From positions 1 to 64,000 of the forward strand of contig JAGBNH010000107.1 in the NCBI GenBank assembly GCA_017634475.1: a stretch of DNA of 64,000 bases, written 5' to 3'. The notes beneath the pieces were generated by a model that saw only the letters and a program-made list of their open reading frames with translations, had not been told where the DNA came from and made no database searches. The position numbers were made by a program, and so were the translations under genes. This stretch comes from Eubacterium sp. GTDB lineage: Bacteria > Bacillota > Clostridia > Lachnospirales > Lachnospiraceae. This document shows, piece by piece, positions 1 to 64,000 of the stretch; within the stretch, counting starts at the first letter, position 1, and each line of letters starts with the position of its first letter.

Positions 1-37
1 AAAAACAGGCATCCAAAGAATAAACGATGCCCGTTTT
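1..37 (-). terminator. rho-independent terminator (window edge)
   Basis: Read on the minus strand, an 11-bp stem (AAACGGGCATC with GATGCCTGTTT, one G-U pair) closes a loop of about 12 nt and is followed by a run of T at the window edge. It would end transcription coming from the right. The stronger terminator at 266-326 already serves the small gene at 346-624, so this may be a second-line terminator or may face genes outside the window. Confidence 0.55.
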
Positions 38-263
38 ATAAATGTGCAGCTGGCTGCCATTTCACAGGCCCTGTTAGCTTTGAGTCATCACGTTTCCATG
101 ATTTTTCTAAATGTATTTACTTCCCGGTCTGATGATGTCAGAATAGGATTCGCTCACAATTATCCATTTCTTTCATTTGTTCAACCTGTATGATTTAGTA
201 TAGCAAATTTGAACAGAAAGCACAATAGAAATAAAGCTTTCAGTTTTGAAAAAATGCCCAAGA

Positions 264-326
264 AACAAAAAAATCCGGACAGCGATTTGCCCTCCCGGAT
301 CCCAGGCGGCTGGCAAACCGCTGTCC
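264..326 (-). terminator. strong rho-independent terminator of the 92-aa gene
   Basis: On the minus strand two 15-nt arms (277-291 and 312-326) pair completely if one G-U pair is allowed. They enclose a 20-nt loop and are followed by GGATTTTTTT. The hairpin begins 20 bp after the stop codon of the small gene at 346-624, which supports that gene as a real transcription unit. Confidence 0.85.
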
Positions 327-345
327 GAAGTTCCGCTGAAAGTCC

Positions 346-624
346 TCAAAAGACTGCTCCGCCAGTTCCGGTGTCTTCTTGCTGATGGTAACTGTGATAT
401 ATTTTCTGGATAAGCCCCGCCGCAGCTGCCCTGTGATGTCTCCTTATTGCGTTATACTCCTGCCGCAGGTTATCATATCCGTCTCCCACATCTGTCGGAA
501 GGACAATAAAATCCGACTGCAAACGGCTGACATTCCGGTTGAACATGGAAAACTGCCTTCTTTTCTCGCTTATCTCGTCAAACAGATCGTTTTCTTCATC
601 AATTTTATACTTTTTCGTAATCAT
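346..624 (-). CDS. small hypothetical protein (92 aa)
   Basis: Family not recognised. It encodes a charged, soluble 92-residue protein rich in Arg, His and Gln, with no signal peptide, membrane segment or cysteine pair. A Tyr/His/Gln-rich stretch lies near the C-terminus. The ATG at 624 has an AAAGGA ribosome-binding site at good spacing, and a strong terminator follows the stop codon directly, so it looks like a genuine single-gene unit. No metabolic context is available because the left neighbour lies outside the window. It could be the remnant of a longer gene, but nothing in the sequence shows that. Confidence 0.55.
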   Translation of the reverse strand: MITKKYKIDEENDLFDEISEKRRQFSMFNRNVSRLQSDFIVLPTDVGDGYDNLRQEYNAIRRHHRAAAAGLIQKIYHSYHQQEDTGTGGAVF

Positions 625-734
625 ATATTTTTCCTTTCCCGGTGGATGTTTAACTCTCCTATCTTAATTATGTCTTTTTTTTGGGGAATAACATCGGAAA
701 AATGCGATTTTTCGACCAAAAGGCGATTTTTTGC

Positions 735-784
735 AAAAAAAAAGACCGTCGGCTGCTTATTTTAAGCTACCGACGGCTATTTTT
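735..784 (-). terminator. bidirectional terminator downstream of metA
   Basis: CCGTCGG at 746-752 pairs with CCGACGG at 770-776, with an inner GCTTA/TAAGC stem. On the minus strand a run of nine T follows; on the plus strand five T follow. It is the first strong terminator after metA, about 260 bp beyond its stop codon, and also insulates the small gene at 346-624. Confidence 0.75.
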
Positions 785-827
785 CTGTAATATAATCCTT
801 GCTTATTTACATCATCATCACTTTTGG

Positions 828-927
828 CTTACGCCATTATCTCATTTGCTTACACCATCATTTACACCGTTTTTAAAACATCTTACGTATGTCTTACAAC
901 ATCTTACGCGATATTTTGATGTGTAAG
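828..927. repeat. phased CTTAC pentamer array in a 413-bp non-coding stretch
   Basis: The 625-1037 interval holds no convincing gene. Between 828 and 927 the pentamer CTTAC starts at 828, 849, 882, 893 and 903, with a TTTAC variant at 861 and an inverted copy (GTAAG) at 923-927. The steps are 21, 12, 21, 11, 10 and 20 bp, all close to whole turns of the helix. Such spacing is typical of clustered protein-binding sites on one DNA face. The binding protein is unknown. Confidence 0.45.
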
Positions 928-1037
928 CGGCTCACCTTTTTGCATTATTTTCCCTGGCAAAATCCTTCTTCCCATCCTTGAAACCCCTTTATTTTTCAAT
1001 GGTTTTGACGGTTTTTCATATGGTGTGATCCTGCTGA

Positions 1038-1946
1038 TCACCGCCAGTTATAAGGTGTCTGTTGATAGACATAATAATTCAACCAGTTGGTGTACAAAGT
1101 ATTGGCGTGACATCTCCAGGATTTCGTCGGTTTCTTCGTAGGATCATCATCCGGATAGTAGTTCACGGGGATAGACGGATTTAATCCGCGGCCGATGTCC
1201 CGTTTGTACTCTGAATCCAATGTCAGGGTATCGTATTCCGGGTGACCGGTCACAAAGATATTCTTGCCCCCTTCAGCGACGATCAGATATGGTCCGCATT
1301 CTTCGGAATCCGCAACGATCTCAAGCTCGGGATTAGCTTCTACTGCGGCACGGTCCACGCCTGTATAACGGGACTGGGGCACAAGGAAATAATCATCAAA
1401 GCCGCGCACCAGCTCCGTACGCTTATGAAAGGTCTTCATCTTGTATACACCGGACAGTTTTTTCTCCATTTCAAACTTCGGTATACCGTAACGGTGATAG
1501 AGCCCCGCTTGAGCGCCCCAGCAGATATGCAGTGTGGAGGTCACATTGGTCCTGGACCATTCCATGATGTCCACCAGCTCCTGCCAGTACTCCACCTCTT
1601 CGAAGTCCATCTTCTCCACAGGAGCACCGGTGATAATGAGGCCGTCCCATTTACGGGATTTCACCTCTTTAAACTTAAGATAAAACTGCTTCAGATGCTC
1701 CTTGGAGGTATGCTTTGACTCATAGGAAGAGGTACGTACGAAGTTGACGTTCACCTGCAGCGGTGTATTTGACAGGCTGCGGAGAAGCTCCAGCTCCGTA
1801 TTTTCCTTAAGAGGCATAAGATTCAGGATCAAAATATCGATGGGGCGGATATCCTGGCTGTTGGACCGATTTTCGTCCATTACAAAAATGTTCTCATCCT
1901 CAAGTATTTTTTTCACAGGCAGATCATTATTCACTCTGATCGGCAT
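1038..1946 (-). CDS. metA: homoserine O-acetyltransferase, MetA type
   Basis: MetA acylates the hydroxyl of L-homoserine, the first dedicated step of methionine synthesis, in the cytoplasm. The 302-residue length is normal for the family. The catalytic set is at its usual places: Cys142 in ICWGAQAG, and His235 and Glu237 in GHPEYD. Residue 111, which decides the acyl donor, is Glu (GAPVE). Family knowledge says Glu111 gives acetyl-CoA preference and Gly111, as in E. coli, succinyl-CoA. The product should therefore be O-acetylhomoserine despite the common label homoserine O-succinyltransferase. It lies last in a minus-strand run after rluF and ligA, separated from ligA by two dispersed repeats. 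I saw no SAM riboswitch or T-box upstream. Confidence 0.93.
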   Translation of the reverse strand: MPIRVNNDLPVKKILEDENIFVMDENRSNSQDIRPIDILILNLMPLKENTELELLRSLSNTPLQVNVNFVRTSSYESKHTSKEHLKQFYLKFKEVKSRKWDGLIITGAPVEKMDFEEVEYWQELVDIMEWSRTNVTSTLHICWGAQAGLYHRYGIPKFEMEKKLSGVYKMKTFHKRTELVRGFDDYFLVPQSRYTGVDRAAVEANPELEIVADSEECGPYLIVAEGGKNIFVTGHPEYDTLTLDSEYKRDIGRGLNPSIPVNYYPDDDPTKKPTKSWRCHANTLYTNWLNYYVYQQTPYNWR

Positions 1947-1973
1947 GAATAGAGTCCTCCAATCTGACCCATG

Positions 1974-2054
1974 GGATCCTTCGCCTGCTTCGCAGCTCAG
2001 GATGACAGGTCGTATTCTAAGATCCTTCGCTCGCTTTGCGGCTCAGGATGACAG
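1974..2054. repeat. two copies of the GATCCTTCG...CTCAGGATGACA intergenic repeat
   Basis: Two copies (about 1974-2008 and 2021-2054) sit head to tail in the gap between ligA and metA. The outer parts are shared (GATCCTTCG and CTCAGGATGACAG) and the centres differ (CCTGCTTCGCAG-like and CTCGCTTTGCGG-like). The outer arms are partly complementary, so a transcript could fold into a short hairpin. The family recurs at several intergenic sites in this window. Confidence 0.8.
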
Positions 2055-2072
2055 ATCGTTATTCTAAGATCT

Positions 2073-4082
2073 TTATTTCAAAAACTCCCCACTGACGAAG
2101 TCTTCTTCTGACAGGATCGGTATCCCCAATTCCCTGGCTTTTTTATTCTTTCCCGAATTGGATGTAACATCATTATTGATCAGGAAAGAAGTCCTGGCAC
2201 TTACAGAGCCGGCAACCTTTCCTCCTCGGTCCTCGATCTCCTTCTTCAGCGCATCCCGATTCGGGAAGCTAACCAGTGATCCCGTGATCACAAATGTCAT
2301 CCCGGAAAGATCCTGGGGAAGACTGCTTTCTTCGCGTACAAAGGTGATCTCCTTCAACAGCTCCTTCAGTTCTTCCTTATGCTTTTCATCTGCAAAGAAA
2401 GCCACGTAGCTTTCCGCAATGATGGGACCGATCATTTCGATCTCACATAATTCATCATAAGGTGCCGAGAAGCACGCTTCCGGATCCTGTTTGAAATGTC
2501 GGACAATGAGCTTTGCATTGGCGAGTCCCACATTTGGGATACCTAGTCCGTAAATAAACTGCGCAAGATTCGCTTGTCTGGATCTTTCTATGGCTTCCTG
2601 AAGCTTTTGATAAGACTTCTCCCCCAGCTTGTCCATCTGAACGATCTCATCCCTGTAGCGATCCAGACGATAAAGATCCGCCGGCTGTGTAAGGAATCCC
2701 CGATCAAGGAAGCGTTCCAGAGTCGCCTCGGATATACCATCAATGTTCATTGCATTTCGGGATACAAAAAGAGTAAAACGTTTCAGGTCCTTGGCCGGAC
2801 ATTCCGGATTAGGACAGAACAGTGTTTCCGTATCATTTTCATTTCGGATGACCGTTTTCCCGCCACATGCCGGGCAAGTGTCCGGAATGTCCAGAGCCCC
2901 GGATCTTGTCAGATTCTCGGAGATCTGCGGGATGATCATATTTGCCTTATAAACCTTGATCCTGTCACCCTTTCCGAGGGCCAGCTCCTTCAGGATACTG
3001 ATATTATGCACGCTCGCCCGCTGTACCACGGTTCCCTCAAGCTCAACCGGTTCAAAGATCGCAACCGGATTGATCAGTCCCGTTCGGGACGGACTCCATT
3101 CCACATCGATAAGGGAAGTCTCTGCTTCCTCATCCTGCCATTTGAAGGCGATGGAATCTCTGGGAAACTTCGCCGTTCTGCCAAGGGATCTGCCGTAGGA
3201 AATGTCATTATAGGACAGCACCAGACCATCCGAAGGAAAATCATTTCCCTTAATGGCTTCGGAAAACCACTTAACGGTTTCTGCGAGATCCTCTTTATCA
3301 ACCATACGATATTCCACCGTATCAAAGCCGATGGATCTTAAGAATTCATATCGTTTCTGCATGGTCATGCCTGCCCTCGAAAGGAGCTCCTTATCCTCGG
3401 GATCTACCATGGAGAAGGCATAAAACCGGACAGATCTCTGTGCGGTGATCTCGCTGTTCAGCTGTCTTACCGAACCACTGCAGAGATTTCGCGGGTTTTT
3501 ATATTTCGCATCAATATCCTCAATGGAGTTATTGATACGGTCAAAATCGGAATAAAAAATGATCGCTTCTCCCCGGACGGTAAAGCGTTCCTGTATGGGA
3601 ATGCTTTTCGGGACATTCAGGAACACCCTGGCGTTGGGTGTGATCACTTCTCCTGTCTCACCGTTCCCCCGGGTAACTGCCTTGATCAGCACGCCGTTCT
3701 CGTAGGTCAGCACAACGGTAAGCCCGTCCAGCTTCCATGAGAGCACTCCCTCATGATCACCCAGCCACGATACCAACTGATCTACTTCCTTTGTCTTATC
3801 CAGGGAAAGCATGGGGGAAGGATGCTGTTCCTTCGGCAGCGAACTGACCACTTCGTATCCCACCTTCTGGGTGGGACTGTTGGAAAGGACGATCCCCGTC
3901 TTCTGTTCAAGCTTGGACAGCTCATCATACAGCCGGTCATACTCGAAGTTGCTCATGATCTCCCGATCCTCCATATAGTAGGTCCTGGAAGCATCGGAAA
4001 GGATCCGGATCAATTCCTTCATCCGGTCCAGGGATATACGTTCCGTCTGATTCTCTATGGGATTTTCCGTCACTTTATCCAT
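2073..4082 (-). CDS. ligA: NAD-dependent DNA ligase LigA
   Basis: LigA seals nicks in duplex DNA using NAD+ and acts in replication and repair. At 669 residues it has the full domain order: N-terminal Ia domain, nucleotidyltransferase domain with adenylated Lys117 in WKLDG, OB fold, a four-cysteine zinc finger (CPAC then FCPNPEC), helix-hairpin-helix repeats around residues 470-570, and a C-terminal BRCT domain starting near the LSGMTFVITGS motif. The ATG at 4082 lies 15 bp after the stop codon of the pseudouridine synthase gene, so the two are probably co-transcribed. No key residue is missing. Confidence 0.95.
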   Translation of the reverse strand: MDKVTENPIENQTERISLDRMKELIRILSDASRTYYMEDREIMSNFEYDRLYDELSKLEQKTGIVLSNSPTQKVGYEVVSSLPKEQHPSPMLSLDKTKEVDQLVSWLGDHEGVLSWKLDGLTVVLTYENGVLIKAVTRGNGETGEVITPNARVFLNVPKSIPIQERFTVRGEAIIFYSDFDRINNSIEDIDAKYKNPRNLCSGSVRQLNSEITAQRSVRFYAFSMVDPEDKELLSRAGMTMQKRYEFLRSIGFDTVEYRMVDKEDLAETVKWFSEAIKGNDFPSDGLVLSYNDISYGRSLGRTAKFPRDSIAFKWQDEEAETSLIDVEWSPSRTGLINPVAIFEPVELEGTVVQRASVHNISILKELALGKGDRIKVYKANMIIPQISENLTRSGALDIPDTCPACGGKTVIRNENDTETLFCPNPECPAKDLKRFTLFVSRNAMNIDGISEATLERFLDRGFLTQPADLYRLDRYRDEIVQMDKLGEKSYQKLQEAIERSRQANLAQFIYGLGIPNVGLANAKLIVRHFKQDPEACFSAPYDELCEIEMIGPIIAESYVAFFADEKHKEELKELLKEITFVREESSLPQDLSGMTFVITGSLVSFPNRDALKKEIEDRGGKVAGSVSARTSFLINNDVTSNSGKNKKARELGIPILSEEDFVSGEFLK

Positions 4083-4097
4083 TTCGAACCTCTCATG

Positions 4098-4814
4098 TCA
4101 TACACGTTTCATCAGTTCTTCGAGCTCTCTGCCGGTGACCTCCCGATACCCTCCGGGCTCAAGATCGCCAAGCAGGATGTTGCATTCTCTGATCCTTTTC
4201 AGGAATGTCACCTTATATCCCAATTCCGAACACATCCGGCGGATCTGCCGGTTCAGGCCCTGGGTCAGGATGATCCGAAAGCTGTTCTGCCCCTGGCGAA
4301 ATACCTTACAGGGCCGGGTCGTAGTCTCCAGTTCAGGGATCTCCACACCTGAACTCATCTTCTTCAAAAAGTACGAGGTCACGGGCTTATCCACCCTGAC
4401 CACATATTCCTTCTCATGATGATTTCTTGCCTTCTGCAGCTGATTGGACAGATCTCCGTCATTGGTAAGAAGGAGAAGCCCCTGGGAATCCTTATCCAGT
4501 CTTCCCACATACATACAGGGAACCGGCAGGGACAGTCTTCGGAAGATACTGTCCTTATCTGCATCCTTTGCAGTACACACCAGTCCCATAGGCTTATTAT
4601 AGACGAATACCCGGGTGTCCTGTCTGGCCAGCACCGGCTCTCCGCGGTAAAGCACCTCATCCTCCGGGCCTACCTGTGTTCCCAGTCCGGCAGGCACACC
4701 GTTTACCAGAACCTCACCGTTTTGCACAGCCTCATCCGCTTTTCTTCTGGATAAGACCCCTGCTTCACTCAGGTATTTATTTATTCTTATCTTTTTCTCA
4801 TTGGAAATGTTCAA
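4098..4814 (-). CDS. rluF: RsuA-family rRNA pseudouridine synthase, RluF-like
   Basis: This enzyme isomerises a uridine in 23S rRNA to pseudouridine. It has an N-terminal S4 RNA-binding domain (about residues 8-55, INKYLSEAGVLSRRKADE) and a catalytic domain with Asp107 in GRLDKDSQG. The C-terminal signature RQIRRMCSELGYKV with LKRIREC resembles RluF, though RluB cannot be excluded. The frame is open further upstream, but only the TTG at 4814 has a good ribosome-binding site (AAAGGA, 8 nt away) and starts where the S4 domain begins; the longer reading would cross the divergent regulatory region. The result is 238 aa. It is divergent from the Lrp/AsnC gene and lies upstream of ligA. Confidence 0.85.
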   Translation of the reverse strand: MNISNEKKIRINKYLSEAGVLSRRKADEAVQNGEVLVNGVPAGLGTQVGPEDEVLYRGEPVLARQDTRVFVYNKPMGLVCTAKDADKDSIFRRLSLPVPCMYVGRLDKDSQGLLLLTNDGDLSNQLQKARNHHEKEYVVRVDKPVTSYFLKKMSSGVEIPELETTTRPCKVFRQGQNSFRIILTQGLNRQIRRMCSELGYKVTFLKRIRECNILLGDLEPGGYREVTGRELEELMKRV

Positions 4815-4905
4815 CGCAATTATCCTTTTCCCGGCGGTTTGCTTAATTTTTTTAAAAAACACTGGAAAAAACCCAGGCATCAATATATAATAGCAAAGTG
4901 AAATG

Positions 4906-4924
4906 ACCAATATGGTTAATATTA
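4906..4924. promoter_or_regulatory. candidate Lrp/AsnC operator between rluF and the regulator gene
   Basis: The divergent 161-bp gap contains ACCA-ATA-TGGT (4906-4916), an inverted repeat, followed directly by the palindrome TAATATTA. A TATAAT-like element occurs at 4886-4891. Lrp-family proteins usually bind AT-rich imperfect palindromes in their own promoters, so autoregulation is a reasonable inference. No clean -35 partner was found for the plus-strand gene. Confidence 0.4.
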
Positions 4925-4975
4925 TAAAGTCAACTAACAAATCTGCCCGAATCACAAGAATCGAGGGATCAACAA

Positions 4976-5473
4976 ATGGACAAGATCGATCAGAAACTGC
5001 TTTCCCTGCTTCAGGAAAATGCGCGTTACCCATTAAAATACCTGGCAAGCCAGGTATACTTATCCTCTCCCGCCGTTTCAGCCAGAATCGAACGTCTGGA
5101 GAAGGCCGGGATCATCAGCGGATATCACGCATATATCGAACCGCTTTCCGTAGGGTATCACATCAAAGCCTATATCAATATGACACTTGATCCGAAGCAG
5201 AAGGAGGAATTCTATCCCTTCATCGAATCCTGTCCCAACGTACTGGAATGTGACTGCGTGACCGGTGCATTCTCCATGCATATGAAGGTCTGGTTCCCCA
5301 GCACCATGGAGTTGGACAGTTTTATCGGACGTCTTCAGACCTACGGCAAAACAGAGACGCAGATCGTATTCTCAACCCCTGTCCCCTCCCGTGGAGTGGA
5401 TGTGACCCATCTCCCCGGCCAGGTACTGACCTCGGATGAAGATCTTACCGATCCTTCGGAAACAGAGGAATGA
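4976..5473 (+). CDS. Lrp/AsnC family transcriptional regulator
   Basis: The 165-residue protein has an N-terminal winged helix-turn-helix of the AsnC type (residues 1-60; the recognition helix region includes SSPAVSARIERLEKAGII) and a C-terminal RAM ligand-binding domain (about 65-140). Such proteins are amino-acid-sensing regulators that assemble as dimers or octamers. A GAGGG ribosome-binding site precedes the ATG. It is the only clear plus-strand gene in the window and is divergent from the rluF-ligA-metA run, which is therefore a plausible target. The effector and regulon cannot be read from sequence. The C-terminal tail is acidic. It converges with the gene at 5482, 8 bp apart, with no visible terminator between them. 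Confidence 0.9.
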   Translation: MDKIDQKLLSLLQENARYPLKYLASQVYLSSPAVSARIERLEKAGIISGYHAYIEPLSVGYHIKAYINMTLDPKQKEEFYPFIESCPNVLECDCVTGAFSMHMKVWFPSTMELDSFIGRLQTYGKTETQIVFSTPVPSRGVDVTHLPGQVLTSDEDLTDPSETEE

Positions 5474-5481
5474 TCGACTGA

Positions 5482-6186
5482 TCATTTCCACAGACGATCG
5501 TAAAACTCTTTAAAGGTCTGATCATCAGCGACACATTTCTCCTGATCGTCACGCACCTGTTTCATCAGATCCAGGATATCCTGCTTCTGATTCAAGGACT
5601 CAATTAAATTCTGAACCTCAGAACGGAGAGTGGTATTGTCAATGACATAGCCACCTCCTTTTTTTACCACATAAAGCGGCGGGCGGGTGATATCCAGCGG
5701 CTGCGAGATCACATTCACGATGGACAGATTGAACATGACATAGACCACCGTTTCATCCACAGCAGCTCCGGGGATGGTGTAAACCTTCAGATTGTTGTAG
5801 GCCGTAACGATATCCGCCTTCTTCTCAAGGATGGACATATTATCAAACTGCGAAGGATCCACCACCAGCGTCTTCAGGGTTTTCTGGTCACAGGCTGCAT
5901 AGGCGGTATAATAATCGGTGATCAGCTTGTTGATCTCCGGCACCGCATTCTCCTCATAGATCGTGCTCTTTTTAACGCCCATATCTCCCATGAGTTCATC
6001 TTTATTCCGGACAAAGAAATAGATCCCAAAAGCAAGCAGCACAAGGAAAATGCTCCACACGATGAGCAGCATCTTCCTTATCCGAACCTGTCTCTTCCGG
6101 TCGATCTTCTTTCTGCTTCTGACATTTCCTGACTGAGGTCTTCGTTCGGTCCGAGTATTCGATTGTTCCTGTCTTCTTTCTGCCAT
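5482..6186 (-). CDS. single-pass membrane protein of unknown function (234 aa)
   Basis: Family not recognised. A basic, Arg/Gln-rich cytoplasmic N-terminus of about 38 residues is followed by one hydrophobic segment (about 39-61, LLIVWSIFLVLLAFGIYFFV) and an extracytoplasmic domain of about 170 residues. The outer domain is mixed alpha/beta and resembles small NTF2-like or lipoprotein-type folds only in general character. The ATG at 6186 was chosen because it has an AGAGG site and avoids running through the tRNA gene and its terminator, which the frame would otherwise enter. It is transcribed after the tRNA-Arg terminator, so it must have its own promoter or depend on readthrough. Confidence 0.75.
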   Translation of the reverse strand: MAERRQEQSNTRTERRPQSGNVRSRKKIDRKRQVRIRKMLLIVWSIFLVLLAFGIYFFVRNKDELMGDMGVKKSTIYEENAVPEINKLITDYYTAYAACDQKTLKTLVVDPSQFDNMSILEKKADIVTAYNNLKVYTIPGAAVDETVVYVMFNLSIVNVISQPLDITRPPLYVVKKGGGYVIDNTTLRSEVQNLIESLNQKQDILDLMKQVRDDQEKCVADDQTFKEFYDRLWK

Positions 6187-6217
6187 TTCTGAACCTCTGT
6201 ACGAACCTGTATATTGC

Positions 6218-6256
6218 AAAAGGGCCTCCGGGACTTCACGTCCATGAGACCCTTTT
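6218..6256 (-). terminator. terminator of tRNA-Arg
   Basis: On the minus strand AAAAGGGTCTC pairs with GAGGCCCTTTT (one G-U), with an inner GGAC/GTCC stem. It lies 10 bp downstream of the tRNA 3' end and ends in a short T run, as expected of an intrinsic terminator for a single tRNA unit. Confidence 0.7.
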
Positions 6257-6266
6257 ATGATCGTTG

Positions 6267-6338
6267 TGCGCCTGATAGGAATCGAACCTACGCACATGGC
6301 TCCGGAGGCCATTGCTCTATCCACTGAGCTACAGGCGC
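6267..6338 (-). tRNA. tRNA-Arg (anticodon CCG)
   Basis: The 72-nt gene folds into a full cloverleaf: acceptor stem GCGCCTG/CAGGCGC, D arm GCTC...GAGC, anticodon stem ATGGC/GCCAT with a CTCCGGA loop giving anticodon CCG, T arm GTAGG-TTCGATT-CCTAT, and discriminator A. CCA is not encoded. It reads CGG arginine codons. A 6-bp hairpin (GTCTGT/ACAGAC, 6342-6361) lies just upstream, and a terminator follows. Confidence 0.96.
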
Positions 6339-6384
6339 ATAGTCTGTCAAATCTAACAGACAACGTTATTACTATATTCCATTT

Positions 6385-7227
6385 TCAAAGAGATTTCAAG
6401 TCTTTTTTCATCTGAGTTACAAGTTCCTCCACAGAGGAAAAATGCATTTCCGGCCGGATAAATTCACAGGGATGAACCGTAACTACCTGACCGTACAGAT
6501 CTCCGGAATAGTCCTTGATAAAGGTTTCCATGGTGACCTGCTCCGACTCCTCTACCGTGGGTCTGAGACCGATATTGGTAAGACCGGTATAGATTTTGTC
6601 CGGTTCCTCCGGCAGGAACACTTCCGAACGATATACGCCGTTACAGGGAAGCATCTTATCCTCCGGCGGGATCAGGTTGATGGTGGGGAATCCAAGGGTT
6701 CTGCCCAGCGCCTTCCCGTGCCGTACCTCTCCGGTAAGCCGGATGGGATGTCCCAGAAGATCCTCTGCAAAGCAGATCTCCCCACGATGCAGAAGCTCAC
6801 GGATCCAACTGGAGCTGACAACAGCATCTCCGATCTTCAGCTTCTCCACAGCCATCAGGCGAAAACCGTATTTTACTCCCAGACGGCTGAGGGTGTCTAT
6901 GTTGCCGCTTCTTCCAACGCCAAAATGAAAATCTCTTCCCACGATGATGGCGCTGAGATCCGGAAAACGCTCCAGGATATCCCGGATAAAGGCTTCCGGC
7001 GTTTTGGCGGCAAGCTCTTCGGTAAACGAAAGGATGATCAGCTCCGGTGAACCGTATTCCTGCAGGAGCTCCAGATCCTCCTCCTGGGAAAGGATCCTCT
7101 GCCCCGGAAAACCGATACGGATCACAGCCGTTTTCATCCCCTGATCGGAAAGCTCTTTCAAACGACTCAGCAACAGACGATGACCCTTATGAAATCCGTC
7201 AAATTTACCTATGGTTACCGCTGTCAC
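6385..7227 (-). CDS. ribF: bifunctional riboflavin kinase / FAD synthetase
   Basis: RibF phosphorylates riboflavin to FMN and adenylates FMN to FAD in the cytoplasm. The 280-residue protein has the N-terminal nucleotidyltransferase motifs (GKFDGFHKGH at residues 7-16 and SSSWIR near 138) and the C-terminal riboflavin kinase motif LGRTLGFPTIN. The start is a GTG at 7227 with AAAGAGG 8 nt upstream; nearby ATG triplets are out of frame. It is the last gene of the rimP-nusA-infB-truB run, 18 bp after truB, which is the usual clostridial order. No FMN riboswitch is visible. Confidence 0.94.
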   Translation of the reverse strand: MTAVTIGKFDGFHKGHRLLLSRLKELSDQGMKTAVIRIGFPGQRILSQEEDLELLQEYGSPELIILSFTEELAAKTPEAFIRDILERFPDLSAIIVGRDFHFGVGRSGNIDTLSRLGVKYGFRLMAVEKLKIGDAVVSSSWIRELLHRGEICFAEDLLGHPIRLTGEVRHGKALGRTLGFPTINLIPPEDKMLPCNGVYRSEVFLPEEPDKIYTGLTNIGLRPTVEESEQVTMETFIKDYSGDLYGQVVTVHPCEFIRPEMHFSSVEELVTQMKKDLKSL

Positions 7228-7245
7228 TGCATCATCCTCTTTCCT

Positions 7246-8145
7246 TTAAAGCATCTTTCTGTTCTTCAGGAGTTTCTTATCCTCGTCAAACTGATAGAGG
7301 GCCTTAAGCTGATCATGCAGATAGACCCTGTACATTTTCCCCGGCTCCAGGTCCTCCGTCTGAACCGCATCCGGATAGAGCGGATTCCCGTTAAGAAGGA
7401 TCTTCTCCTTCTCCGGCTTCAGGTCAAGCCTGGGGAAATCTTTAAGAAGAAGGTCCACGGGAAGCACCGCATCGGAAAGTCTTCCCTCCTCCTTCAGCGC
7501 CCGGAGTCCGTCAAGGGTGATGGAATCCTTCAGCGAAAAACCGCTGGCATGATCTCTCCTTAACGCAGTCATCACCGCCCCGGTACCCAGGATCCTGTCC
7601 GCATCCCGACACAGGCTGCGGATATAGGTTCCCTTGGAACACCTGACAAAGAAACGGATCTTCGGAAGATCGATCTCCTCGATCTTAAGCTGATATATGG
7701 TGATCGGCCGGGGAGGTACCTCTACCTCGATCCCTGCCCTGGCATATTCATAAAGCTTTTTGCCATTCATTTTAATGGCAGCATAACGCGGAGGAACCTG
7801 CATTTGATCCCCAGGGAATCCCTCCAGAACACGGCGCACATCCTCCGGAGTGATCCGGGAAAGCCAATCTTCGCTGCACCGATCCAGTTCCTTTCCTGTG
7901 GAATCATCCGTATCCGTAGTGATCCCCAGCTCCATTTCCACGGCGTAGCTTTTCTCGGCGGAAAGAAGGAGCTCACTCACCTTCGTCGCCCGTCCCAGAC
8001 AGACCGGAAGAACGCCGCTGGCCATGGGATCCAACGTTCCCGTATGCCCCACGGCCTTCTGGCCGAAGATCTTTCTTACCACGGCTACCACGTCAAAGGA
8101 GGTAAAGCCGGGCTCCTTATTGATCACCACTACTCCCTGATACAT
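7246..8145 (-). CDS. truB: tRNA pseudouridine-55 synthase TruB
   Basis: TruB makes pseudouridine at position 55 of the T loop of nearly all tRNAs. The 299-residue protein carries the catalytic Asp39 in GTLDPMASGVLPV, the GTYIRSL motif and a C-terminal PUA-like extension. The ATG at 8145 has an AAGGGG site. It follows nrnA by 11 bp in the large operon. Confidence 0.96.
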   Translation of the reverse strand: MYQGVVVINKEPGFTSFDVVAVVRKIFGQKAVGHTGTLDPMASGVLPVCLGRATKVSELLLSAEKSYAVEMELGITTDTDDSTGKELDRCSEDWLSRITPEDVRRVLEGFPGDQMQVPPRYAAIKMNGKKLYEYARAGIEVEVPPRPITIYQLKIEEIDLPKIRFFVRCSKGTYIRSLCRDADRILGTGAVMTALRRDHASGFSLKDSITLDGLRALKEEGRLSDAVLPVDLLLKDFPRLDLKPEKEKILLNGNPLYPDAVQTEDLEPGKMYRVYLHDQLKALYQFDEDKKLLKNRKML

Positions 8146-8156
8146 AATTCCCCTTG

Positions 8157-9137
8157 TTACTTCAGCTGTTTATCTACCTCTTTCAGGACCTTCTCCAGGA
8201 TGTCCTTCCTGCTTCCCTCTGCATCGAAGCCTGCTGCACGGACGTGTCCGCCGCCACCGAACATGGTGGCGATCGTGCTTACATCCACATAATTCTTGGA
8301 ACGCATGCTGAACTTCAGGTTCTTTCTGGTCAGCTGATAGGAGAAGATGGCCACTTCTACCCCCTCTGTGAGGCGGAGCTGTTCCACGATCCCTTCCGTA
8401 TCCATCTGGTTTGCCTTGAAATCCTTGAATGTATCCCTGGACACGTGTCCGTAGATCACCTTGCCGTCACGATACAGCACGGATTCCAACAGTGTCTTCG
8501 CCATAAGAAGGTTCTGTTTATAGGACTTCTTATAAAATGTTTCATCAATGATATAGGCGGAGTCAACTCCCTTTTCCAGAAGGGCTCCTGCTATCTCCAT
8601 GGTATTCCGGCGGGTGCAGCTGTACTTGAACACACCTGTGTCATGCACCATGCCAAGATAGATACAGGTTGCCGTATTCAGGCTGATCTCCGAGAGATCG
8701 ATCAGATCGGCAAATGCTTCACAGGCGCTGGATGCATCCGCATCAACGTAGCAAAGATCACCAAAGCCCGGGTTGCTTACATGATGGTCGATACAGATGG
8801 TGGAAATGGCCGACATGTACATTTCCTGAAATTTCCCCAGACGTTCAATATCCGAAACATCCATGGAGATGGCCAGATCATACCGCTTCCCATGTGACTC
8901 ATGCCTGATCTTCTTTGCACCGGAAAGAAACCGGAAGGATGCGGGGAATGCTTCGGTATAGACATCCACCTCTTTCGGTTTCTTCGGGTCTGTGATATCA
9001 CTGATATAATTATACATGGCAAGAACTGACCCAATACAGTCGCCATCAGGACGGATATGACCGACGATGCAGATGGAATCCGCCGCGTCGATCATCTTCC
9101 TGAGCTGTTTTGCCTTCTCTCTTCTTCCATTATCCAT
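8157..9137 (-). CDS. nrnA: DHH/DHHA1 phosphoesterase, NrnA-like (nanoRNase / pAp phosphatase)
   Basis: This family degrades very short RNA oligomers and often dephosphorylates 3'-phosphoadenosine 5'-phosphate. Motifs include the metal-binding HIRPDGDCIGS near the N-terminus, a DHH box (CIDHHVSN) and the C-terminal DHHA1 motif GGGGHVRAAG. The start at 9137 gives 326 aa. An ATG further upstream at 9191 is open but overlaps rbfA; 9137 lies 7 bp beyond the rbfA stop with a GAGGAG site. It sits between rbfA and truB in the conserved order. The exact substrate range is inferred from family and context. Confidence 0.9.
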   Translation of the reverse strand: MDNGRREKAKQLRKMIDAADSICIVGHIRPDGDCIGSVLAMYNYISDITDPKKPKEVDVYTEAFPASFRFLSGAKKIRHESHGKRYDLAISMDVSDIERLGKFQEMYMSAISTICIDHHVSNPGFGDLCYVDADASSACEAFADLIDLSEISLNTATCIYLGMVHDTGVFKYSCTRRNTMEIAGALLEKGVDSAYIIDETFYKKSYKQNLLMAKTLLESVLYRDGKVIYGHVSRDTFKDFKANQMDTEGIVEQLRLTEGVEVAIFSYQLTRKNLKFSMRSKNYVDVSTIATMFGGGGHVRAAGFDAEGSRKDILEKVLKEVDKQLK

Positions 9138-9144
9138 AGACTGC

Positions 9145-9531
9145 TCACTCCTCGGAATCAGTGATCCCTGATTCTTTCGCCTTTTCCTCATCCTGCCGGA
9201 TCACTTCATCAATACGGCGTGACATTTCCACACCGTATTCGATGGACCGATCCGGAACAAACGTGATCTCCGGAGTATTTCTCAGATTCAGGGATCTGGC
9301 CAGTTCCTTACGGATAAAGCCCCTGGCACTGTTCAGTCCCTGCATGGTAGAATCCAGGTCCCCCAGAACACTGATATAGGCCTTGCAATCCTGCTGATCC
9401 CTTGTCACCTCACAACGGGTGATGGATAACAGCTTGTCGATCCGCGGATCCTTCAGTTCGGAAATGATCCGGGACAGACTGCGCTGCACATCATGGGATA
9501 CCCTCTGGGCCCCATGTGGATTTTTTCTCAT
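9145..9531 (-). CDS. rbfA: 30S ribosome-binding factor RbfA
   Basis: RbfA is a small KH-fold protein that binds the maturing 30S subunit and helps process the 5' end of 16S rRNA. The 128-residue length and motifs (ELKDPRIDKLLSITRCEVTRD and the C-terminal TFVPDRSIEYG) are typical. It lies 30 bp after infB and just before nrnA, as in many Clostridia. Confidence 0.95.
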   Translation of the reverse strand: MRKNPHGAQRVSHDVQRSLSRIISELKDPRIDKLLSITRCEVTRDQQDCKAYISVLGDLDSTMQGLNSARGFIRKELARSLNLRNTPEITFVPDRSIEYGVEMSRRIDEVIRQDEEKAKESGITDSEE

Positions 9532-9561
9532 TTCATCTACCTCATTTTACGATCCTGCAGA

Positions 9562-12500
9562 TTAGCTTCTGGGAACCTCTACCATCTTGTAAACTTCCAT
9601 CTGGTCAAACTCTGCAAAATCCTTATGTCCATCAAGCACGATACCGCACTCGAAACCACTCTTAACTTCTTTCACATCATCCTTAAAGCGCTTAAGAGAT
9701 GCGATCTTTCCATCGAAGATCAGCTGTCCGTCGCGGGTAAGTCGTACGGAAGAATTGCGCTCTACGATACCATCCAGAACGTAGCAGCCGGCAATGGCAC
9801 CTATGTTGGATGCCTTGTATACCTGACGAACCTCCACGTGTCCGGTGATCTTCTCCTCGTAGATGGGATCCAGCATACCCTTCATGGCTGCTTCAATATC
9901 GTCGATAGCGTTATAGATTACGTTATAAAGCCGTACATCCACCTTTTCTTCTTCGGAAAGCTGTTTTGCCTGTGCATCCGGACGGATATTGAATCCGATG
10001 ATGATGGCGCCTGATGCTGATGCCAGGGTCACATCCGATTCGTTGATGGCGCCAACGCCGGAGTGGATCACCTTGATCAGGATCTCCTCGTTGGAAAGCT
10101 TCAGCAGGCTCTGCTTAACTGCTTCCACGGAGCCCTGAACATCGGCCTTAACAATCAGCTTCAGTTCCTTCAGCTTGCCTTCCTGCATCTGGTTGAAGAG
10201 ATCATCCAGTGACATTCTGGCCTTCGTCTCGGCGATGAGGTTCTCCTTGCCACGGTTGATAAACGCTTCACTGATCTGACGAGCTTCCTTCTCTGTATCT
10301 GTGGAAATGAATGTGTCACCGGAATTCGGAACTCCGCTGAGACCGATGATCTCCACCGGAGTTGAAGGTGTAGCTTCCTTAACATTTCTCTGCTTATGAT
10401 CCAGCATGGCTCTTACACGTCCGTTTACTTCACCGATAGCGATAAAGTCTCCTACATGCAGAGTACCCTTCTGAACGAGCAGTGTAGCCACGGGACCGCG
10501 TCCACGATCAAGTCTTGCCTCGATGACAACGCCGCGGGCTCTACGCTTTGCGTTGGCCTTAAGCTCCAGCACCTCAGCCGTAAGCAGGATCATATCCAAC
10601 AGCTGCGGGATACCTTCATGGGTCCTTGCGGAAACCGGACAGAAGATGGTACTTCCGCCCCATTCCTCGGCAACCAGACCGTATTCCATAAGCTCCTGTT
10701 TTACACGCTCCACATTTGCGCTGGGCTTATCGATCTTATTCACGGCAACGATGATCTCAATGCCTGCAGCCTTGGCATGGTTAATCGCCTCAACTGTCTG
10801 GGGCATAACGCCGTCATCTGCCGCTACCACAAGGATAGCAATATCGGTAGCCTGCGCTCCACGAAGACGCATGGCGGTAAATGCCTCATGTCCCGGCGTA
10901 TCCAGGAAGGTGATCCTCTGCTCACCGGCCTTAACTACATAAGCACCGATATGCTGGGTGATACCGCCTGCCTCATCCTTGGTGAGATCGGAATTACGGA
11001 TCGCATCAAGAAGGGAGGTTTTTCCATGGTCAACGTGACCCATTACGCAGACAACCGGCGGACGCGGAGTAAGAGTCTCCGGTGCATCCTCGATATCCTT
11101 GATGGCCTCTTCCGCAAGATCCACTTTCTCTTCCAGATCTGCGATATAATTATATTCCAATGCGATCATGGATGCGTCATCGAAGGAAAGCTCCGTATTC
11201 ACGGTAACCAACTTACCTTCCATGAACAGCTTCTTGATCATTGCATTTACCGGCTGTTTCAGCTTCTCTGCCAGTTCCTTCAGGGTAATGCTCTCGGGAA
11301 GGACGATATTCTTGATCACCGGCTCTTCAGGTGCCTTAGGTGCCGTTTCCTTAACCGGAAGCTTGGTATTCGCCTTCTGTCCCTTCTTTCCGCGAAGATC
11401 GTCACGGGACTTCAGCTCTAACCGTTCATCCTTGTCCTTGCGATCGTAACGGTCCTTATCCTGACGGTTCTTCTCATGTCTGTCGCGTCTGTCCTTACCG
11501 AACTTCTCTGACGGTGTATCTGCAGCCGGTGCCGCCGCAGGTCCTCGGTCATTCCTTCTCGGTCCTGCAAAACGGCTATCCCTTCCGTCTCTGCCCTGAT
11601 TATCCCTTGTATCGGCCCCTGCACGACCGCGAACATCCGTCCGTGCGCCGGTACGCTGCGTACCGTCAGGTCTTCTATCTCTGGAATCTCTGTTATCTCT
11701 TTCACGGGGATCTCTGGAACGTCCATCCCCACGGCGGTCATCCGGGCGCTGCGGACGATCCTTCTTTACAACCTCTCTTTTGCTCTGGCTTGCGGCTATA
11801 CGCTCAGCGATAGTCTTTGCATCCAGAACCTTACCGGGGCGCTGCTTCTCCTGGATCGGACTGGAGATCACACGAACCTCCGGCTTATTCTCTTCAACCG
11901 TTTTCTTTTCCGTATCCTCTTCCGGAGCCTTGGCTGTCTCAGCTTCCTTCTTTTCTTCGGTATTCTCCACCGGTACGGCTTCAACAGGTTCAACCACAGC
12001 TTCAGCTTCCTTCGGTGTTTCTGACACAGTCTCGACGGCCTTTTCCTCCACCGGAGCTGCGACTGTTTCGGGAGCTGCAACACTTTCTGCTGCTGCAGTC
12101 TGTACTTCTTCAACCTCCTCCGGCTTCTGAACAGCCTCCTCTGCCTCGGCTTTCTTCCTGACCGTACGGGTTGCCCTCTTCTTTTCCTCTGCCTCAGCAG
12201 CCTTTGCGGCAGCTCTTGCTGCCTTAGCTTCCTCAGCGCTCTTCATGGCAGCCACCTTTTCAGCGGCACGCTTTGCCGCCGCTTCTACCGTTGCCGTCAG
12301 GGACGCAGTACGTGCACGTCTTGCACCATCGGATGCAGCAGTTCGTTTCTCTTCCGGCTTAACAGGTCCACCTGTGATCGGCATAGGTCGGCGAGCTGTT
12401 TTCGGCTTCTGTTCCGATCTCGCAGCAGCAGGTCGGGCAGCAGGCTTTACAGCTTTTTTCGGCTCAGGCTTCTTCTCCTCAGTCTTTACATACTTATTGC

Positions 12501-12654
12501 GAACATAAGTCATGTCATCATCATTGATCATGCTGCTCGCCTTAAGTCCTTCCTTTTTCTTGACCAGGTCTTTGGCTATAGTACGCCAGTGAAATACCAT
12601 ACCCGTTTCACTCTGAAGTTTCTTTGCGAATTCTTCAACTGTCATTTGTGCCAA
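9562..12654 (-). CDS. infB: translation initiation factor IF-2
   Basis: IF-2 is the GTPase that brings formyl-Met-tRNA to the 30S subunit and promotes subunit joining. The 1030-residue protein is long: an N-terminal IF2_N module, then about 350 low-complexity residues (an Ala/Glu/Lys block followed by an Arg/Asp/Gly-rich block around residues 300-390), a second IF2_N module, and the G domain near residue 540 with [16 protein letters not shown] and NKID. Domains II to IV follow. The start is a TTG at 12654 with GGAGG 8 nt away; the next ATG, three codons later, is too far from it. It begins 3 bp after the ylxQ stop codon. Confidence 0.97.
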
Positions 12655-12657
12655 TTG

Positions 12658-12978
12658 TCATACCTCCTGTATCTCTATGCCGAAGCTTTTACCAATCTGT
12701 TTTCCGAAGTTTATATCTGTCAGTGCCAGACAGCTCCGCGCTTCTTTTCCGATCCTGTGCCCCAGAGACTCCTGGGTATCACACAAAACATACGGCACGT
12801 GATAGAATTTACATTTATCCTGAATTCTTTTCTTTGTTCCCGGAGACGCATCCTCCGCAATGATAACGAAAACCGCTTCCTCACTCTGAATCGCCTTTTC
12901 CGTAAGGAATCCGCCGCTTTTTACCGTTCCTGCTCTGGCTGCAAGCCCCAGCAGGGCAAGTGCTTTGTTTGATTCCAA
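12658..12978 (-). CDS. ylxQ: L7Ae/L30e-like ribosomal protein, YlxQ
   Basis: A 106-residue member of the L7Ae/L30e/S12e fold, which binds kink-turn RNA. In Bacillus this family member (YlxQ) is a K-turn binding protein of unclear role. The N-terminal ALALLGLAARAG and the central AVFVIIAEDASPGTKKRI are typical. The start is a TTG with AAAGGAG 7 nt upstream. It sits in the invariant place between ylxR and infB. Confidence 0.9.
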   Translation of the reverse strand: MESNKALALLGLAARAGTVKSGGFLTEKAIQSEEAVFVIIAEDASPGTKKRIQDKCKFYHVPYVLCDTQESLGHRIGKEARSCLALTDINFGKQIGKSFGIEIQEV

Positions 12979-12981
12979 TAT

Positions 12982-13209
12982 TTACTCCTTTGTCAGTTCT
13001 TCATAAACTGCATCTGTGATCAGACGTTTCTTTCTTGCAAGCTGATAACAATCAGGATCCTTGCAAAGATATGCGCCTCTTCCGTTTTTCTTACCCGTCG
13101 GATCCACCTGGGCTTCACTGTCGGCGCTGACGATCCGGATCAGCTCCATCTTCGGCCGGCTTGTTCCGCAGGCAATACATCGACGCATGGGAATTTTTTT
13201 CGTTTTCAT
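12982..13209 (-). CDS. ylxR: YlxR/RnpM family RNA-binding protein
   Basis: A 75-residue basic protein with the family signature RRCIACGTSRPKMELIRIV near the N-terminus and GRGAYLC in the middle. In Bacillus, YlxR (RnpM) has been described as binding RNase P RNA and modulating its activity; that role is transferred by family. It lies between nusA and ylxQ with short spacing. Confidence 0.92.
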   Translation of the reverse strand: MKTKKIPMRRCIACGTSRPKMELIRIVSADSEAQVDPTGKKNGRGAYLCKDPDCYQLARKKRLITDAVYEELTKE

Positions 13210-13224
13210 AGCTATGCCTCTTAT

Positions 13225-14496
13225 TTATTCGGAGTCGCCGGATCCTTCCGCCACATCCTCTGCAGCTTCGGAATCTTCTGCTGTTTCTTCGGCTGTATCA
13301 TCAGCTGTATCCTCAGCAGCCTCTTCCGCATACTCCGCATCCTCCTCGGAATACTCTCCCTCTTCCTCTGAATACTCGCCATCTTCATAATACTCATCAT
13401 AGTATTCTTCCCGAAGATCACTCTTGGCAAGCAGTTCATCATAATATGCATCCATATCCATATCGGCAGCCTGTGTCTCGGATTTGATATCGATCTTGAA
13501 TCCGGTAAGCTTTGCAGCAAGGCGTGCATTCTGGCCTTCCTTACCGATGGCCAGAGAAAGCTGATAATCGGGAACGATAACAAGGGCTGACTTTCCGTCC
13601 GGTCCGATGGTTACGGAAACCACCTTTGACGGAGAAAGCGCATGCTCGATAAATATTGCCGGGTCCGGATTCCACTCGATGATGTCGATCTTCTCACCAC
13701 CCAGATCATCTACAATGGCATTTACGCGGGCACCGTTCAGACCTACACAGGAACCTACGGCATCTACATTTTCATCATTGGACCACACAGCGATCTTGGA
13801 ACGTGAACCAGCCTCGCGGGAGATACTCTTGATCTCAACCACGCCGTCGGCGATCTCCGTTACCTCTCGCTCAAAAAGACGCTTGACCAGATCGGGATGT
13901 GTACGGGAAACCACGATACGGAATCCCTTCTGATTCTTCTTGACCTCTACCACATACAGCTTGATCCGGTCACCACGACGATAGTACTCTGTAGGGATCA
14001 TTTCCTTATCGGTAAGGATCGTATCTGTCCGCTCATCCAGGCTGACGCTGAGGCCGTTGGTCACATACCGCTGTACCACACCTGTGATAATGTCCTTCTC
14101 CTTCTGTACGAAATGAGAATAGACAGCATCGCGCTCGCCCTCCTTGATGGCCTGAACGATGATCCCTCTGGCCTTCTGTGCAGCTCTGCGTCCGAAATCT
14201 CTTGTGGTGATCTCAACCGGCACCTCATCGTCGATCTCATAATTCGGATCGATCTTACGTGCATCCTCCAGAGACATTTCCGTCCGGCTGTCGTACACTT
14301 CTTCAACCACGATCTTCCGGGCAAACACCTTGATCTCACCGGTCTCACGATCCATCTGAACCGAGCACTCGATATCCTTGCCAAAATCCTTTTCACAGGC
14401 AGAATTCAATGATTTCTCAATGGCTTCCATGATGAAGTCCTTCGGAATTCCTTTTTCCTTCTCGAGCTGATTCAGCGCCTCAATGATCTCCTGCAT
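13225..14496 (-). CDS. nusA: transcription termination/antitermination protein NusA
   Basis: NusA binds RNA polymerase and nascent RNA and modulates pausing and intrinsic termination. The 423-residue protein has the N-terminal polymerase-binding domain, an S1 domain (about 135-200) and two KH domains up to about residue 345. It ends in an acidic tail of about 70 residues that is mostly Glu, Asp, Ala and Tyr and is repetitive at the DNA level (GAGTATTCCGAGGA-like units). Firmicute NusA usually lacks the E. coli AR repeats, so the tail is an added feature. It follows rimP by 53 bp. Confidence 0.97.
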   Translation of the reverse strand: MQEIIEALNQLEKEKGIPKDFIMEAIEKSLNSACEKDFGKDIECSVQMDRETGEIKVFARKIVVEEVYDSRTEMSLEDARKIDPNYEIDDEVPVEITTRDFGRRAAQKARGIIVQAIKEGERDAVYSHFVQKEKDIITGVVQRYVTNGLSVSLDERTDTILTDKEMIPTEYYRRGDRIKLYVVEVKKNQKGFRIVVSRTHPDLVKRLFEREVTEIADGVVEIKSISREAGSRSKIAVWSNDENVDAVGSCVGLNGARVNAIVDDLGGEKIDIIEWNPDPAIFIEHALSPSKVVSVTIGPDGKSALVIVPDYQLSLAIGKEGQNARLAAKLTGFKIDIKSETQAADMDMDAYYDELLAKSDLREEYYDEYYEDGEYSEEEGEYSEEDAEYAEEAAEDTADDTAEETAEDSEAAEDVAEGSGDSE

Positions 14497-14549
14497 TTGT
14501 CTATCCTCCTTAATCTGACAAATAAAAACTTAATGATCTGATCGATCGA

Positions 14550-15020
14550 TCAATTGTCCTGTTCTACATAGCAAAGGCGGGCCTTTGCCAGATTGCTTCT
14601 TTCGATGGTAAGGATCTCACCGTCCTTCTCCACCCGGATCTCCTGATCGCTGCCTTCCTTAAGTATGGCTTCAAATTCCTTCAACCCGTTTACCGGCTGG
14701 AAGGTTTTTACTTCGATCAGCTTTCCTATGCTGCGTTCAAAATCTACGGTTTTCTTCAGCGGTCGGGTAAGCCCCGGTGAACTCACCTCCAGGATGTAGG
14801 CATCCGGGATAACGTCCTCGGCGTCCAGCTGCTTCTCCAGCGCTCTGGATACGGCAACACAGTCATCGATGGCCACTCCGGACTCCTTGTCGATATATAC
14901 CCGAAGATACATATCCTGTCCTTCATGAACATATTCCACATCCCACAGCGAAAGTCCCTGAACCTCAAGGATCGGTGCGAGAAGCTCCTTCGTATGCTCT
15001 TCTATATCATTTCTTTTCAT
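14550..15020 (-). CDS. rimP: ribosome maturation factor RimP
   Basis: RimP assists 30S assembly. The 156-residue protein has the typical two-domain layout with YLRVYIDKESGVAIDDC and LEVSSPGLTRPL. The ATG at 15020 was preferred over a TTG two codons upstream because it is better spaced from AAGG. It is the first gene of the rimP-to-ribF operon, preceded by a promoter and a leader hairpin. Confidence 0.95.
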   Translation of the reverse strand: MKRNDIEEHTKELLAPILEVQGLSLWDVEYVHEGQDMYLRVYIDKESGVAIDDCVAVSRALEKQLDAEDVIPDAYILEVSSPGLTRPLKKTVDFERSIGKLIEVKTFQPVNGLKEFEAILKEGSDQEIRVEKDGEILTIERSNLAKARLCYVEQDN

Positions 15021-15060
15021 GATCAACCTTCTTTTTCTGTCCGCGTTACCGGTGTATGCA

Positions 15061-15092
15061 TAAAAGAAAGTGGGCTCGTTTCGAACCCACTT
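15061..15092 (-). terminator. hairpin with T run in the rimP leader
   Basis: On the minus strand AAGTGGGTTCG and CGAGCCCACTT form an 11-bp stem (one G-U) with an AAA loop, followed by TCTTTT. It lies between the predicted promoter (15122-15149) and rimP, so it would act inside the leader as an attenuator and would also end readthrough from the upstream peptidase gene. Confidence 0.7.
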
Positions 15093-15121
15093 ACTAATGT
15101 TACACTATGATTACGTTACTT

Positions 15122-15149
15122 ATATTAACATAAGATAATAAAAAATCAA
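15122..15149 (-). promoter_or_regulatory. sigma-A-type promoter of the rimP-nusA-infB operon
   Basis: On the minus strand TTGATT (15144-15149) and TAATAT (15122-15127) are 16 bp apart in an AT-rich region. The leader downstream contains the terminator-like hairpin at 15061-15092. Confidence 0.65.
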
Positions 15150-15198
15150 TACTTTTTTGCGAAAAAAGCACGGAAAGCGCGAAAATACTGCATTTTTA

Positions 15199-16293
15199 TC
15201 AGATTTCGATCAGATTCCGGGGTGAGTTTGTGAAAGATTCATACCCTGCTTCCGTTACCACACCCATATCCTCGATCCGAACGCCTCCGAACCCGGGCAC
15301 ATAGATCCCCGGCTCGATGGTTTCGATCATTCCCGGACAAAGGATCGTCTCGTCTCTGGTATTCAACGCCGGTGACTCATGAATATAGAGTCCCACAGAA
15401 TGACCGAGTCCATGGCCGAAGTACTCTCCATAGCCGGCCTCCCGGATATGATCTCTGGCAATACGGTCCACCGCGTTACATTTCATGCCGGGACGCAGCT
15501 GCTCCATTGCCAGCTGCTGGGCCTCCAGAACGGTCCGGTAGATCTTTCGCTGTTCTTCATCCGCTTTGCCTATCACCACAGTTCTGGTCATATCTGAGCA
15601 ATACCCATGATATATACAACCGAAATCCATGGTGACAAAATCCCCGTTCTCCAGCTTCTTATCCGTTGGAACGGCATGGGGCATGGAGCTGTGAATACCG
15701 GATGCTACGATGGTATCGAAGGAAAGTCCCGATGCACCGTTCTTCTTCATCGCATATTCAAGCTCTGCGGCAACTTCCAGCTCCGTGATCCCTGGCTTAA
15801 GCACATTCAGTATCCCGGAAAAGGCCATGTCTCCTATGGCCTCTGCCCGGCGAAGATCGTCCAGCTCTTCCTTTGTTTTAATCTGACGCGGTATCGTCAG
15901 GCTATCCTCCAGGGGAACCAGCTTTACCTTCAGCTCCTGATGGAGCTTTGAAAATGTACTGCAGACCATGGACCGGTCTTCAAAACCGATACGGAAACCG
16001 GCCGGGTCGCTCAACCCGTCCTCCACGCCGATCTGCTTTCGTAACAGGGTGTAAAGCGGGTTCTCCCGGTTAAACTCCACCACCCGGAAACCGGAGGCTG
16101 CATCTGAGATATCCTGCTTTGCCGCTTCCGTATAACGGGAATCCACATAAAGGATCGCTTCCCCGCCTGTGCAGAGAGCGGTTCCCTCTCCCCCACAAAA
16201 GCCGGTGAAATACCGAAGGGAAAAGGGATCCGTGATCAGGATCCCGTCCAGCTTCATATTTTGAATTATGTTTTTCAGTTCTGTATTGATCAT
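15199..16293 (-). CDS. pepP: Xaa-Pro aminopeptidase family metallopeptidase (M24B)
   Basis: Cytoplasmic peptidase that releases the N-terminal residue from peptides with proline in second position. The 364-residue protein has a creatinase-like N-terminal domain and the M24 pita-bread domain with metal ligands visible in FVTMDFG, CSDMTRT, HGLGHSVGLYIHE, ETIEPG and GGVRIED. The size could also fit a prolidase-like dipeptidase, so the substrate is only inferred. It lies 12 bp after the small membrane-protein gene and is separated from rimP by about 180 bp holding a promoter and terminator. Confidence 0.88.
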   Translation of the reverse strand: MINTELKNIIQNMKLDGILITDPFSLRYFTGFCGGEGTALCTGGEAILYVDSRYTEAAKQDISDAASGFRVVEFNRENPLYTLLRKQIGVEDGLSDPAGFRIGFEDRSMVCSTFSKLHQELKVKLVPLEDSLTIPRQIKTKEELDDLRRAEAIGDMAFSGILNVLKPGITELEVAAELEYAMKKNGASGLSFDTIVASGIHSSMPHAVPTDKKLENGDFVTMDFGCIYHGYCSDMTRTVVIGKADEEQRKIYRTVLEAQQLAMEQLRPGMKCNAVDRIARDHIREAGYGEYFGHGLGHSVGLYIHESPALNTRDETILCPGMIETIEPGIYVPGFGGVRIEDMGVVTEAGYESFTNSPRNLIEI

Positions 16294-16305
16294 TTTCCCG
16301 TAACT

Positions 16306-16758
16306 CTATTTCGTGTTATTGGCGTCCTTCTCCTTCAGCCCGTCATTGATCTTCTCGATCTCACGCTTCAGCTCGTCCTCATATTCCGAATCCGACATGT
16401 CCTCCGGCCTGGCATTTGCGGCACTGGTCACATAGCCCAGGAAACCGCCGGTCTTAAGCCCGTCAAGCGCTTTGGCAGCATAGGGGACATCATCATACTT
16501 TGCGGCTTCCTGCCGAAGACTGTCAGCCACATTCATGAGACCGGCCATCATTACGGCACCGATCAGTATACCGGTCACTCCTGTAAGGATACCGCCGAAT
16601 CTCTTTCTTCCATCCTCCGGAAGCTTCTTATTTGTCAGGATCGTAAACAGGATGCCAAGACCTCCAAGGATCACAACCAGCCCCACGCCAAACCAGCCTG
16701 CCACCCAGGCTGCGAAAAGGCCTACTACAATAGATATTATTCCAAAAACCAAACCCAT
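16306..16758 (-). CDS. small integral membrane protein in ABC transporter operon (150 aa)
   Basis: Family not firmly recognised. Residues 1-45 form two hydrophobic segments rich in Gly and Val, and a third spans about residues 54-75. The last 70 residues are charged and soluble. The layout resembles DUF4190-like small membrane proteins. It follows the ABC permease gene by 26 bp and is probably expressed with it, so a role linked to the exporter is possible but unproven. Confidence 0.7.
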   Translation of the reverse strand: MGLVFGIISIVVGLFAAWVAGWFGVGLVVILGGLGILFTILTNKKLPEDGRKRFGGILTGVTGILIGAVMMAGLMNVADSLRQEAAKYDDVPYAAKALDGLKTGGFLGYVTSAANARPEDMSDSEYEDELKREIEKINDGLKEKDANNTK

Positions 16759-16784
16759 AGGTCAATCGCCCCTTTATCTCTGAT

Positions 16785-17672
16785 CTAGAACTCAAGTTCC
16801 TTCTTACGGAACACAACCTGTGAAAGTACAAGCGGAAGAATGATAAATACGCCAACCAGGATCGCTGTAAACCCAAAAGCCTTCAGGAAGTTCTGCTCTA
16901 CCGTTCCCTCCAGGATCTTCTGAAGCGCTTCTGCGGAGCCTTCCTGAAGATCTTCTGCTCCTGCAGAAATACTTGCGAATGTCGGTACATAACCGAATAG
17001 ATTGTTAGCCGCCAGGGTATGAACTCCACCGGGGACAATATTGCTCAGCTTGATCCCGTGATCCTTCAGGAACGGGATCGCATCTGCCAGTAACAAGAGC
17101 ATCCTGAATACATCTGCCGCCATCAGGATGTACATTACAAGACCACCGGTCGGATTCATGGTCAAATAAAGGATCAGCATGGCAACGGAGGTATTGGCAA
17201 CGACCAGTACCAAATCGAAAAACAGCTTACCGATCATCGTCGCAAGACCGCCAATGGATGCTCCGAGGACGAGTCCCATTACTATACTTAAAACCGTAAA
17301 GATCAGGCAGGCTTCCACCAGGAGTGCGATCGCCTCAAAGAATCTGCAGAGCACCAGTCTTCTTCTGGAGATACCGCGTCCGATGGCCGTCTGCATGGTA
17401 CGGCTCTTAAAATCATCCGAAAAAACCGTCTGAAAAACAGGGATACCAACCAGAAATGGGATCATGGAATAGGCGATCCCGATGTTATTCAGGAAGGCGA
17501 GTCCTTTACCGCTGGTCTCACTGGATAATTGTAATGCCTCAGCATCTGCCGGTCTGATAAATGCAACGATGGTAACGATGATCATCAGCGCAACAACAAT
17601 GCCTATACAGACGAAATAGCTTACCTTTCTCTGGGCACGTCTGAGATCCGTAAATATAATTCTCTTCATCAT
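16785..17672 (-). CDS. ABC transporter permease (ABC-2 type)
   Basis: A 295-residue membrane protein with about six hydrophobic segments, an N-terminal segment near residues 20-42 and an ABC-2-like long extracytoplasmic loop after it. It overlaps the ATPase gene by 4 bp, which implies translational coupling. Together they resemble the BcrAB/CcmA-type exporters linked to peptide antibiotic resistance or lipid export. The substrate cannot be read from sequence. Confidence 0.85.
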   Translation of the reverse strand: MMKRIIFTDLRRAQRKVSYFVCIGIVVALMIIVTIVAFIRPADAEALQLSSETSGKGLAFLNNIGIAYSMIPFLVGIPVFQTVFSDDFKSRTMQTAIGRGISRRRLVLCRFFEAIALLVEACLIFTVLSIVMGLVLGASIGGLATMIGKLFFDLVLVVANTSVAMLILYLTMNPTGGLVMYILMAADVFRMLLLLADAIPFLKDHGIKLSNIVPGGVHTLAANNLFGYVPTFASISAGAEDLQEGSAEALQKILEGTVEQNFLKAFGFTAILVGVFIILPLVLSQVVFRKKELEF

Positions 17673-18493
17673 TGTTCGCCACCTCCGATCAGTCCGAAAT
17701 AGAAGTCCTCCAGAGATGTCTTCGCCTTATCCGTTCCCTTAACATCGATCCCGCCGTTCTTCAGCAGCTGAAGAGCCTTCTCCACATCCTCATCCGCGAT
17801 ATTGATGGATGTGATATTGTTCTGCGTCCGCATATCCTCCTGGGACATTTCCTTCATCAGGACGCCCTCATGAACGATACCAAAACGATGCGCAGTATGT
17901 TCAAGCTCACCCAGGATATGGGAGGATACAATGATAGTGGTGCCATATTCTTCATTTACACGCTGGATCATGTGACGAACATCCATGATACCCTGCGGAT
18001 CCAGACCATTTGTAGGTTCATCGAAGATCAGAAGCTCGGGATTACCGAGCATGGCATTTGCGATCCCGAGACGCTGCTTCATACCCAGCGAAAACATTTT
18101 TGCCGGTTTCAGTGCCGCATCCGTATTGAGACCCACAAGCTCCAGAACACGATCTACTTCCTTTGCGTCCCTGACGCCCTTCAATCTTCGGAAATAATCC
18201 AGATTCTGCCGCGCATTCAGGTAACCGTAGAAATTCGCTCCCACAAAGAAACCGATCCTGCTCCGATTCCGGTTATTCTCTCTGCCGGTTTTCCCTCCGA
18301 AGATGGATACGCTTCCCGCTTCAAATCGGGACAGTCCAAGCACCACCTTAAACAGAGTGGTTTTACCTGCACCGTTTTTTCCCACCAGGCCGTAGATATC
18401 CCCTTTGTTTACGGTCATGTTCACGCCCTTTAAGACCTTGTGATTCCCGTAACTTTTTTTGATATCCTTCAACTCAAGCACTACCTCACTCAA
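17669..18493 (-). CDS. ABC transporter ATP-binding protein (BcrA-like)
   Basis: The 274-residue ATPase energises the neighbouring permease. Walker A is GKNGAGKTT, the signature is FSLGMKQR (Leu in place of the usual second Ser/Gly position, as in BcrA-like proteins), Walker B is LLIFDEPTNGLDP, and the H loop is IVSSHIL. The C-terminal 60 residues vary, as in drug-type exporters. It is the first gene of a three-gene unit with a candidate promoter at 18543-18572. Confidence 0.92.
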   Translation of the reverse strand: MSEVVLELKDIKKSYGNHKVLKGVNMTVNKGDIYGLVGKNGAGKTTLFKVVLGLSRFEAGSVSIFGGKTGRENNRNRSRIGFFVGANFYGYLNARQNLDYFRRLKGVRDAKEVDRVLELVGLNTDAALKPAKMFSLGMKQRLGIANAMLGNPELLIFDEPTNGLDPQGIMDVRHMIQRVNEEYGTTIIVSSHILGELEHTAHRFGIVHEGVLMKEMSQEDMRTQNNITSINIADEDVEKALQLLKNGGIDVKGTDKAKTSLEDFYFGLIGGGEQ

Positions 18494-18542
18494 GGCTTCC
18501 TACCTCCATTTCCTGAAACTCTTTTACTTACAACCGTACATC

Positions 18543-18572
18543 ATTGTAATACATTCTTCCCACTCATGTAAA
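18543..18572 (-). promoter_or_regulatory. candidate promoter of the ABC exporter operon
   Basis: On the minus strand TTTACA (18567-18572) and TACAAT (18543-18548) are 18 bp apart, just downstream of the tsf terminator and about 50 bp before the ATPase start codon. Confidence 0.5.
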
Positions 18573-18595
18573 TGTGAAAAAAGCTTTATTTTTAT

Positions 18596-18636
18596 AAAAA
18601 ACAAGCCAGCCTTTCGTCAAGATGCGAAAAGCCGGC
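18596..18636 (-). terminator. terminator of rpsB-tsf
   Basis: On the minus strand GCCGGCTTTTCG and CGAAAGGCTGGC form a 12-bp stem with G-U pairs around an 8-nt loop, followed by TTGTTTTTT. It lies about 45 bp beyond the tsf stop codon. Confidence 0.85.
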
Positions 18637-18678
18637 CTGCATTGTTCTTAAGTATAAGTTTGATCCAACTGCTGTGGA

Positions 18679-19812
18679 TTATTTATTCATCTGAGCTGCA
18701 ACCTCAGCTGCAAAGTCCTCGTTCTTCTTCTCAAGGCCCTCTCCGGTCTCGAAACGAACGAACTTCTTGATGGAGAAGCTACATCCGTTATCCTTGGCAA
18801 CCTTCTCAACATACTGCTTAACAGACTCCTTATCCTCAGCCTTAACATAGGTCTGGTCAACCAGGCAGATCTCCTTCAGATGCTTGGAGAAACGTCCTTC
18901 AACAAGACCTGCGAAGATCTTGTTCTCCAGATACTCAGCCTTGTGCGTAGCTGCAAGATTTCTCAGAACCTGAACAGCCTGATCGGACAGGAAGTTGAAG
19001 AGATAATTCATGTTGGACTTCTTCTCTTCATAGATAGCGATATCTTCCTCTGTCCAGCCCTTGTTGTCATCGCCTTCATAAGAAGCAACCTTGTTCTGGA
19101 TAGCTTCAGCGATAACTGCATTAAGAAGCGGCTTCGGAAGAGATGCGGGATCAGCCAGAGAGCTGTCAACGATGATCTCTCTCTCCTTGTTCAGCTCAGC
19201 TGCAGAGATCTCTTCTCTCTTTACGTAGGACGGATTCATTGCAGCGATCTGCATAGCGATGTTCTTCATAGCTTCCTTGATCGCATCGCTGGGTGCATTA
19301 CACTCAGCCTCAACAAGAACGCCGATCTTTCCGCCCATGTGGATGTAGGAAACTACCACATCACCGGTAATCTTCTGGAAACGACGGATGGTCAGGTTCT
19401 CACCGATCTTAGCTACCATAGCCTTATGATGCTCTTCTACGGTTGCGGAAGAGTCAATAGCGGATGTAGCTGCAAGGAATGCCGGAACATCAGCATAATC
19501 GTTAGCATTGATCTGCTCTGCCAGACCGCTTACATAGGTCTGGAATACTTCATTCTTTGCCACGAAGTCTGTCTCGGAGTTAACCTCGATGATCGTAGCT
19601 GTCTTATCATCAGCAGAGATCACAGTAGATACGATACCCTCGGCTGCGATACGTCCTGCCTTCTTCTCAGCGGTTGCAAGACCCTTCTTACGAAGGAACT
19701 CAACTGCTGCATCAAAATCACCATTTGTCTCTGTCAGGGCCTTCTTGCAATCCATCATGCCGGCGCCTGTCATTTCGCGTAAATTCTTTACGTCTGCTGC
19801 TGTAATTGCCAT
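18679..19812 (-). CDS. tsf: translation elongation factor Ts, extended form (377 aa)
   Basis: EF-Ts exchanges GDP for GTP on EF-Tu. The N-terminal UBA-like domain (VKNLREMTGAGMMDCKKAL) and the core motif NSETDFVAKNE are standard, and the C-terminal EGRFSKHLKEICLVDQ region is recognisable. The protein is about 70-95 residues longer than common EF-Ts proteins (roughly 280-310). The extra length lies between about residues 213 and 302, where a short helical linker usually joins the two core parts. The insert is helical and charged and contains a Trp, KGWTEEDIAIYEEKK. The frame is intact. It follows rpsB in the usual two-gene operon, with a degenerate dispersed repeat between them. Confidence 0.93.
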   Translation of the reverse strand: MAITAADVKNLREMTGAGMMDCKKALTETNGDFDAAVEFLRKKGLATAEKKAGRIAAEGIVSTVISADDKTATIIEVNSETDFVAKNEVFQTYVSGLAEQINANDYADVPAFLAATSAIDSSATVEEHHKAMVAKIGENLTIRRFQKITGDVVVSYIHMGGKIGVLVEAECNAPSDAIKEAMKNIAMQIAAMNPSYVKREEISAAELNKEREIIVDSSLADPASLPKPLLNAVIAEAIQNKVASYEGDDNKGWTEEDIAIYEEKKSNMNYLFNFLSDQAVQVLRNLAATHKAEYLENKIFAGLVEGRFSKHLKEICLVDQTYVKAEDKESVKQYVEKVAKDNGCSFSIKKFVRFETGEGLEKKNEDFAAEVAAQMNK

Positions 19813-19833
19813 AATTCTTTCTCCTATTATTAT

Positions 19834-19861
19834 AAGATTCTTCGCTTCGCTCAGAATGACA
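19834..19861. repeat. dispersed intergenic repeat, short copy
   Basis: AAGATTCTTCG-CTTCG-CTCAGAATGACAC in the gap between rpsB and tsf. It matches the family consensus except that GATCCTTCG is GATTCTTCG and AGGATGAC is AGAATGAC; these two changes keep the arms complementary. Confidence 0.75.
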
Positions 19862-19865
19862 CTGA

Positions 19866-20612
19866 TTACTCTTCTACTGCCTCAGCTGCCTCTTCTGCAA
19901 CTTCCTCAGCTTCTACGGACTCAGCGTCAGCGCCCTGGTTAGCTTCGATCACTGCGTCAGCGAGCTTGGATACGATCAGCTTTACGGCACGGATAGCATC
20001 ATCGTTACCGGGGATCACATAATCCAGCTCTTCCGGATCACAGTTTGTATCAGCAATACCTACAAGCGGGATGCCCAGTGCGTGAGCTTCCTGGATGCAG
20101 ATGTGCTCCTTGCGGGGATCAACTACGAAGATCATATCCGGCAGGCGCTTCATCTCCTTGATGCCGCCGATGTTCTTCTGAAGCTTCTCCATTTCCTTCT
20201 TGATCTTGATGACTTCCTTCTTGGGGAGTACATCAAATGTTCCGTCTTCAGCCATGGTCTCGTACTTCTTCAGTGTCTCAACACGGGACTTGATGGTCTT
20301 GAAGTTTGTCAGCATACCACCCAGCCATCTCTCGTTTACGAAGTACATACCGCAACGCTCAGCTTCTGTCTGGATAGAATCCTGTGCCTGCTTCTTGGTA
20401 CCAACGAAAAGGATCTTTCCTCCGTCAGCAACAGTATCAAATACTGCCTTGTAAGCCTCGTCCATCTTAACAACGGACTTCTGCAGGTCAATGATGTGGA
20501 TCCCGTTACGCTCAGTATAGATATACTCAGCCATCTTGGGGTTCCAACGTCTTGTCTGGTGTCCAAAATGAACACCTGCCTCGAGTAACTGCTTCATGGA
20601 AATAACGCTCAT
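19866..20612 (-). CDS. rpsB: 30S ribosomal protein S2
   Basis: S2 binds the 30S head-body junction late in assembly. The 248-residue protein shows the usual [19 protein letters not shown] start, the central [11 protein letters not shown] and the [19 protein letters not shown] motif, plus an acidic Glu/Ala-rich tail. The ATG has an AGGAGG site. Its leader of about 110 nt contains two adjacent palindromes that may regulate the rpsB-tsf unit. Confidence 0.97.
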
Positions 20613-20652
20613 TTTTCTACCTCCTGGTTTTCGCGTCTTCTGCAGGATCTTT

Positions 20653-20680
20653 TTTACGGCCGTAAACCTGTGAGCACAGG
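20653..20680 (-). promoter_or_regulatory. two adjacent hairpins in the rpsB leader
   Basis: TTTACGGCCGTAAA (20653-20666) is a perfect 14-bp palindrome and abuts CCTGTG-AG-CACAGG (20667-20680). Both lie in the transcribed leader between the promoter and the rpsB start. S2 autoregulates its leader in other bacteria, so this may be a regulatory structure; that is an inference. Confidence 0.45.
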
Positions 20681-20723
20681 CACCAGCGTCCGAGAATCCC
20701 GCATGATTTTTAGCACAACGGAC

Positions 20724-20752
20724 AGTTTAGCATAAAGAAACGGCCATTGCAA
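20724..20752 (-). promoter_or_regulatory. sigma-A-type promoter of rpsB-tsf
   Basis: On the minus strand TTGCAA (20747-20752) and TAAACT (20724-20729) are separated by exactly 17 bp, about 110 bp upstream of the rpsB start codon. Confidence 0.7.
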
Positions 20753-20828
20753 GGGGATTTTTATTTTCTTTTTCCTACTATAAACGTTTTCTGTCTGTCG
20801 TCATCCGACTTTCCTGTTTTCCTGTATG

Positions 20829-21728
20829 TCATCCCTCCCCATGATCTGTCATGTAGAGTTTCCGGACCGCATACTCCCTCACCCGGTCAGGAAGGTGTTT
20901 CAGGGCAAAACCTGCAAGCTTACAGGATCTTCCGCAGATGATATGGGCTTTGGGATGATCGCTTTTTGAGCATTTGAGGATGGCCATTGCCACATTTTCC
21001 GCCGGATCCCCATTCATTTCATCCCGGGCCATCACCTTCACCGCATGTTCCACCGCATCCTTATAGACTGAGTCTTCCGGAAGAAAGGTCTCCCGGTTTG
21101 CGGCGAATCCGGTCTTCGTATCTCCCGGTTCAATGATGCTCACATCAATATCATAGGGCTTAAGCTCGATCCGCAAAGCGTCGGTATAGGCCTCCAGGGC
21201 GTATTTACTTGAGGAGTAATGGCTCTGCATGGGGATGGCCACTCTTCCACCCAGGGATCCCACGATAATGATCTTTCCGTACATCCGTTCCCGCATGGGA
21301 GGCAGCGCAGCGGATACCACCCGGAGAACGCCGTAGTAATTTACATCCATCTGCCGTTTTACCAGATCGATGGGTACCTCCTCTGCCGAACCGGCGATGC
21401 CCATGCCGGCAGCCAGTACAAGGATATCCAGGGGGCCGATCTTCTTCATGCCCCTTCTTACCGAATCATCGTCCGTCACGTCCATGGGAAGATACCGGAG
21501 TATTCCTCCCCGCTTATATCTCCTGCTTCCCGGCTTCACACTGCGGGAAACGCCGTAAACCTCGTAGCCGCCCCTGGCAAAAAGCTCTGCCGTGGCTTTG
21601 CCGATGCCGGAGGATACGCCGGTGACAAGGACCTTCGGAGCGCCTGCCAAAGGCTTTATCTTCCGCTCTGCAGCTTCTTGCAGATCTGCGTCAGCTCTCT
21701 GCTCTATTTCTTCTTTCGCATTGTTCAT
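20829..21728 (-). CDS. short-chain dehydrogenase/reductase (SDR) family protein
   Basis: A 299-residue NAD(P)-dependent oxidoreductase. The cofactor motif is TGVSSGIG, followed by a basic SRSVKPGSRR stretch that suggests NADPH. NxAG appears as LAAGMG, and the catalytic Tyr-Lys pair is in YSSSKYALE (YxxxK). The substrate is unknown. The frame is open to 21773, but the ATG at 21728 has GAGGAA at good spacing and leaves RNase G without a long overlap. It follows the RNase G gene and ends the unit. Confidence 0.88.
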   Translation of the reverse strand: MNNAKEEIEQRADADLQEAAERKIKPLAGAPKVLVTGVSSGIGKATAELFARGGYEVYGVSRSVKPGSRRYKRGGILRYLPMDVTDDDSVRRGMKKIGPLDILVLAAGMGIAGSAEEVPIDLVKRQMDVNYYGVLRVVSAALPPMRERMYGKIIIVGSLGGRVAIPMQSHYSSSKYALEAYTDALRIELKPYDIDVSIIEPGDTKTGFAANRETFLPEDSVYKDAVEHAVKVMARDEMNGDPAENVAMAILKCSKSDHPKAHIICGRSCKLAGFALKHLPDRVREYAVRKLYMTDHGEG

Positions 21729-21750
21729 GCCGTCATTTCCTCTCATAGAT

Positions 21751-22956
21751 TCAGGATCTCCTGTGGAAATCAAGCTGTTCCTCCAGGGGAGCGTCCTTTT
21801 TCCGTCTGGTCATTTCCACCAGCCCCAGCTTCGTCATATCCACCACATGAACATCCACCGAATCCGGGGCAACTACCCTTCTTAAATACTTTAGCAGCTC
21901 ACGGTTGGATCCTTCATCCCGCATACTGATAAAATCCACGATGATGATACCGGAGATATTTCTTAACCGGAGGAGTCTTGCGATCTCATCCGCCGCCAGG
22001 CAATTTTCCTTAAGCGCCTGTTCTTCATGATCCTTTCCCCGGATGGATTTCCCGGAATTCACATCGATCACGGTCATGGCTTCGGTACGCTCGATATAGA
22101 GATACCCTCCATCCTTAAGAAATACCTTTCTGGCCAGCGCCTTCTCCAGTAATACAGGGATGTTGAAGGTAACCAGAGGGCTGCCTTCCTTTTCCGTGAT
22201 CCGGTGAAGCACTACGCGATCCTTCAGTCCGATGCCGGAGGCATCAAAGTCCAGATCCGTATGGATCGCAGCCGCTTCGTACTCTCTCTTCTGCAGGATC
22301 TCTCTTACCTTTGCTTCCGGTGTAAGCTCGGGACGATACAGCACTTTATATTCCGGCGTTGTTTCCGCCCGTTTGATGAGATCCTTCAACCGGCTCAATA
22401 AAGACGATGTCTCCTCACGCAGTACTTCTTCCGCTGCGTCCTTTGCCGAGGTCCTGACGATCACACCAAACTCCGGTGAATCCTTCAGAATATCCTGCAG
22501 GATCTCCTGCAGCCTTTCCCGTTCCTCAGGATCCGTGATCTTCCTGGAGATCCCAATGGTTCCGGTCCGGTTCAGGATCACGTAGCTTCCGTTAAGGGAA
22601 ATGTTCACCGTTGCTTCATATTGCTTCTTCTTCTGCGCCTCGGCGGAGATCTGTACCAGAAGCACATCCCCGGGAACCGGCACATTTCCTTTTTTCCTTT
22701 TTCTGAGGATGATCTCCCTGCCGTTCATATCCGACAGCCTGAGGAACAGCGGCGTCTGTTCGGGTCCTATGAGGAAGGCGCCGTCAATGGCCGGGATCAC
22801 CTTATCCACCACAGCGGTGCAGATCTCTCCCGTCCGCTGCTTCGGCTCATTTTCCGGGCAAGAAAAGAAATGGGCCTCTGTCAGGCACATATCCTCAAAC
22901 AGAAAGCCCATTTTTTTGTTATCATAGGTTGTGTAAATGTAATCCAGCTTATTCAT
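21751..22956 (-). CDS. rng: ribonuclease G/E family endoribonuclease
   Basis: A single-strand-specific endoribonuclease involved in rRNA and mRNA processing. At 401 residues it is a short RNase G-type protein without the RNase E scaffold. It has an S1-like N-terminal part (AIDGAFLIG), the DNase I-like catalytic region with metal ligands in TVIDVNSGKS and IIIVDFISM, and lacks the usual C-terminal zinc-link cysteine pair and small domain. The related gene block in Clostridia pairs RNase G with the TIGR03960 and TIGR03936 genes found here at 24.6-27.5 kb. It follows the zinc-ribbon gene by 9 bp. Confidence 0.9.
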   Translation of the reverse strand: MNKLDYIYTTYDNKKMGFLFEDMCLTEAHFFSCPENEPKQRTGEICTAVVDKVIPAIDGAFLIGPEQTPLFLRLSDMNGREIILRKRKKGNVPVPGDVLLVQISAEAQKKKQYEATVNISLNGSYVILNRTGTIGISRKITDPEERERLQEILQDILKDSPEFGVIVRTSAKDAAEEVLREETSSLLSRLKDLIKRAETTPEYKVLYRPELTPEAKVREILQKREYEAAAIHTDLDFDASGIGLKDRVVLHRITEKEGSPLVTFNIPVLLEKALARKVFLKDGGYLYIERTEAMTVIDVNSGKSIRGKDHEEQALKENCLAADEIARLLRLRNISGIIIVDFISMRDEGSNRELLKYLRRVVAPDSVDVHVVDMTKLGLVEMTRRKKDAPLEEQLDFHRRS

Positions 22957-22965
22957 GCTCTGTCA

Positions 22966-23145
22966 TTATCTTCTGTGCTTTACCACAAAAACTTTTCCGC
23001 AGTAATTGCAGACATACTTTATCCCACGTCCATCATCCCCCGAGCCCTTCAGGCTGTCTGCCGTAGCCGGAGAAACGTCCTTTGCGTCACAATAAGGGCA
23101 GAACGTCCCGTCACTCTCTTTTTTGAATAAATCAAACAATCCCAT
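22966..23145 (-). CDS. small zinc-ribbon protein (59 aa)
   Basis: Found by translating the 310-bp gap between RNase G and the NlpC/P60 gene. The 59-residue product starts MGLFDLFKKE, has one zinc-ribbon pair of knuckles (FCPYC at residues 15-19 and VCNYCG at 45-50) and a basic tail. The ATG has AAGGAGG 8 nt upstream, a very strong site. A well-formed promoter lies just before it, and the stop codon is 9 bp before the RNase G start. The MGLFDLF start is common among small clostridial zinc-ribbon proteins. The function is unknown. Confidence 0.8.
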   Translation of the reverse strand: MGLFDLFKKESDGTFCPYCDAKDVSPATADSLKGSGDDGRGIKYVCNYCGKVFVVKHRR

Positions 23146-23188
23146 TCCATGAGCCTCCTTCCTTGCCGGTCATTCTACAGTTAATTCA

Positions 23189-23217
23189 ATCATAAGCACT
23201 CCTGGGGCAAAAGTCAA
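23189..23217 (-). promoter_or_regulatory. sigma-A-type promoter of the zinc-ribbon / RNase G unit
   Basis: On the minus strand TTGACT (23212-23217) and TATGAT (23189-23194) are separated by exactly 17 bp, about 45 bp upstream of the zinc-ribbon start. Confidence 0.75.
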
Positions 23218-23265
23218 CAAGGAACCGCGTTTGCCAACCCTGCGAAAGCCTTCCCGATCTACCTT

Positions 23266-24603
23266 TTACTCAAATGGACGTGCCACCCCGTAGATGGCGG
23301 TATGGGGTTCGTCGGTGACCCCATACTTGTCGGTTACGGCAGGCGGCCAGGATTCGATCACCTTGCCGTTCCCCAGGTAGATGGCCACATGAATGATGAT
23401 GCTGCCCTTGGGATTCTTATAGAAGATCAGATCGCCGCGCTTACGCTCCGAATAGGGGACGTGACGCATTTCCACCTGGTTGTACAGTGTCCGGGAATCG
23501 TATTCATTCTCCGGCAGCGCATGATGCTTCGGCGTAGCCGGCGAAGGATCGAAGCCTGCTGCATAGAGACACTGCATCACCAGTCCGCTACAGTCCGCAT
23601 ACTGCCCCGGAGCCTGGGATTTACAGATCTTGTAGGTGGTTCCCGCATTTTTATAATCATAGGCCCTTTTGATCATTGCCTCGATCCGCTCCTCAGGAGT
23701 GTTCAGATTTCCGGCATACATGGGGCTGATGTAGTAGCCCGGCATGGAAACAAGCCTGGGCGCTTCTTTAGTTTCCTTATCCACCATTCCGTTTTTCTTA
23801 AAATGATAATAGGTTTCATCCCGGTATAACCAGCCGTCGGAAACCATTCGTCCGTATGGATCCAGAAGGTATTTCTTCCCCAGGTCCGTGATCCAGCCGG
23901 TCTGCATGCGCCCCGACTGATCCAGATACTGCCAGCAGTCATCCGTATAGATCCAGCCGGTCTGCATCACGCCGTTCTCATTCAGGTAATAGCTCCCATT
24001 CTTTAAGATCAGCCACCCCTGTGCCATGATCCCGTCAGAGTCAAAATAATACCATTTTCCCCGGATCTGCTCCCACCCGGTCCGCATCACACCATTGCTT
24101 CGGAAATAGTACCAGTTTCCGTCCTGCGTGAACCACCCGGTAAGCATCCTTCCGGTTTCGTCCAGGTAGTATTTACTCCCGGAAAGGGTTAACCACCCGG
24201 TCTGCATCTCACCGCTCTCACTGAAATAATACCAGCGGCTGCCTACCCTGAACCATCCGGTGGCCATGGCTCCGCTGCCGCGAAGGTAGTACCACCGGGA
24301 TCTGTACTGCAGCCAGCCGGTCTGCATCCTGCCCGACCTTCCGAAATAGTACCAGGTATCGTTAAACCAGTACCATCCGGTATGGGGGTTACCTTCTCCA
24401 TCCAGAAGATACCATCCGTCCTCGATCTGCTCCCAGTGATCCCCGGTATCCTCTCCCGGAGCATATGCAGGCCCGGCAGATTCGGAAAGCACATTTTCCT
24501 GCAGTTCTTCCGCATTTACCGGAACAGCCTGTCCGAGAAAAGAAGCAGCCAGCACCCCCAGCAGCATAGCTCTTCCAAGTTTATTCTTCTTCCCTTTACG
24601 CAT
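23266..24603 (-). CDS. secreted cell-wall-binding NlpC/P60 peptidoglycan hydrolase
   Basis: A 445-residue exported protein. It has a basic N-terminus and a signal peptide ending near PVNAEE (about residue 32). Then come about ten choline-binding-like repeats of about 20-22 residues (pattern WYYF...G.M.TGW) from about 55 to 275, and a C-terminal NlpC/P60 domain. The hydrolase has its catalytic Cys in ADCSGLV and the His in IHVAIYLG. Such enzymes cut the D-Glu to diamino-acid bond of stem peptides. The ATG at 24603 has GGAGG 8 nt upstream; an earlier in-frame start lacks one. The gene sits between the TIGR03936 gene and the zinc-ribbon/RNase G pair, an unusual position. Confidence 0.92.
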   Translation of the reverse strand: MRKGKKNKLGRAMLLGVLAASFLGQAVPVNAEELQENVLSESAGPAYAPGEDTGDHWEQIEDGWYLLDGEGNPHTGWYWFNDTWYYFGRSGRMQTGWLQYRSRWYYLRGSGAMATGWFRVGSRWYYFSESGEMQTGWLTLSGSKYYLDETGRMLTGWFTQDGNWYYFRSNGVMRTGWEQIRGKWYYFDSDGIMAQGWLILKNGSYYLNENGVMQTGWIYTDDCWQYLDQSGRMQTGWITDLGKKYLLDPYGRMVSDGWLYRDETYYHFKKNGMVDKETKEAPRLVSMPGYYISPMYAGNLNTPEERIEAMIKRAYDYKNAGTTYKICKSQAPGQYADCSGLVMQCLYAAGFDPSPATPKHHALPENEYDSRTLYNQVEMRHVPYSERKRGDLIFYKNPKGSIIIHVAIYLGNGKVIESWPPAVTDKYGVTDEPHTAIYGVARPFE

Positions 24604-24653
24604 CTCTAAATCCTCCACTTTTGGGGTCTTCCCTCCTACGACGGGTAATCCTG

Positions 24654-25373
24654 TCAGAAGGAACGATCTCCCGCTTCGATCAGCGCAGCAAACCTTCCGG
24701 GTTCCTCCGCATCCATATAGGTTTCCAGTCTGAGGATATCGTAATGAAAACGATCATAAGTTATATCCAATCTGCGGCACACCTCGGAAAGCACCTGCTC
24801 CGGCCGGAGATTCACCTTGCTTCCCGCTGCCAGCAGCATATAGACAGAGCCGTCGATCCGGTACTCCAGCTCATGGATCATGGGGCGGATATCCGTCGGT
24901 TCCTCCCTGGTCTTGGTCTTCTTCACCACAACGATCTCCCCGGCATTGAAGAGCTCCAGCATCTTATCCGGGAACTGCTCCTCCCAGGCCTTACCGATCT
25001 CCGTCCTTCCCTTGCCGGTAAGGGTGATCTGATAGGAGGAGGCTGTAACCGCCGCCATGGAATTCAGGGCTCTGTCCGGCAGGATCGCTGCATCATGAAC
25101 AGCCATATAGGGCGTTCCCACTTCATTCAAACGGGCAACGAAAGCATCATGGGACGGCAGGGAGTTAAACTCCGCATCGAAGTACTCCGCTTCCGAGGTC
25201 AGCATCAGGGGCATGGGCGCCGCAAAAGAAATGACCTGATGGGGACTTAAGCCTGTACTGTAGGCGATATCCAGCCCTGCTCTGCGGATGCTTTTCTGGA
25301 AATACCGCATCACATCCAGATGACTGATGAATTTTAACGGGCCGGTCTTGGCATATTTGACACGAACCTTCAT
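24654..25373 (-). CDS. TIGR03936 / DUF2344 radical SAM-associated protein
   Basis: A 239-residue protein of the DUF2344 family, which nearly always sits beside or is fused to a TIGR03960 radical SAM protein, as here. The N-terminal VKYAKTGPLKFISHLDVMR and LSPHQVISFAAPMPLM are typical. The function is uncertain; proposals link the pair to RNA or tRNA modification. The ATG at 25373 has AAGGAG 9 nt upstream; an ATG further upstream would overlap the repeat block. It follows the partner gene by about 240 bp of repeats. Confidence 0.88.
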   Translation of the reverse strand: MKVRVKYAKTGPLKFISHLDVMRYFQKSIRRAGLDIAYSTGLSPHQVISFAAPMPLMLTSEAEYFDAEFNSLPSHDAFVARLNEVGTPYMAVHDAAILPDRALNSMAAVTASSYQITLTGKGRTEIGKAWEEQFPDKMLELFNAGEIVVVKKTKTREEPTDIRPMIHELEYRIDGSVYMLLAAGSKVNLRPEQVLSEVCRRLDITYDRFHYDILRLETYMDAEEPGRFAALIEAGDRSF

Positions 25374-25420
25374 GTGTGGTTCTCCTTGTTTTCGTTTTAT
25401 ATGATCATTGTCAGCTATGG

Positions 25421-25618
25421 CCACGGGATCCTTCGCATCGCTCAGGATGACAGACCTTCTGTCATTCTGAGGCCGTCAGGCCGAAGAATCTTCTGGCTCG
25501 TCCACGGGATCCTTCGCTTCGCTCAGGATGACATGCGTGTCATTCTGAGGCCGTCAGGCCGAAAAATCTTCTGGCTCGTCCACGGGATCCTTCGTTTCAC
25601 TCAGGATGACAGACTTTA
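25421..25618. repeat. tandem block of the dispersed repeat (about 2.4 units, period 78-81 bp)
   Basis: The block begins CCACGGGATCCTTCG at 25421, 25502 and 25580. Each full unit pairs a direct core (GATCCTTCG...CTCAGGATGACA) with an inverted core (TGTCATTCTGAG...CGAAGAATC) whose centre is GCCGTCAGGC, then TTCTGGCTCGT. The last unit stops exactly at the stop codon of the TIGR03960 gene. It fills the gap between the two partner genes. Confidence 0.85.
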
Positions 25619-27532
25619 CGTCATGGCCGGACAGGGTCCCCTGGAGAGACCTGCCGCTCCGCAGCCGGAGCACTTCTCCCGACAGTTGGGGGTCACGATC
25701 TCCTGCTTAGCCCTCTCCCATTCCCGGATCAGGAAATCCTTGGACACGCCGCAATCGATATGATCCCAGGGAAGGATCTCCGTCACCTCCCGTGGACGGG
25801 TAAGGTAAAAGGCCGGATCTATACCCAGCTTCTCCATAGCCTCCGTATACCGGTCCATTTTAAAGAATTCCGTCCATGCGTCGAAGATCCCGCCCTGCTT
25901 ATATACCTCCAGGACCAGCCTGGACAGCCTCCGGTCTCCTCTGGCATAGATCCCCTCGGTAATGGAGATATCCTCATCATGGTAGGCAAACTTCAGTCTC
26001 TTGTTATTGCGCATCTGTTTAAAATGATCCTTGGCATGATGTGCATGGGCAAGATATGAAGCCCGGTCCAGCATGGGGGCCCATTGAAACGGGGTAAAGG
26101 GCTTGGGTACAAAATAGGATGCCGAAGCGGTGATCTGCAGACTGCCTACCCGCTTCTCCTTCGGTACCACTTCATAGTACACCTCGGAGATCTTCTCGCA
26201 GAGCTCCGGTATACCCTCCACATCCTCTTCGGTTTCCGTGGGAAGACCCATCATGAAGTAAAGCTTAACCTTATTCCATCCGCCGGCAAAGGCCTGAGTC
26301 ACACCACCCAGGATATCCTCCTCCGTTAGTCCCTTGTTGATCACATTTCTCAGACGCTGACTTCCGGCTTCCGGAGCAAAGGTAAGAGATACCTTATGAA
26401 CATCCTGCACTTTACGCATCACATCCAGAGAAAAAGCATCCACCCGAAGGGAGGGCAGGGAGATCTGAATATGCTGCTCCGGGAAATGTGCGATGAGATA
26501 ATCCAACAGCTCCGGCAGTTCCTCATAATCACTGGTGGAAAGAGAACTCAGGGAGATCTCGTCATACCCTGTATTCTGCAGCATGGTCTCGGCATACTGC
26601 TTGATCATTTCCACCGGCTTCTGCCTGGTGGGACGGTAGATCATTCCTGCCTGACAGAAACGGCAGCCCCGGATACAGCCCCGCATGACCTCCAGCACCA
26701 CCCGGTCCTGGGTTGCCCTGAGATACGGGATCACCGGTTTCATGGGATAGGGAGCGTTCTCAAAATCAGAGACCACTACCTTCTTCACCTTCTCCGGTGC
26801 ATGAACGGGAAGCTCTCCCAGCCCACACTCTTCTGCTGTAAATGCGGAAGGATCGAACTGTATGGGGCTGATGGCATAAATGGTGCCATCCTCATGATAG
26901 GTCACCTCATAGAGGGACGGTACATAGATCCCGGGGATCTGGGACGCCCGAAGCAGGAATTCCGTCCTCGTCATGGCGCTGCCCTTGTACACCTTATACA
27001 GCTGAAACAGGGGATCGTAGCTTTCCTCACCCTCTCCGATATAGAAGATATCAAAGAAATCCGCTATGGGTTCCGGATTGTAGGTACAGGGTCCTCCGCC
27101 GATGACGATGGGGTCCTCCCTGGTCCTGTCCTTACTGAAAAGCGGAATGCCCGAAAGGTCAATGACCTGCAGGATATTGGTATAGCACATTTCATACTGG
27201 ATGGTGATCCCGAGGAAATCAAACGCACGGACAGGCGTCTGGGATTCCAGAGAAAAAAGCGGGATATGCTTCTCCCGCAGGATCCGGTCCAGATCCGGCC
27301 AGGGACTGTATACCCGTTCACACCAGGTATCTTCCCTGCGATTGAACATATCGTAAAGGATCTGGATCCCCAGATAGGACATACCGATCTCGTAAACATC
27401 CGGGAAGCACATGGCATAACGGATATCCACATCCTTCAGATCCTTCTCCACCATATTGATCTCATGTCCGATGTATCTTACCGGCTTATCTACCGCCATC
27501 AGGATCTCATCGGATAAAGCTAACTCTGCCAA
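25616..27532 (-). CDS. TIGR03960 family B12-binding-like radical SAM protein
   Basis: A 638-residue radical SAM protein of the TIGR03960 family. A B12-binding-like N-terminal region is followed by the radical SAM core with the cluster cysteines in CIRGCRFCQAG (CxxxCxxC), and later the domain continues with IxxLPS-like segments. The C-terminus ends in a cysteine-rich tail (NCREKCSGCGAA). The start is a TTG at 27532 with GGAG 8 nt upstream. Its substrate is unknown; its partner is the DUF2344 protein downstream. The stop codon touches the tandem repeat block. Confidence 0.9.
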   Translation of the reverse strand: MAELALSDEILMAVDKPVRYIGHEINMVEKDLKDVDIRYAMCFPDVYEIGMSYLGIQILYDMFNRREDTWCERVYSPWPDLDRILREKHIPLFSLESQTPVRAFDFLGITIQYEMCYTNILQVIDLSGIPLFSKDRTREDPIVIGGGPCTYNPEPIADFFDIFYIGEGEESYDPLFQLYKVYKGSAMTRTEFLLRASQIPGIYVPSLYEVTYHEDGTIYAISPIQFDPSAFTAEECGLGELPVHAPEKVKKVVVSDFENAPYPMKPVIPYLRATQDRVVLEVMRGCIRGCRFCQAGMIYRPTRQKPVEMIKQYAETMLQNTGYDEISLSSLSTSDYEELPELLDYLIAHFPEQHIQISLPSLRVDAFSLDVMRKVQDVHKVSLTFAPEAGSQRLRNVINKGLTEEDILGGVTQAFAGGWNKVKLYFMMGLPTETEEDVEGIPELCEKISEVYYEVVPKEKRVGSLQITASASYFVPKPFTPFQWAPMLDRASYLAHAHHAKDHFKQMRNNKRLKFAYHDEDISITEGIYARGDRRLSRLVLEVYKQGGIFDAWTEFFKMDRYTEAMEKLGIDPAFYLTRPREVTEILPWDHIDCGVSKDFLIREWERAKQEIVTPNCREKCSGCGAAGLSRGPCPAMT

Positions 27533-27562
27533 TCGTATTCTCCATTTCCATTATTGTATCGT

Positions 27563-28492
27563 TTATCGAAGCCCTGTGCCGTCAAATCCCGGGATGTAGC
27601 AGGAATCCGCAGACGCTTCCTCCTGAACAAACCCCTGTGTCACACCGATCCCGGCGGCATAGTCCACCAGACTTTTATATTCTCTTCCGGTGACCTTACG
27701 GTCGATCTCCGGGTAGTCCCTGGACAGTATAGCATGTTCCGGCGTATACTGTCTAAGCAAACTGATCCAGATCTTCTCCCCATAGGTCTTGTGAAGATAG
27801 CTTACGATCTGCTTTGCCTGGATCAGCAGACCCGGCAGAAGAAGATGCCGGACCACCACGCCCTGCTTAAGGATCGGCATCTTTTGATCATCTGTTTCAA
27901 ATCGACATACCGGCTGCTGGCGGACCATTTCCGCTATGGCACTCTTTGCAGCGGCAGGATACCCCGCTGCCCTGCTGTACCTCCCTGCATCCTCGTCCCG
28001 GATATATTTGAAGTCAGGAAGATAAATATCGATCAGTCCCTCCAGCGCCCTTACCGTATCCACCATGAGATACCCGCCGGTATTCAGGAGAAACGGAAGG
28101 GAGAAGCCCTGCTTCTTTGCCCTCTCGATTGCCCGGGCAACGGCAGGCAGAAAATGATCCGCCGTGACCAGATTGATATTATTGGCCCCCTGCTCCGCGA
28201 GACGGTAAAAAAGCTCTACCAGCCGTTCTTCGGATATCTTCCAGTGATCCGGTTGATCATCCGATATCGTTTCCCGGGAGATGGTCCGGTTCTGACAGAA
28301 GACACACCGAAGACTGCAGCCCGCAAAGAAGATGGTCCCCGAACCTCTGATCCCGGAGATACAGGGTTCCTCCCAGTAATGCAGGGCTGCCCGGGATACG
28401 AGAAGCTGATCTGTCATGCCGCATACCCCTCTGTCGCGTCTTCGATCCGTTCCACAGTTTCTCGGACAGAGTCTGCAGGATCCATAATCCAT
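27563..28492 (-). CDS. PflX-like (COG1313) radical SAM Fe-S protein
   Basis: A 309-residue radical SAM protein resembling the PflX group, which are pyruvate formate-lyase-activating-like proteins of unknown target. A four-cysteine N-terminal motif (CRLCPRNC, then GVCG) precedes the cluster motif in GCSLRCVFCQN (CxxxCxxC). The ATG at 28492 has AAAGGA and overlaps the end of the phosphatase gene by 12 bp, implying coupling. An open frame three to seven codons upstream lacks a ribosome-binding site. It is followed by the TIGR03960 gene after 30 bp, so several radical SAM genes may be co-transcribed with the signalling genes. Confidence 0.85.
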   Translation of the reverse strand: MDYGSCRLCPRNCGTDRRRDRGVCGMTDQLLVSRAALHYWEEPCISGIRGSGTIFFAGCSLRCVFCQNRTISRETISDDQPDHWKISEERLVELFYRLAEQGANNINLVTADHFLPAVARAIERAKKQGFSLPFLLNTGGYLMVDTVRALEGLIDIYLPDFKYIRDEDAGRYSRAAGYPAAAKSAIAEMVRQQPVCRFETDDQKMPILKQGVVVRHLLLPGLLIQAKQIVSYLHKTYGEKIWISLLRQYTPEHAILSRDYPEIDRKVTGREYKSLVDYAAGIGVTQGFVQEEASADSCYIPGFDGTGLR

Positions 28493-28502
28493 TTCCAATC
28501 CT

Positions 28503-30539
28503 TTATTCCTCATTCGTCAGATTTTTTATCAGCCGCAGCACGTTCTTTCCATCCCTGTATTCATAGGAATACTGATCCGCCAGCTCAAAGGTAAGGAACC
28601 GGCCAACGCCGCCGATGGTGTTCAGTGGGTCGTATTCATCGATATCCTGGACCTCCCTGGTGGGATCAAAGGGTACGCCGTTATCCGTAAAGGTAAGAAC
28701 CAGCTGCTCTCCGGCATCAATGGACAGATCCACATACCCATTTCCCTCGGGATAGGCGTAGGAACATATATTCACAAAGCATTCCTCCGCCATCATCCGT
28801 ATCTCCATCATCCTTCGATCCGTCATTCCCGGCACCTCACGAAGGGCGGAATTGATCAGAGTTAACTGCTTTTCCTCTGCCGGAAGATGCAGCTTACGGT
28901 GGAAATGTTCCCTCTCTGCCGCCTTTGGCTTAACGGAGGAACGGAAGGTAAGCATGGTGATATCATCGCTCTGCTCTGCCTCTCCCGCAAACGCACTCAG
29001 ACTCTCCCGGATGCTGTTGATCACATCCTGACCGGCCATTCCCAGATGTCCGGAAAGAACCTCCTCCAGCTTCTCCGTGGTATAGAACTGCCCTTCCTGG
29101 TTTCTCGCTTCATTTACGCCATCCGTAAAGAGGAAGAGACAGTCTCCCTCCTGCATGGTGATGGTTGCTTCCTCATACTCCTGATCCGGGAAAATGCCCG
29201 CCGCCATGCCGCCCGCATCCTTCAGGGGGATCAGCCGGTCTGACAGCAGATAGGGAGGATTATGCCCTCCGTTGGAATAGGTGAGTATCCCTGTTTTCGG
29301 ATCGAATATGGCGGCAAAGGTGGTGATGAACAGCCTCTCCGGATTCTGTTCCGCCAGTGTATTATTGAATTCCTCCAGGATCCTCGCCGGGGAGAATCCA
29401 AACTTTGCGTATAAATGGAGAAGGGTTATGGCTCTGGACATAAAGAGCGCCGCGGTAACCCCTTTTCCGGACACATCCGCCACCGACAGGAACACCCTGC
29501 CATCCTCCAGGATCAGATAGTCATACAGGTCACCGCCCACATCCTTTGCAGGGAACATGTAGGCATCGATCTGTCCTGCTTCCGTCTGGAAATGCGGCTT
29601 AGGAAGAAGACCGAACTGGATGGTTCCTGCGATATCCATTTCCACATCATGGGTATGCTTCTGTTTGTTCAGATCCTTTATATTCTCCAGATAGGCATCG
29701 ATGTTTTTCGCCATAGTATTGAAGGAGCTGGACATTTCCGCAAATTCATCATCTCCCTTAACAGGAAGGGGATGGAATTCCTTACTCTGATCCTCCACGA
29801 AGCTGGTCATTCTCCTGCTGATCCGCCTGACCGGTCTGGAGATCATGCGGTAGGTGATAAAGGACACGATAAAAACAAGTGCGATGTTCAGGAACACGGT
29901 CAGCAGCACCAGACCGCTGAAATTCCGCCGGAAGGACCGCATAAGATCCGTGAAGGACTGCTCCAGTCCGATCACCAGCGGTTCCTTACGTGCAACGAGC
30001 TGATCGGCTTCGTGATCATACACCTTGTCCAGGAGGATATAAATACAGAGGGTTTCTCCGAACCGGTTATTCTCCTTGTAAACACCGAATTTAGCTTCAC
30101 CATGGAACACGGACACCATGGCATCATCCAATGCATCCTCCACTACGACTCCCGGCGTACGTTCCGTTTTTGCTTCGGGGACTGCATCATTTCCAAATCC
30201 GATGGCCCTGTACTGGATCGACTTTTCCTGCTCGTTCACATCGAGTACGTATCCATAGGTGAGGCCAAAGGCCCGGCATAAATAATCCAGAAATCCACTG
30301 TAGCCTGTTACATCATCGGTTTCAGGAATGAAGCTATAGGCAGTGCCGGTTTCCGCCGCAAACTCGGCAGCGTGCTCCAGATTCTCCACCGCATTTTTCT
30401 CCGTGGAATCATAGGTGATCTTATACTCCACACCAAGGATCAGCCCGTCAGCCAGTAACACGAACGGAAGAAAGATCAGGGCGATCTTTCGGAAGATAGA
30501 TTTCCTCCAGTAGGATACTTTGGTCCTTTTCTTCTCCAT
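28503..30539 (-). CDS. membrane PP2C-type phosphatase (RsbU/SpoIIE-like) fused to an RsbW-like ATPase domain
   Basis: A 678-residue signalling protein. Order: transmembrane segment (about 17-37), extracytoplasmic sensor (about 38-215), second transmembrane segment (about 218-240), HAMP, PP2C/SpoIIE phosphatase and C-terminal GHKL ATPase. Phosphatase metal motifs are AKDVGGDLYDY, VADVSGKGVTAALF, FLFTDGVNEA and QSDDITML. The ATPase carries an N box in EECFVNICSYAY and a G1-type FTDNGVPFDP, as in anti-sigma kinases. Such proteins control anti-sigma/anti-anti-sigma switches. It follows the sensor kinase by 10 bp; the ATG has GAGG. A combined phosphatase and kinase in one chain is the notable part. 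Confidence 0.92.
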   Translation of the reverse strand: MEKKRTKVSYWRKSIFRKIALIFLPFVLLADGLILGVEYKITYDSTEKNAVENLEHAAEFAAETGTAYSFIPETDDVTGYSGFLDYLCRAFGLTYGYVLDVNEQEKSIQYRAIGFGNDAVPEAKTERTPGVVVEDALDDAMVSVFHGEAKFGVYKENNRFGETLCIYILLDKVYDHEADQLVARKEPLVIGLEQSFTDLMRSFRRNFSGLVLLTVFLNIALVFIVSFITYRMISRPVRRISRRMTSFVEDQSKEFHPLPVKGDDEFAEMSSSFNTMAKNIDAYLENIKDLNKQKHTHDVEMDIAGTIQFGLLPKPHFQTEAGQIDAYMFPAKDVGGDLYDYLILEDGRVFLSVADVSGKGVTAALFMSRAITLLHLYAKFGFSPARILEEFNNTLAEQNPERLFITTFAAIFDPKTGILTYSNGGHNPPYLLSDRLIPLKDAGGMAAGIFPDQEYEEATITMQEGDCLFLFTDGVNEARNQEGQFYTTEKLEEVLSGHLGMAGQDVINSIRESLSAFAGEAEQSDDITMLTFRSSVKPKAAEREHFHRKLHLPAEEKQLTLINSALREVPGMTDRRMMEIRMMAEECFVNICSYAYPEGNGYVDLSIDAGEQLVLTFTDNGVPFDPTREVQDIDEYDPLNTIGGVGRFLTFELADQYSYEYRDGKNVLRLIKNLTNEE

Positions 30540-30549
30540 AATACCTCTT

Positions 30550-31716
30550 TCACGCCTTAGGCACACTGACAAATACCCGGAATCCGTTATCTTCGGTGAT
30601 CTGCAAAGTTCCTCCCAATCGGTGTACACGGTTTTCGATGTTGGTAAGGCCTATCCCCGGTACACCGGACTCTCTTCCCGCCACAGGTTCATCCCTAAGC
30701 TTCCCGTCAGAGGACAGATAGTCCATGATGACCATCTGGTAGAAGCCCGGATGCTCCAGAAGCTGCAGCTGTACGGAATCATTTAAGCTGTGCCTCAGGA
30801 TATTCGATACCGCTTCCCTGAGGATCCCCACCAGACCGTATTTGATCTCCCTGGGAACATCCTCTGTCATATCGATCTCCGTACTCACGCTGAAAACTTC
30901 CGTAAGGGGTTCCACGATCTGTTTTACCGTGCTTTCCAGATCCACGGAAGAATCATGGAGATCATGGACTGAGCTTCTCACACTGTTCATGGCACTGTCC
31001 AAAGTCTCCCGCACGCCGGAAAGTTCTGTATGGACAGGCTCTTCACTGTGGACCGCCAGCAGCGCCCCAACCTGAAGAAGGGCCCTGGAGAGGGTATGTC
31101 CCACATTATCATGGATCTCCCGTGCGATCCTGTTTCTTTCGGAAAGCTGCGCAGTGAGAAGCTCTCCGTCCCTTGCTTCAAGGAGCATTTCATTCTGCCG
31201 GAGGATCTTCTGCTGCTGCTCCGCATAATCGTCCCGCAGAACCTTGAGCAGGAGCTCATCCCGCTTCTGCCGAATGTTCCTCCATGCAAGCCAGAGGGCG
31301 ATCCCCGTTCCGGCTGCGGTGATCAGTACCGTAGTTCCTGTAGGTGTACTGTTTCCGGAATAGGAAATATATGCACTGACCAGGGAAACCGCCGGAAGAG
31401 ACAGACCGATCCAATGTCTGCATAGGATCAGATCATACACGAGAACCGGAAGAATGGGAATGAACCAGGGAGAAAATACGGTAAACAGCGCTACGAGATC
31501 CAGCAGGACTATAGCGATCCTGAGTTTCAGCTTCTGTTCCTGCACCGGCGTCTGGGTCCCCTGAAGCATCCTGTCAGGGGGGGCCAGCCAGAGCATGGCC
31601 GCGGAAAGGGCAACCGAGGTATAAATGGCAAAAAGAAGCGCCGCTCCCTCCAGATTGAGACAGAGCAGATACAGAGTAAAAAGATATAGGATCAGTTTAT
31701 CAATGGCGCGTTCCAT
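30550..31716 (-). CDS. sensor histidine kinase, NarL/DesK type
   Basis: A 388-residue membrane kinase. About five hydrophobic segments occupy residues 8-150 (no large extracytoplasmic domain, so an intramembrane signal is likely). A HisKA_3 domain follows with the phospho-accepting His202 in AREIHDNVGHTLS, then a GHKL ATPase (N box near REAVSNILRHS, G box in GIGLTN). It faces the LuxR-type regulator upstream (15 bp gap) and is followed by the phosphatase gene, forming one transcription unit. Confidence 0.92.
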   Translation of the reverse strand: MERAIDKLILYLFTLYLLCLNLEGAALLFAIYTSVALSAAMLWLAPPDRMLQGTQTPVQEQKLKLRIAIVLLDLVALFTVFSPWFIPILPVLVYDLILCRHWIGLSLPAVSLVSAYISYSGNSTPTGTTVLITAAGTGIALWLAWRNIRQKRDELLLKVLRDDYAEQQQKILRQNEMLLEARDGELLTAQLSERNRIAREIHDNVGHTLSRALLQVGALLAVHSEEPVHTELSGVRETLDSAMNSVRSSVHDLHDSSVDLESTVKQIVEPLTEVFSVSTEIDMTEDVPREIKYGLVGILREAVSNILRHSLNDSVQLQLLEHPGFYQMVIMDYLSSDGKLRDEPVAGRESGVPGIGLTNIENRVHRLGGTLQITEDNGFRVFVSVPKA

Positions 31717-31731
31717 GCAGGATCACCCTTC

Positions 31732-32355
31732 TTATCTGTGTTTATAATAAAAGATCGCCAGATTCGTACGGTCACGCAGATCCAGCTTGCTGAGGATATT
31801 GCTGAGATAGTTTCTTACCGTTCCTTCGGACAGGAACAGCTTCTCCGCGATCTCCCGGTTTGAGAGCCCTTCGGCCACACATTTTACGATCTCCGATTCC
31901 TGTTCGGTAAGACCAAAATCCGCACTGAGGAATTCCTCCTTCTTCGGTGACAGCATGTCCGGAAGGCGCTCCACCACCTGATCCCCGAAGACTGTCTGGC
32001 CGCCGTAAACGGCCCGGAGGGCAGGAAGGATCCCGTCAAAATCCTGTTTGATGATATAGCCCTTTGCACCGATGGCCAGGGCTGTACGTATATACTCATC
32101 ATCGTTAAATGTGGTAAGGAACAGGATCCGGGCACCGGGATCCTCCTCCAGGATCACCTGTCCTGCGGCAAGTCCGGTCATTCCCTCCATCCGTATATCC
32201 ATCAGCAGGACGTCCGGATGGTGCTTACGGTAAAGGGCTATTGCTTCTTCCCCGTTTCTGCCGGTAGCCAGGACCTCTGTATCTTTGCCTGCTTCGATTA
32301 TAGTTTTCAGTGATACAGCCACAAGGCTGTCATCATCTACGATCACGATCTTCAT
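31732..32355 (-). CDS. LuxR/NarL-family response regulator
   Basis: A 207-residue two-domain regulator. The receiver domain has the acidic pair in IVDDDS, phospho-accepting Asp53 in LLMDIRMEG and the conserved Lys of IIKQDF. A LuxR-type helix-turn-helix (SEIVKCVAEGLSNREIAEKL with TVRNYLSNILSK) is at the C-terminus. It is the first gene of the regulator-kinase-phosphatase unit; the ATG has AAGGAG. Targets are unknown; the ABC exporter upstream of it is a plausible neighbour target. Confidence 0.94.
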   Translation of the reverse strand: MKIVIVDDDSLVAVSLKTIIEAGKDTEVLATGRNGEEAIALYRKHHPDVLLMDIRMEGMTGLAAGQVILEEDPGARILFLTTFNDDEYIRTALAIGAKGYIIKQDFDGILPALRAVYGGQTVFGDQVVERLPDMLSPKKEEFLSADFGLTEQESEIVKCVAEGLSNREIAEKLFLSEGTVRNYLSNILSKLDLRDRTNLAIFYYKHR

Positions 32356-32415
32356 ATCTGGTCTCCTTCGGTGAACACTTCTCTCATCATATCACATTTG
32401 GGGTTGGTATAGAAT

Positions 32416-32464
32416 ACAAAACTGAAGAATCCCACTCCCTGTTCCGGTGGCGGGATCCTTCAGT
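32416..32464 (-). terminator. terminator of the second ABC exporter operon
   Basis: On the minus strand ACTGAAGGATCCC pairs with GGGATTCTTCAGT (13 bp, one G-U) and is followed by TTTTG. It lies 25 bp beyond the stop codon of the permease gene at 32489. The arm resembles the dispersed repeat (GGATCCTTC), so the terminator may have derived from it. Confidence 0.75.
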
Positions 32465-32488
32465 CATGACGTTTTATGCGGTTGCTTT

Positions 32489-33700
32489 TCAGGAAAGCTG
32501 TTTTTTTTCTGCAGAGAGTCTGGCCGCTGCCAGCCCGATAAAGAGGCAGGCCAGGCCGAATACCAGCTGAAGGACAAAGCAATCCCACAGATCACTCATC
32601 CCCTTACCGTTGTAGATCCGCTCCACAGCTACGGAATACCAGTAATTCGGCAGGAGTTGTCCGATCTTCTTTACGGTATCGCCCATGACCTCCAGGGGAA
32701 CGAAGGTTCCTCCAAGGAAACAGAAGGACAGGCCGATGATGTTGGAGAAGACTCCCGCAGGGGCCTTGGCAAAGACCGGTACATTTGCGAACATGGAGAT
32801 CATCATGGCAACCACCGAGGTGAATACCAGAGCATTCAGAACGGAGAACCACCATACACTGGAAAATACGCCGATGGTATTCTCTGCCGATCCCGTTTCG
32901 GAATTCATTCCGGGGATCGATGTCGAACCCACATCCGTGGTGCCCATTACCGATCCGAAGGCGATGAGGACCACAAGCACTGCCACTGCAAAGGTTGCTG
33001 CTCCCAGCATGACCCAGAGGGTCCGCTTTCCAGGAGTCATGGAGGAAACCTGCATGCGGTTCTTCTTCTCTCCCTCATTAAACTTGGCTACCACCGGGAA
33101 GATCCCCGAGATCAGGATCGCCAGGATACCAAAGGGCATATAGTTAAATGCACCCTTCATTCCGCCGTTCCCCGGTTTTTCGCTCTTCTGTATGGTGACG
33201 TATTTGGTGATGTCCAGTGATTCCTCGGATCTTTTTGCCGCATCGGCCACGCTTAAGCCCGTGGATACATAGCCCCGAAGGGAATTCAGGAAATTATTCA
33301 TCTGCATGGATACGGAAACACCCACCGGCATGGCATCATCATAGGTGTTCTCCACCTTGTTCTCTCCCGTGGAAAGGAAGGTCTCACCGAAGCCCTGCGG
33401 TATCCGGATGTAACAGACGATCTGCTCATAGTACATATTGTCGCGGATCACCTCCTCGGACATTTTCTCCGCGGAGATCTTATGGATCTTTCCCAGATAG
33501 TCCACCAGCGCCTTTGAGGTTTCCGACTGATCCAGATCCTCTACGTAGATGTTGTAGCTGTCCAGGATCGCTTTCTCATCCTGCTTCTTTCTGTACAGCC
33601 CCGAGAGCAGTACGATGATCACCACGGTGATACCCGTATATACCAGGATCGATGTCAGATTTTTCTTCACGATCTTAAAAAATGTTTTATAAAGACTCAT
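32489..33700 (-). CDS. ABC transporter permease (ABC-2 type)
   Basis: A 403-residue permease with one N-terminal membrane segment, a long extracytoplasmic region (about residues 40-190) and about five C-terminal segments. This is the layout of the YhgE/ABC-2 group. It overlaps the preceding permease by 14 bp and shares its exporter architecture, so the two probably form a heterodimer. The substrate is not evident. Confidence 0.85.
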   Translation of the reverse strand: MSLYKTFFKIVKKNLTSILVYTGITVVIIVLLSGLYRKKQDEKAILDSYNIYVEDLDQSETSKALVDYLGKIHKISAEKMSEEVIRDNMYYEQIVCYIRIPQGFGETFLSTGENKVENTYDDAMPVGVSVSMQMNNFLNSLRGYVSTGLSVADAAKRSEESLDITKYVTIQKSEKPGNGGMKGAFNYMPFGILAILISGIFPVVAKFNEGEKKNRMQVSSMTPGKRTLWVMLGAATFAVAVLVVLIAFGSVMGTTDVGSTSIPGMNSETGSAENTIGVFSSVWWFSVLNALVFTSVVAMMISMFANVPVFAKAPAGVFSNIIGLSFCFLGGTFVPLEVMGDTVKKIGQLLPNYWYSVAVERIYNGKGMSDLWDCFVLQLVFGLACLFIGLAAARLSAEKKQLS

Positions 33701-34907
33701 ACTGATCTCTCCTTCCTAAGATCGCACCAATGATGATCAGCCCTGCCGTAAGTGCGATCATGGTAAGAATGGAACGATAAAACCGGTCCCCTGTCCCGAA
33801 CATATTCAGGGAATAAAAGGCATCCGTAATGACCGACATGGGATTGATCCGATTGATGATGGGGGCTCTTGTTTCAACCATTGCTTTAAGCTGCACCATA
33901 TAGAGGCCGGAAAGAGCTCCACCCCCCAGAGTGATGATGGTAAGGATGGTATTTTTCGCATTGTAGCTTAAATGTCCGAAATGGGACACCATATATCCCA
34001 GTGCAACACCCAGCACATTTCCCAGTACTGAAGTGAGCAGGATCATGCCCAGGGAACCGCCGAAACTAAGACCCAGGATACCCACCAGATAGAACAGGGC
34101 AACTCCCGTACAAACCAGGGCCAGTGAGGTTACTGCCAGGAAGATCGCCATATCATATTTCCATTTGCCAACTCCCGATGCCCCGATCCGAAGTCCGGTA
34201 TTGGTGGCATTGGGCTGCACACTGATAAACATATCCATGGCACTGATGGAGCTGAGCATACACATCATGGCGATGAGATTGTAGAAATATGCAACGTAGG
34301 GATCCTTGTTCTCTCCCGCCATGCTCTTATTCACCACATATTCCATATCCTCGGCCACCACCTTCATGGCCTCCATGTAAGCGGCCTCACCGCGTTCTAA
34401 GCTATCCTGAAGGAACTCCGTCTTCTGACGGTAGGCGCTGACGATATTGGATAGGATGCTCTGGTACATATCGTTCTTTGCGATGGTCAGGGTCACATCG
34501 GCGCCGTTTCCCATGTGGATCACGCCGATCATATGCTTCGTGGCAGCCTCTCCGGCATCACTCTTCTCCTTTGCCCCCGTGGATGCACCGAAGATGGCCT
34601 TCGCCAGTCCGTTGTCATCTCCCTCCTTCAGTGCCTCCAGGGCTGTGGCTTCATCGGCAAAGGTGATGTCCATCATCTTTTTCCCGTCTTCATAGGTCAG
34701 CTCCTGCAGGACCCTGGTAAAGGGATGATCCTCTGCCTGTTCCCCTACGATGGCGATCCGCATGGCGGACTTACTCTGATCCCCGTAGATATTGCTGAAG
34801 GCAAAATAGAACAGCGTACCCAGCACCAGCGGGAAGGCCAGATTCCAGAAAAGCACGCTTTTGGTACGAAGGAGCTTCTTGATATAAATCACATATATAC
34901 GTAACAT
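33687..34907 (-). CDS. ABC transporter permease (ABC-2 type)
   Basis: A 406-residue permease of the same layout as its downstream partner: an N-terminal segment, a long extracytoplasmic domain (about 40-220) and a C-terminal bundle of about five segments. It lies 10 bp after the ATPase gene and overlaps the second permease gene. The pair plus ATPase resemble drug or peptide exporters. Confidence 0.85.
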   Translation of the reverse strand: MLRIYVIYIKKLLRTKSVLFWNLAFPLVLGTLFYFAFSNIYGDQSKSAMRIAIVGEQAEDHPFTRVLQELTYEDGKKMMDITFADEATALEALKEGDDNGLAKAIFGASTGAKEKSDAGEAATKHMIGVIHMGNGADVTLTIAKNDMYQSILSNIVSAYRQKTEFLQDSLERGEAAYMEAMKVVAEDMEYVVNKSMAGENKDPYVAYFYNLIAMMCMLSSISAMDMFISVQPNATNTGLRIGASGVGKWKYDMAIFLAVTSLALVCTGVALFYLVGILGLSFGGSLGMILLTSVLGNVLGVALGYMVSHFGHLSYNAKNTILTIITLGGGALSGLYMVQLKAMVETRAPIINRINPMSVITDAFYSLNMFGTGDRFYRSILTMIALTAGLIIIGAILGRRDQYESL

Positions 34908-34917
34908 GGTAGTCCTC

Positions 34918-35865
34918 CTACTCCTTGTCTCTCAGTTCTTTACCGGTGATCTCCAGGAACACATCATTCAGTGTGGGCAGTTCGGAATAGATCCGGTCAT
35001 AGGACAGATTGTGGTCTGCCATATATTCCAGCACATGGGAAATGTTGTGCTTGCCGCCGCTGCATTTCACGGTCAGTCTCTGGTTATGGTAGGAAACCTC
35101 GTAAACATGATTGAGCTTCCGCATGTTTTCGATATCCTCTGCCGCGAGCTTCTTTATATCCACGATCACATTTTCCGTATTCCGGATCTTGGATTTCAGT
35201 TCCTCGGAGGTACCGGAGGCAACCTCCTTTCCCTTATCCATGATGAGGATCCTGGAGCAGATCTGCTCCACCTCCTCCATGTAATGGGAAGTGTAAATGA
35301 TGGTGGCGCCCTTTTGGTTCAGTTCCGTGATTCCTTCCAGGATCTTGTTTCTAGACTGGGGATCCACCGCAACCGTGGGCTCGTCGAAAATGATGAGCTC
35401 CGGTTTATGTGCGATGCCGCAGGCGATATTCAGTCTTCGCAGGAGTCCGCCGGACAGCTTCCTGGGATAGAATTTCCGGAAATCCCCGATGTCCACGAAG
35501 TCGATGGCTTCCTGCACATATTTTTCCCGGGTGGCCTTGTCCTGAATGTACAGGCCGCAGAAGAAATCCACATTTTCATAGACGGTAAGCTCATCGAAGA
35601 CCGCCACATTCTGGCTGACCAGACCGATCCGGGCCTTGATATCCCGCCTGTTGGGATTCATCTTCTCTCCGAAGAGATATACCTCTCCTTTATCGTAGGT
35701 AAGAAGGGACAGGATGCAGTTGATGGTGGTGGACTTGCCGGAACCGTTGGGCCCCAGAAGACCGAATACCTCGCCCTTCCGGATCTCCAGACTGAAGTTG
35801 TCCAGAGCGATCAGTTCCTTATAGCGTTTTACCAGATTGGTTACCTTTACGATGGTCTCGCTCAT
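34918..35865 (-). CDS. ABC transporter ATP-binding protein
   Basis: A 315-residue ATPase. Walker A is GPNGSGKSTT, the signature region is KLSGGLLRRL, Walker B is LIIFDEPTVAVDP and the H loop is IYTSHYM. The C-terminal region of about 80 residues is typical of DrrA/CcmA-like exporters. It is the first gene of the three-gene exporter; no confident promoter was found in the 155-bp gap upstream. Confidence 0.93.
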   Translation of the reverse strand: MSETIVKVTNLVKRYKELIALDNFSLEIRKGEVFGLLGPNGSGKSTTINCILSLLTYDKGEVYLFGEKMNPNRRDIKARIGLVSQNVAVFDELTVYENVDFFCGLYIQDKATREKYVQEAIDFVDIGDFRKFYPRKLSGGLLRRLNIACGIAHKPELIIFDEPTVAVDPQSRNKILEGITELNQKGATIIYTSHYMEEVEQICSRILIMDKGKEVASGTSEELKSKIRNTENVIVDIKKLAAEDIENMRKLNHVYEVSYHNQRLTVKCSGGKHNISHVLEYMADHNLSYDRIYSELPTLNDVFLEITGKELRDKE

Positions 35866-35935
35866 GTTGAATTTCCTTTCTTTTCCTTTACTCCCCGGGG
35901 CTCCCGGTTAAACTTCATTTTTTTGATCTGAACAA

Positions 35936-35985
35936 AGAATACCACCCGGCAACGGATTTCGTTAGTGATATCCGTCACCGGGTGG
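35936..35985 (-). terminator. hairpin downstream of the DUF711 gene
   Basis: CCACCCGG (35942-35949) pairs with CCGGGTGG (35978-35985), extended by ACGGAT/ATCCGT. On the minus strand TATTCTTTGTT follows, so it is a moderate intrinsic terminator between the DUF711 gene and the ABC exporter. Confidence 0.65.
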
Positions 35986-36021
35986 CATTGATTCTATATG
36001 ACATTTGTCACATTTCAGGTA

Positions 36022-37386
36022 TTAATTCTTAAAGCTGTGCACCGGCGCAGGGATCCTGCCCTTCCGGTTGATCAGTGCGTCGCAGCCGAAGGGGTTCACG
36101 GCCATGATGGGAGCACTGCCCAGAAGTCCGCCGAATTCCACACGTTCACCTACTGTCTTTCCGATCACCGGGATGATGCGGACAGCCGTGGTCTTCTGGT
36201 TGATCATGCCGATGGCCATTTCATCCGCTATGATACCGGAAATGGTGGTTGCCTTCGTTTCGCCGGGAATGGCGATCATATCCAGACCTACAGAGCATAC
36301 ACAGGTCATGGCTTCCAGCTTCTCGATGGTAAGCGCCCCTGCCTCTGCCGCCTCGATCATTCCCTGGTCCTCGCTGACAGGGATGAATGCGCCGGAGAGT
36401 CCGCCTACATAAGAGGAGGCCATGATGCCGCCCTTCTTCACCTGATCATTCAGGAGAGCCAGTGCCGCGGTAGTTCCGGGTGCCCCGGCCTTGTCCACGC
36501 CGATCTCCTGCAGGATGTCTGCTACGGAATCACCTACCGCGGGGGTGGGAGCAAGAGACAGATCCACGATGCCGAAGGGAACCCCCAGCCGTTTGGAGGC
36601 TTCCTTAGCCACCAGCTGGCCTACACGGGTGATCTTAAATGCTGTTTTCTTAATGGTCTCACAGAGAACCTCAAAGGATTCTCCATGGATATCCGACAGG
36701 ACGCTTCGCATAACGCCGGGGCCGCTGACGCCCACATTGATGACGCAGTCTCCTTCCGTCACTCCGTGGAATGCACCGGCCATGAAGGGGTTATCATCCG
36801 GAGCATTGCAGAATACCACCAGCTTGGCACAGCCGATGGAACCCTTCTCCTTTGTGAGCTCAGCAGCCGCCTTGATGGTCTCCCCCATGAGACGCACCGC
36901 ATCCATATTGATACCGGTCTTCGTGGAGCCGAGATTCACGGAGCTGCAGACCACATCCGTGGAAGCCAGCGCTTCGGGAATGGACCGGATCAGAAGCTCA
37001 TCCGCGGTGGTCATGGCTTTTGAAACCAGTGCGGAATAGCCTCCCAGGAAATTCACCCCCACTTCCTTTGCCGCCTTATCCAGCGTCCTTGCAATCTCCA
37101 CAAAGTCTTCCGAGGTCTTGCATACCGATCCTCCCACCAGAGCGATGGGAGTAACGGAGATACGCTTATGCACGATGGGGATGCCATACATCTGTGTGAT
37201 GGCTTCTCCGGTCTTCACCAGATCCCTGGCCCTGGTGGTTATCTTTGTATAGATCCTTTTACAGGTATCCTGCACGTCCGTTCCCACACAGTCCAGGAGA
37301 CTGATTCCCATGGTGATGGTACGGACATCCAGATTCATTTTCGATATCATTTCATTGGTCTCAAGGACCTCGTTTAATGTGATCAT
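36022..37386 (-). CDS. PFL family protein (DUF711 / UPF0210)
   Basis: A 454-residue member of UPF0210, a family named for structural resemblance to glycyl-radical enzymes. It contains [22 protein letters not shown] C-terminal sequence and Gly/Ala-rich central loops. The function is unknown. It is encoded after a small ACT-domain protein in many Clostridia, as here, which hints at amino-acid-responsive control of an unknown reaction. The ATG at 37386 follows a stem-loop containing three GGATCTGAT-type repeats that begins in the ACT gene. Confidence 0.85.
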
Positions 37387-37423
37387 ACATTCCTCCTTCG
37401 GTACAGTGCAAATCAGGCCGGTG

Positions 37424-37456
37424 CGGATCTGATCAAATCAGATCCGATCAGATCCG
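37424..37456 (-). promoter_or_regulatory. competing hairpin arms between the ACT and DUF711 genes
   Basis: On the minus strand two direct copies of CGGATCTGAT (37447-37456 and 37437-37446) are followed by one inverted copy, ATCAGATCCG (37424-37433). Either direct copy can pair with the inverted one, and the first overlaps the ACT stop codon. The two hairpins exclude each other, so ribosome position could select the fold. Confidence 0.45.
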
Positions 37457-37720
37457 ATGCATCATATCAAAGATCTCCTCCTTCTGCGCCTTGATCTGTA
37501 CGCCGATCTCATGACCGACTGAGGTAAGCTCACGGGCAAGCTCCTCATGGGACTTTACCGCCTTATCCGTATCCACGATCATCATCATGTTGAAATATCC
37601 CTGCATGGTGGTCTGGGTGATATCGCAGATGTTGATGTTGTTGCTGGCCAGGTAATTGCATACCTTGGCGATGATCCCCACGGTATCCTTTCCTACAACG
37701 GTAATGATGGTTCTGTTCAT
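37448..37720 (-). CDS. ACT domain protein (UPF0237)
   Basis: A 90-residue single ACT domain (ITVVGKDTVGIIAKV and the NICDITQTTMQGYF segment), probably an amino-acid-binding sensor. The ATG at 37720 was chosen over one three codons upstream because it has GAGG at 9 nt. It precedes the DUF711 gene, its usual partner, by 61 bp. Confidence 0.9.
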   Translation of the reverse strand: MNRTIITVVGKDTVGIIAKVCNYLASNNINICDITQTTMQGYFNMMMIVDTDKAVKSHEELARELTSVGHEIGVQIKAQKEEIFDMMHRI

Positions 37721-37765
37721 GTATCTCATCCTCTCTTTCTGCTATATGTGTTACTTCATTTTCTA

Positions 37766-38563
37766 TCAAAACTCGATCATGGGATCCGCATTTTCTCTTC
37801 CCGCCACGAAAATAGGCAGGTCTTCCGGATCCGGTGAATAGGGATTCCCAAGGAGCTCCTGCTTCACCGTGAGCAGTGCAAGCTCGGGATAGTTATTCTC
37901 CCTGGAGAGATGTCCCAGACGGATCTCCCGGATATGCTCATTTAGCAGGGCACGGATGAAGGCTCCGCCGCTCTCGTTGGAGAGATGGCCGAAATCCCCC
38001 AGGATCCTCTGCTTCAGCGGATAGGGATAAGGTCCCGCCTGGAGCATCCGTACATCATGGTTTGCTTCGATCAGCATGGCGTCACAACCCTGCAGCTCAG
38101 AGATCAGTTCGCCTGTGGTGGTGCCAAGGTCCGTGGCGATGCAGCATTTGCTGTTTACGCTGCTGAAGCTGAAGCATACGGGCTCCGCCGCATCATGAAA
38201 GATCTTATGGGAACGGATCTCCAGATCCTTCAGCTGTATCCCGTCACCGGGCCTAAAGGGCCGGAACAGCTCATGGTCCACCCTGCCCAGGGACTTCATC
38301 CTGCCAAGGGCCAAAATGGTCCCATCGGTGGCGTAGACCGGAACATTATATTTCCGCATGAACACCCCAAGACCGTTGACATGGTCGATATGCTCATGGG
38401 TGATCAGAATGGCGTCGATATCCTTACCGGATAATCCCGCCGAATTCAGGTTTTCTTCTATTCGTTTCAAACTGACGCCGACGTCGCAGAGGACATTCAC
38501 CCTTTCGGTTCCCACCAGAGTGCTGTTCCCGCTGCTGCCGCTGACGAGGTTCATCATTCTCAT
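37766..38563 (-). CDS. MBL-fold metallohydrolase, YycJ/WalJ-like
   Basis: A 265-residue metallo-beta-lactamase-fold enzyme with the metal motif THEHIDH (HxHxDH) near residue 58 and further ligands in ATDLGTT and LGHLSREN. It resembles YycJ/WalJ, proposed in Bacillus-related work to be an exonuclease with roles in DNA metabolism; here there is no walRK context. The activity is inferred from fold only. Confidence 0.85.
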   Translation of the reverse strand: MRMMNLVSGSSGNSTLVGTERVNVLCDVGVSLKRIEENLNSAGLSGKDIDAILITHEHIDHVNGLGVFMRKYNVPVYATDGTILALGRMKSLGRVDHELFRPFRPGDGIQLKDLEIRSHKIFHDAAEPVCFSFSSVNSKCCIATDLGTTTGELISELQGCDAMLIEANHDVRMLQAGPYPYPLKQRILGDFGHLSNESGGAFIRALLNEHIREIRLGHLSRENNYPELALLTVKQELLGNPYSPDPEDLPIFVAGRENADPMIEF

Positions 38564-38580
38564 TTCGTTAACTCAGTTCC

Positions 38581-39723
38581 TTATGATTCATCATATGATG
38601 CTGCTTTCGGTCCCTGCAGCTGGATTGCGTAGGGGATGGCCTGATAAAACAGTTCTTCGTATTCGGTATCCCCGCCGAACCGGTGGGTCACCACCTTTTC
38701 ACGGAAACGCTCATACTCCTCCACACCCTCAAGAACCATCTTCTCTGCGGCAAGAAGGGAAGTGTTTCCTTCAATCTTCACCCGTTCCGACAGTTCCTCC
38801 GGCAGGATCCCCAGGGTCACTGCATCCCGAAGGGACATGTGAAAGCCGAAGCCTCCGGCCAGCCGGATACTCTTCAGGTTCTTCTCTTCTACCCCTGCCC
38901 GTCTGCACAGCATGGAAAATGTGGCGCGGATGGCGGCCTTGGCCATCTGTACCTCCTGCAGGATCTTCGGCGTGATGAGCATTTTCCCTGCAGCCTTTTC
39001 TTTCCCCGGTTCAGGGACGGTGCCGTCATCATAAATGCCTCGCTCCGCCACATCCTGAGGAAGGGTTCCGTCCGCAGGAAGCTTCTTTCGTTTCAGGAGT
39101 CTGCCGATGGCGGCCAGCATGGTGGATCCGTAGATTCCCTGGGCACGGGTACAATTCTCAAAGGCCGGACCGCAGGCGGCTGTAGCCCCATGGATCACAC
39201 CATCATGTCGAAGCAGCATCTCTCCGTTAGTCCCCAGATCCATGAGAAGCTCATCCTCTCCCAGAGGAAGGGCCCATGCGCCCCCCACGGAATCACTTCC
39301 CAGAAAAGCCGATACCGGAGCCGGAACCGTACATGGGATACCCGACAGGTCCACATCCTCGGTTTCGTCGTAAGGAAGCAGGAACGGGGCATGCCCCAGA
39401 GAGCCTGCATAATACCCCATAAAAATGGCTGCCATAGCCGTGTTCCCCGTGACCACCGCCTTCCGGATATCTCCAGGGAAAGTACCCTTATGCCAGGAAA
39501 GCATTTTCTCCAGGGCGTCGCGGATACTCTCTGCTACACAGTCCGTGATCTCCGGATCCTCGGAATGCCGGATCTGCCAGGTTACCCTGGAGATCACATC
39601 CGATCCGTATTTCTTTTGGGGGTTAAGAAAGCCATGCTTTGCCACAACGGAGCCGTCAGCCTGAAGCAGGGACACTTCCACCGTTGTGGTTCCAAGATCG
39701 ATGGCTGCGTAGTATTTATCCAT
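38581..39723 (-). CDS. ASKHA-type ATPase, RACo C-terminal domain-like (DUF4445)
   Basis: A 380-residue protein with an ASKHA fold: AIDLGTTTVEV phosphate-1 motif, later MDLGTNGEM and RLAGGFGF. It resembles the C-terminal ATPase domain of RACo, the reductive activator of corrinoid-dependent proteins, but has no N-terminal ferredoxin-type Fe-S domain. The ATG at 39723 was chosen because the frame upstream runs through the 87-bp repeat. Its Shine-Dalgarno (AAGGA) is supplied by the end of that repeat. A short MetH in the same window, lacking its reactivation domain, makes a role in corrinoid reactivation worth testing, though the two are 20 kb apart. Confidence 0.82.
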   Translation of the reverse strand: MDKYYAAIDLGTTTVEVSLLQADGSVVAKHGFLNPQKKYGSDVISRVTWQIRHSEDPEITDCVAESIRDALEKMLSWHKGTFPGDIRKAVVTGNTAMAAIFMGYYAGSLGHAPFLLPYDETEDVDLSGIPCTVPAPVSAFLGSDSVGGAWALPLGEDELLMDLGTNGEMLLRHDGVIHGATAACGPAFENCTRAQGIYGSTMLAAIGRLLKRKKLPADGTLPQDVAERGIYDDGTVPEPGKEKAAGKMLITPKILQEVQMAKAAIRATFSMLCRRAGVEEKNLKSIRLAGGFGFHMSLRDAVTLGILPEELSERVKIEGNTSLLAAEKMVLEGVEEYERFREKVVTHRFGGDTEYEELFYQAIPYAIQLQGPKAASYDES

Positions 39724-39729
39724 CTTAAA

Positions 39730-39816
39730 GATCCTTCGCTTCGCGCTGCCGCTTGGTCGATACTCGGCGCACAAGCATGCGTGCCACCGGCACGCGTGCG
39801 CCCGCTCAGGATGACA
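39730..39816. repeat. 87-bp long-form dispersed repeat upstream of the ASKHA gene
   Basis: It starts GATCCTTCG and ends CTCAGGATGACA, with a long palindromic centre that contains GGCGCAC...GTGCGCC and GTGCC-ACC-GGCAC. By direct comparison it is identical, base for base, to 46561-46647. The end facing the gene carries the AAGGA sequence used as ribosome-binding site. Confidence 0.9.
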
Positions 39817-39873
39817 CCGCACGAACGTAGTCATCCGCTATATCGTTGCAGATACAAGTCACTTTCCATACCG

Positions 39874-41097
39874 TCAGAATACAACCTTGGGACTCTTGTC
39901 CATGGGGCGATAGCCCTTCTCCTTCAACACTTCCATGATCTTCTCTTTATGCTCCGGTCCAAAGGCTTCCATGGTGATCACCAGCTCTACTGCCGCATTC
40001 CGGTTCAGGGAAATGAACTGGTTATGCTCAAGCTTGATGATATTTCCCTGGAGCTCGGCAATGATCCGGGATACAGCCATCAGCTCTCCCGGCTTATCCG
40101 GAAGCAGAACGGAAACCGTAAAGATCCGGCTTCTCGCTATGAGGCCGTGCTGAACCACGGAGGACAGGGTGATGACATCCATATTTCCGCCGGAAAGGAT
40201 GCTGACCACCTTCTTGCCCCTGGCAGGAAGATGCTTCAGCGCCGCCACGGTAAGAAGGCCGCTGTTCTCCACGATCATCTTATGATTCTCGATCATATCC
40301 AGGAAGCTTACGATCAGCTCACTATCTTCCACGGTAATGATATCGTCCAGATTCTTCCTGATATACGGGAAGATCTTCTCTCCCGGGGTTCGTACGGCGG
40401 TACCGTCTGCGATGGTATTTACTCCGGGAAGGGTGGTCACCGCGCCAAGCTTCAGGGATTCCTGCATGCAGTTTGCCCCTGCAGGCTCCACGCCGATCAC
40501 CTTAATATCCTTATTCAGCATTTTCGCCAGAGTGGATACGCCTGTTGCAAGACCGCCTCCGCCGATGGGAACAAGGATGATATCCACAAAGGGCTGCTCC
40601 TTCAGGATCTCCATAGCCACGGTACTCTGGCCCGTTGCCACCTCCAGATCATCGAAGGGATGGATGAAGGTATAGCCCCGCTCCTGTGCCAGCTCAAGAG
40701 CATAGGCGCAGGAATCGTCATAGACGTCACCGTACAGGATCACCTCTGCCCCATAGGACTTGGTACGATTCACCTTGATCAGCGGTGTGGAGGTAGGCAT
40801 AACGATGGTGGCCTTTACCCCGTAGGCCTGGGCTGCATAGGCAACGCCCTGGGCATGATTTCCCGCAGATGCGGTGATGAGTCCCTTCTCCCGCTCTTCA
40901 TCCGTAAGCTGGCTGATCTTATAGTAAGCGCCACGGATCTTATAGGCACCGGTGACCTGCATATTTTCCGGTTTCAGATATACCTTATTTCCGGTAAGCT
41001 GGCTGAGGAATTCGCTTTCGATGAGATTCGTGGGACGAACCACCTTGGAAACGATCTCATAGGCCTGCTCACATTTTTCTCTTGTGATCTTATCCAT
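39874..41097 (-). CDS. ilvA: threonine ammonia-lyase with C-terminal ACT domain
   Basis: The enzyme converts threonine to 2-oxobutyrate and ammonia with PLP. The 407-residue protein has the PLP lysine in TGAYKIRGA (about residue 53), the SAGNHAQG motif, the glycine-rich phosphate loop PIGGGGLATG, and a C-terminal ACT domain (about residues 325-400). This intermediate length is between the catabolic TdcB and the full IlvA with two ACT-like repeats; regulation by an amino acid is likely. It supplies isoleucine synthesis together with the ilvC and ilvN genes at 56.5-58.2 kb. Confidence 0.93.
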   Translation of the reverse strand: MDKITREKCEQAYEIVSKVVRPTNLIESEFLSQLTGNKVYLKPENMQVTGAYKIRGAYYKISQLTDEEREKGLITASAGNHAQGVAYAAQAYGVKATIVMPTSTPLIKVNRTKSYGAEVILYGDVYDDSCAYALELAQERGYTFIHPFDDLEVATGQSTVAMEILKEQPFVDIILVPIGGGGLATGVSTLAKMLNKDIKVIGVEPAGANCMQESLKLGAVTTLPGVNTIADGTAVRTPGEKIFPYIRKNLDDIITVEDSELIVSFLDMIENHKMIVENSGLLTVAALKHLPARGKKVVSILSGGNMDVITLSSVVQHGLIARSRIFTVSVLLPDKPGELMAVSRIIAELQGNIIKLEHNQFISLNRNAAVELVITMEAFGPEHKEKIMEVLKEKGYRPMDKSPKVVF

Positions 41098-41124
41098 TTT
41101 CTTCTCACTTTCCGTTATTTGAAA

Positions 41125-41176
41125 GATCCTTCGTCACTTTGCTCAGGATGTCAGATGTATTCCCCAGGATGTCAGA
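41125..41176. repeat. degenerate dispersed repeat copies between ilvA and ftsY
   Basis: GATCCTTCG-TCACTTTG-CTCAGGATGTCAG (41125-41154) is a diverged copy in which GATGACA is GATGTCA. A further fragment, CCCCAGGATGTCAGA, follows at 41162-41176 and touches the stop codon of ftsY at 41177. Confidence 0.65.
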
Positions 41177-42136
41177 TTACTTTCGATCCTCCAGATCGTA
41201 GGCGCTGCTCACGTAGAGATCCGCCTCTGCAGGCATGGTGAAGTCTTCGAACAATGCGGTGATATACTGCTTTGCATCGAAGCGCTCCATATCCTCCACC
41301 TTCTCGCCCACGCCGATATATTTTACCGGTACGTTCAGTTCCGACTCGATGGCTACGGCGATACCGCCCTTTGCCGTACCGTCCAGCTTGGTCAGGACGA
41401 TACCGTTGATCTCAGTCACGTTAGAGAATTGCTTTGCCTGCTCCAGTGCATTCTGGCCGGTGGAGCCATCCAGAACGATCAAGGTCTCCACATAGGCCTC
41501 AGGATATTCCCGGGAAATGATGCGGCGCATTTTCCCCAGCTCGTCCATAAGATTCTTCTTATTATGCAGACGGCCAGCAGTATCGATCAGCAGGATATCC
41601 GTATTTCTTGCCCTTGCGGCAGAAACGGCATCGAAGACCACCGCTGAGGGATCTCCGCCCTCGCCCTGGGCGATGAGCTCCGCACCGGCACGATTGGCCC
41701 AGGTACGCACCTGCTCCACGGCTCCCGCACGGAAGGTATCGCCTGCAGCGATCATGACCTTCTTACCTCTGGCCTTATACTTGGCTGCCAGCTTTCCGAT
41801 GGAGGTGGTCTTACCCACGCCGTTCACGCCGATAACGAACACAACGGAACGCTCCTCCTCGAAACGGTAGGCATCCGGATCAACGGCCATCTGCTTCATC
41901 AGGGATTCCATGATGATGCTCTTGGTATATTCCGCATCCTTCAGATTCTTCTGCTCCACCTTCTCCCGGAGTTCATCCATGACCCGTTCGGTGGTCTCCA
42001 CGCCCATATCCGCTCCGATGAGCGTTTCCTCCAGAGCATCGTAAAAATCCTCATCGATCTCACTTACCTTGAATACATTGGCGATGCTCATGCTGGTCTT
42101 CTTCAGACCTTCCTTTAATCTTTGGAAAAAACCCAT
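41177..42136 (-). CDS. ftsY: signal recognition particle receptor FtsY
   Basis: FtsY is the membrane-associated GTPase that receives SRP-ribosome complexes for cotranslational targeting. The 319-residue protein lacks the long acidic A domain of E. coli, as usual in Gram-positives. The NG domain shows GVNGVGKTTSIGKLA, AAGDTFRAGAVEQ, LIDTAGR and TKLDGTAKGG. The ATG has AAAGGA and lies 24 bp after smc, in the conserved rnc-smc-ftsY order. Confidence 0.97.
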   Translation of the reverse strand: MGFFQRLKEGLKKTSMSIANVFKVSEIDEDFYDALEETLIGADMGVETTERVMDELREKVEQKNLKDAEYTKSIIMESLMKQMAVDPDAYRFEEERSVVFVIGVNGVGKTTSIGKLAAKYKARGKKVMIAAGDTFRAGAVEQVRTWANRAGAELIAQGEGGDPSAVVFDAVSAARARNTDILLIDTAGRLHNKKNLMDELGKMRRIISREYPEAYVETLIVLDGSTGQNALEQAKQFSNVTEINGIVLTKLDGTAKGGIAVAIESELNVPVKYIGVGEKVEDMERFDAKQYITALFEDFTMPAEADLYVSSAYDLEDRK

Positions 42137-42160
42137 GTTCTGTCCTTTCTCCTGTTATCT

Positions 42161-45100
42161 CTAATCCTCCAGCTTATCCTCGATCAGGTTTACGGATACC
42201 AGGGTGGATACGCCCTTCTCCTGCATGGTGATACCGTACAGGATATCCGCACATTCCATGGTTCCTTTTCTGTGGGTGATCACGATAAACTGTGTATCCT
42301 TTGTCAGCTTCTTCAGATATTTTGCAAACCGGGTCACGTTGGAGTCATCCAGCGCGGCCTCGATCTCATCCAGCAGACAGAAGGGTGACGGCTTCAGGCT
42401 CTGGATGGCAAAGAGCAGAGCAATGGCCGTAAGACTCTTCTCACCACCGGAGAGCTGCATCATGTTCTGCAGTTTCTTTCCGGGGGGCTGTGCATTGATC
42501 ACGATACCGGTTTCCAAAAGATCCTCCTCATCCACCAGCATGAGGTCTGCCTTACCGCCGCCGAACAGCTCCCGGAACACCTTGGCGAACATCACGCGGA
42601 TCTCCTGAAACTTCTCCGCAAAGGTTTCCTTCATGGCCTTATCCAGCTCGGCAATGACGCCGCGGAGATTCTCCTCCGCCTTCACGATATCATCATGCTG
42701 CACCTTAAGGAAGGTATACCGTTCCGATACCTCCTTGTATTCCTCAATGGCACCCACATTTACCTCGCCCAGCGCCTTGATCTTCTGCTTCACGGAGGCG
42801 ATCTCCTTCTTCATCTCCGCAGCACTCATTCCGGTGTCTTCCCGGCGCTTCTCGGTCTCACTGTAGGTAAGCTCGTATTCCTCCCACATATAGGCGGAAA
42901 GGCTTTCCTTGCTCTCCTCCAGCTTTTCGATGGAGGATCGTAAGGTAAAGGCCGACTTGTCCAGTCCGCTGATATCCCTGGACAGCTCCTCGCGGCGGCT
43001 GAAGAAGGACTTGTGGGTCTGGTTGATCTCTTCCTTCTTGTCTACCTTTCTCCGGCCTTCCTCCTCGATCTCGGCGATGCGTTTCTTCGCTGCATCAATG
43101 TTCTCTTTGCAGCCCTCGATCTCCCGGGAAAGGGTCTCGGCCTCACGGACACGCTCTCCCGAACGGCCCAGCAGCTCATCCTTTTCTTCCTGCTGCCGGA
43201 GAATATCTCCGGAGATACGGTCGATGTCATTTTTAAAGAAGGCATCTCTCTGGCTTACGGTTCCCAGAGCCAGCTGTGCGTCTGCCAGAGCAGCCGTGAT
43301 CTTCTGTGATCGTTCGGATACCTTGTCCAGCTCGCCTTCCAGCTTCCGGATCCGTTCTTCACGTTCCCGGATCTGGGCCTGCTGCTGCTTCTCCGTATCG
43401 AAGAGTTCATTCTTGTTGCCGGTGATATCCTCAACCTGGGCATCCATCTCATCATTTTCCTTCTTGATGGATACAAAGGACTTCGCCAGCTCCTCCAGAC
43501 GCTTCTCGGTCTGCTGAAGGGTAATGGATACGGAGTTCTTATCCAGAGTCAGCTTCTGGATCACTGTCTGATACTGATTCCGCTGTTCCTTCAGGGCCTC
43601 ACGCTGCATGGTGAGTTCGGCGTCCTCTCTCTTCGCCTCGGAATAGGACCTGGTCATATCCGAGATCTCCTTCGCCAGATCGTCCAGCTCACGCTTACGT
43701 CCCAGAAGATTGGAATTATTCTTAAATGCACCACCGGTCATGGCTCCGCCGGGATTGATCAGTTCTCCCTCCAGCGTTACCAGACGCAGTGTCTGCCGGT
43801 ATTTCCTTGCGATGCGGATGGCCGAATCGATATCCTTCACCACGATGCTGCGGCCCAGCAGGCTTTCGATGATGGTAGTAAACCTGGGCTCCGTCTTCAC
43901 CAGCCTGGATGCGATGCCGATAACCCCCTCCTCCGAAAGGGCATCGGGATCCACGCCCCCTCTCGCCGTAACGGAAGAGATGGGTAAAAATGTGGCGCGA
44001 CCGAATTTTCCTTCCCGCAGGAAGGCGATCATCCGCTTCGCCGTATTCTCGTCCTCGGTAACGATATTCTGTATATTTCCGCCCAGGGCGGTCTCAATGG
44101 CGGTTTCATAGGCAGACTCGGTCTTGATGATATCTGCCACAACACCGATGATGCCCTTGCTCTTCTCCTTCTGCTCCATGACCTTACGGATGCTGACGCC
44201 GTAACCGTCATAGCGCTCCGTCAGGTTTCGGAGACTCTCATGCCTGGATTTCAGCCGGATCAGTTCCTGATTAAAGCGGTTCAGATCCGCCCGCACCGTA
44301 CTGCTCCGGTCCGTCTTGGTCCTGAGCTCTGCCTCCGTCCGGTTGAGACGCTGCTGGTTCTCCGACAGACTCTCGGACACCTGGCGCAGCTGTTCCCGAA
44401 GGCGTGATTCCTCGCCTTTGGTCCTTTCCTCTTCACTTTTGTCGGAAAGATATTTCTGACGCAGCTCGGTTCTTCGGAGATTGATATTCTCCAGCATGGT
44501 GTCGTACCGGGCAACCCGTTCCTTCACGGTACCGCCCAGGTTCATGAAGCCGATGATCTCTCCCTTCGCACCTTCGATCTCTCCGGTGGTCCGTTCCCGG
44601 TCTTCCCGCACCTTCTCCATCTCCTGTTCCAGCACGGAGACTGCCTTCTTCTTCTCCTTCAGTTCCCCGTCCAGGCCCTGGCGGTCATTCTCTACCTTCT
44701 GCTTTTCTCCGGAGAGACGGGCGATCTCAGCGTCCACACGCTGGATCCGGGAGATCAGCTCTGCCTCGGCTGTCTGGGCCGACTGGATCTTCTCCGTAAG
44801 AACTCGGATCTCTCCTTCGCCGTGCTCGATCTTCAGGGATTCCTCATGGGATCTGGCGGTCAGCTGGGCAATCTCTTCATTCAGCTGCTCCAGTTCTTCC
44901 TCCAGACGCTCATACTCTTCCTTCGTATGGTCGAATTCCTGCTGCAGTCTCTCCTGATCCGCTTCCGTTACCGCCAGTTGTTCCCTGGTCCTGGTCACCT
45001 TCTCCTCGATCCGGTCGATCTCCTGATTGAAGACATTAATATCCAGGCGCTTCTGTTCTTCCTTCAGCTGAAGGTATTTTTTTGCCTTCTCCGACTGCTT

Positions 45101-45718
45101 CTCCAGAGGGCCCACCCGGTCCTCCAGTCCCGTCAGGATATCATTTACACGGTTCAGGTTATTATGCTCGGCTTCCAGAGCCTTCTCTGTAGCCATCTTG
45201 TTCTTCTTATATTTAACAATACCTGCTGCCTCATCGAAGAGATCGCGCCGGTCATCCGGTTTTCCGGACAGGATCCGCTCGATCTGACCCTGACCGATGA
45301 TGGAGTAGCCCTCCTTACCGATACCGGTATCAAAGAAGAGGGCTGCCACGTCTTTGAGACGGGTCACCGTACCGTTGATCAGGTATTCACTTTCCCCGGA
45401 ACGATATACCCGACGGGCAACCGTAACCTCGGTGAAATCCACGGGCAGGCTGTGGTCGGAGTTATCCAGGGTGATGGCCACATAAGCAAAGCCCTGGGGT
45501 TTTCTCAGCTCCGTGCCGGCGAAGATCACGTCCTCCATCTTGGAACCGCGAAGCTTCAGCGCAGACTGCTCTCCCAGCACCCAGCGCACGGCATCGCCGA
45601 TATTACTCTTACCTGATCCATTGGGGCCCACGATGGCCGTGATCCCTTCATTAAAGGAAAAGGTGATCTTATTTGCAAAGGATTTAAATCCGTTAACTTC
45701 AATACTTTTGAGATACAT
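42161..45718 (-). CDS. smc: chromosome segregation protein SMC
   Basis: SMC is the ATPase of the condensin complex that organises the chromosome. The 1185-residue protein has Walker A GPNGSGKSN near residue 32, two long coiled coils, a hinge (about 510-670, with Gly-rich LINPGGAMTGGAF), and C-terminal signature LSGGEKSLTAIAL with Walker B FCLLDEIEAAL. The head domains and Q loop are complete. It lies between rnc (22 bp) and ftsY in the conserved block. ScpA and ScpB are not in the window. Confidence 0.98.
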   Translation of the reverse strand: MYLKSIEVNGFKSFANKITFSFNEGITAIVGPNGSGKSNIGDAVRWVLGEQSALKLRGSKMEDVIFAGTELRKPQGFAYVAITLDNSDHSLPVDFTEVTVARRVYRSGESEYLINGTVTRLKDVAALFFDTGIGKEGYSIIGQGQIERILSGKPDDRRDLFDEAAGIVKYKKNKMATEKALEAEHNNLNRVNDILTGLEDRVGPLEKQSEKAKKYLQLKEEQKRLDINVFNQEIDRIEEKVTRTREQLAVTEADQERLQQEFDHTKEEYERLEEELEQLNEEIAQLTARSHEESLKIEHGEGEIRVLTEKIQSAQTAEAELISRIQRVDAEIARLSGEKQKVENDRQGLDGELKEKKKAVSVLEQEMEKVREDRERTTGEIEGAKGEIIGFMNLGGTVKERVARYDTMLENINLRRTELRQKYLSDKSEEERTKGEESRLREQLRQVSESLSENQQRLNRTEAELRTKTDRSSTVRADLNRFNQELIRLKSRHESLRNLTERYDGYGVSIRKVMEQKEKSKGIIGVVADIIKTESAYETAIETALGGNIQNIVTEDENTAKRMIAFLREGKFGRATFLPISSVTARGGVDPDALSEEGVIGIASRLVKTEPRFTTIIESLLGRSIVVKDIDSAIRIARKYRQTLRLVTLEGELINPGGAMTGGAFKNNSNLLGRKRELDDLAKEISDMTRSYSEAKREDAELTMQREALKEQRNQYQTVIQKLTLDKNSVSITLQQTEKRLEELAKSFVSIKKENDEMDAQVEDITGNKNELFDTEKQQQAQIREREERIRKLEGELDKVSERSQKITAALADAQLALGTVSQRDAFFKNDIDRISGDILRQQEEKDELLGRSGERVREAETLSREIEGCKENIDAAKKRIAEIEEEGRRKVDKKEEINQTHKSFFSRREELSRDISGLDKSAFTLRSSIEKLEESKESLSAYMWEEYELTYSETEKRREDTGMSAAEMKKEIASVKQKIKALGEVNVGAIEEYKEVSERYTFLKVQHDDIVKAEENLRGVIAELDKAMKETFAEKFQEIRVMFAKVFRELFGGGKADLMLVDEEDLLETGIVINAQPPGKKLQNMMQLSGGEKSLTAIALLFAIQSLKPSPFCLLDEIEAALDDSNVTRFAKYLKKLTKDTQFIVITHRKGTMECADILYGITMQEKGVSTLVSVNLIEDKLED

Positions 45719-45740
45719 AGGTTTCTACCGTTTCTGATTG

Positions 45741-46433
45741 TTATGAAATACCCAGCAGACGCAGGGTCTCGTGGGCCGCTTCCATCTGCGCCCCCTTGAT
45801 GGATCCGCCTGTTGCGGTGGCGTAGGTGGTATCCCCGATCCGTACCGCTACGGTATAGATCCTGGCGTGATCCGGTCCGGAGGTGCCCAGCAGAGGATAT
45901 TCGGGGATCAGTCCCTTCTTCTGCGCGTATTCCTGCAGAATGGTCTTCGCATCCGTAAACAGCGTCTTATGCTCCAGATCCGTGAACAGATGCCTCTCCA
46001 CGTACTTCTTGGCTTCCTCCATTCCTCCGTCCAGATATATGGCCCCCAGAACGCTCTCGAACATATCACAGAGGATGGAGGGTCGGTCCTTGCCTCCGGT
46101 ACGCCGCTCGCCGTTGCTGAGTCTCACATGGTCTCCGTACCCCAGCTCCCTGGATACCCGGGACAGGGTGTATTCACAGACCAGACTGGCCCGTTTCTTG
46201 GTCAGCACACCCTCCGACAGCTCGGGATACCGGTAATACAGTTCCTCGCTGGCGATGTATTCCAGAATGGCGTCTCCCAGAAACTCCAGACGTTCGTAAT
46301 TCGGCACCTCATGGAGGTGATATTCATTTGCAAAGGATTTATGTGTCAGTGCAGTCTGAAGCAGGGATTGGTCATGAAAATGATAACCGATCCGATCCTC
46401 CAGGGCCGCAAGTTTCTCTGAACTATCCGACAT
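45741..46433 (-). CDS. rnc: ribonuclease III
   Basis: RNase III cleaves double-stranded RNA in rRNA processing and mRNA decay. The 230-residue protein has the signature NYERLEFLGDAILEYIAS with Glu and Asp ligands, later acidic residues in CDMFESVLGAI, and a C-terminal dsRNA-binding domain (about 155-228). It follows plsX after a 400-bp repeat block where an acpP gene is usually found. Confidence 0.97.
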   Translation of the reverse strand: MSDSSEKLAALEDRIGYHFHDQSLLQTALTHKSFANEYHLHEVPNYERLEFLGDAILEYIASEELYYRYPELSEGVLTKKRASLVCEYTLSRVSRELGYGDHVRLSNGERRTGGKDRPSILCDMFESVLGAIYLDGGMEEAKKYVERHLFTDLEHKTLFTDAKTILQEYAQKKGLIPEYPLLGTSGPDHARIYTVAVRIGDTTYATATGGSIKGAQMEAAHETLRLLGIS

Positions 46434-46449
46434 GGTATCTTCTTTCTTT

Positions 46450-46831
46450 CTGTTATGTTATGTTATTGAAGGGCCGTGGGATCCTTCGCTTCGCGCAGGA
46501 TGACACGTCTGTCTGTCATTCTGAGGCCGTAGGCCGAAGAATCCCCTGACTCGGCCACGGGATCCTTCGCTTCGCGCTGCCGCTTGGTCGATACTCGGCG
46601 CACAAGCATGCGTGCCACCGGCACGCGTGCGCCCGCTCAGGATGACACGACTGTCTGTCATTCTGAGGACAATGCATAGCCTTCCGGTGCCGTGCTCGCG
46701 GCAGCGAGTGCGGGCAGGGAAGGCGTTAGCAGGAGGCCGCAGGCCGAAGAATCCCCTGACTCGTCCACGGGATCCTTCGTCGCCGCAGGCTACGCTACGC
46801 TTGCCATGCGTGCTCCTCAGGATGACAGAGA
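46450..46831. repeat. mosaic dispersed-repeat block between plsX and rnc
   Basis: The gap between plsX and rnc holds no gene; it is a chain of repeat cores. Direct cores are at about 46480-46504, 46561-46647 (the 87-bp form, identical to 39730-39816) and 46771-46826. Inverted cores run from TGTCATTCTGAG at 46515 and 46656 to CGAAGAATC at 46533 and 46746. Other pieces resemble CCCCTGACTCG spacers and a palindrome at 46685-46720 rich in GCGG. Insertions inside insertions are likely. Confidence 0.8.
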
Positions 46832-47884
46832 TTATTCCTCAGTCTTTACCTCAGCCTTTTTCTCTTCCGCCTTCTTCTCTTCCGCCTGCTGCTCGAAGCC
46901 CCGGCTGATCTTACCGCTTACATCCTTACGAACGAAGCGATAGCACTGATCGATGGCAGAGCTTACCTCATCCTTTTTGGAATTGCCGTGGATCTTTACC
47001 ACCAGACCTTTAAGACCCAGCAGAGGAGCTCCTCCCTTGTTGCTGGCGTTAAAGCGGGAAAGGGTCTTCTTCATGGACTTCTTCACCATCAGGGCACCGA
47101 GCTTGGATTTCAGGGTAGCCTTCATGGCACCCTTGATCTCCTCCAGAAGCATCTTGGAAAGACCTTCATAGAGCTTCAGGATCACATTCCCCGTGAAGGC
47201 TTCCGTAAGGATCACGTCCGCCTTGCCCTCGGGGATCTCCCGGGATTCGATGCTTCCGATGAAATTGATGGACTTACATTCTTTTAACAGGGGGAAGGTG
47301 GCCTTTACCAGCGCATTTCCCTTCTCCTCCTCTGCACCCACATTGACGATGGCCACGGTGGGATTCTTTACACGCATGACATTCCGCATATAGATGGAGC
47401 CCATCTGGGCAAACTGTACCAGCACTTCAGGCTTGGCGTCCATATTTGCGCCGCAATCGATAAGCAGCGACGGATTACCTGCCGTGGGAAGCAGCGGAGC
47501 AAGAGGCGTACGCTTCACGCCCTTGGCCTTACCTACGATAAATGTACCGCCGGCCAGAACGGCGCCGGAGCTGCCCGCAGAGATCAGGGCCTCAGCCTTG
47601 CCTTCCTTGATCTGGTTCAGACCTACCACCAGAGAAGAATCCTTTTTATGCTTGATGGCATCCACCGGAGCATCATGGCAGGTGATCTCCTCGGTACAGT
47701 CGATCACGGTCAGACGGTTCTTATCATATTCATATTTGGAAAGGAGACTGTCCAGCTCCTTCTTCTTACCGGTAAGTATAAGGCTTACATCCGGATGATT
47801 CTTCAGTCCTTCCACAGCTCCCTCTACACAGACCGGTGCACCATTATCTCCACCCAGTGTATCAATGACGATCCTTACTCCCAT
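46832..47884 (-). CDS. plsX: phosphate acyltransferase PlsX
   Basis: PlsX makes acyl-phosphate from acyl-ACP for phospholipid synthesis with PlsY. The core shows VIDTLGGDNGAP at the start, ISAGSSGAVLAGG, DCGANMDAKPEVL and LTEAFTGNVILK. The ATG at 47884 (350 aa) was chosen because AAGGA is 10 nt upstream; the frame is open further, but those residues cross the promoter. The C-terminus has an added Lys/Glu tail (EEKKAEEKKAEVKTEE). It follows rpmF, but its own promoter at 47974-48002 suggests separate expression. Confidence 0.94.
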   Translation of the reverse strand: MGVRIVIDTLGGDNGAPVCVEGAVEGLKNHPDVSLILTGKKKELDSLLSKYEYDKNRLTVIDCTEEITCHDAPVDAIKHKKDSSLVVGLNQIKEGKAEALISAGSSGAVLAGGTFIVGKAKGVKRTPLAPLLPTAGNPSLLIDCGANMDAKPEVLVQFAQMGSIYMRNVMRVKNPTVAIVNVGAEEEKGNALVKATFPLLKECKSINFIGSIESREIPEGKADVILTEAFTGNVILKLYEGLSKMLLEEIKGAMKATLKSKLGALMVKKSMKKTLSRFNASNKGGAPLLGLKGLVVKIHGNSKKDEVSSAIDQCYRFVRKDVSGKISRGFEQQAEEKKAEEKKAEVKTEE

Positions 47885-47973
47885 AATATCCATTCCTTTC
47901 CGTATAAACAGATAAACTGATCTCACGGTCCATGACATACCGCGTTCGCGGTCAAATGTACATAGACTACAGT

Positions 47974-48002
47974 ATTTTATCCGAATTACCATGTATTTGC
48001 AA
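47974..48002 (-). promoter_or_regulatory. sigma-A-type promoter of plsX
   Basis: On the minus strand TTGCAA (47997-48002) and TAAAAT (47974-47979) are separated by exactly 17 bp, downstream of the rpmF terminator and about 90 bp before the plsX start. Confidence 0.7.
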
Positions 48003-48023
48003 TACCTATCACCCTCCGTACGC

Positions 48024-48066
48024 ACAAAAAAAGCGACCCGGTCCGAAGACCGCATCGCTTTTTTCA
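48024..48066 (-). terminator. strong terminator of rpmF
   Basis: On the minus strand AAAAAAGCGA pairs with TCGCTTTTTT around an inner CGGTC/GACCG stem with a four-base loop; both strands carry T runs. It lies about 40 bp after the rpmF stop. Confidence 0.88.
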
Positions 48067-48103
48067 TCTGCAGATTTTGTATCAAAGACTGTTGAAGCTG
48101 AAA

Positions 48104-48283
48104 TTAGTCAACTTTAACGATTTCCTTCTGGTTGTAAGAACCACAGTTCTTGCATACATGATGAGGCATCATAAGAGAGCCACACTTGCTGCACTTAACA
48201 AGATTCGGAGCGGACATTTTCCAGTTAGCTCTTCTCTTATCACGTCTTGCTTTGGAAATTTTTCCCTTAGGACAGATTGACAT
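48104..48283 (-). CDS. rpmF: 50S ribosomal protein L32
   Basis: Found by direct translation; the gene is only 59 codons. The protein starts MSICPKGKISKARRDKRR, has the L32 core and four zinc cysteines (KCSKCG then VCKNCG), and ends with VKVD. AAGGAGG precedes the ATG. It has a consensus promoter directly upstream and a strong terminator after it. Confidence 0.96.
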   Translation of the reverse strand: MSICPKGKISKARRDKRRANWKMSAPNLVKCSKCGSLMMPHHVCKNCGSYNQKEIVKVD

Positions 48284-48322
48284 ACCGATAACACCTCCTT
48301 ATCAAGAAATCACACTTTTACG

Positions 48323-48351
48323 ATTATACAGAGGTTTACCCCTCTTGTCAA
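48323..48351 (-). promoter_or_regulatory. perfect-consensus sigma-A promoter of rpmF with palindromic spacer
   Basis: On the minus strand TTGACA (48346-48351) and TATAAT (48323-48328) are both perfect and exactly 17 bp apart. The spacer contains AGAGG-GGTAAA-CCTCT, an inverted repeat between the two boxes, which could be an operator. Confidence 0.88.
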
Positions 48352-48392
48352 TAATATTTTTTACAAAGTTCAGAGAAAATTCCGGCAGGATC

Positions 48393-49586
48393 TCAGAACG
48401 CATATTTCAGTGTTTCTCTGGCGATAGCCAGCTCTTCATTCGTGGGAATGATGGCACATTTCACCTTGGAATCCGGCGTTGAGATCACGGTAAGGGTACC
48501 GCTCTTCTTATTTGCTTCCTCATCCAGCGTGATTCCCAGATAACCGAGACTGCTGATGATCTCCTTACGAACGCCTGCATCCCACTCGCCGATACCGGCG
48601 GTAAATGCGATGAGATCAACACCGTTCATGGCTGCAACGTATGCGCCGATCTCTTTAACGATGTGATAGCAGAACGCCTTGAAGGCCAGGGTTGCGCCGT
48701 GCTCTCCCTTCTCCATGCCGGCATCGATATCCCGCATGTCGCTGGACAGACCGGAGATACCCAGAAGACCGGACTGCTTGTTCAGGATGTTCAGTACCTC
48801 ATCGATGGAGAGTTCTTCCTTGTTTGCAATGAACTGCAGGACTGCCGGATCCAGACTGCCGGACCGGGTTCCCATGATCAGTCCCTCCAGCGGAGTAAGC
48901 CCCATGGAGGTATCTACGGACTTGCCGCCCTGTACAGCGGAGATACTTGCACCGCCACCCAGATGGCATACGATGATCTTCGTATCTTCCACCGGCTTAT
49001 CCAGAAGCTTTGCCGCCTCACCGGATACAAAGCTGTGGCTGGTGCCGTGGAAGCCGTATTTCCGGATCTTATAATTCTCATAATACTTGTAGGGAATACC
49101 GTAGATATACGCCTTCTCCGGCATGGTCTGATGGAACGCCGTATCGAAGACCGCTACGTTGGGCACTCCCGGCATCAGCTCCATGCAGGCCCGGATACCC
49201 AGAAGATTTGCAGGATTATGAAGGGGTGCCAGATCGCTCACTGCCTCAATCTGCTCCAGTACCTCCTCCGTGATCTTAACGGAGGAAGAGAAGGTCTCTC
49301 CGCCATGTACCACACGGTGTCCCACTGCATCGATCTCGTCCAGGGATTTCAGGGATCCGTGCTCCGGATCCAGCAGCTCCCGGATAACGATCTTCAGCGC
49401 TGTTCCATGATCCGGCATGTCCTCCTTGATCAGGATCTTCTCTCCTGTCTTCGGATGATCGAACTTGATCTGTCCGTCCAGGAAGATTCTCTCACAAAGA
49501 CCCTTTGCCAGAACCGACTCGCTCTCGGAATCGATCAGCTGATATTTTAATGTGGTTGAACCTGCATTAATGACCAATATTTTCAT
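48393..49586 (-). CDS. ackA: acetate kinase
   Basis: AckA makes ATP and acetate from acetyl phosphate, the main ATP-yielding step of many anaerobes. The 397-residue protein has the N-terminal VINAGSTTLKYQL, the ASKHA signature FHGTSHSFVS, and the GGGASISA and TAGIGE motifs. Its ATG overlaps the stop codon of the GGDEF gene (ATGA), and its GGAGG site lies inside that gene. No pta is in the window. Confidence 0.97.
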   Translation of the reverse strand: MKILVINAGSTTLKYQLIDSESESVLAKGLCERIFLDGQIKFDHPKTGEKILIKEDMPDHGTALKIVIRELLDPEHGSLKSLDEIDAVGHRVVHGGETFSSSVKITEEVLEQIEAVSDLAPLHNPANLLGIRACMELMPGVPNVAVFDTAFHQTMPEKAYIYGIPYKYYENYKIRKYGFHGTSHSFVSGEAAKLLDKPVEDTKIIVCHLGGGASISAVQGGKSVDTSMGLTPLEGLIMGTRSGSLDPAVLQFIANKEELSIDEVLNILNKQSGLLGISGLSSDMRDIDAGMEKGEHGATLAFKAFCYHIVKEIGAYVAAMNGVDLIAFTAGIGEWDAGVRKEIISSLGYLGITLDEEANKKSGTLTVISTPDSKVKCAIIPTNEELAIARETLKYAF

Positions 49587-51427
49587 TGATTTGCCTCCTG
49601 TTTTTTTTTATTGTTCATATGTTCAAAATGTGCAGCTTTTTCAAAATGGATGATATTCGTCGTATCACCGGAGGGCAGGGTGTCCTGCTCCGTATCGGAT
49701 TCTACAGTGGCGTTGGGATTCCGGTATTTCAGACTCTCCTCTTCCTTTCCGTAGATCACCACAAGCCCTCTTCCGTGTTCCTTACTGAAATACATGGCCT
49801 GATCCGCTTCATTCAGCACATCCACGATCTCCGGCGCGATATCCGGATAGTGGGACATACCCATACTTACATTCACCTGGATATCATCCCCCTCGAAGCT
49901 CACAATGTTGCTTACGATTTCACGCTGCATTTCCAGAAGGATATCCCGGAACTCCTCCACCGTTTTCCCCTGGAGGATCAGAAGGAACTCCTCACCGCCA
50001 TACCGGACGGCATAGCCGTCATACATTTTGGCATAATGATGATCCATTCTGGCAACGGCCTTGATCACCTCATCACCGGCCAGATGGCCGTAGGTATCGT
50101 TAATGGATTTAAACTTATCGATATCCAGAAGGGCGATACACAGACTCCGTTCTTCCACAATGGAGTTTGCCATGATCTTCGGATAGATCTCGTTGAAGTA
50201 CGCCCGGTTATATACATGGGTAAGGCCATCCTTTCTGGCCATATCCTCCATCTGCAGAAACAGCTTGGCACTTCTGAGCGCAGCCGTGAAATCCATCAGG
50301 GAGGACTCATAGAAGGAGTAACCTGACTCAAAGAAATCATAGGACGATGAACCGATCACCAGGACACCGTAACAGGTCTCATTCTCATAGGCGGGGATCG
50401 CCACTGCGTTGATCAGGGCTGTATCGCTGAGCACAGCATCACTGAATATCTTGTTATTGCAGATGATAAAGGGCTCTACTCCGCCCCTCCGGGTGATCTT
50501 ATCAAATATGGAGTAGAAATCCCGATCCAGAGAAGCATAAAGCTCTTCGCTTCCGGTAAGGATCTCCACATAGGGAGCCTCATTCAGGAAAATGTCCTTG
50601 TTGATGAAGATCCCGCAAATGCCCGGTTCCTTCATGGCCATGATATTTTCCAGCATGAGCCTTGCATTCCGCTCCACATCGAAGCTGGAGGTGAACTCCT
50701 TCATTACGTCGATGAGGGAACGCACCTCGGCATTTACCGTAGCCAGATCCTTATTGGCCTTCATCAGATCCAGCTTCTGCCGGTTGATCTCATTATTTAC
50801 GCTTTCCACACGATCCTGATAAACCCGAAGGTTATCCCTGTCCTCCTGCAGATTCACGTACTTGAAATACAGATCCGTGGTCTGCTTCTCATAATAACGG
50901 ACGCCTGCCACGTAGCTGTGGAACACACTGTATACGAAGAATACCACCACGGCTCCTACAAGGATCTCCACAAAGATCCAGGGGCCCTTCACCTCGTTAC
51001 GAAAACAGATCAGCATCCCGATCATCATAACGGACAGGTAGAACACCCGCCGGAAGAAGATGCGATAATCATCAAAAATGTCCGTCAGAAGAAGATCTTC
51101 GAAACAAAGAAGAAGTTCGAAGCTCATCACGGAGATAAAAACGAAAATGTGGGGCGGGCCAAATAAATTGCCCAGAGAAAGAAGAAAGATCTCCGCACCG
51201 ACACGAAGACTGTGGAATTTGTCTGGAATCCGGTCCTGCTTCCGGAAGTAGAGTTCATCCAGGAAGAAGCAGCCGATGAGGACCGGGGTATAATAGATCA
51301 GGGTATACGCATTCTCTGTGAGGCCGATCATCTGGCAGGAAAGGACAACAGAAAAAAGGACCACATAGATCCCCCTGTGTAACCTGAAATACTGCCACAT
51401 GTATTTTTCCTTAAAGTCCTTCGGCAT
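49583..51427 (-). CDS. GGDEF-domain diguanylate cyclase, membrane-anchored
   Basis: A 614-residue protein predicted to make cyclic di-GMP. The N-terminal part has about six hydrophobic segments (about 20-170), then a coiled coil (about 185-230), a GAF-like domain (about 235-390) and a GGDEF domain with GGEEF active site (RYGGEEFLLIL). The canonical RxxD inhibitory site is absent: KMYD stands in its region and is one residue out of place, so product inhibition may be weak. Its stop codon overlaps the ackA start. A promoter lies about 95 bp upstream. Confidence 0.92.
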   Translation of the reverse strand: MPKDFKEKYMWQYFRLHRGIYVVLFSVVLSCQMIGLTENAYTLIYYTPVLIGCFFLDELYFRKQDRIPDKFHSLRVGAEIFLLSLGNLFGPPHIFVFISVMSFELLLCFEDLLLTDIFDDYRIFFRRVFYLSVMMIGMLICFRNEVKGPWIFVEILVGAVVVFFVYSVFHSYVAGVRYYEKQTTDLYFKYVNLQEDRDNLRVYQDRVESVNNEINRQKLDLMKANKDLATVNAEVRSLIDVMKEFTSSFDVERNARLMLENIMAMKEPGICGIFINKDIFLNEAPYVEILTGSEELYASLDRDFYSIFDKITRRGGVEPFIICNNKIFSDAVLSDTALINAVAIPAYENETCYGVLVIGSSSYDFFESGYSFYESSLMDFTAALRSAKLFLQMEDMARKDGLTHVYNRAYFNEIYPKIMANSIVEERSLCIALLDIDKFKSINDTYGHLAGDEVIKAVARMDHHYAKMYDGYAVRYGGEEFLLILQGKTVEEFRDILLEMQREIVSNIVSFEGDDIQVNVSMGMSHYPDIAPEIVDVLNEADQAMYFSKEHGRGLVVIYGKEEESLKYRNPNATVESDTEQDTLPSGDTTNIIHFEKAAHFEHMNNKKKQEANQ

Positions 51428-51519
51428 ACACCCTTCTCCGCTTACCGCCGTATCCGGCGGAAACCCCTTTATGATTCACGTATGCCGCCGTTTATGCAAA
51501 TCCCGGCGCATACACAGCT

Positions 51520-51548
51520 ATTCTAACACATCCTCTCTCTGACTGCAA
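51520..51548 (-). promoter_or_regulatory. sigma-A-type promoter of the GGDEF-ackA unit
   Basis: On the minus strand TTGCAG (51543-51548) and TAGAAT (51520-51525) are separated by exactly 17 bp, about 95 bp before the GGDEF start codon. Confidence 0.65.
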
Positions 51549-51577
51549 GAATTCCCGACAGGGAACCCGGGGAACTT

Positions 51578-52201
51578 CTAAACATTTTCCCTACGATCCC
51601 CGGGAGAAAAAAGCCGGTGAAGCTCCCTGAGAATCCGGTCATACAGTTCCTCTGTGGAACCGTCATTTTCAATGATCCGGTCGGAATTGGCCTGAAAATA
51701 AGAGTCTTCCGGCTGGGCAGCCATCACCTGCTCCCACTTCTCCCTTGTCCCTCCTCTGGAGGAGAGGAGCCGCTCGATGCGCTGTTCCACGGGAACATGC
51801 ACATACCATATCTCGTCACAGATCTCCTTATAGCCGTCCTGGATCAGGAGCGCCGCCTCGATGACATATAACCGGATCTCCTTCTCCTTACGGGTATCAC
51901 GGATATCCTTCCGGATATACCGCTTCACGCCCGGATGAACGATATGGTTCAGAAGCTCCAGCTTCTCCGTGTCCTGAAATACGATCCGGCCCAGCTTCTC
52001 CCGGTCCAGAGATCCCTCCGGAGAAAGGATCTCCTTACCGAAGGCTTCCACAACCGAAAGAAATATCTCCTCTCCCGGCTCCATAAGCCGGTGAGCCAGC
52101 CGGTCCGCTTCCACGATCTTTACGCCCTGCTGCCGGGACAGAAAATGCAGGACCTCACTTTTCCCGGACCCTATACCCCCGGTGATACCGATGACTTGCA
52201 T
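51578..52201 (-). CDS. coaE: dephospho-CoA kinase
   Basis: CoaE phosphorylates the ribose 3'-OH of dephospho-CoA, the last step of CoA synthesis. The 207-residue protein has the P-loop GGIGSGKS near the N-terminus, the VEADRLAHRLMEPG segment and the LID arginines. The frame is open upstream, but the ATG at 52201 has AGGGGG 10 nt away and starts at the first beta strand. It follows polA by 13 bp, the usual polA-coaE pair. Confidence 0.94.
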   Translation of the reverse strand: MQVIGITGGIGSGKSEVLHFLSRQQGVKIVEADRLAHRLMEPGEEIFLSVVEAFGKEILSPEGSLDREKLGRIVFQDTEKLELLNHIVHPGVKRYIRKDIRDTRKEKEIRLYVIEAALLIQDGYKEICDEIWYVHVPVEQRIERLLSSRGGTREKWEQVMAAQPEDSYFQANSDRIIENDGSTEELYDRILRELHRLFSPGDRRENV

Positions 52202-52214
52202 GCTCCCTGCCCCC

Positions 52215-54839
52215 TTATTTTGCATCATACAGGTTCTCCCCCGTATGCACATCTACAAAAAGCTCCACCGCCAGATCCGCAGCGTGAACCATTTCATCCT
52301 CCAGAAGACGCCTTACCTCTTCCTCTTCTTCCTTAGCCGTCTCGATCAGCAGTTCATCATGGATCTGCAGGATCAGCCGGGAACGAAGTCCCCGTTCCTT
52401 CAGCTTTGCCCGTACGTTCAGCATGGCAATCTTGATGATATCCGCTGCCGTTCCCTGGATGGGACTGTTCATGGCAACCCGCTCTCCAAAGAGTCTGGTC
52501 ATATAGTTGGCGGATTTCAGCTCCGGGATGGGACGGATCCTGTTATACAACGTCCGAACACAGCCCTTCTCCTTTCCCTCCCGCACCAGCCGGTCAAGAT
52601 ATGCCTTGATGCCGGGGTAGGTAAGGAAATACTGATCAATATAGTTCTGGGCCTCTTCTCTGGAGATTCCCAGGTCCTGTCCAAGTCCGAAGGAACTGAT
52701 ACCATAAATGATACCGAAATTCACCGCCTTGGCCTTCCGCCGAAGTCCGCTGTCCACCTCTTCGATGGGGACTCCGAATACCCTGGAGGCCGTGGACGTA
52801 TGGATATCCTCGGAATGCCGGAAGGCATCGATGAGATTCTCATCCCCGGACATGGCCGCCATGACGCGAAGCTCGATCTGGGAATAATCCGCATCCACAA
52901 AAAGGAACCCGTCCTGTGGGATAAATACCTTTCGCATTTCCCTTCCCAGCTCTGTCCGGGTGGGGATATTCTGGAGATTCGGTTCCGAGGAGCTGATTCG
53001 CCCCGTGGCCGTTACGGTCTGATGGAACCGGCTGTGGATCCTTCCGTCGCCCGAGATGGCCCCCAGCAGTCCTTCCACATAGGTGGAGGAAAGCTTCGTC
53101 AGCTGACGGTATTCCAGAATGTCCGAAATGATGGGGTGAACCCCCACCAGCTTGCTCAGGACCTCCACATTTGTACTGTAGCCCGTCTTCGTCTTCTTCC
53201 CGCTGGGAAGCTCCAGTTTCTCAAAAAGGATCTGTCCCAGCTGCTTCGGGGAATTGATATTGAATTCCTCCCCGGCATGTTGATAGATCTCCCTGGTCAG
53301 TTCCGCGATCCGTTCATTCAGCTTTGCTCCGTAGCTAAGAAGCTGCTCCCGGTCCACCCGGATCCCGTACTCCTCCATCTCCTTCAGGGCGAAGGTAAAG
53401 GGATGCTCGATGCCGGTATAGAGCTCCAGCATACCCATTTTCGTAAGCTGCTCCTGTATCACCGGATACAGCTGCTCTGCGGCATAGGCGTTCAGAGCAA
53501 AGAAGGTCCTGGCTTCAGGCATGGCCATGGAGAAGATGTTGATCTCCTGCTTCCCCATCAGCTCCTTCTCGCTCTTTACGGTGTAGCCCAGATATTTTTC
53601 CAGCAGCACATGGTACGGATACTCCCCGGCCAGGGGATCCAGCAGATATGCCGCCACCTTGATATTGAACCAGCTTTCCTCCGGTGTGATCTTAAAGGGA
53701 CGGATCAGTCCCTTGAGGCTCATTACCGCAAGGGTCACCTTCCGCTTCCTCATACCGGCAAGGGCTTCATAAGCCGCTCCCAGATCATCCGTGGTGACCA
53801 GCGTCACTACTCCCTTCCGGGAAAATGCGGCGCCCAGCAGATTCTCTCCGGCAAAAACCGGATAGAATCCCACAACCTCTCCTTCTTCCACCTGCTGCTT
53901 TATTTCGGAGAGCTTTCCGTCCACTACCTCCATATGGAATTCCGGCCTGGACATTTCCTCCTGATCCGCAGAAAAATGCTTCAGCAGGCTCTTCAGCTCC
54001 AGCCTGAGATAAGCAGCCTTCGTCTCCGGAGAAAGGATCGCCTCCCGGCTCACCTCCGTAGTGGAAATGGGAATATCCACAGGTGCATCCAGCAGGATCC
54101 TGGACAGATTTCTGGAGAAAACCGCCATTTCCTTATTCTCCTCCAAAGCGGCACGCATCTTGTTCATGGGCATGTCCGGGATGTGGGCAATCACCTCTTC
54201 CACCGTATGGTACTGCCGGATCAGCTTCTCCGCCGTCTTGGGGCCGATCCCCGGAACCCCCGGAATGTTATCGGAGGTATCTCCCATAAGGCCCTTCATT
54301 TCAATGAATTCCAAAGGAGTTACGCCGTAGGTGTCCATAACCTCCTTCGCCCGATAATCCTCCATGGTGGTTTTTCCGGCCTTCGTTTTCGGGATCCGGA
54401 TCATCACCTTCTCCGTCGCAAGCTGCAGAAGATCCCGGTCTCCGGACAGGATCACCACCTCCATGTCCTCCTTCATTCCCATCCTGGACATGGTTCCCAG
54501 AAGGTCATCGGCTTCGAAGCCCGCCTTCTCCATAATGGGGATCTTCATGGTGGTGAGCAGCTCCTTGATCACCGGCATCTGCTCCTTAAGCTCCTCCGGC
54601 ATGGCATGACGGGTCCCCTTGTATTCCTTATACTGTTCATGTCGAAATGTGGGGGCATGAACATCAAACGCCACACAGATATTGGTGGGTTGTTCCTCCT
54701 CATAGATCCGGAAGAATATATTCAAAAAACCAAGAAGGGCATTGGTATGCAGCCCCTCCTGGTTTGTAAGCTCTGCCGGCAACGCGTAAAAGCCCCGGTT
54801 CATTATACTGTTACCGTCGATCAACAGTAGTTTTCCCAT
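52215..54839 (-). CDS. polA: DNA polymerase I
   Basis: PolA removes RNA primers and fills gaps. The 874-residue protein has a complete 5'-3' exonuclease domain (about 1-290), a 3'-5' exonuclease-like region (about 300-460) and the polymerase domain with motif A DYSQIELRV, motif B RRKAKAVNFGIIYG and motif C LQIHDELL. The exonuclease region lacks the DxE, NxD and YxxxD proofreading residues, so proofreading is probably inactive, as in Bacillus. It lies 9 bp after the anti-sigma-like gene. Confidence 0.97.
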   Translation of the reverse strand: MGKLLLIDGNSIMNRGFYALPAELTNQEGLHTNALLGFLNIFFRIYEEEQPTNICVAFDVHAPTFRHEQYKEYKGTRHAMPEELKEQMPVIKELLTTMKIPIMEKAGFEADDLLGTMSRMGMKEDMEVVILSGDRDLLQLATEKVMIRIPKTKAGKTTMEDYRAKEVMDTYGVTPLEFIEMKGLMGDTSDNIPGVPGIGPKTAEKLIRQYHTVEEVIAHIPDMPMNKMRAALEENKEMAVFSRNLSRILLDAPVDIPISTTEVSREAILSPETKAAYLRLELKSLLKHFSADQEEMSRPEFHMEVVDGKLSEIKQQVEEGEVVGFYPVFAGENLLGAAFSRKGVVTLVTTDDLGAAYEALAGMRKRKVTLAVMSLKGLIRPFKITPEESWFNIKVAAYLLDPLAGEYPYHVLLEKYLGYTVKSEKELMGKQEINIFSMAMPEARTFFALNAYAAEQLYPVIQEQLTKMGMLELYTGIEHPFTFALKEMEEYGIRVDREQLLSYGAKLNERIAELTREIYQHAGEEFNINSPKQLGQILFEKLELPSGKKTKTGYSTNVEVLSKLVGVHPIISDILEYRQLTKLSSTYVEGLLGAISGDGRIHSRFHQTVTATGRISSSEPNLQNIPTRTELGREMRKVFIPQDGFLFVDADYSQIELRVMAAMSGDENLIDAFRHSEDIHTSTASRVFGVPIEEVDSGLRRKAKAVNFGIIYGISSFGLGQDLGISREEAQNYIDQYFLTYPGIKAYLDRLVREGKEKGCVRTLYNRIRPIPELKSANYMTRLFGERVAMNSPIQGTAADIIKIAMLNVRAKLKERGLRSRLILQIHDELLIETAKEEEEEVRRLLEDEMVHAADLAVELFVDVHTGENLYDAK

Positions 54840-54848
54840 TCGTTCCCC

Positions 54849-55475
54849 CTACTCTTCTCCGGTTTGTTCCTCAGTGGTCAGCTCCTGAGGCTTCACCCGG
54901 GTTCCTTTTTTCTCTTCGGCGATCTGATCTCCGATGTCCCAGAGCTTGCTTGCATCTCCGGAAAGAACATAATATGCCTTTACCTTGTCATAGGCAGTAA
55001 TGGTTTCCGCCTTCTTCTCATCCTCCCGCCGACAGTTCTCCTCAACCACACGATCCTCGTTGAAAAGCAGCACATCCCCGATCATCCGGTCGAAATAGAA
55101 GTTTCCCTGCATGGAGGCCTTGGTGTCCTGTTCAAAGGCATAGACCCGCTTCAGGCATTGTCCGTAGAACACCACCATGAAGAGCACCACCGCCGCAATG
55201 ATGCCGGAGAAGGCCGACATGCGGAACCTCCTTCTTCCCTTTGCCCTGTTCTGCATACGGATCAGCTTCTTTTCCAGATCCTTCGGATAGTTTCCCGTAA
55301 GCTCCTCTTTGGAATCCAGCTGCTGCATGCCGTTGATCAGGGTATAGTAGATCTCCAGCTCCTCATGACAGGACTTGCAGGTATTCATATGCATAACAAA
55401 TTCCAGCTGCTTGGATTCCGGCAGCCTTCCTTCGATAAACGGCATGATATACGATTGTGCTTCCAAATGGTTCAT
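54849..55475 (-). CDS. zinc-finger (zf-HC2) anti-sigma-factor-like membrane protein
   Basis: A 208-residue protein with a zf-HC2 motif near the N-terminus (HMNTCKSC, HxxxCxxC), a transmembrane segment (about residues 90-107, GIIAAVVLFMVVFYG) and an extracytoplasmic domain of about 100 residues. This is the layout of an anti-sigma factor. No ECF sigma gene is adjacent, so the usual partner is missing from this neighbourhood. It follows the AIM24 gene and precedes polA. The partner or signal is unknown. Confidence 0.8.
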   Translation of the reverse strand: MNHLEAQSYIMPFIEGRLPESKQLEFVMHMNTCKSCHEELEIYYTLINGMQQLDSKEELTGNYPKDLEKKLIRMQNRAKGRRRFRMSAFSGIIAAVVLFMVVFYGQCLKRVYAFEQDTKASMQGNFYFDRMIGDVLLFNEDRVVEENCRREDEKKAETITAYDKVKAYYVLSGDASKLWDIGDQIAEEKKGTRVKPQELTTEEQTGEE

Positions 55476-55520
55476 CTATGTTCTTCCCATTATTTTTTTC
55501 GCAGGATCAGACCTTACGGA

Positions 55521-56348
55521 TCAGTGGAATATCGATCCGCTGGTAGCTCTTGTCTGCTCCGGCCCATTGGAGTCATAATTCACGGTTCCGGTTATGGTAG
55601 GAGCCATAAGCACCTTACCGGTACCACGATACACATTTACAAGACCTTCCTTGGATACTGCAGATCCCAGCAGTGATTTGGTCACCTTTTCAACGGTGAA
55701 ATCCAACGTAGAGGACCATGCCACAGCCATATTTCCATCGATCTTCAGTACATCATCCTGAAGATTGAACTCGAAAAGCTCTTCTCTCGGTACCGGGCAT
55801 TCCAGTACGCAGTAGCCCTGACCGGACAGGCAGAGGTTGAACAGCCCCTCTCCGCCCATCAGCGCTGTGGAAACATTCTTTCTTCTTACGATGGTCTCCT
55901 TGATATGAGCATCACAGGCAAGGAACAGACCGTCATCCAGCACCATTCCCTGTCCCCAGTTCGACAGATCCTCAATGAGGAGGAAATGATACGTGGGCTC
56001 CAGCATCACATAACCGGTTCCGGTATAGACCGGTTTCGCCGCGGATTCGCCGGTCACTGCGCCCTTCACCATCTTGCCCAGGAAGTTGCCGACGCCGGTA
56101 ACACCGGAATCCGCATTCACCGCTCCCGCGATCCACTGCATGGCACCGGCCTGGATCTTTGCAGAAGTCTGATTCAGCGCGATCAGTACCTGACGCTTCT
56201 TTACATTCATCTCCCGCATGAAGTAGGATCTGTCCGCGTCATAAGGCGTGACCGAAAGGTCGTTCTGATGCTCGTAAACATAGAACTGTCCGCCCTGGGC
56301 GATACAGGTCATATTTGAATTATTGAAAACGTTATTGAACTGGATCAT
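55521..56348 (-). CDS. AIM24 family protein (TIGR00266-like)
   Basis: A 275-residue member of the AIM24/TIGR00266 family, a group of beta-rich proteins of uncertain role. The central GTGYVMLEPTYHFLL and GQGMVLDDGLFLACDA segments are characteristic. It has no signal peptide or membrane segment. It is the first gene of a run AIM24-zf-HC2-polA-coaE. Its promoter carries two identical 10-bp direct repeats. Confidence 0.85.
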   Translation of the reverse strand: MIQFNNVFNNSNMTCIAQGGQFYVYEHQNDLSVTPYDADRSYFMREMNVKKRQVLIALNQTSAKIQAGAMQWIAGAVNADSGVTGVGNFLGKMVKGAVTGESAAKPVYTGTGYVMLEPTYHFLLIEDLSNWGQGMVLDDGLFLACDAHIKETIVRRKNVSTALMGGEGLFNLCLSGQGYCVLECPVPREELFEFNLQDDVLKIDGNMAVAWSSTLDFTVEKVTKSLLGSAVSKEGLVNVYRGTGKVLMAPTITGTVNYDSNGPEQTRATSGSIFH

Positions 56349-56404
56349 GTCTTCTCCTCCTCACCGTAAACTTGAGTCTCATGGCTCTTCTGCTGTCCTT
56401 GCAG

Positions 56405-56443
56405 CACTGTTTTAATCTTACTCTTTACACTGTTTTATGTCAA
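56405..56443 (-). promoter_or_regulatory. AIM24 promoter with two 10-bp direct repeats
   Basis: On the minus strand TTGACA (56438-56443) and TAAGAT (56415-56420) are exactly 17 bp apart. TAAAACAGTG follows each box directly: once at 56428-56437, just after -35, and again at 56405-56414, just after -10. The copies are 23 bp apart, about two helical turns, and look like a regulator's binding sites. Confidence 0.75.
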
Positions 56444-56507
56444 TAAAGAACGGGCGGAGTAAGCACAGGAGAAATCCCTCCATGAGCGGTATAATCTCCT
56501 TATCCAG

Positions 56508-56541
56508 CAAAAAAACAGCGCCGGCGTGCGGCGCTGTTTTA
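56508..56541 (-). terminator. terminator of ilvC
   Basis: On the minus strand AAAACAGCGCC pairs with GGCGCTGTTTT around a 7-nt loop, followed by TTT. It lies about 35 bp after the ilvC stop codon and before the AIM24 promoter. Confidence 0.9.
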
Positions 56542-56571
56542 CGGGATCCTGTTACGGATCGTTATGTCTGA

Positions 56572-57642
<1,071 letters not shown>

Positions 57643-57701
57643 TCATATCGATTCGTTATATACGTAAATTTGTCTCGACGGAGACATGGATAAAAAACAG
57701 A

Positions 57702-58178
57702 CTATCTTCTGGTCAGTCCGGTAAGTCCGGTGCGCACCAGCTCTTGTATCTCAAAGCCGTTAAGGAGCTCGATAAATGCATCTATCTTGGAGTTGTTGCC
57801 GGTGATCTCGATCATCAGTGTATCCGGAGATACATCCACGATCTTCGCACGGAATACATCGGTAATGGCAATGATGGCCTGACGCTGGTTCTGATCTGCC
57901 TTAACCTTGATCAGCACAAGCTCACGGCAAACGGAAGAACCATCCTCCAGCTCAACAACTTCCACCACATCCTCCAGCTTCACCAGCTGGTTCTTGATCT
58001 GGGAAAGAATACGGTCATCACCGCTGACGGCAACGGTCATCCGGGAATACTTGGGATTCTCCGTCACACCTACCGAAAGACTGTCTATATTATAGCCTCT
58101 GCGGCTGAACATTCCGGATACTCTTGAAAGCACGCCGGATGTATTGTCTACAAGCAATGATAATACCTTTTTCTTCAT
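57702..58178 (-). CDS. ilvN: acetolactate synthase small (regulatory) subunit
   Basis: The small subunit gives valine feedback control to acetolactate synthase. The 158-residue protein has the N-terminal ACT domain (LLVDNTSGVLSRVSGMFSRRGYNIDSL) and a C-terminal ACT-like domain with ITGNNSKIDAF. AAAGGAG precedes the ATG. The large subunit ilvB is not in the window. The promoter is strong and carries a duplicated 25-bp element; expression with ilvC is likely. Confidence 0.93.
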   Translation of the reverse strand: MKKKVLSLLVDNTSGVLSRVSGMFSRRGYNIDSLSVGVTENPKYSRMTVAVSGDDRILSQIKNQLVKLEDVVEVVELEDGSSVCRELVLIKVKADQNQRQAIIAITDVFRAKIVDVSPDTLMIEITGNNSKIDAFIELLNGFEIQELVRTGLTGLTRR

Positions 58179-58229
58179 GGAGATATCTCCTTTCGTTTGA
58201 TGCCGTTTACCTGCGGCAATATCTCATCT

Positions 58230-58258
58230 ATTTTAGCAACTGCCTCACTTAATGTCAA
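58230..58258 (-). promoter_or_regulatory. strong sigma-A-type promoter of ilvN
   Basis: On the minus strand TTGACA (58253-58258, perfect) and TAAAAT (58230-58235) are separated by exactly 17 bp. The tandem 25-bp repeat at 58258-58306 abuts the -35 box. Confidence 0.8.
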
Positions 58259-58306
58259 CCTGAATAAAAAGAATAAGTTGGCACCTGAATAAAAAGAATA
58301 AGTTGG
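58258..58306. repeat. tandem 25-bp duplication upstream of the ilvN promoter
   Basis: ACCTGAATAAAAAGAATAAG plus TTGG occurs at 58258-58281 and 58283-58306. The two 24-bp copies are identical and sit one base apart (period 25). The block is AT-rich and lies immediately upstream of -35, like an UP element or a duplicated activator site. Confidence 0.85.
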
Positions 58307-58328
58307 TTTTCCATGATCACGCGTAATA

Positions 58329-58913
58329 TCATTCTTCATAGACAGAGTGATATCTTTCTTTCTCAGCTAATTCCGGGATGATCTCATTTTTGTATGCATC
58401 CTCATATCTCGTAACAACAGCACTATCGTCTGAAACCGGAACATTTGATTCCGGACCGGAAACAAGTAATGAACCATCAGACTGTGCATAGCAGAGAAAC
58501 ACATATTTTTTCCCGGTCTCAGGCATTTCATCATTTTCATATATATATATACGCTTTCCGTCCTGTGTGACACCGCCTTCCTTTACTATGTGGATTGGTT
58601 CATTCGTAATAAGCTTTCCTTTAATATTATCTTCAACCTGTACAGAGTAATCAGTATAAGGAAAACCTGCGGATTCAGTAGTAGGATGTCTATACCTTAC
58701 ACCATCGTAGGAGATCACTTTTCCAACAAATACGTAATCGCAGATACCTACTGCCTCTCTGGGATCATGAATATTATATACAAAGGATGCTGAAACACCA
58801 TACATTGGAAGTTTTCTCATTTCTTCTTCAGTTAATGGATGAGACATACAACCCGATAGAATGTTAACACACAACAACATAGCAACTATTCTGATAATAG
58901 TATTTTTCATCAT
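58329..58913 (-). CDS. AT-rich predicted lipoprotein (194 aa)
   Basis: A 194-residue protein with a short basic N-terminus, a hydrophobic core and a lipobox (LSGC, Cys at about 22), so it is probably membrane-anchored outside the cell. The mature domain of about 170 residues is beta-rich with DGKRIYIYENDEMPETGKKY. The family is not recognised. Base composition is lower in GC than the neighbours. It lies 10 bp after the metalloprotease gene, so the two are a unit. It might be an inhibitor or substrate of that protease; that is a guess from context. Confidence 0.8.
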   Translation of the reverse strand: MMKNTIIRIVAMLLCVNILSGCMSHPLTEEEMRKLPMYGVSASFVYNIHDPREAVGICDYVFVGKVISYDGVRYRHPTTESAGFPYTDYSVQVEDNIKGKLITNEPIHIVKEGGVTQDGKRIYIYENDEMPETGKKYVFLCYAQSDGSLLVSGPESNVPVSDDSAVVTRYEDAYKNEIIPELAEKERYHSVYEE

Positions 58914-58923
58914 TTATTACTCC

Positions 58924-59451
58924 TTAGTATTTATTATCATATGCATAATCATACGAATCCTTATCATCTTGTGATAATAAAATCAACGTACTATAGACAG
59001 ATGCTTTCCAATACATGATACTTGAAAGTTGATTTTGACCTTGATTATGTCCCAAACCCAAATGATGTCCCAATTCATGCGATGCAACATTTGTTTTTTG
59101 AATTGCATTCAACTTTTCCATTTTTTTTGTATTAAAATACATCGTCCCTTCATACGACTGACCTGCCCATCCATTAACATCACCCGTAACATCAATTACA
59201 TCTACATCCTGTATTGTTAATAGCGTGTCATGTCGGATTATTCCACTTTTGTAATTATTCCATCTCCCTGCCCCTGCAGCCACATAACTTATATATGCAC
59301 TACTTCCATCATAATCCAAATGTTTACCAGTATCAACACTGTCCCAATAATGTGGGTTGTTAAGATACGACGTCGCAAATGATCTCATGGAAATATTCAC
59401 TACTAAAACACACATAATCATGATACTAATAATAAACCTGTATTTATTTAT
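58924..59451 (-). CDS. secreted matrixin-type zinc metalloprotease (175 aa, probable AUA start)
   Basis: A small metalloprotease of the metzincin clan: the zinc site HELGHHLGLGH (HExxHxxGxxH) is followed by the Met-turn SSIMYW. The first ATG (59421) cuts through a hydrophobic stretch. Reading ten codons further gives NKYRFIISIMIMCVLVVNIS, a good signal peptide, starting at an ATA at 59451. AAAGGAG is 9 nt before it, whereas the ATG has none. AUA is rare as a start codon, so this could also be a recently lost ATG. The gene is AT-rich. It starts about 25 bp after metH and is followed by the lipoprotein gene. Confidence 0.8.
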   Translation of the reverse strand: MNKYRFIISIMIMCVLVVNISMRSFATSYLNNPHYWDSVDTGKHLDYDGSSAYISYVAAGAGRWNNYKSGIIRHDTLLTIQDVDVIDVTGDVNGWAGQSYEGTMYFNTKKMEKLNAIQKTNVASHELGHHLGLGHNQGQNQLSSIMYWKASVYSTLILLSQDDKDSYDYAYDNKY

Positions 59452-59475
59452 ATATTGTTTCTCCTTTCGAAATTA

Positions 59476-61911
59476 TCATTTCCCCAAAAGCCTGTCTACC
59501 AGCTTTACGCATTCGTTTGCGTCCTTCGAATAGCCATCTGCGTGGATCTCATCACAAAAGCTCTGGGAGATCACCGCTCCGCCGATGATGATCTTCGCCT
59601 TACATCCCTTTTCTTTGGCGGTTTCCACCACTTCCTTCATCTTCATCATGGTGGTGGTCATCAGGGCCGAGAGGCCGATGATATCCGCATGATGTTCCTC
59701 TGCCGCGGCAACGATGTCGTCCGCCGGAACATCCTTTCCCAGATCGATCACGGTATATCCGTAGTTTCTCAGCATCAGGCAGCAGAGATTCTTGCCGATC
59801 TCATGCACATCTCCCTCCACTGAAGCAAAGACAACCGTACCTTTAGGTTCGGAGGCCTCGTTGCTTCCCAGCATCGGTGCCAGGTACTCAATGGCGGTAT
59901 CCATGGCGTTTGCCCCGGAGATCAGCTGCGGAAGGAAGAACCGTTTCTCCTCAAAGAGCTCTCCCACTCGGGTAATGGCCGGGATCAGCTCCTCATCGAT
60001 GATGCTCCTGGGGGCGCGACCCGCCTCGAGAGCGGTCTTCACCTCGCCGATGATCTTACCCTTGCTGCCATTGATGACGCAGTCGTAAATGGGACTTACG
60101 GAAGGTTCCTTACCGGAACCGGCCTTGGGCGCTTCCCTGGGCGGTGCGCCCGCTCCCGTAGGGAGCGCCCGTACACGCTCCACATACAGCTTATCGGAAT
60201 CCTCCTTCGCAAGAAGCAGATCGGAGGCATAGGCCGCATTCATCAGCTGATCCTGTCCCGGATTGGCGATGGCCATGGTAAGCCCTCTGGCAATAGCCAT
60301 GGTAAGAAATGCACTGTTCACGTTGATCCGTTCCGGCAGACCGAAAGAAATGTTGGACAGACCGCAGATCGTGGGGATCTGAAGCACATCATGACAGTAG
60401 GAAATGGTATCCAGGGTCATGAGCGCTGCCCTGGGGTCCGCACCAACGGTGGAAACCAGACCGTCCACCACCAGATCCTCCCTGGCCAGCCCTTCCTCCA
60501 GGGCCATCTCCACCAGCCGGTCAACCCGGGCCTTTTTCTCCTCCAGATTTTCCGGCAGTCCCTCATCCGATACCGGAAGAAGGATACACATGGCGTTATA
60601 TTTCTTTGCAAGTTTCAGCAGCGGACGACATTTCACGCTTTCCAGAGAAATGGAATTGATCAGCGCACGTCCCGGATAGATCCGGAGGGCTGCTTCAATG
60701 ATATCCACATGGCTGGAATCGATACACAGGGGAAGACCGGTAAGGGAGGTAACCTCTTCGATCACCTTCAGCATCATTTCCTTCTCATCGATGCCGTTCA
60801 TTCCCATGTTAATGTCCAGGACATGAGCGTGTCCCTCTTCCTGGGCCACAGCCATCTCACTCACCAGACTGAGAGACCCTTCGCGAAGCTCTGCCTGGAG
60901 CTTCTTCTTACCCGTGGGGTTGATCCGCTCACCTACCACAAGGAACGGACCGTCCAGCCGGATCTCCTGCAGCTGACGCTCCGAGGTGAGCACCCTGACC
61001 GGAGTTTCCAACGGAGGAACAGGCTCCACTCCTCTTACTTTCTGCTTCATGGCGCGGATATGCTTCGGTGAGGAACCGCAGCAACCACCCACCAGATTCG
61101 CTCCCCGATCCACCAGTGAACGGATGCAGTCAGCGAAATACTGCGGGGTCATCTTATATACGGAGACTCCGTCCTCCAGCTCCGGCATACCGGCATTCGG
61201 CTTTGCAAAGACCGGAACCGTTGCATAGCGCTTCATCCGGGACACAAGCTCCCCCATTTCTTCCGGACCGGTGGAACAGTTTAAGCCCACTGCATCTGCA
61301 CCCAGGCCCTGCAGGACGATGACCGCAACCTCCGGCGGAGTACCGAATAAAGTTTTCCCGTCTTCATTAAAGGTCAGGCTCACCATGACCGGGATATCCT
61401 CTGAGATCTCCCTTACGGCCAGCAGCGCTGCCCTGCATTCCTGCAGGCTCATCATGGTCTCGATCACTATGAGATCCACGCCTGCGTCGATCAGAGCGCC
61501 CGCCTGCTCCTTATATACATCCACCAGCTCCTCGAAGGAAAGGTCCCCGATGGGACGAAGCTGACGGCCTGTCATGGTCATATCCCCGGCCACGTAACCG
61601 CGGCTGTTGCACCGGCGGACCGCTTCTTTGGAAAGAGCCACCAGCCTGCGGTTCATTTCCACTGTTTTGTCTTCAAGATGATATTCCCGGAGTTTGATCC
61701 GATTACAGGTAAATGTGGGGGAATAAAGGATGTTGGTTCCAGCTTTGAGAAATTCAACCTGCAGGTTGATGAGAGTTTCCGGATGCTCCAGAACCCAGAG
61801 CTCCGGGCAAACGCCCAGAGGCATGCCTGCGGCCATAAGATTTGTTCCCGTAGCTCCGTCGAGACAGAGGATACGGGAATCCAGAAGTTTTTTAAATTCT
61901 TGACGTTTCAT
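59476..61911 (-). CDS. metH: cobalamin-dependent methionine synthase, short form
   Basis: MetH transfers methyl from methyltetrahydrofolate to homocysteine through cobalamin. The 811-residue protein has the homocysteine domain (zinc cysteines in GLNCSTG and GGCCGSSP), the pterin domain (about 320-590), the B12 cap and the B12 domain with DVHEIGKN (DxHxxG). It ends after the B12 domain; the C-terminal AdoMet-binding reactivation domain of about 330 residues seen in E. coli is absent, as in many Firmicutes. Reactivation of oxidised cobalamin must come from elsewhere. It precedes the AT-rich protease pair. Confidence 0.94.
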   Translation of the reverse strand: MKRQEFKKLLDSRILCLDGATGTNLMAAGMPLGVCPELWVLEHPETLINLQVEFLKAGTNILYSPTFTCNRIKLREYHLEDKTVEMNRRLVALSKEAVRRCNSRGYVAGDMTMTGRQLRPIGDLSFEELVDVYKEQAGALIDAGVDLIVIETMMSLQECRAALLAVREISEDIPVMVSLTFNEDGKTLFGTPPEVAVIVLQGLGADAVGLNCSTGPEEMGELVSRMKRYATVPVFAKPNAGMPELEDGVSVYKMTPQYFADCIRSLVDRGANLVGGCCGSSPKHIRAMKQKVRGVEPVPPLETPVRVLTSERQLQEIRLDGPFLVVGERINPTGKKKLQAELREGSLSLVSEMAVAQEEGHAHVLDINMGMNGIDEKEMMLKVIEEVTSLTGLPLCIDSSHVDIIEAALRIYPGRALINSISLESVKCRPLLKLAKKYNAMCILLPVSDEGLPENLEEKKARVDRLVEMALEEGLAREDLVVDGLVSTVGADPRAALMTLDTISYCHDVLQIPTICGLSNISFGLPERINVNSAFLTMAIARGLTMAIANPGQDQLMNAAYASDLLLAKEDSDKLYVERVRALPTGAGAPPREAPKAGSGKEPSVSPIYDCVINGSKGKIIGEVKTALEAGRAPRSIIDEELIPAITRVGELFEEKRFFLPQLISGANAMDTAIEYLAPMLGSNEASEPKGTVVFASVEGDVHEIGKNLCCLMLRNYGYTVIDLGKDVPADDIVAAAEEHHADIIGLSALMTTTMMKMKEVVETAKEKGCKAKIIIGGAVISQSFCDEIHADGYSKDANECVKLVDRLLGK

Positions 61912-61942
61912 TGGTTCTTGTATCTTTCTTGGAAATTTTTAT

Positions 61943-61962
61943 GCGGGGACCTGCGCCCCCGC
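61943..61962 (-). terminator. GC-rich hairpin downstream of the PNP-RNase H gene
   Basis: GCGGGG (61943-61948) pairs with CCCCGC (61957-61962) with a loop of about eight bases. On the minus strand it is followed by ATAAAAATTT rather than a clean T run, so it is a weak terminator or a processing hairpin before metH. Confidence 0.4.
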
Positions 61963-61987
61963 TTATAAGGCATATTACGGCTGAGGA

Positions 61988-63346
61988 TCATTTCAGACTC
62001 TCGATATACGCCGTATCGGCGATCCATGGTCCATGATCCGCTGCATAGGTGGCCAGCTCGTCACATCGTTCGTTCATGGGATTTCCGGCGTGTCCCTTCA
62101 CCCAGTGAAAGGTCACCTGATGACTCTCCATGACAAAAAGGAGCTTCTTCCAGAGATCCACATTTTTCACCGGTTCCTTACCGCGCATCCAGTTATTCCG
62201 GATCCAGTTCTCCAGCCATTTCTTTTCAAAGGAATTGACCACATACTGGGAATCGGAGTATACATCCACGATGCAGGGATCCTTCAGGAATTCCAGCCCT
62301 GCGATCACCGCCATCAGCTCCATCCGGTTATTTGTGGTCTTCTGGTAGCCCTGGGAGAGCTCCCGTATCACTTCCTTTGAATCCGCATCCATCAGTACGG
62401 ATCCGTAACCTCCCGGTCCATCCGGATTGCTCCTGGCGGAACCATCCGTATAGAGGAGGACTTTTTTCTTCTGTATGGCAGAAGCCTCCTTCTTCTCCAC
62501 CGACGGCTCCGTAACAGGTGCATCACCTGCAGTCTGCCCGATCAGCTGAAGGGCTCTATGCACCAGCCGGAGCAGACGGTCCGACGCCTCGGCCGCTGCG
62601 ATTTTTACCTCTTCATGACTGAGCTTACCTTCGCCCAATCCCGCTGCCGGATTCGTGATGCAGGATACGGCATGGACCTTCAGCTTCAGCGCATGAGCCA
62701 TGGCCGCTTCCACCGTAGTGCTCATTCCCACTGCATCCGCACCCATGGTACGATACATCCGGATCTCTGCCGGAGTTTCGTAACCCGGTCCCGTGGTCTG
62801 CAGATAGATTCCCTGCTCAACCTGGATCTGTTCCTGTTCGGCAGCACGGCGAAGGATCTCTGTGGTATAGATCCCGGACATGTCCACAAACTGTGTACCG
62901 CCGTAATCCTCAACCGGGATCCCGCCAAAGGGGGACGGAACAAAGGAACTGATATGATCCTCCACGATCATCAGTGTTCCGGGCCTAAAGCCTGCCCGTA
63001 TGCCGCCGGCGGCATTTGTCAGGATCAGGTGCTCCACACCCAGGCGTTTCAGGAAGCGTACAGGATAGGTTACCTGCTGCATGGAATAGCCTTCATAGTA
63101 ATGCACACGGCCCTTCATGCATACCACCGGTACGCCGTCCACCTTTCCGAAGATCAGAGAGCCTTCATGTCCCTCCACCGTGGATACCGGAAATCCGGAA
63201 AGCCTGGCATAAGGGATCACCACCGGGTCTTCTATATCATCCGCCAGCTTTCCCAGACCGGAGCCCAGGACGATGGCTGCCAGAGGTTTGATCCTCACTG
63301 CCTTTAATAATTCATCACAGTCCAAAAAACTGCTGTTTTCTATCAT
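61988..63346 (-). CDS. fusion protein: purine nucleoside phosphorylase + ribonuclease HI
   Basis: A 452-residue protein with two complete enzymes. Residues 1-270 are a trimeric-type purine nucleoside phosphorylase: phosphate loop GSGLGKL (28-34), His82 in RVHYYEG, Glu190 in GYETPAE, Met208 in VGMSTT and Asn232 in ITNPAAG, the guanine/hypoxanthine set. After a linker of about 25 residues rich in Glu, Ala and Lys, residues 293-440 are RNase HI with Asp301 (YTDGSA), Glu343 (NNRMEL), Asp365 (YSDSQ), His419 (KGHAG) and Asp429 (CDELA). The spacing Asp365-His419-Asp429 matches E. coli RNase HI. Both halves should be active. The ATG at 63346 has AAGGA 8 nt upstream and overlaps the L,D-transpeptidase gene by 32 bp. 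Confidence 0.93.
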   Translation of the reverse strand: MIENSSFLDCDELLKAVRIKPLAAIVLGSGLGKLADDIEDPVVIPYARLSGFPVSTVEGHEGSLIFGKVDGVPVVCMKGRVHYYEGYSMQQVTYPVRFLKRLGVEHLILTNAAGGIRAGFRPGTLMIVEDHISSFVPSPFGGIPVEDYGGTQFVDMSGIYTTEILRRAAEQEQIQVEQGIYLQTTGPGYETPAEIRMYRTMGADAVGMSTTVEAAMAHALKLKVHAVSCITNPAAGLGEGKLSHEEVKIAAAEASDRLLRLVHRALQLIGQTAGDAPVTEPSVEKKEASAIQKKKVLLYTDGSARSNPDGPGGYGSVLMDADSKEVIRELSQGYQKTTNNRMELMAVIAGLEFLKDPCIVDVYSDSQYVVNSFEKKWLENWIRNNWMRGKEPVKNVDLWKKLLFVMESHQVTFHWVKGHAGNPMNERCDELATYAADHGPWIADTAYIESLK

Positions 63347-64000
63347 CGATCCTGTCCTTTTCATCCACCATGTATTTCGAGTTTCTCCAGTAACAGATCA
63401 CCGGCATATGCTTGTATCCGTACTCATAAACCGTCTGGGCCATCTGGTACTCCAGATTGACACATCCATGAGACCCTCTGGTCTTGAACAGCTCTCCGCC
63501 GAACTTGGACTGCCAGCTGGCATCATGAAGTCCGATCCCGCCGTTAAAGGGCATCCAGTAATCCACATGGGAAGCATAACCGGGGCCTCGCAGGATACAA
63601 TCCCTGTACAGACCGTTAAGTACATAAAATCCGCCCGGCGTATCATTTCCCCGGGAAGGAAGTCCGGAAATGATATCACAATCCAGCAGTAATCCGCCGT
63701 CCTTAATGAAGTAGGCCCTCTGATTGGTGAGATCCACTTCCACATAGGTGGTCCCGATATCCGAACCATCCACCGTATAGGCGTAGGCCCGATTGGAGAA
63801 AACCGGCTCCCGGATAAAGCTGTTAAATCTGCTGATATCCCGGTAGAGCTGCCTGGTCTCCTCTTCCTGATCGATCTGCCAGCCGATCTTATCGGAGGTG
63901 AGCTTCACCTTCTTGCCATCATGGGTTTTGAAAATGCGCTCCGTACCGAAGGTGTCATGCTTTGCTGCGAACTTCTCCACAAATGCGGCAACCTTCTTCA
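63315..64000 (-). CDS. L,D-transpeptidase (YkuD family), 5' end beyond window
   Basis: The reading frame continues to the window edge, so the N-terminus is missing; at least 227 residues are present. They show a peptidoglycan-binding-like segment (about the first 45 visible residues, THDGKKVKLTSDKIGWQID) and the YkuD catalytic domain with His in GLHDASW and the catalytic motif SHGCVNL. Such enzymes make 3-3 cross-links in peptidoglycan or anchor proteins to it. A GTG at 63980 could be an internal start, but the coding frame is open beyond it. It overlaps the PNP-RNase H gene by 32 bp. Confidence 0.9.
   Translation of the reverse strand, partial: KKVAAFVEKFAAKHDTFGTERIFKTHDGKKVKLTSDKIGWQIDQEEETRQLYRDISRFNSFIREPVFSNRAYAYTVDGSDIGTTYVEVDLTNQRAYFIKDGGLLLDCDIISGLPSRGNDTPGGFYVLNGLYRDCILRGPGYASHVDYWMPFNGGIGLHDASWQSKFGGELFKTRGSHGCVNLEYQMAQTVYEYGYKHMPVICYWRNSKYMVDEKDRIDDRKQQFFGL

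Follow-up and report, generated by a model that had tools for sequence, protein, structure and literature searches.

An in-frame fusion of purine nucleoside phosphorylase and RNase HI in a Lachnospiraceae genome, a rare architecture of probably repeated origin

Fused forms of RNase H have been described before. Part of the text of a 2007 article on RNase H evolution mentions a fusion to acid phosphatase as well as dsRHbd fusions (PMC1950709). For the mycobacterial RNase HI-CobC fusion, passages of another article describe conserved domains joined by a variable linker, a pattern similar to the one reported here; its authors found the two domains to be functionally dissociated in vivo and considered the fusion most probably fixed by drift (PMC7466739). 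No paper on a fusion of purine nucleoside phosphorylase (PNP) to RNase HI was found in the open-access literature searched, a coverage outside which most subscription journals lie. This is in keeping with the original prediction, which knew of no characterised fusion of this type. A term search of the main text of a 2016 survey of metabolic fusions (PMC4921024) returned neither 'nucleoside phosphorylase' nor 'ribonuclease H'.

Here we analysed a 64,000-nucleotide stretch of a Eubacterium sp. contig (the window), which carries such a fusion. Both of its domains are ordinary; what is new is the architecture and its likely repeated origin.

Architecture of the fused gene and its protein

The window contains a single gene encoding PNP followed by RNase HI (Table 1). 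The fusion had been predicted at positions 61988 to 63346 and these coordinates proved correct. The gene is encoded on the minus strand, stops interrupt the plus-strand translation of the same interval, and both halves score above curated cut-offs. The enclosing open reading frame runs from 61988 to 63364 (minus). Its ATG at 63346 is the likely start codon, since it is directly preceded by the Shine-Dalgarno-like AGGACAGG; an alternative in-frame ATG at 63364 would give a protein of 458 aa. The same architecture is found in three separate database proteins, P0002, P0003 and P0004, at 88, 64 and 63% identity, and is thus not an assembly join peculiar to this contig. The assembly of the window's genome is fragmented and 81% complete, and a sequencing or assembly artefact might have joined two genes in it, but these three proteins already contradict that explanation, the linker has an open frame and varies from one fused protein to another, and we regard an artefact as extremely improbable. 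The PNP-RNase HI fusion is real, and the objection of a frameshift or assembly join, raised in the original prediction itself, fails.

Table 1. Features of the fused gene and its surroundings in the window
Feature	Position	Strand	Details	Basis
Fused CDS, PNP-linker-RNase HI	63346..61988	minus	452 aa; stop included; no frame break	ORF list, Pfam, NCBIfam
PNP domain (PF01048)	62549..63277	minus	residues 24-266; 165.5 bits, over Pfam cut-off	Pfam
Variable linker, predicted disordered	62474..62542	minus	residues 269-291, about 23 residues; pLDDT <50 at 275-290	
RNase HI domain (PF00075)	62039..62467	minus	residues 294-436; 139.9 bits, over Pfam cut-off	Pfam
Shine-Dalgarno-like AGGACAGG	63351..63358	minus	before ATG at 63346; putative function	sequence
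Upstream gene, L,D-transpeptidase (YkuD)	63315..63980	minus	overlaps fused CDS by 32 nt	
Downstream gene, methionine-synthase-type protein	59476..61911	minus	homocysteine S-methyltransferase, pterin-binding, B12-binding	
ilvN-like acetolactate synthase small subunit	57702..58178	minus	recurrent neighbour	
ilvC-like ketol-acid reductoisomerase	56572..57594	minus	recurrent neighbour	

The PNP half scores above the cut-off of the NCBIfam equivalog for trimeric PNP (PRK08202; 316.6 bits against 218) and below the stricter cut-off for the inosine/guanosine-specific PNPH (TIGR01700; 276.5 bits against 293.35). H82, E190, M208 and N232, which we take to be the PNP catalytic or substrate residues, are all present. 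A Foldseek search with the window protein listed 50 matches, all PNP or xanthosine phosphorylase, with the C. perfringens PNP 8swu first. In line with the original proposal of a trimerising PNP, this half belongs to a family whose solved members we take to be trimers, and the fused protein is predicted to form a PNP homotrimer. The window's assembly holds a second PF01048 protein, of 225 aa, on contig C56. Another protein, P0092 (578 aa), appears by eye to be a tandem PNP-PNP with two PNP-like halves in one chain.

The RNase HI half scores 184.5 bits against the NCBIfam equivalog PRK00203, with a cut-off of 160. It contains D301, E343, D365 and D429, presumably the D-E-D-D metal site, and H419, presumably the catalytic histidine. 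All nine catalytic residues had been said to be kept, and each named letter was found at its position. Conservation extends to the 91 full-length fused proteins, which take in the window's own cluster P0001: the nine positions are kept in 91/91, with the single exception of a gap at N232 in P0073 (90/91). The Pfam scan found neither a Cauli_VI domain (PF01693) nor a phosphatase domain in the window protein. Against the bifunctional RNase HI-acid phosphatase model PRK07238 the protein reaches 48.7 bits, below the cut-off of 326, and it is the RNase H part that matches best.

The linker between the halves was measured at about 23 residues in a single frame, close to the estimate of about 25 made beforehand. 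AlphaFold2, run on a 20-row alignment, returned a mean pLDDT of 83.2 and a pTM of 0.58, and the model suggests two folded units connected by a flexible joint. Between the window protein and P0002, identity is 244/268 in PNP and 147/161 in RNase HI (91% in each domain) and 8/23 in the linker. By domain bounds, linkers span 0 to 37 residues in the 91 fused proteins longer than 400 aa. The aligned sequences point to conservation of both enzymes and little constraint on the joint, with a linker that appears to diverge far faster than the domains.

Distribution and neighbourhood of punA and rnhA

The fusion is rare. Both Pfam domains occur in 92 of the best 120 rows of the protein search (P0001 to P0091 and the partial P0093), and the 91 fused proteins longer than 400 aa form 18 groups at about 80% identity. 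Five overlapping draws of 51 to 397 genomes, each including the window's genome, were searched, and in all five the window's genome was the only one with a listed match spanning both domains. Among the matches listed, this amounts to 1/51 genomes in the genus, 1/397 in the family, 1/392 in the order and 1/391 in the class, and likewise to 1/397 in the family draw for which a completeness of at least 98% was requested. No fused gene was found in named genomes among the best 80 of 595 confirmed loci, and no hidden fusion came to light when twelve loci, chosen for a long match or a long open frame, were frame-checked. In a scan of viral contigs, the 80 matches listed, of 103, all start at query residue 248 or later, covering essentially the RNase H half. 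The original prediction had named consistently separate genes in close relatives as a finding that would count against it, and here the outcome was divided. Among the matches listed, no sampled congener other than the window's genome is fused (1/51), but the close homologues P0002 to P0004 are fused. One candidate, L168 from an uncultured Coprococcus, was rejected as a fusion: the locus search had joined two segments, and its frames are separate and slightly overlapping.

Where the two genes are neighbours, their order is constant. Among the best 80 of 595 named loci, 18 have a same-strand rnhA downstream of punA and none has rnhA upstream; for the 53 of these loci with at least 5 kb flanking punA on each side, the counts are 16 and 0. 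In a number of Lachnospiraceae loci punA, followed by rnhA, sits in a salvage-type cluster with a cytidine deaminase, an amidohydrolase, a MutS-domain protein and sometimes a nucleoside-binding-type (Bmp) lipoprotein. The MutS-type gene in several of these loci encodes a MutS-domain-V protein (e.g. L114:8714-10399).

The window's neighbourhood differs from this cluster and reads Ldt-X-metH-ilvN-ilvC, where X is the fusion, the only fused gene whose DNA neighbourhood was examined. In L224 and L168, X is an adjoining unfused punA and rnhA, whose frames share about 10 nt in L168. A third unfused adjoining pair, L225, has a spoIVA-like gene as its neighbour instead. In 11 congener loci X consists of rnhA alone; of these, two lack Ldt in the stretch, one lacks metH and one is on a contig ending inside metH. 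X is punA alone in seven congeners (three without metH and four without ilvC in the stretch) as well as in L117 and L156. The congener PNP loci L240, L246 and L247 do not have this neighbourhood. The named records that share it, L117, L156 and L168 (a Coprococcus assembly), are all Lachnospiraceae, so the window probably comes from this family too.

Further genes were seen around the window's slot. An AIM24-family protein (PF01987; 55521-56348, minus) adjoins ilvC, and two small ORFs (58329-59421, minus) separate metH from ilvN, one of them carrying HELGHHLGLGHNQ, a motif we take to be metallopeptidase-like. This interval looks like a lineage-specific insertion, because the metH-ilvN gap is only about 60-170 nt in those congener slot loci for which metH and ilvN could both be located.

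In most genomes of the genus draw (n = 51) just one gene of the pair gives a strong match. For RNase HI (at least 235 bits) this is the case in 16 genomes and for PNP (at least 365 bits) in 29; both genes are present unfused in only two (G426 and G441), neither gives a strong match in seven, and the window's genome carries the fusion. One of the seven, G412, has a partial PNP of 135 bits. No PNP debris was found beside rnhA in the 11 RNase-HI-only slot loci, where weak matches were off the slot, unrelated to it or absent. In L275 (G416:C38:50500-53500), from a congener retaining only rnhA at the slot, a PNP relic lies at about 1511-1716; its middle is missing, so that the matches to residues 67-87 and 220-267 adjoin each other.

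Such patterns bear on whether the fusion was selected for functional coupling, which would link the removal of R-loops or primers to purine recovery, as the original prediction proposed. Coupling would fit the recurrence of punA and rnhA as near neighbours (16/53 loci) and as fusions in several lineages, always in one order, and the deaminase, amidohydrolase and lipoprotein genes of the unfused clusters would supply a salvage setting. The genus draw argues against it, with so few genomes keeping both genes, as does the lack of conservation in the linker. RNase HI releases RNA oligonucleotides and the substrate of PNP is free nucleosides, so the two steps would not be consecutive. Selected coupling is therefore unlikely in our view, and channelling of products between the halves is unlikely on the same chemistry.

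The fusion is the sole PF00075 match in the window's assembly, and no RNase HII was found in that assembly, which is 81% complete. A dependence of the cell on the fusion for RNase H was considered and set aside, as the missing RNase HII is no evidence for it. All eight rnhA-bearing congeners examined (8 of 16) have rnhB on the contig and strand that carry rnhA, about 9-11 kb upstream of it. Beyond the start of the fused gene the window's contig continues for about 5.5 kb, to 68,856, and because it stops short of the rnhB distance the missing RNase HII is uninformative.

In the 16 PNP-bearing congeners examined PF00075 matches are weak (<58 bits), and Cauli_VI precedes RNase H in both PNP-only congener loci scanned, two of three retrieved. 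The PNP trimer might be mainly a scaffold, giving three-fold attachment to RNA-DNA hybrids to an RNase HI without a hybrid-binding domain of its own. The absence of Cauli_VI from the fused protein, set beside its presence in the RNase H of those two congeners, is consistent with this, as is a PNP half from a family regarded as trimeric. However, RNase HI of the E. coli type functions unaided as a monomer, and the fully kept PNP active site argues against a role as scaffold only. This explanation seems to us quite unlikely.

Two congeners show another type of PNP-RNase H neighbourhood, in which a divergent RNase H on the punA strand precedes punA by about 1 kb (G401:C1, about 1023380-1025488; G428:C14, about 65868-68001).

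Number of fusion origins

For the gene trees, the fused proteins were divided into group A (the window and P0001-P0004), group B (seven representatives, P0006 and kin), group C (P0084-P0091, six representatives), group D (P0005 and P0068) and group E (P0081). Three trees and three sets of pair tests were run in IQ-TREE at quick settings, with the pairs named after the first trees had been seen. Constraining all fused proteins to a single clade was rejected for RNase HI (tree of 68 rows, p = 1.75e-6) and likewise for PNP (tree of 72 rows, p = 0.0049). A second, better sampled RNase HI tree (54 rows), to which relatives of group C RNase HI had been added, rejected a common origin by the AU test for B-C (2.3e-23), A-C (5.6e-6), A-E (1.9e-4) and A-B (3.3e-4), and weakly for B-E (0.023). 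The first RNase HI tree had already given poor values for A-E (0.0099) and A-B (0.012), while A-D (0.33), D-E (0.48), B-D (0.56), B-E (0.069) and B-C (0.72) were unrejected, the B-C value predating the addition of group C relatives. The PNP tree left a common origin unrejected for A-E (0.75), A-B (0.31) and D-E (0.41), and placed groups A and D together with a support of 53.7. P0081, fused with zero linker, and L168, with its frame overlap of some 10 nt, group as sisters in each of the three trees (95, 97 and 97) and are the closest before-and-after pair.

A single ancient fusion followed by many splits or losses would account for the RNase-HI-only congeners that fall near or among group A in the RNase HI trees (supports 87; 85-86), and is compatible with group A forming one clade in the PNP tree (100) and with the completed PNP pair tests, which reject nothing. 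Against it stand the rejection of one clade for the whole set in both trees and the four pairs rejected outright in the RNase HI tree. Moreover, the unfused RNase HI proteins nearest those of group C are 77-79% identical to them, and one is named Oscillospiraceae. We consider a single ancient fusion highly improbable. Judging from these sequences, at least three origins (A, B and C), and probably about five, gave rise to fusions of one gene order. The count leans mainly on the RNase HI half, because the pair tests completed in the PNP tree (A-E, A-B and D-E) reject no common origin.

Proposed origin and comparison with known systems

Taken together, our results favour, with a probability of roughly 0.6, a reading in which one frame encodes a complete PNP, a short variable linker and a complete RNase HI, likely arose by loss of a stop between neighbouring punA and rnhA, and yields a predicted PNP homotrimer with three tethered, independently acting RNase HI units. 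The two genes would start as same-strand neighbours with rnhA downstream, and loss of the stop between them would leave a single frame. The PNP trimer would tolerate a C-terminal RNase HI passenger on a flexible linker, and the product would be a tethered, co-produced pair requiring no catalytic channel. Joining of neighbouring genes thus explains the architecture without coupling. Both halves are predicted to be active, and the two likely work side by side and not as one reaction line. Any benefit may lie in co-production in a fixed ratio and joint retention, in preference to RNA fragments being channelled to purine salvage.

Recurrence in one order leaves room for co-production, for joint retention in one-gene lineages or for avidity, and could itself mean selection for coupling. 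A bolder proposal, that in at least three clostridial lineages separate, independent captures of RNase HI turned the PNP trimer into a three-armed RNase H in which avidity replaces a hybrid-binding domain and R-loop clearance is tied to the purine state of the cell, we hold to be very doubtful. The recurrent joining of a salvage enzyme to a genome-maintenance nuclease nevertheless offers a natural replicate set. Unfused neighbours, the barely overlapping L168, the linkerless P0081 and the long-linker fusions can be used to test whether bacterial fusions report coupling or follow gene order. There is also a warning for annotation: the source of the fused P0085 calls it purine-nucleoside phosphorylase and nothing more, and with such naming a genome can seem to be without rnhA.

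Compared with trimeric (low-molecular-mass) PNP (PRK08202/TIGR01697), the window protein has a full domain over these NCBIfam cut-offs with its catalytic residues kept, and its nearest solved relative among the fold matches listed, 8swu chain A (C. perfringens PNP), is 43% identical to it. It differs in adding a C-terminal RNase HI and in falling under the TIGR01700 cut-off. The other half aligns over its full length with solved chains of bacterial RNase HI (PRK00203; E. coli RnhA), but it is not free-standing and has NPDGPGG, one residue more than the NPGPGG of those chains. RNase H1 with Cauli_VI (dsRHbd), which occurs in two window congeners, is similar in bearing an extra N-terminal domain, but the window protein is without Cauli_VI. 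The actinobacterial RNase HI-acid phosphatase/CobC proteins (Rv2228c, MSMEG_4305 and SCO2299) likewise combine RNase HI, a variable linker and a small-molecule enzyme, with both domains conserved, according to part of the article describing them (PMC7466739). There, the partner is CobC and RNase HI is N-terminal, whereas here the partner is PNP and RNase HI is C-terminal. By analogy, and as far as those passages go, the RNase HI-CobC fusion may serve as a precedent for separable halves (PMC7466739).
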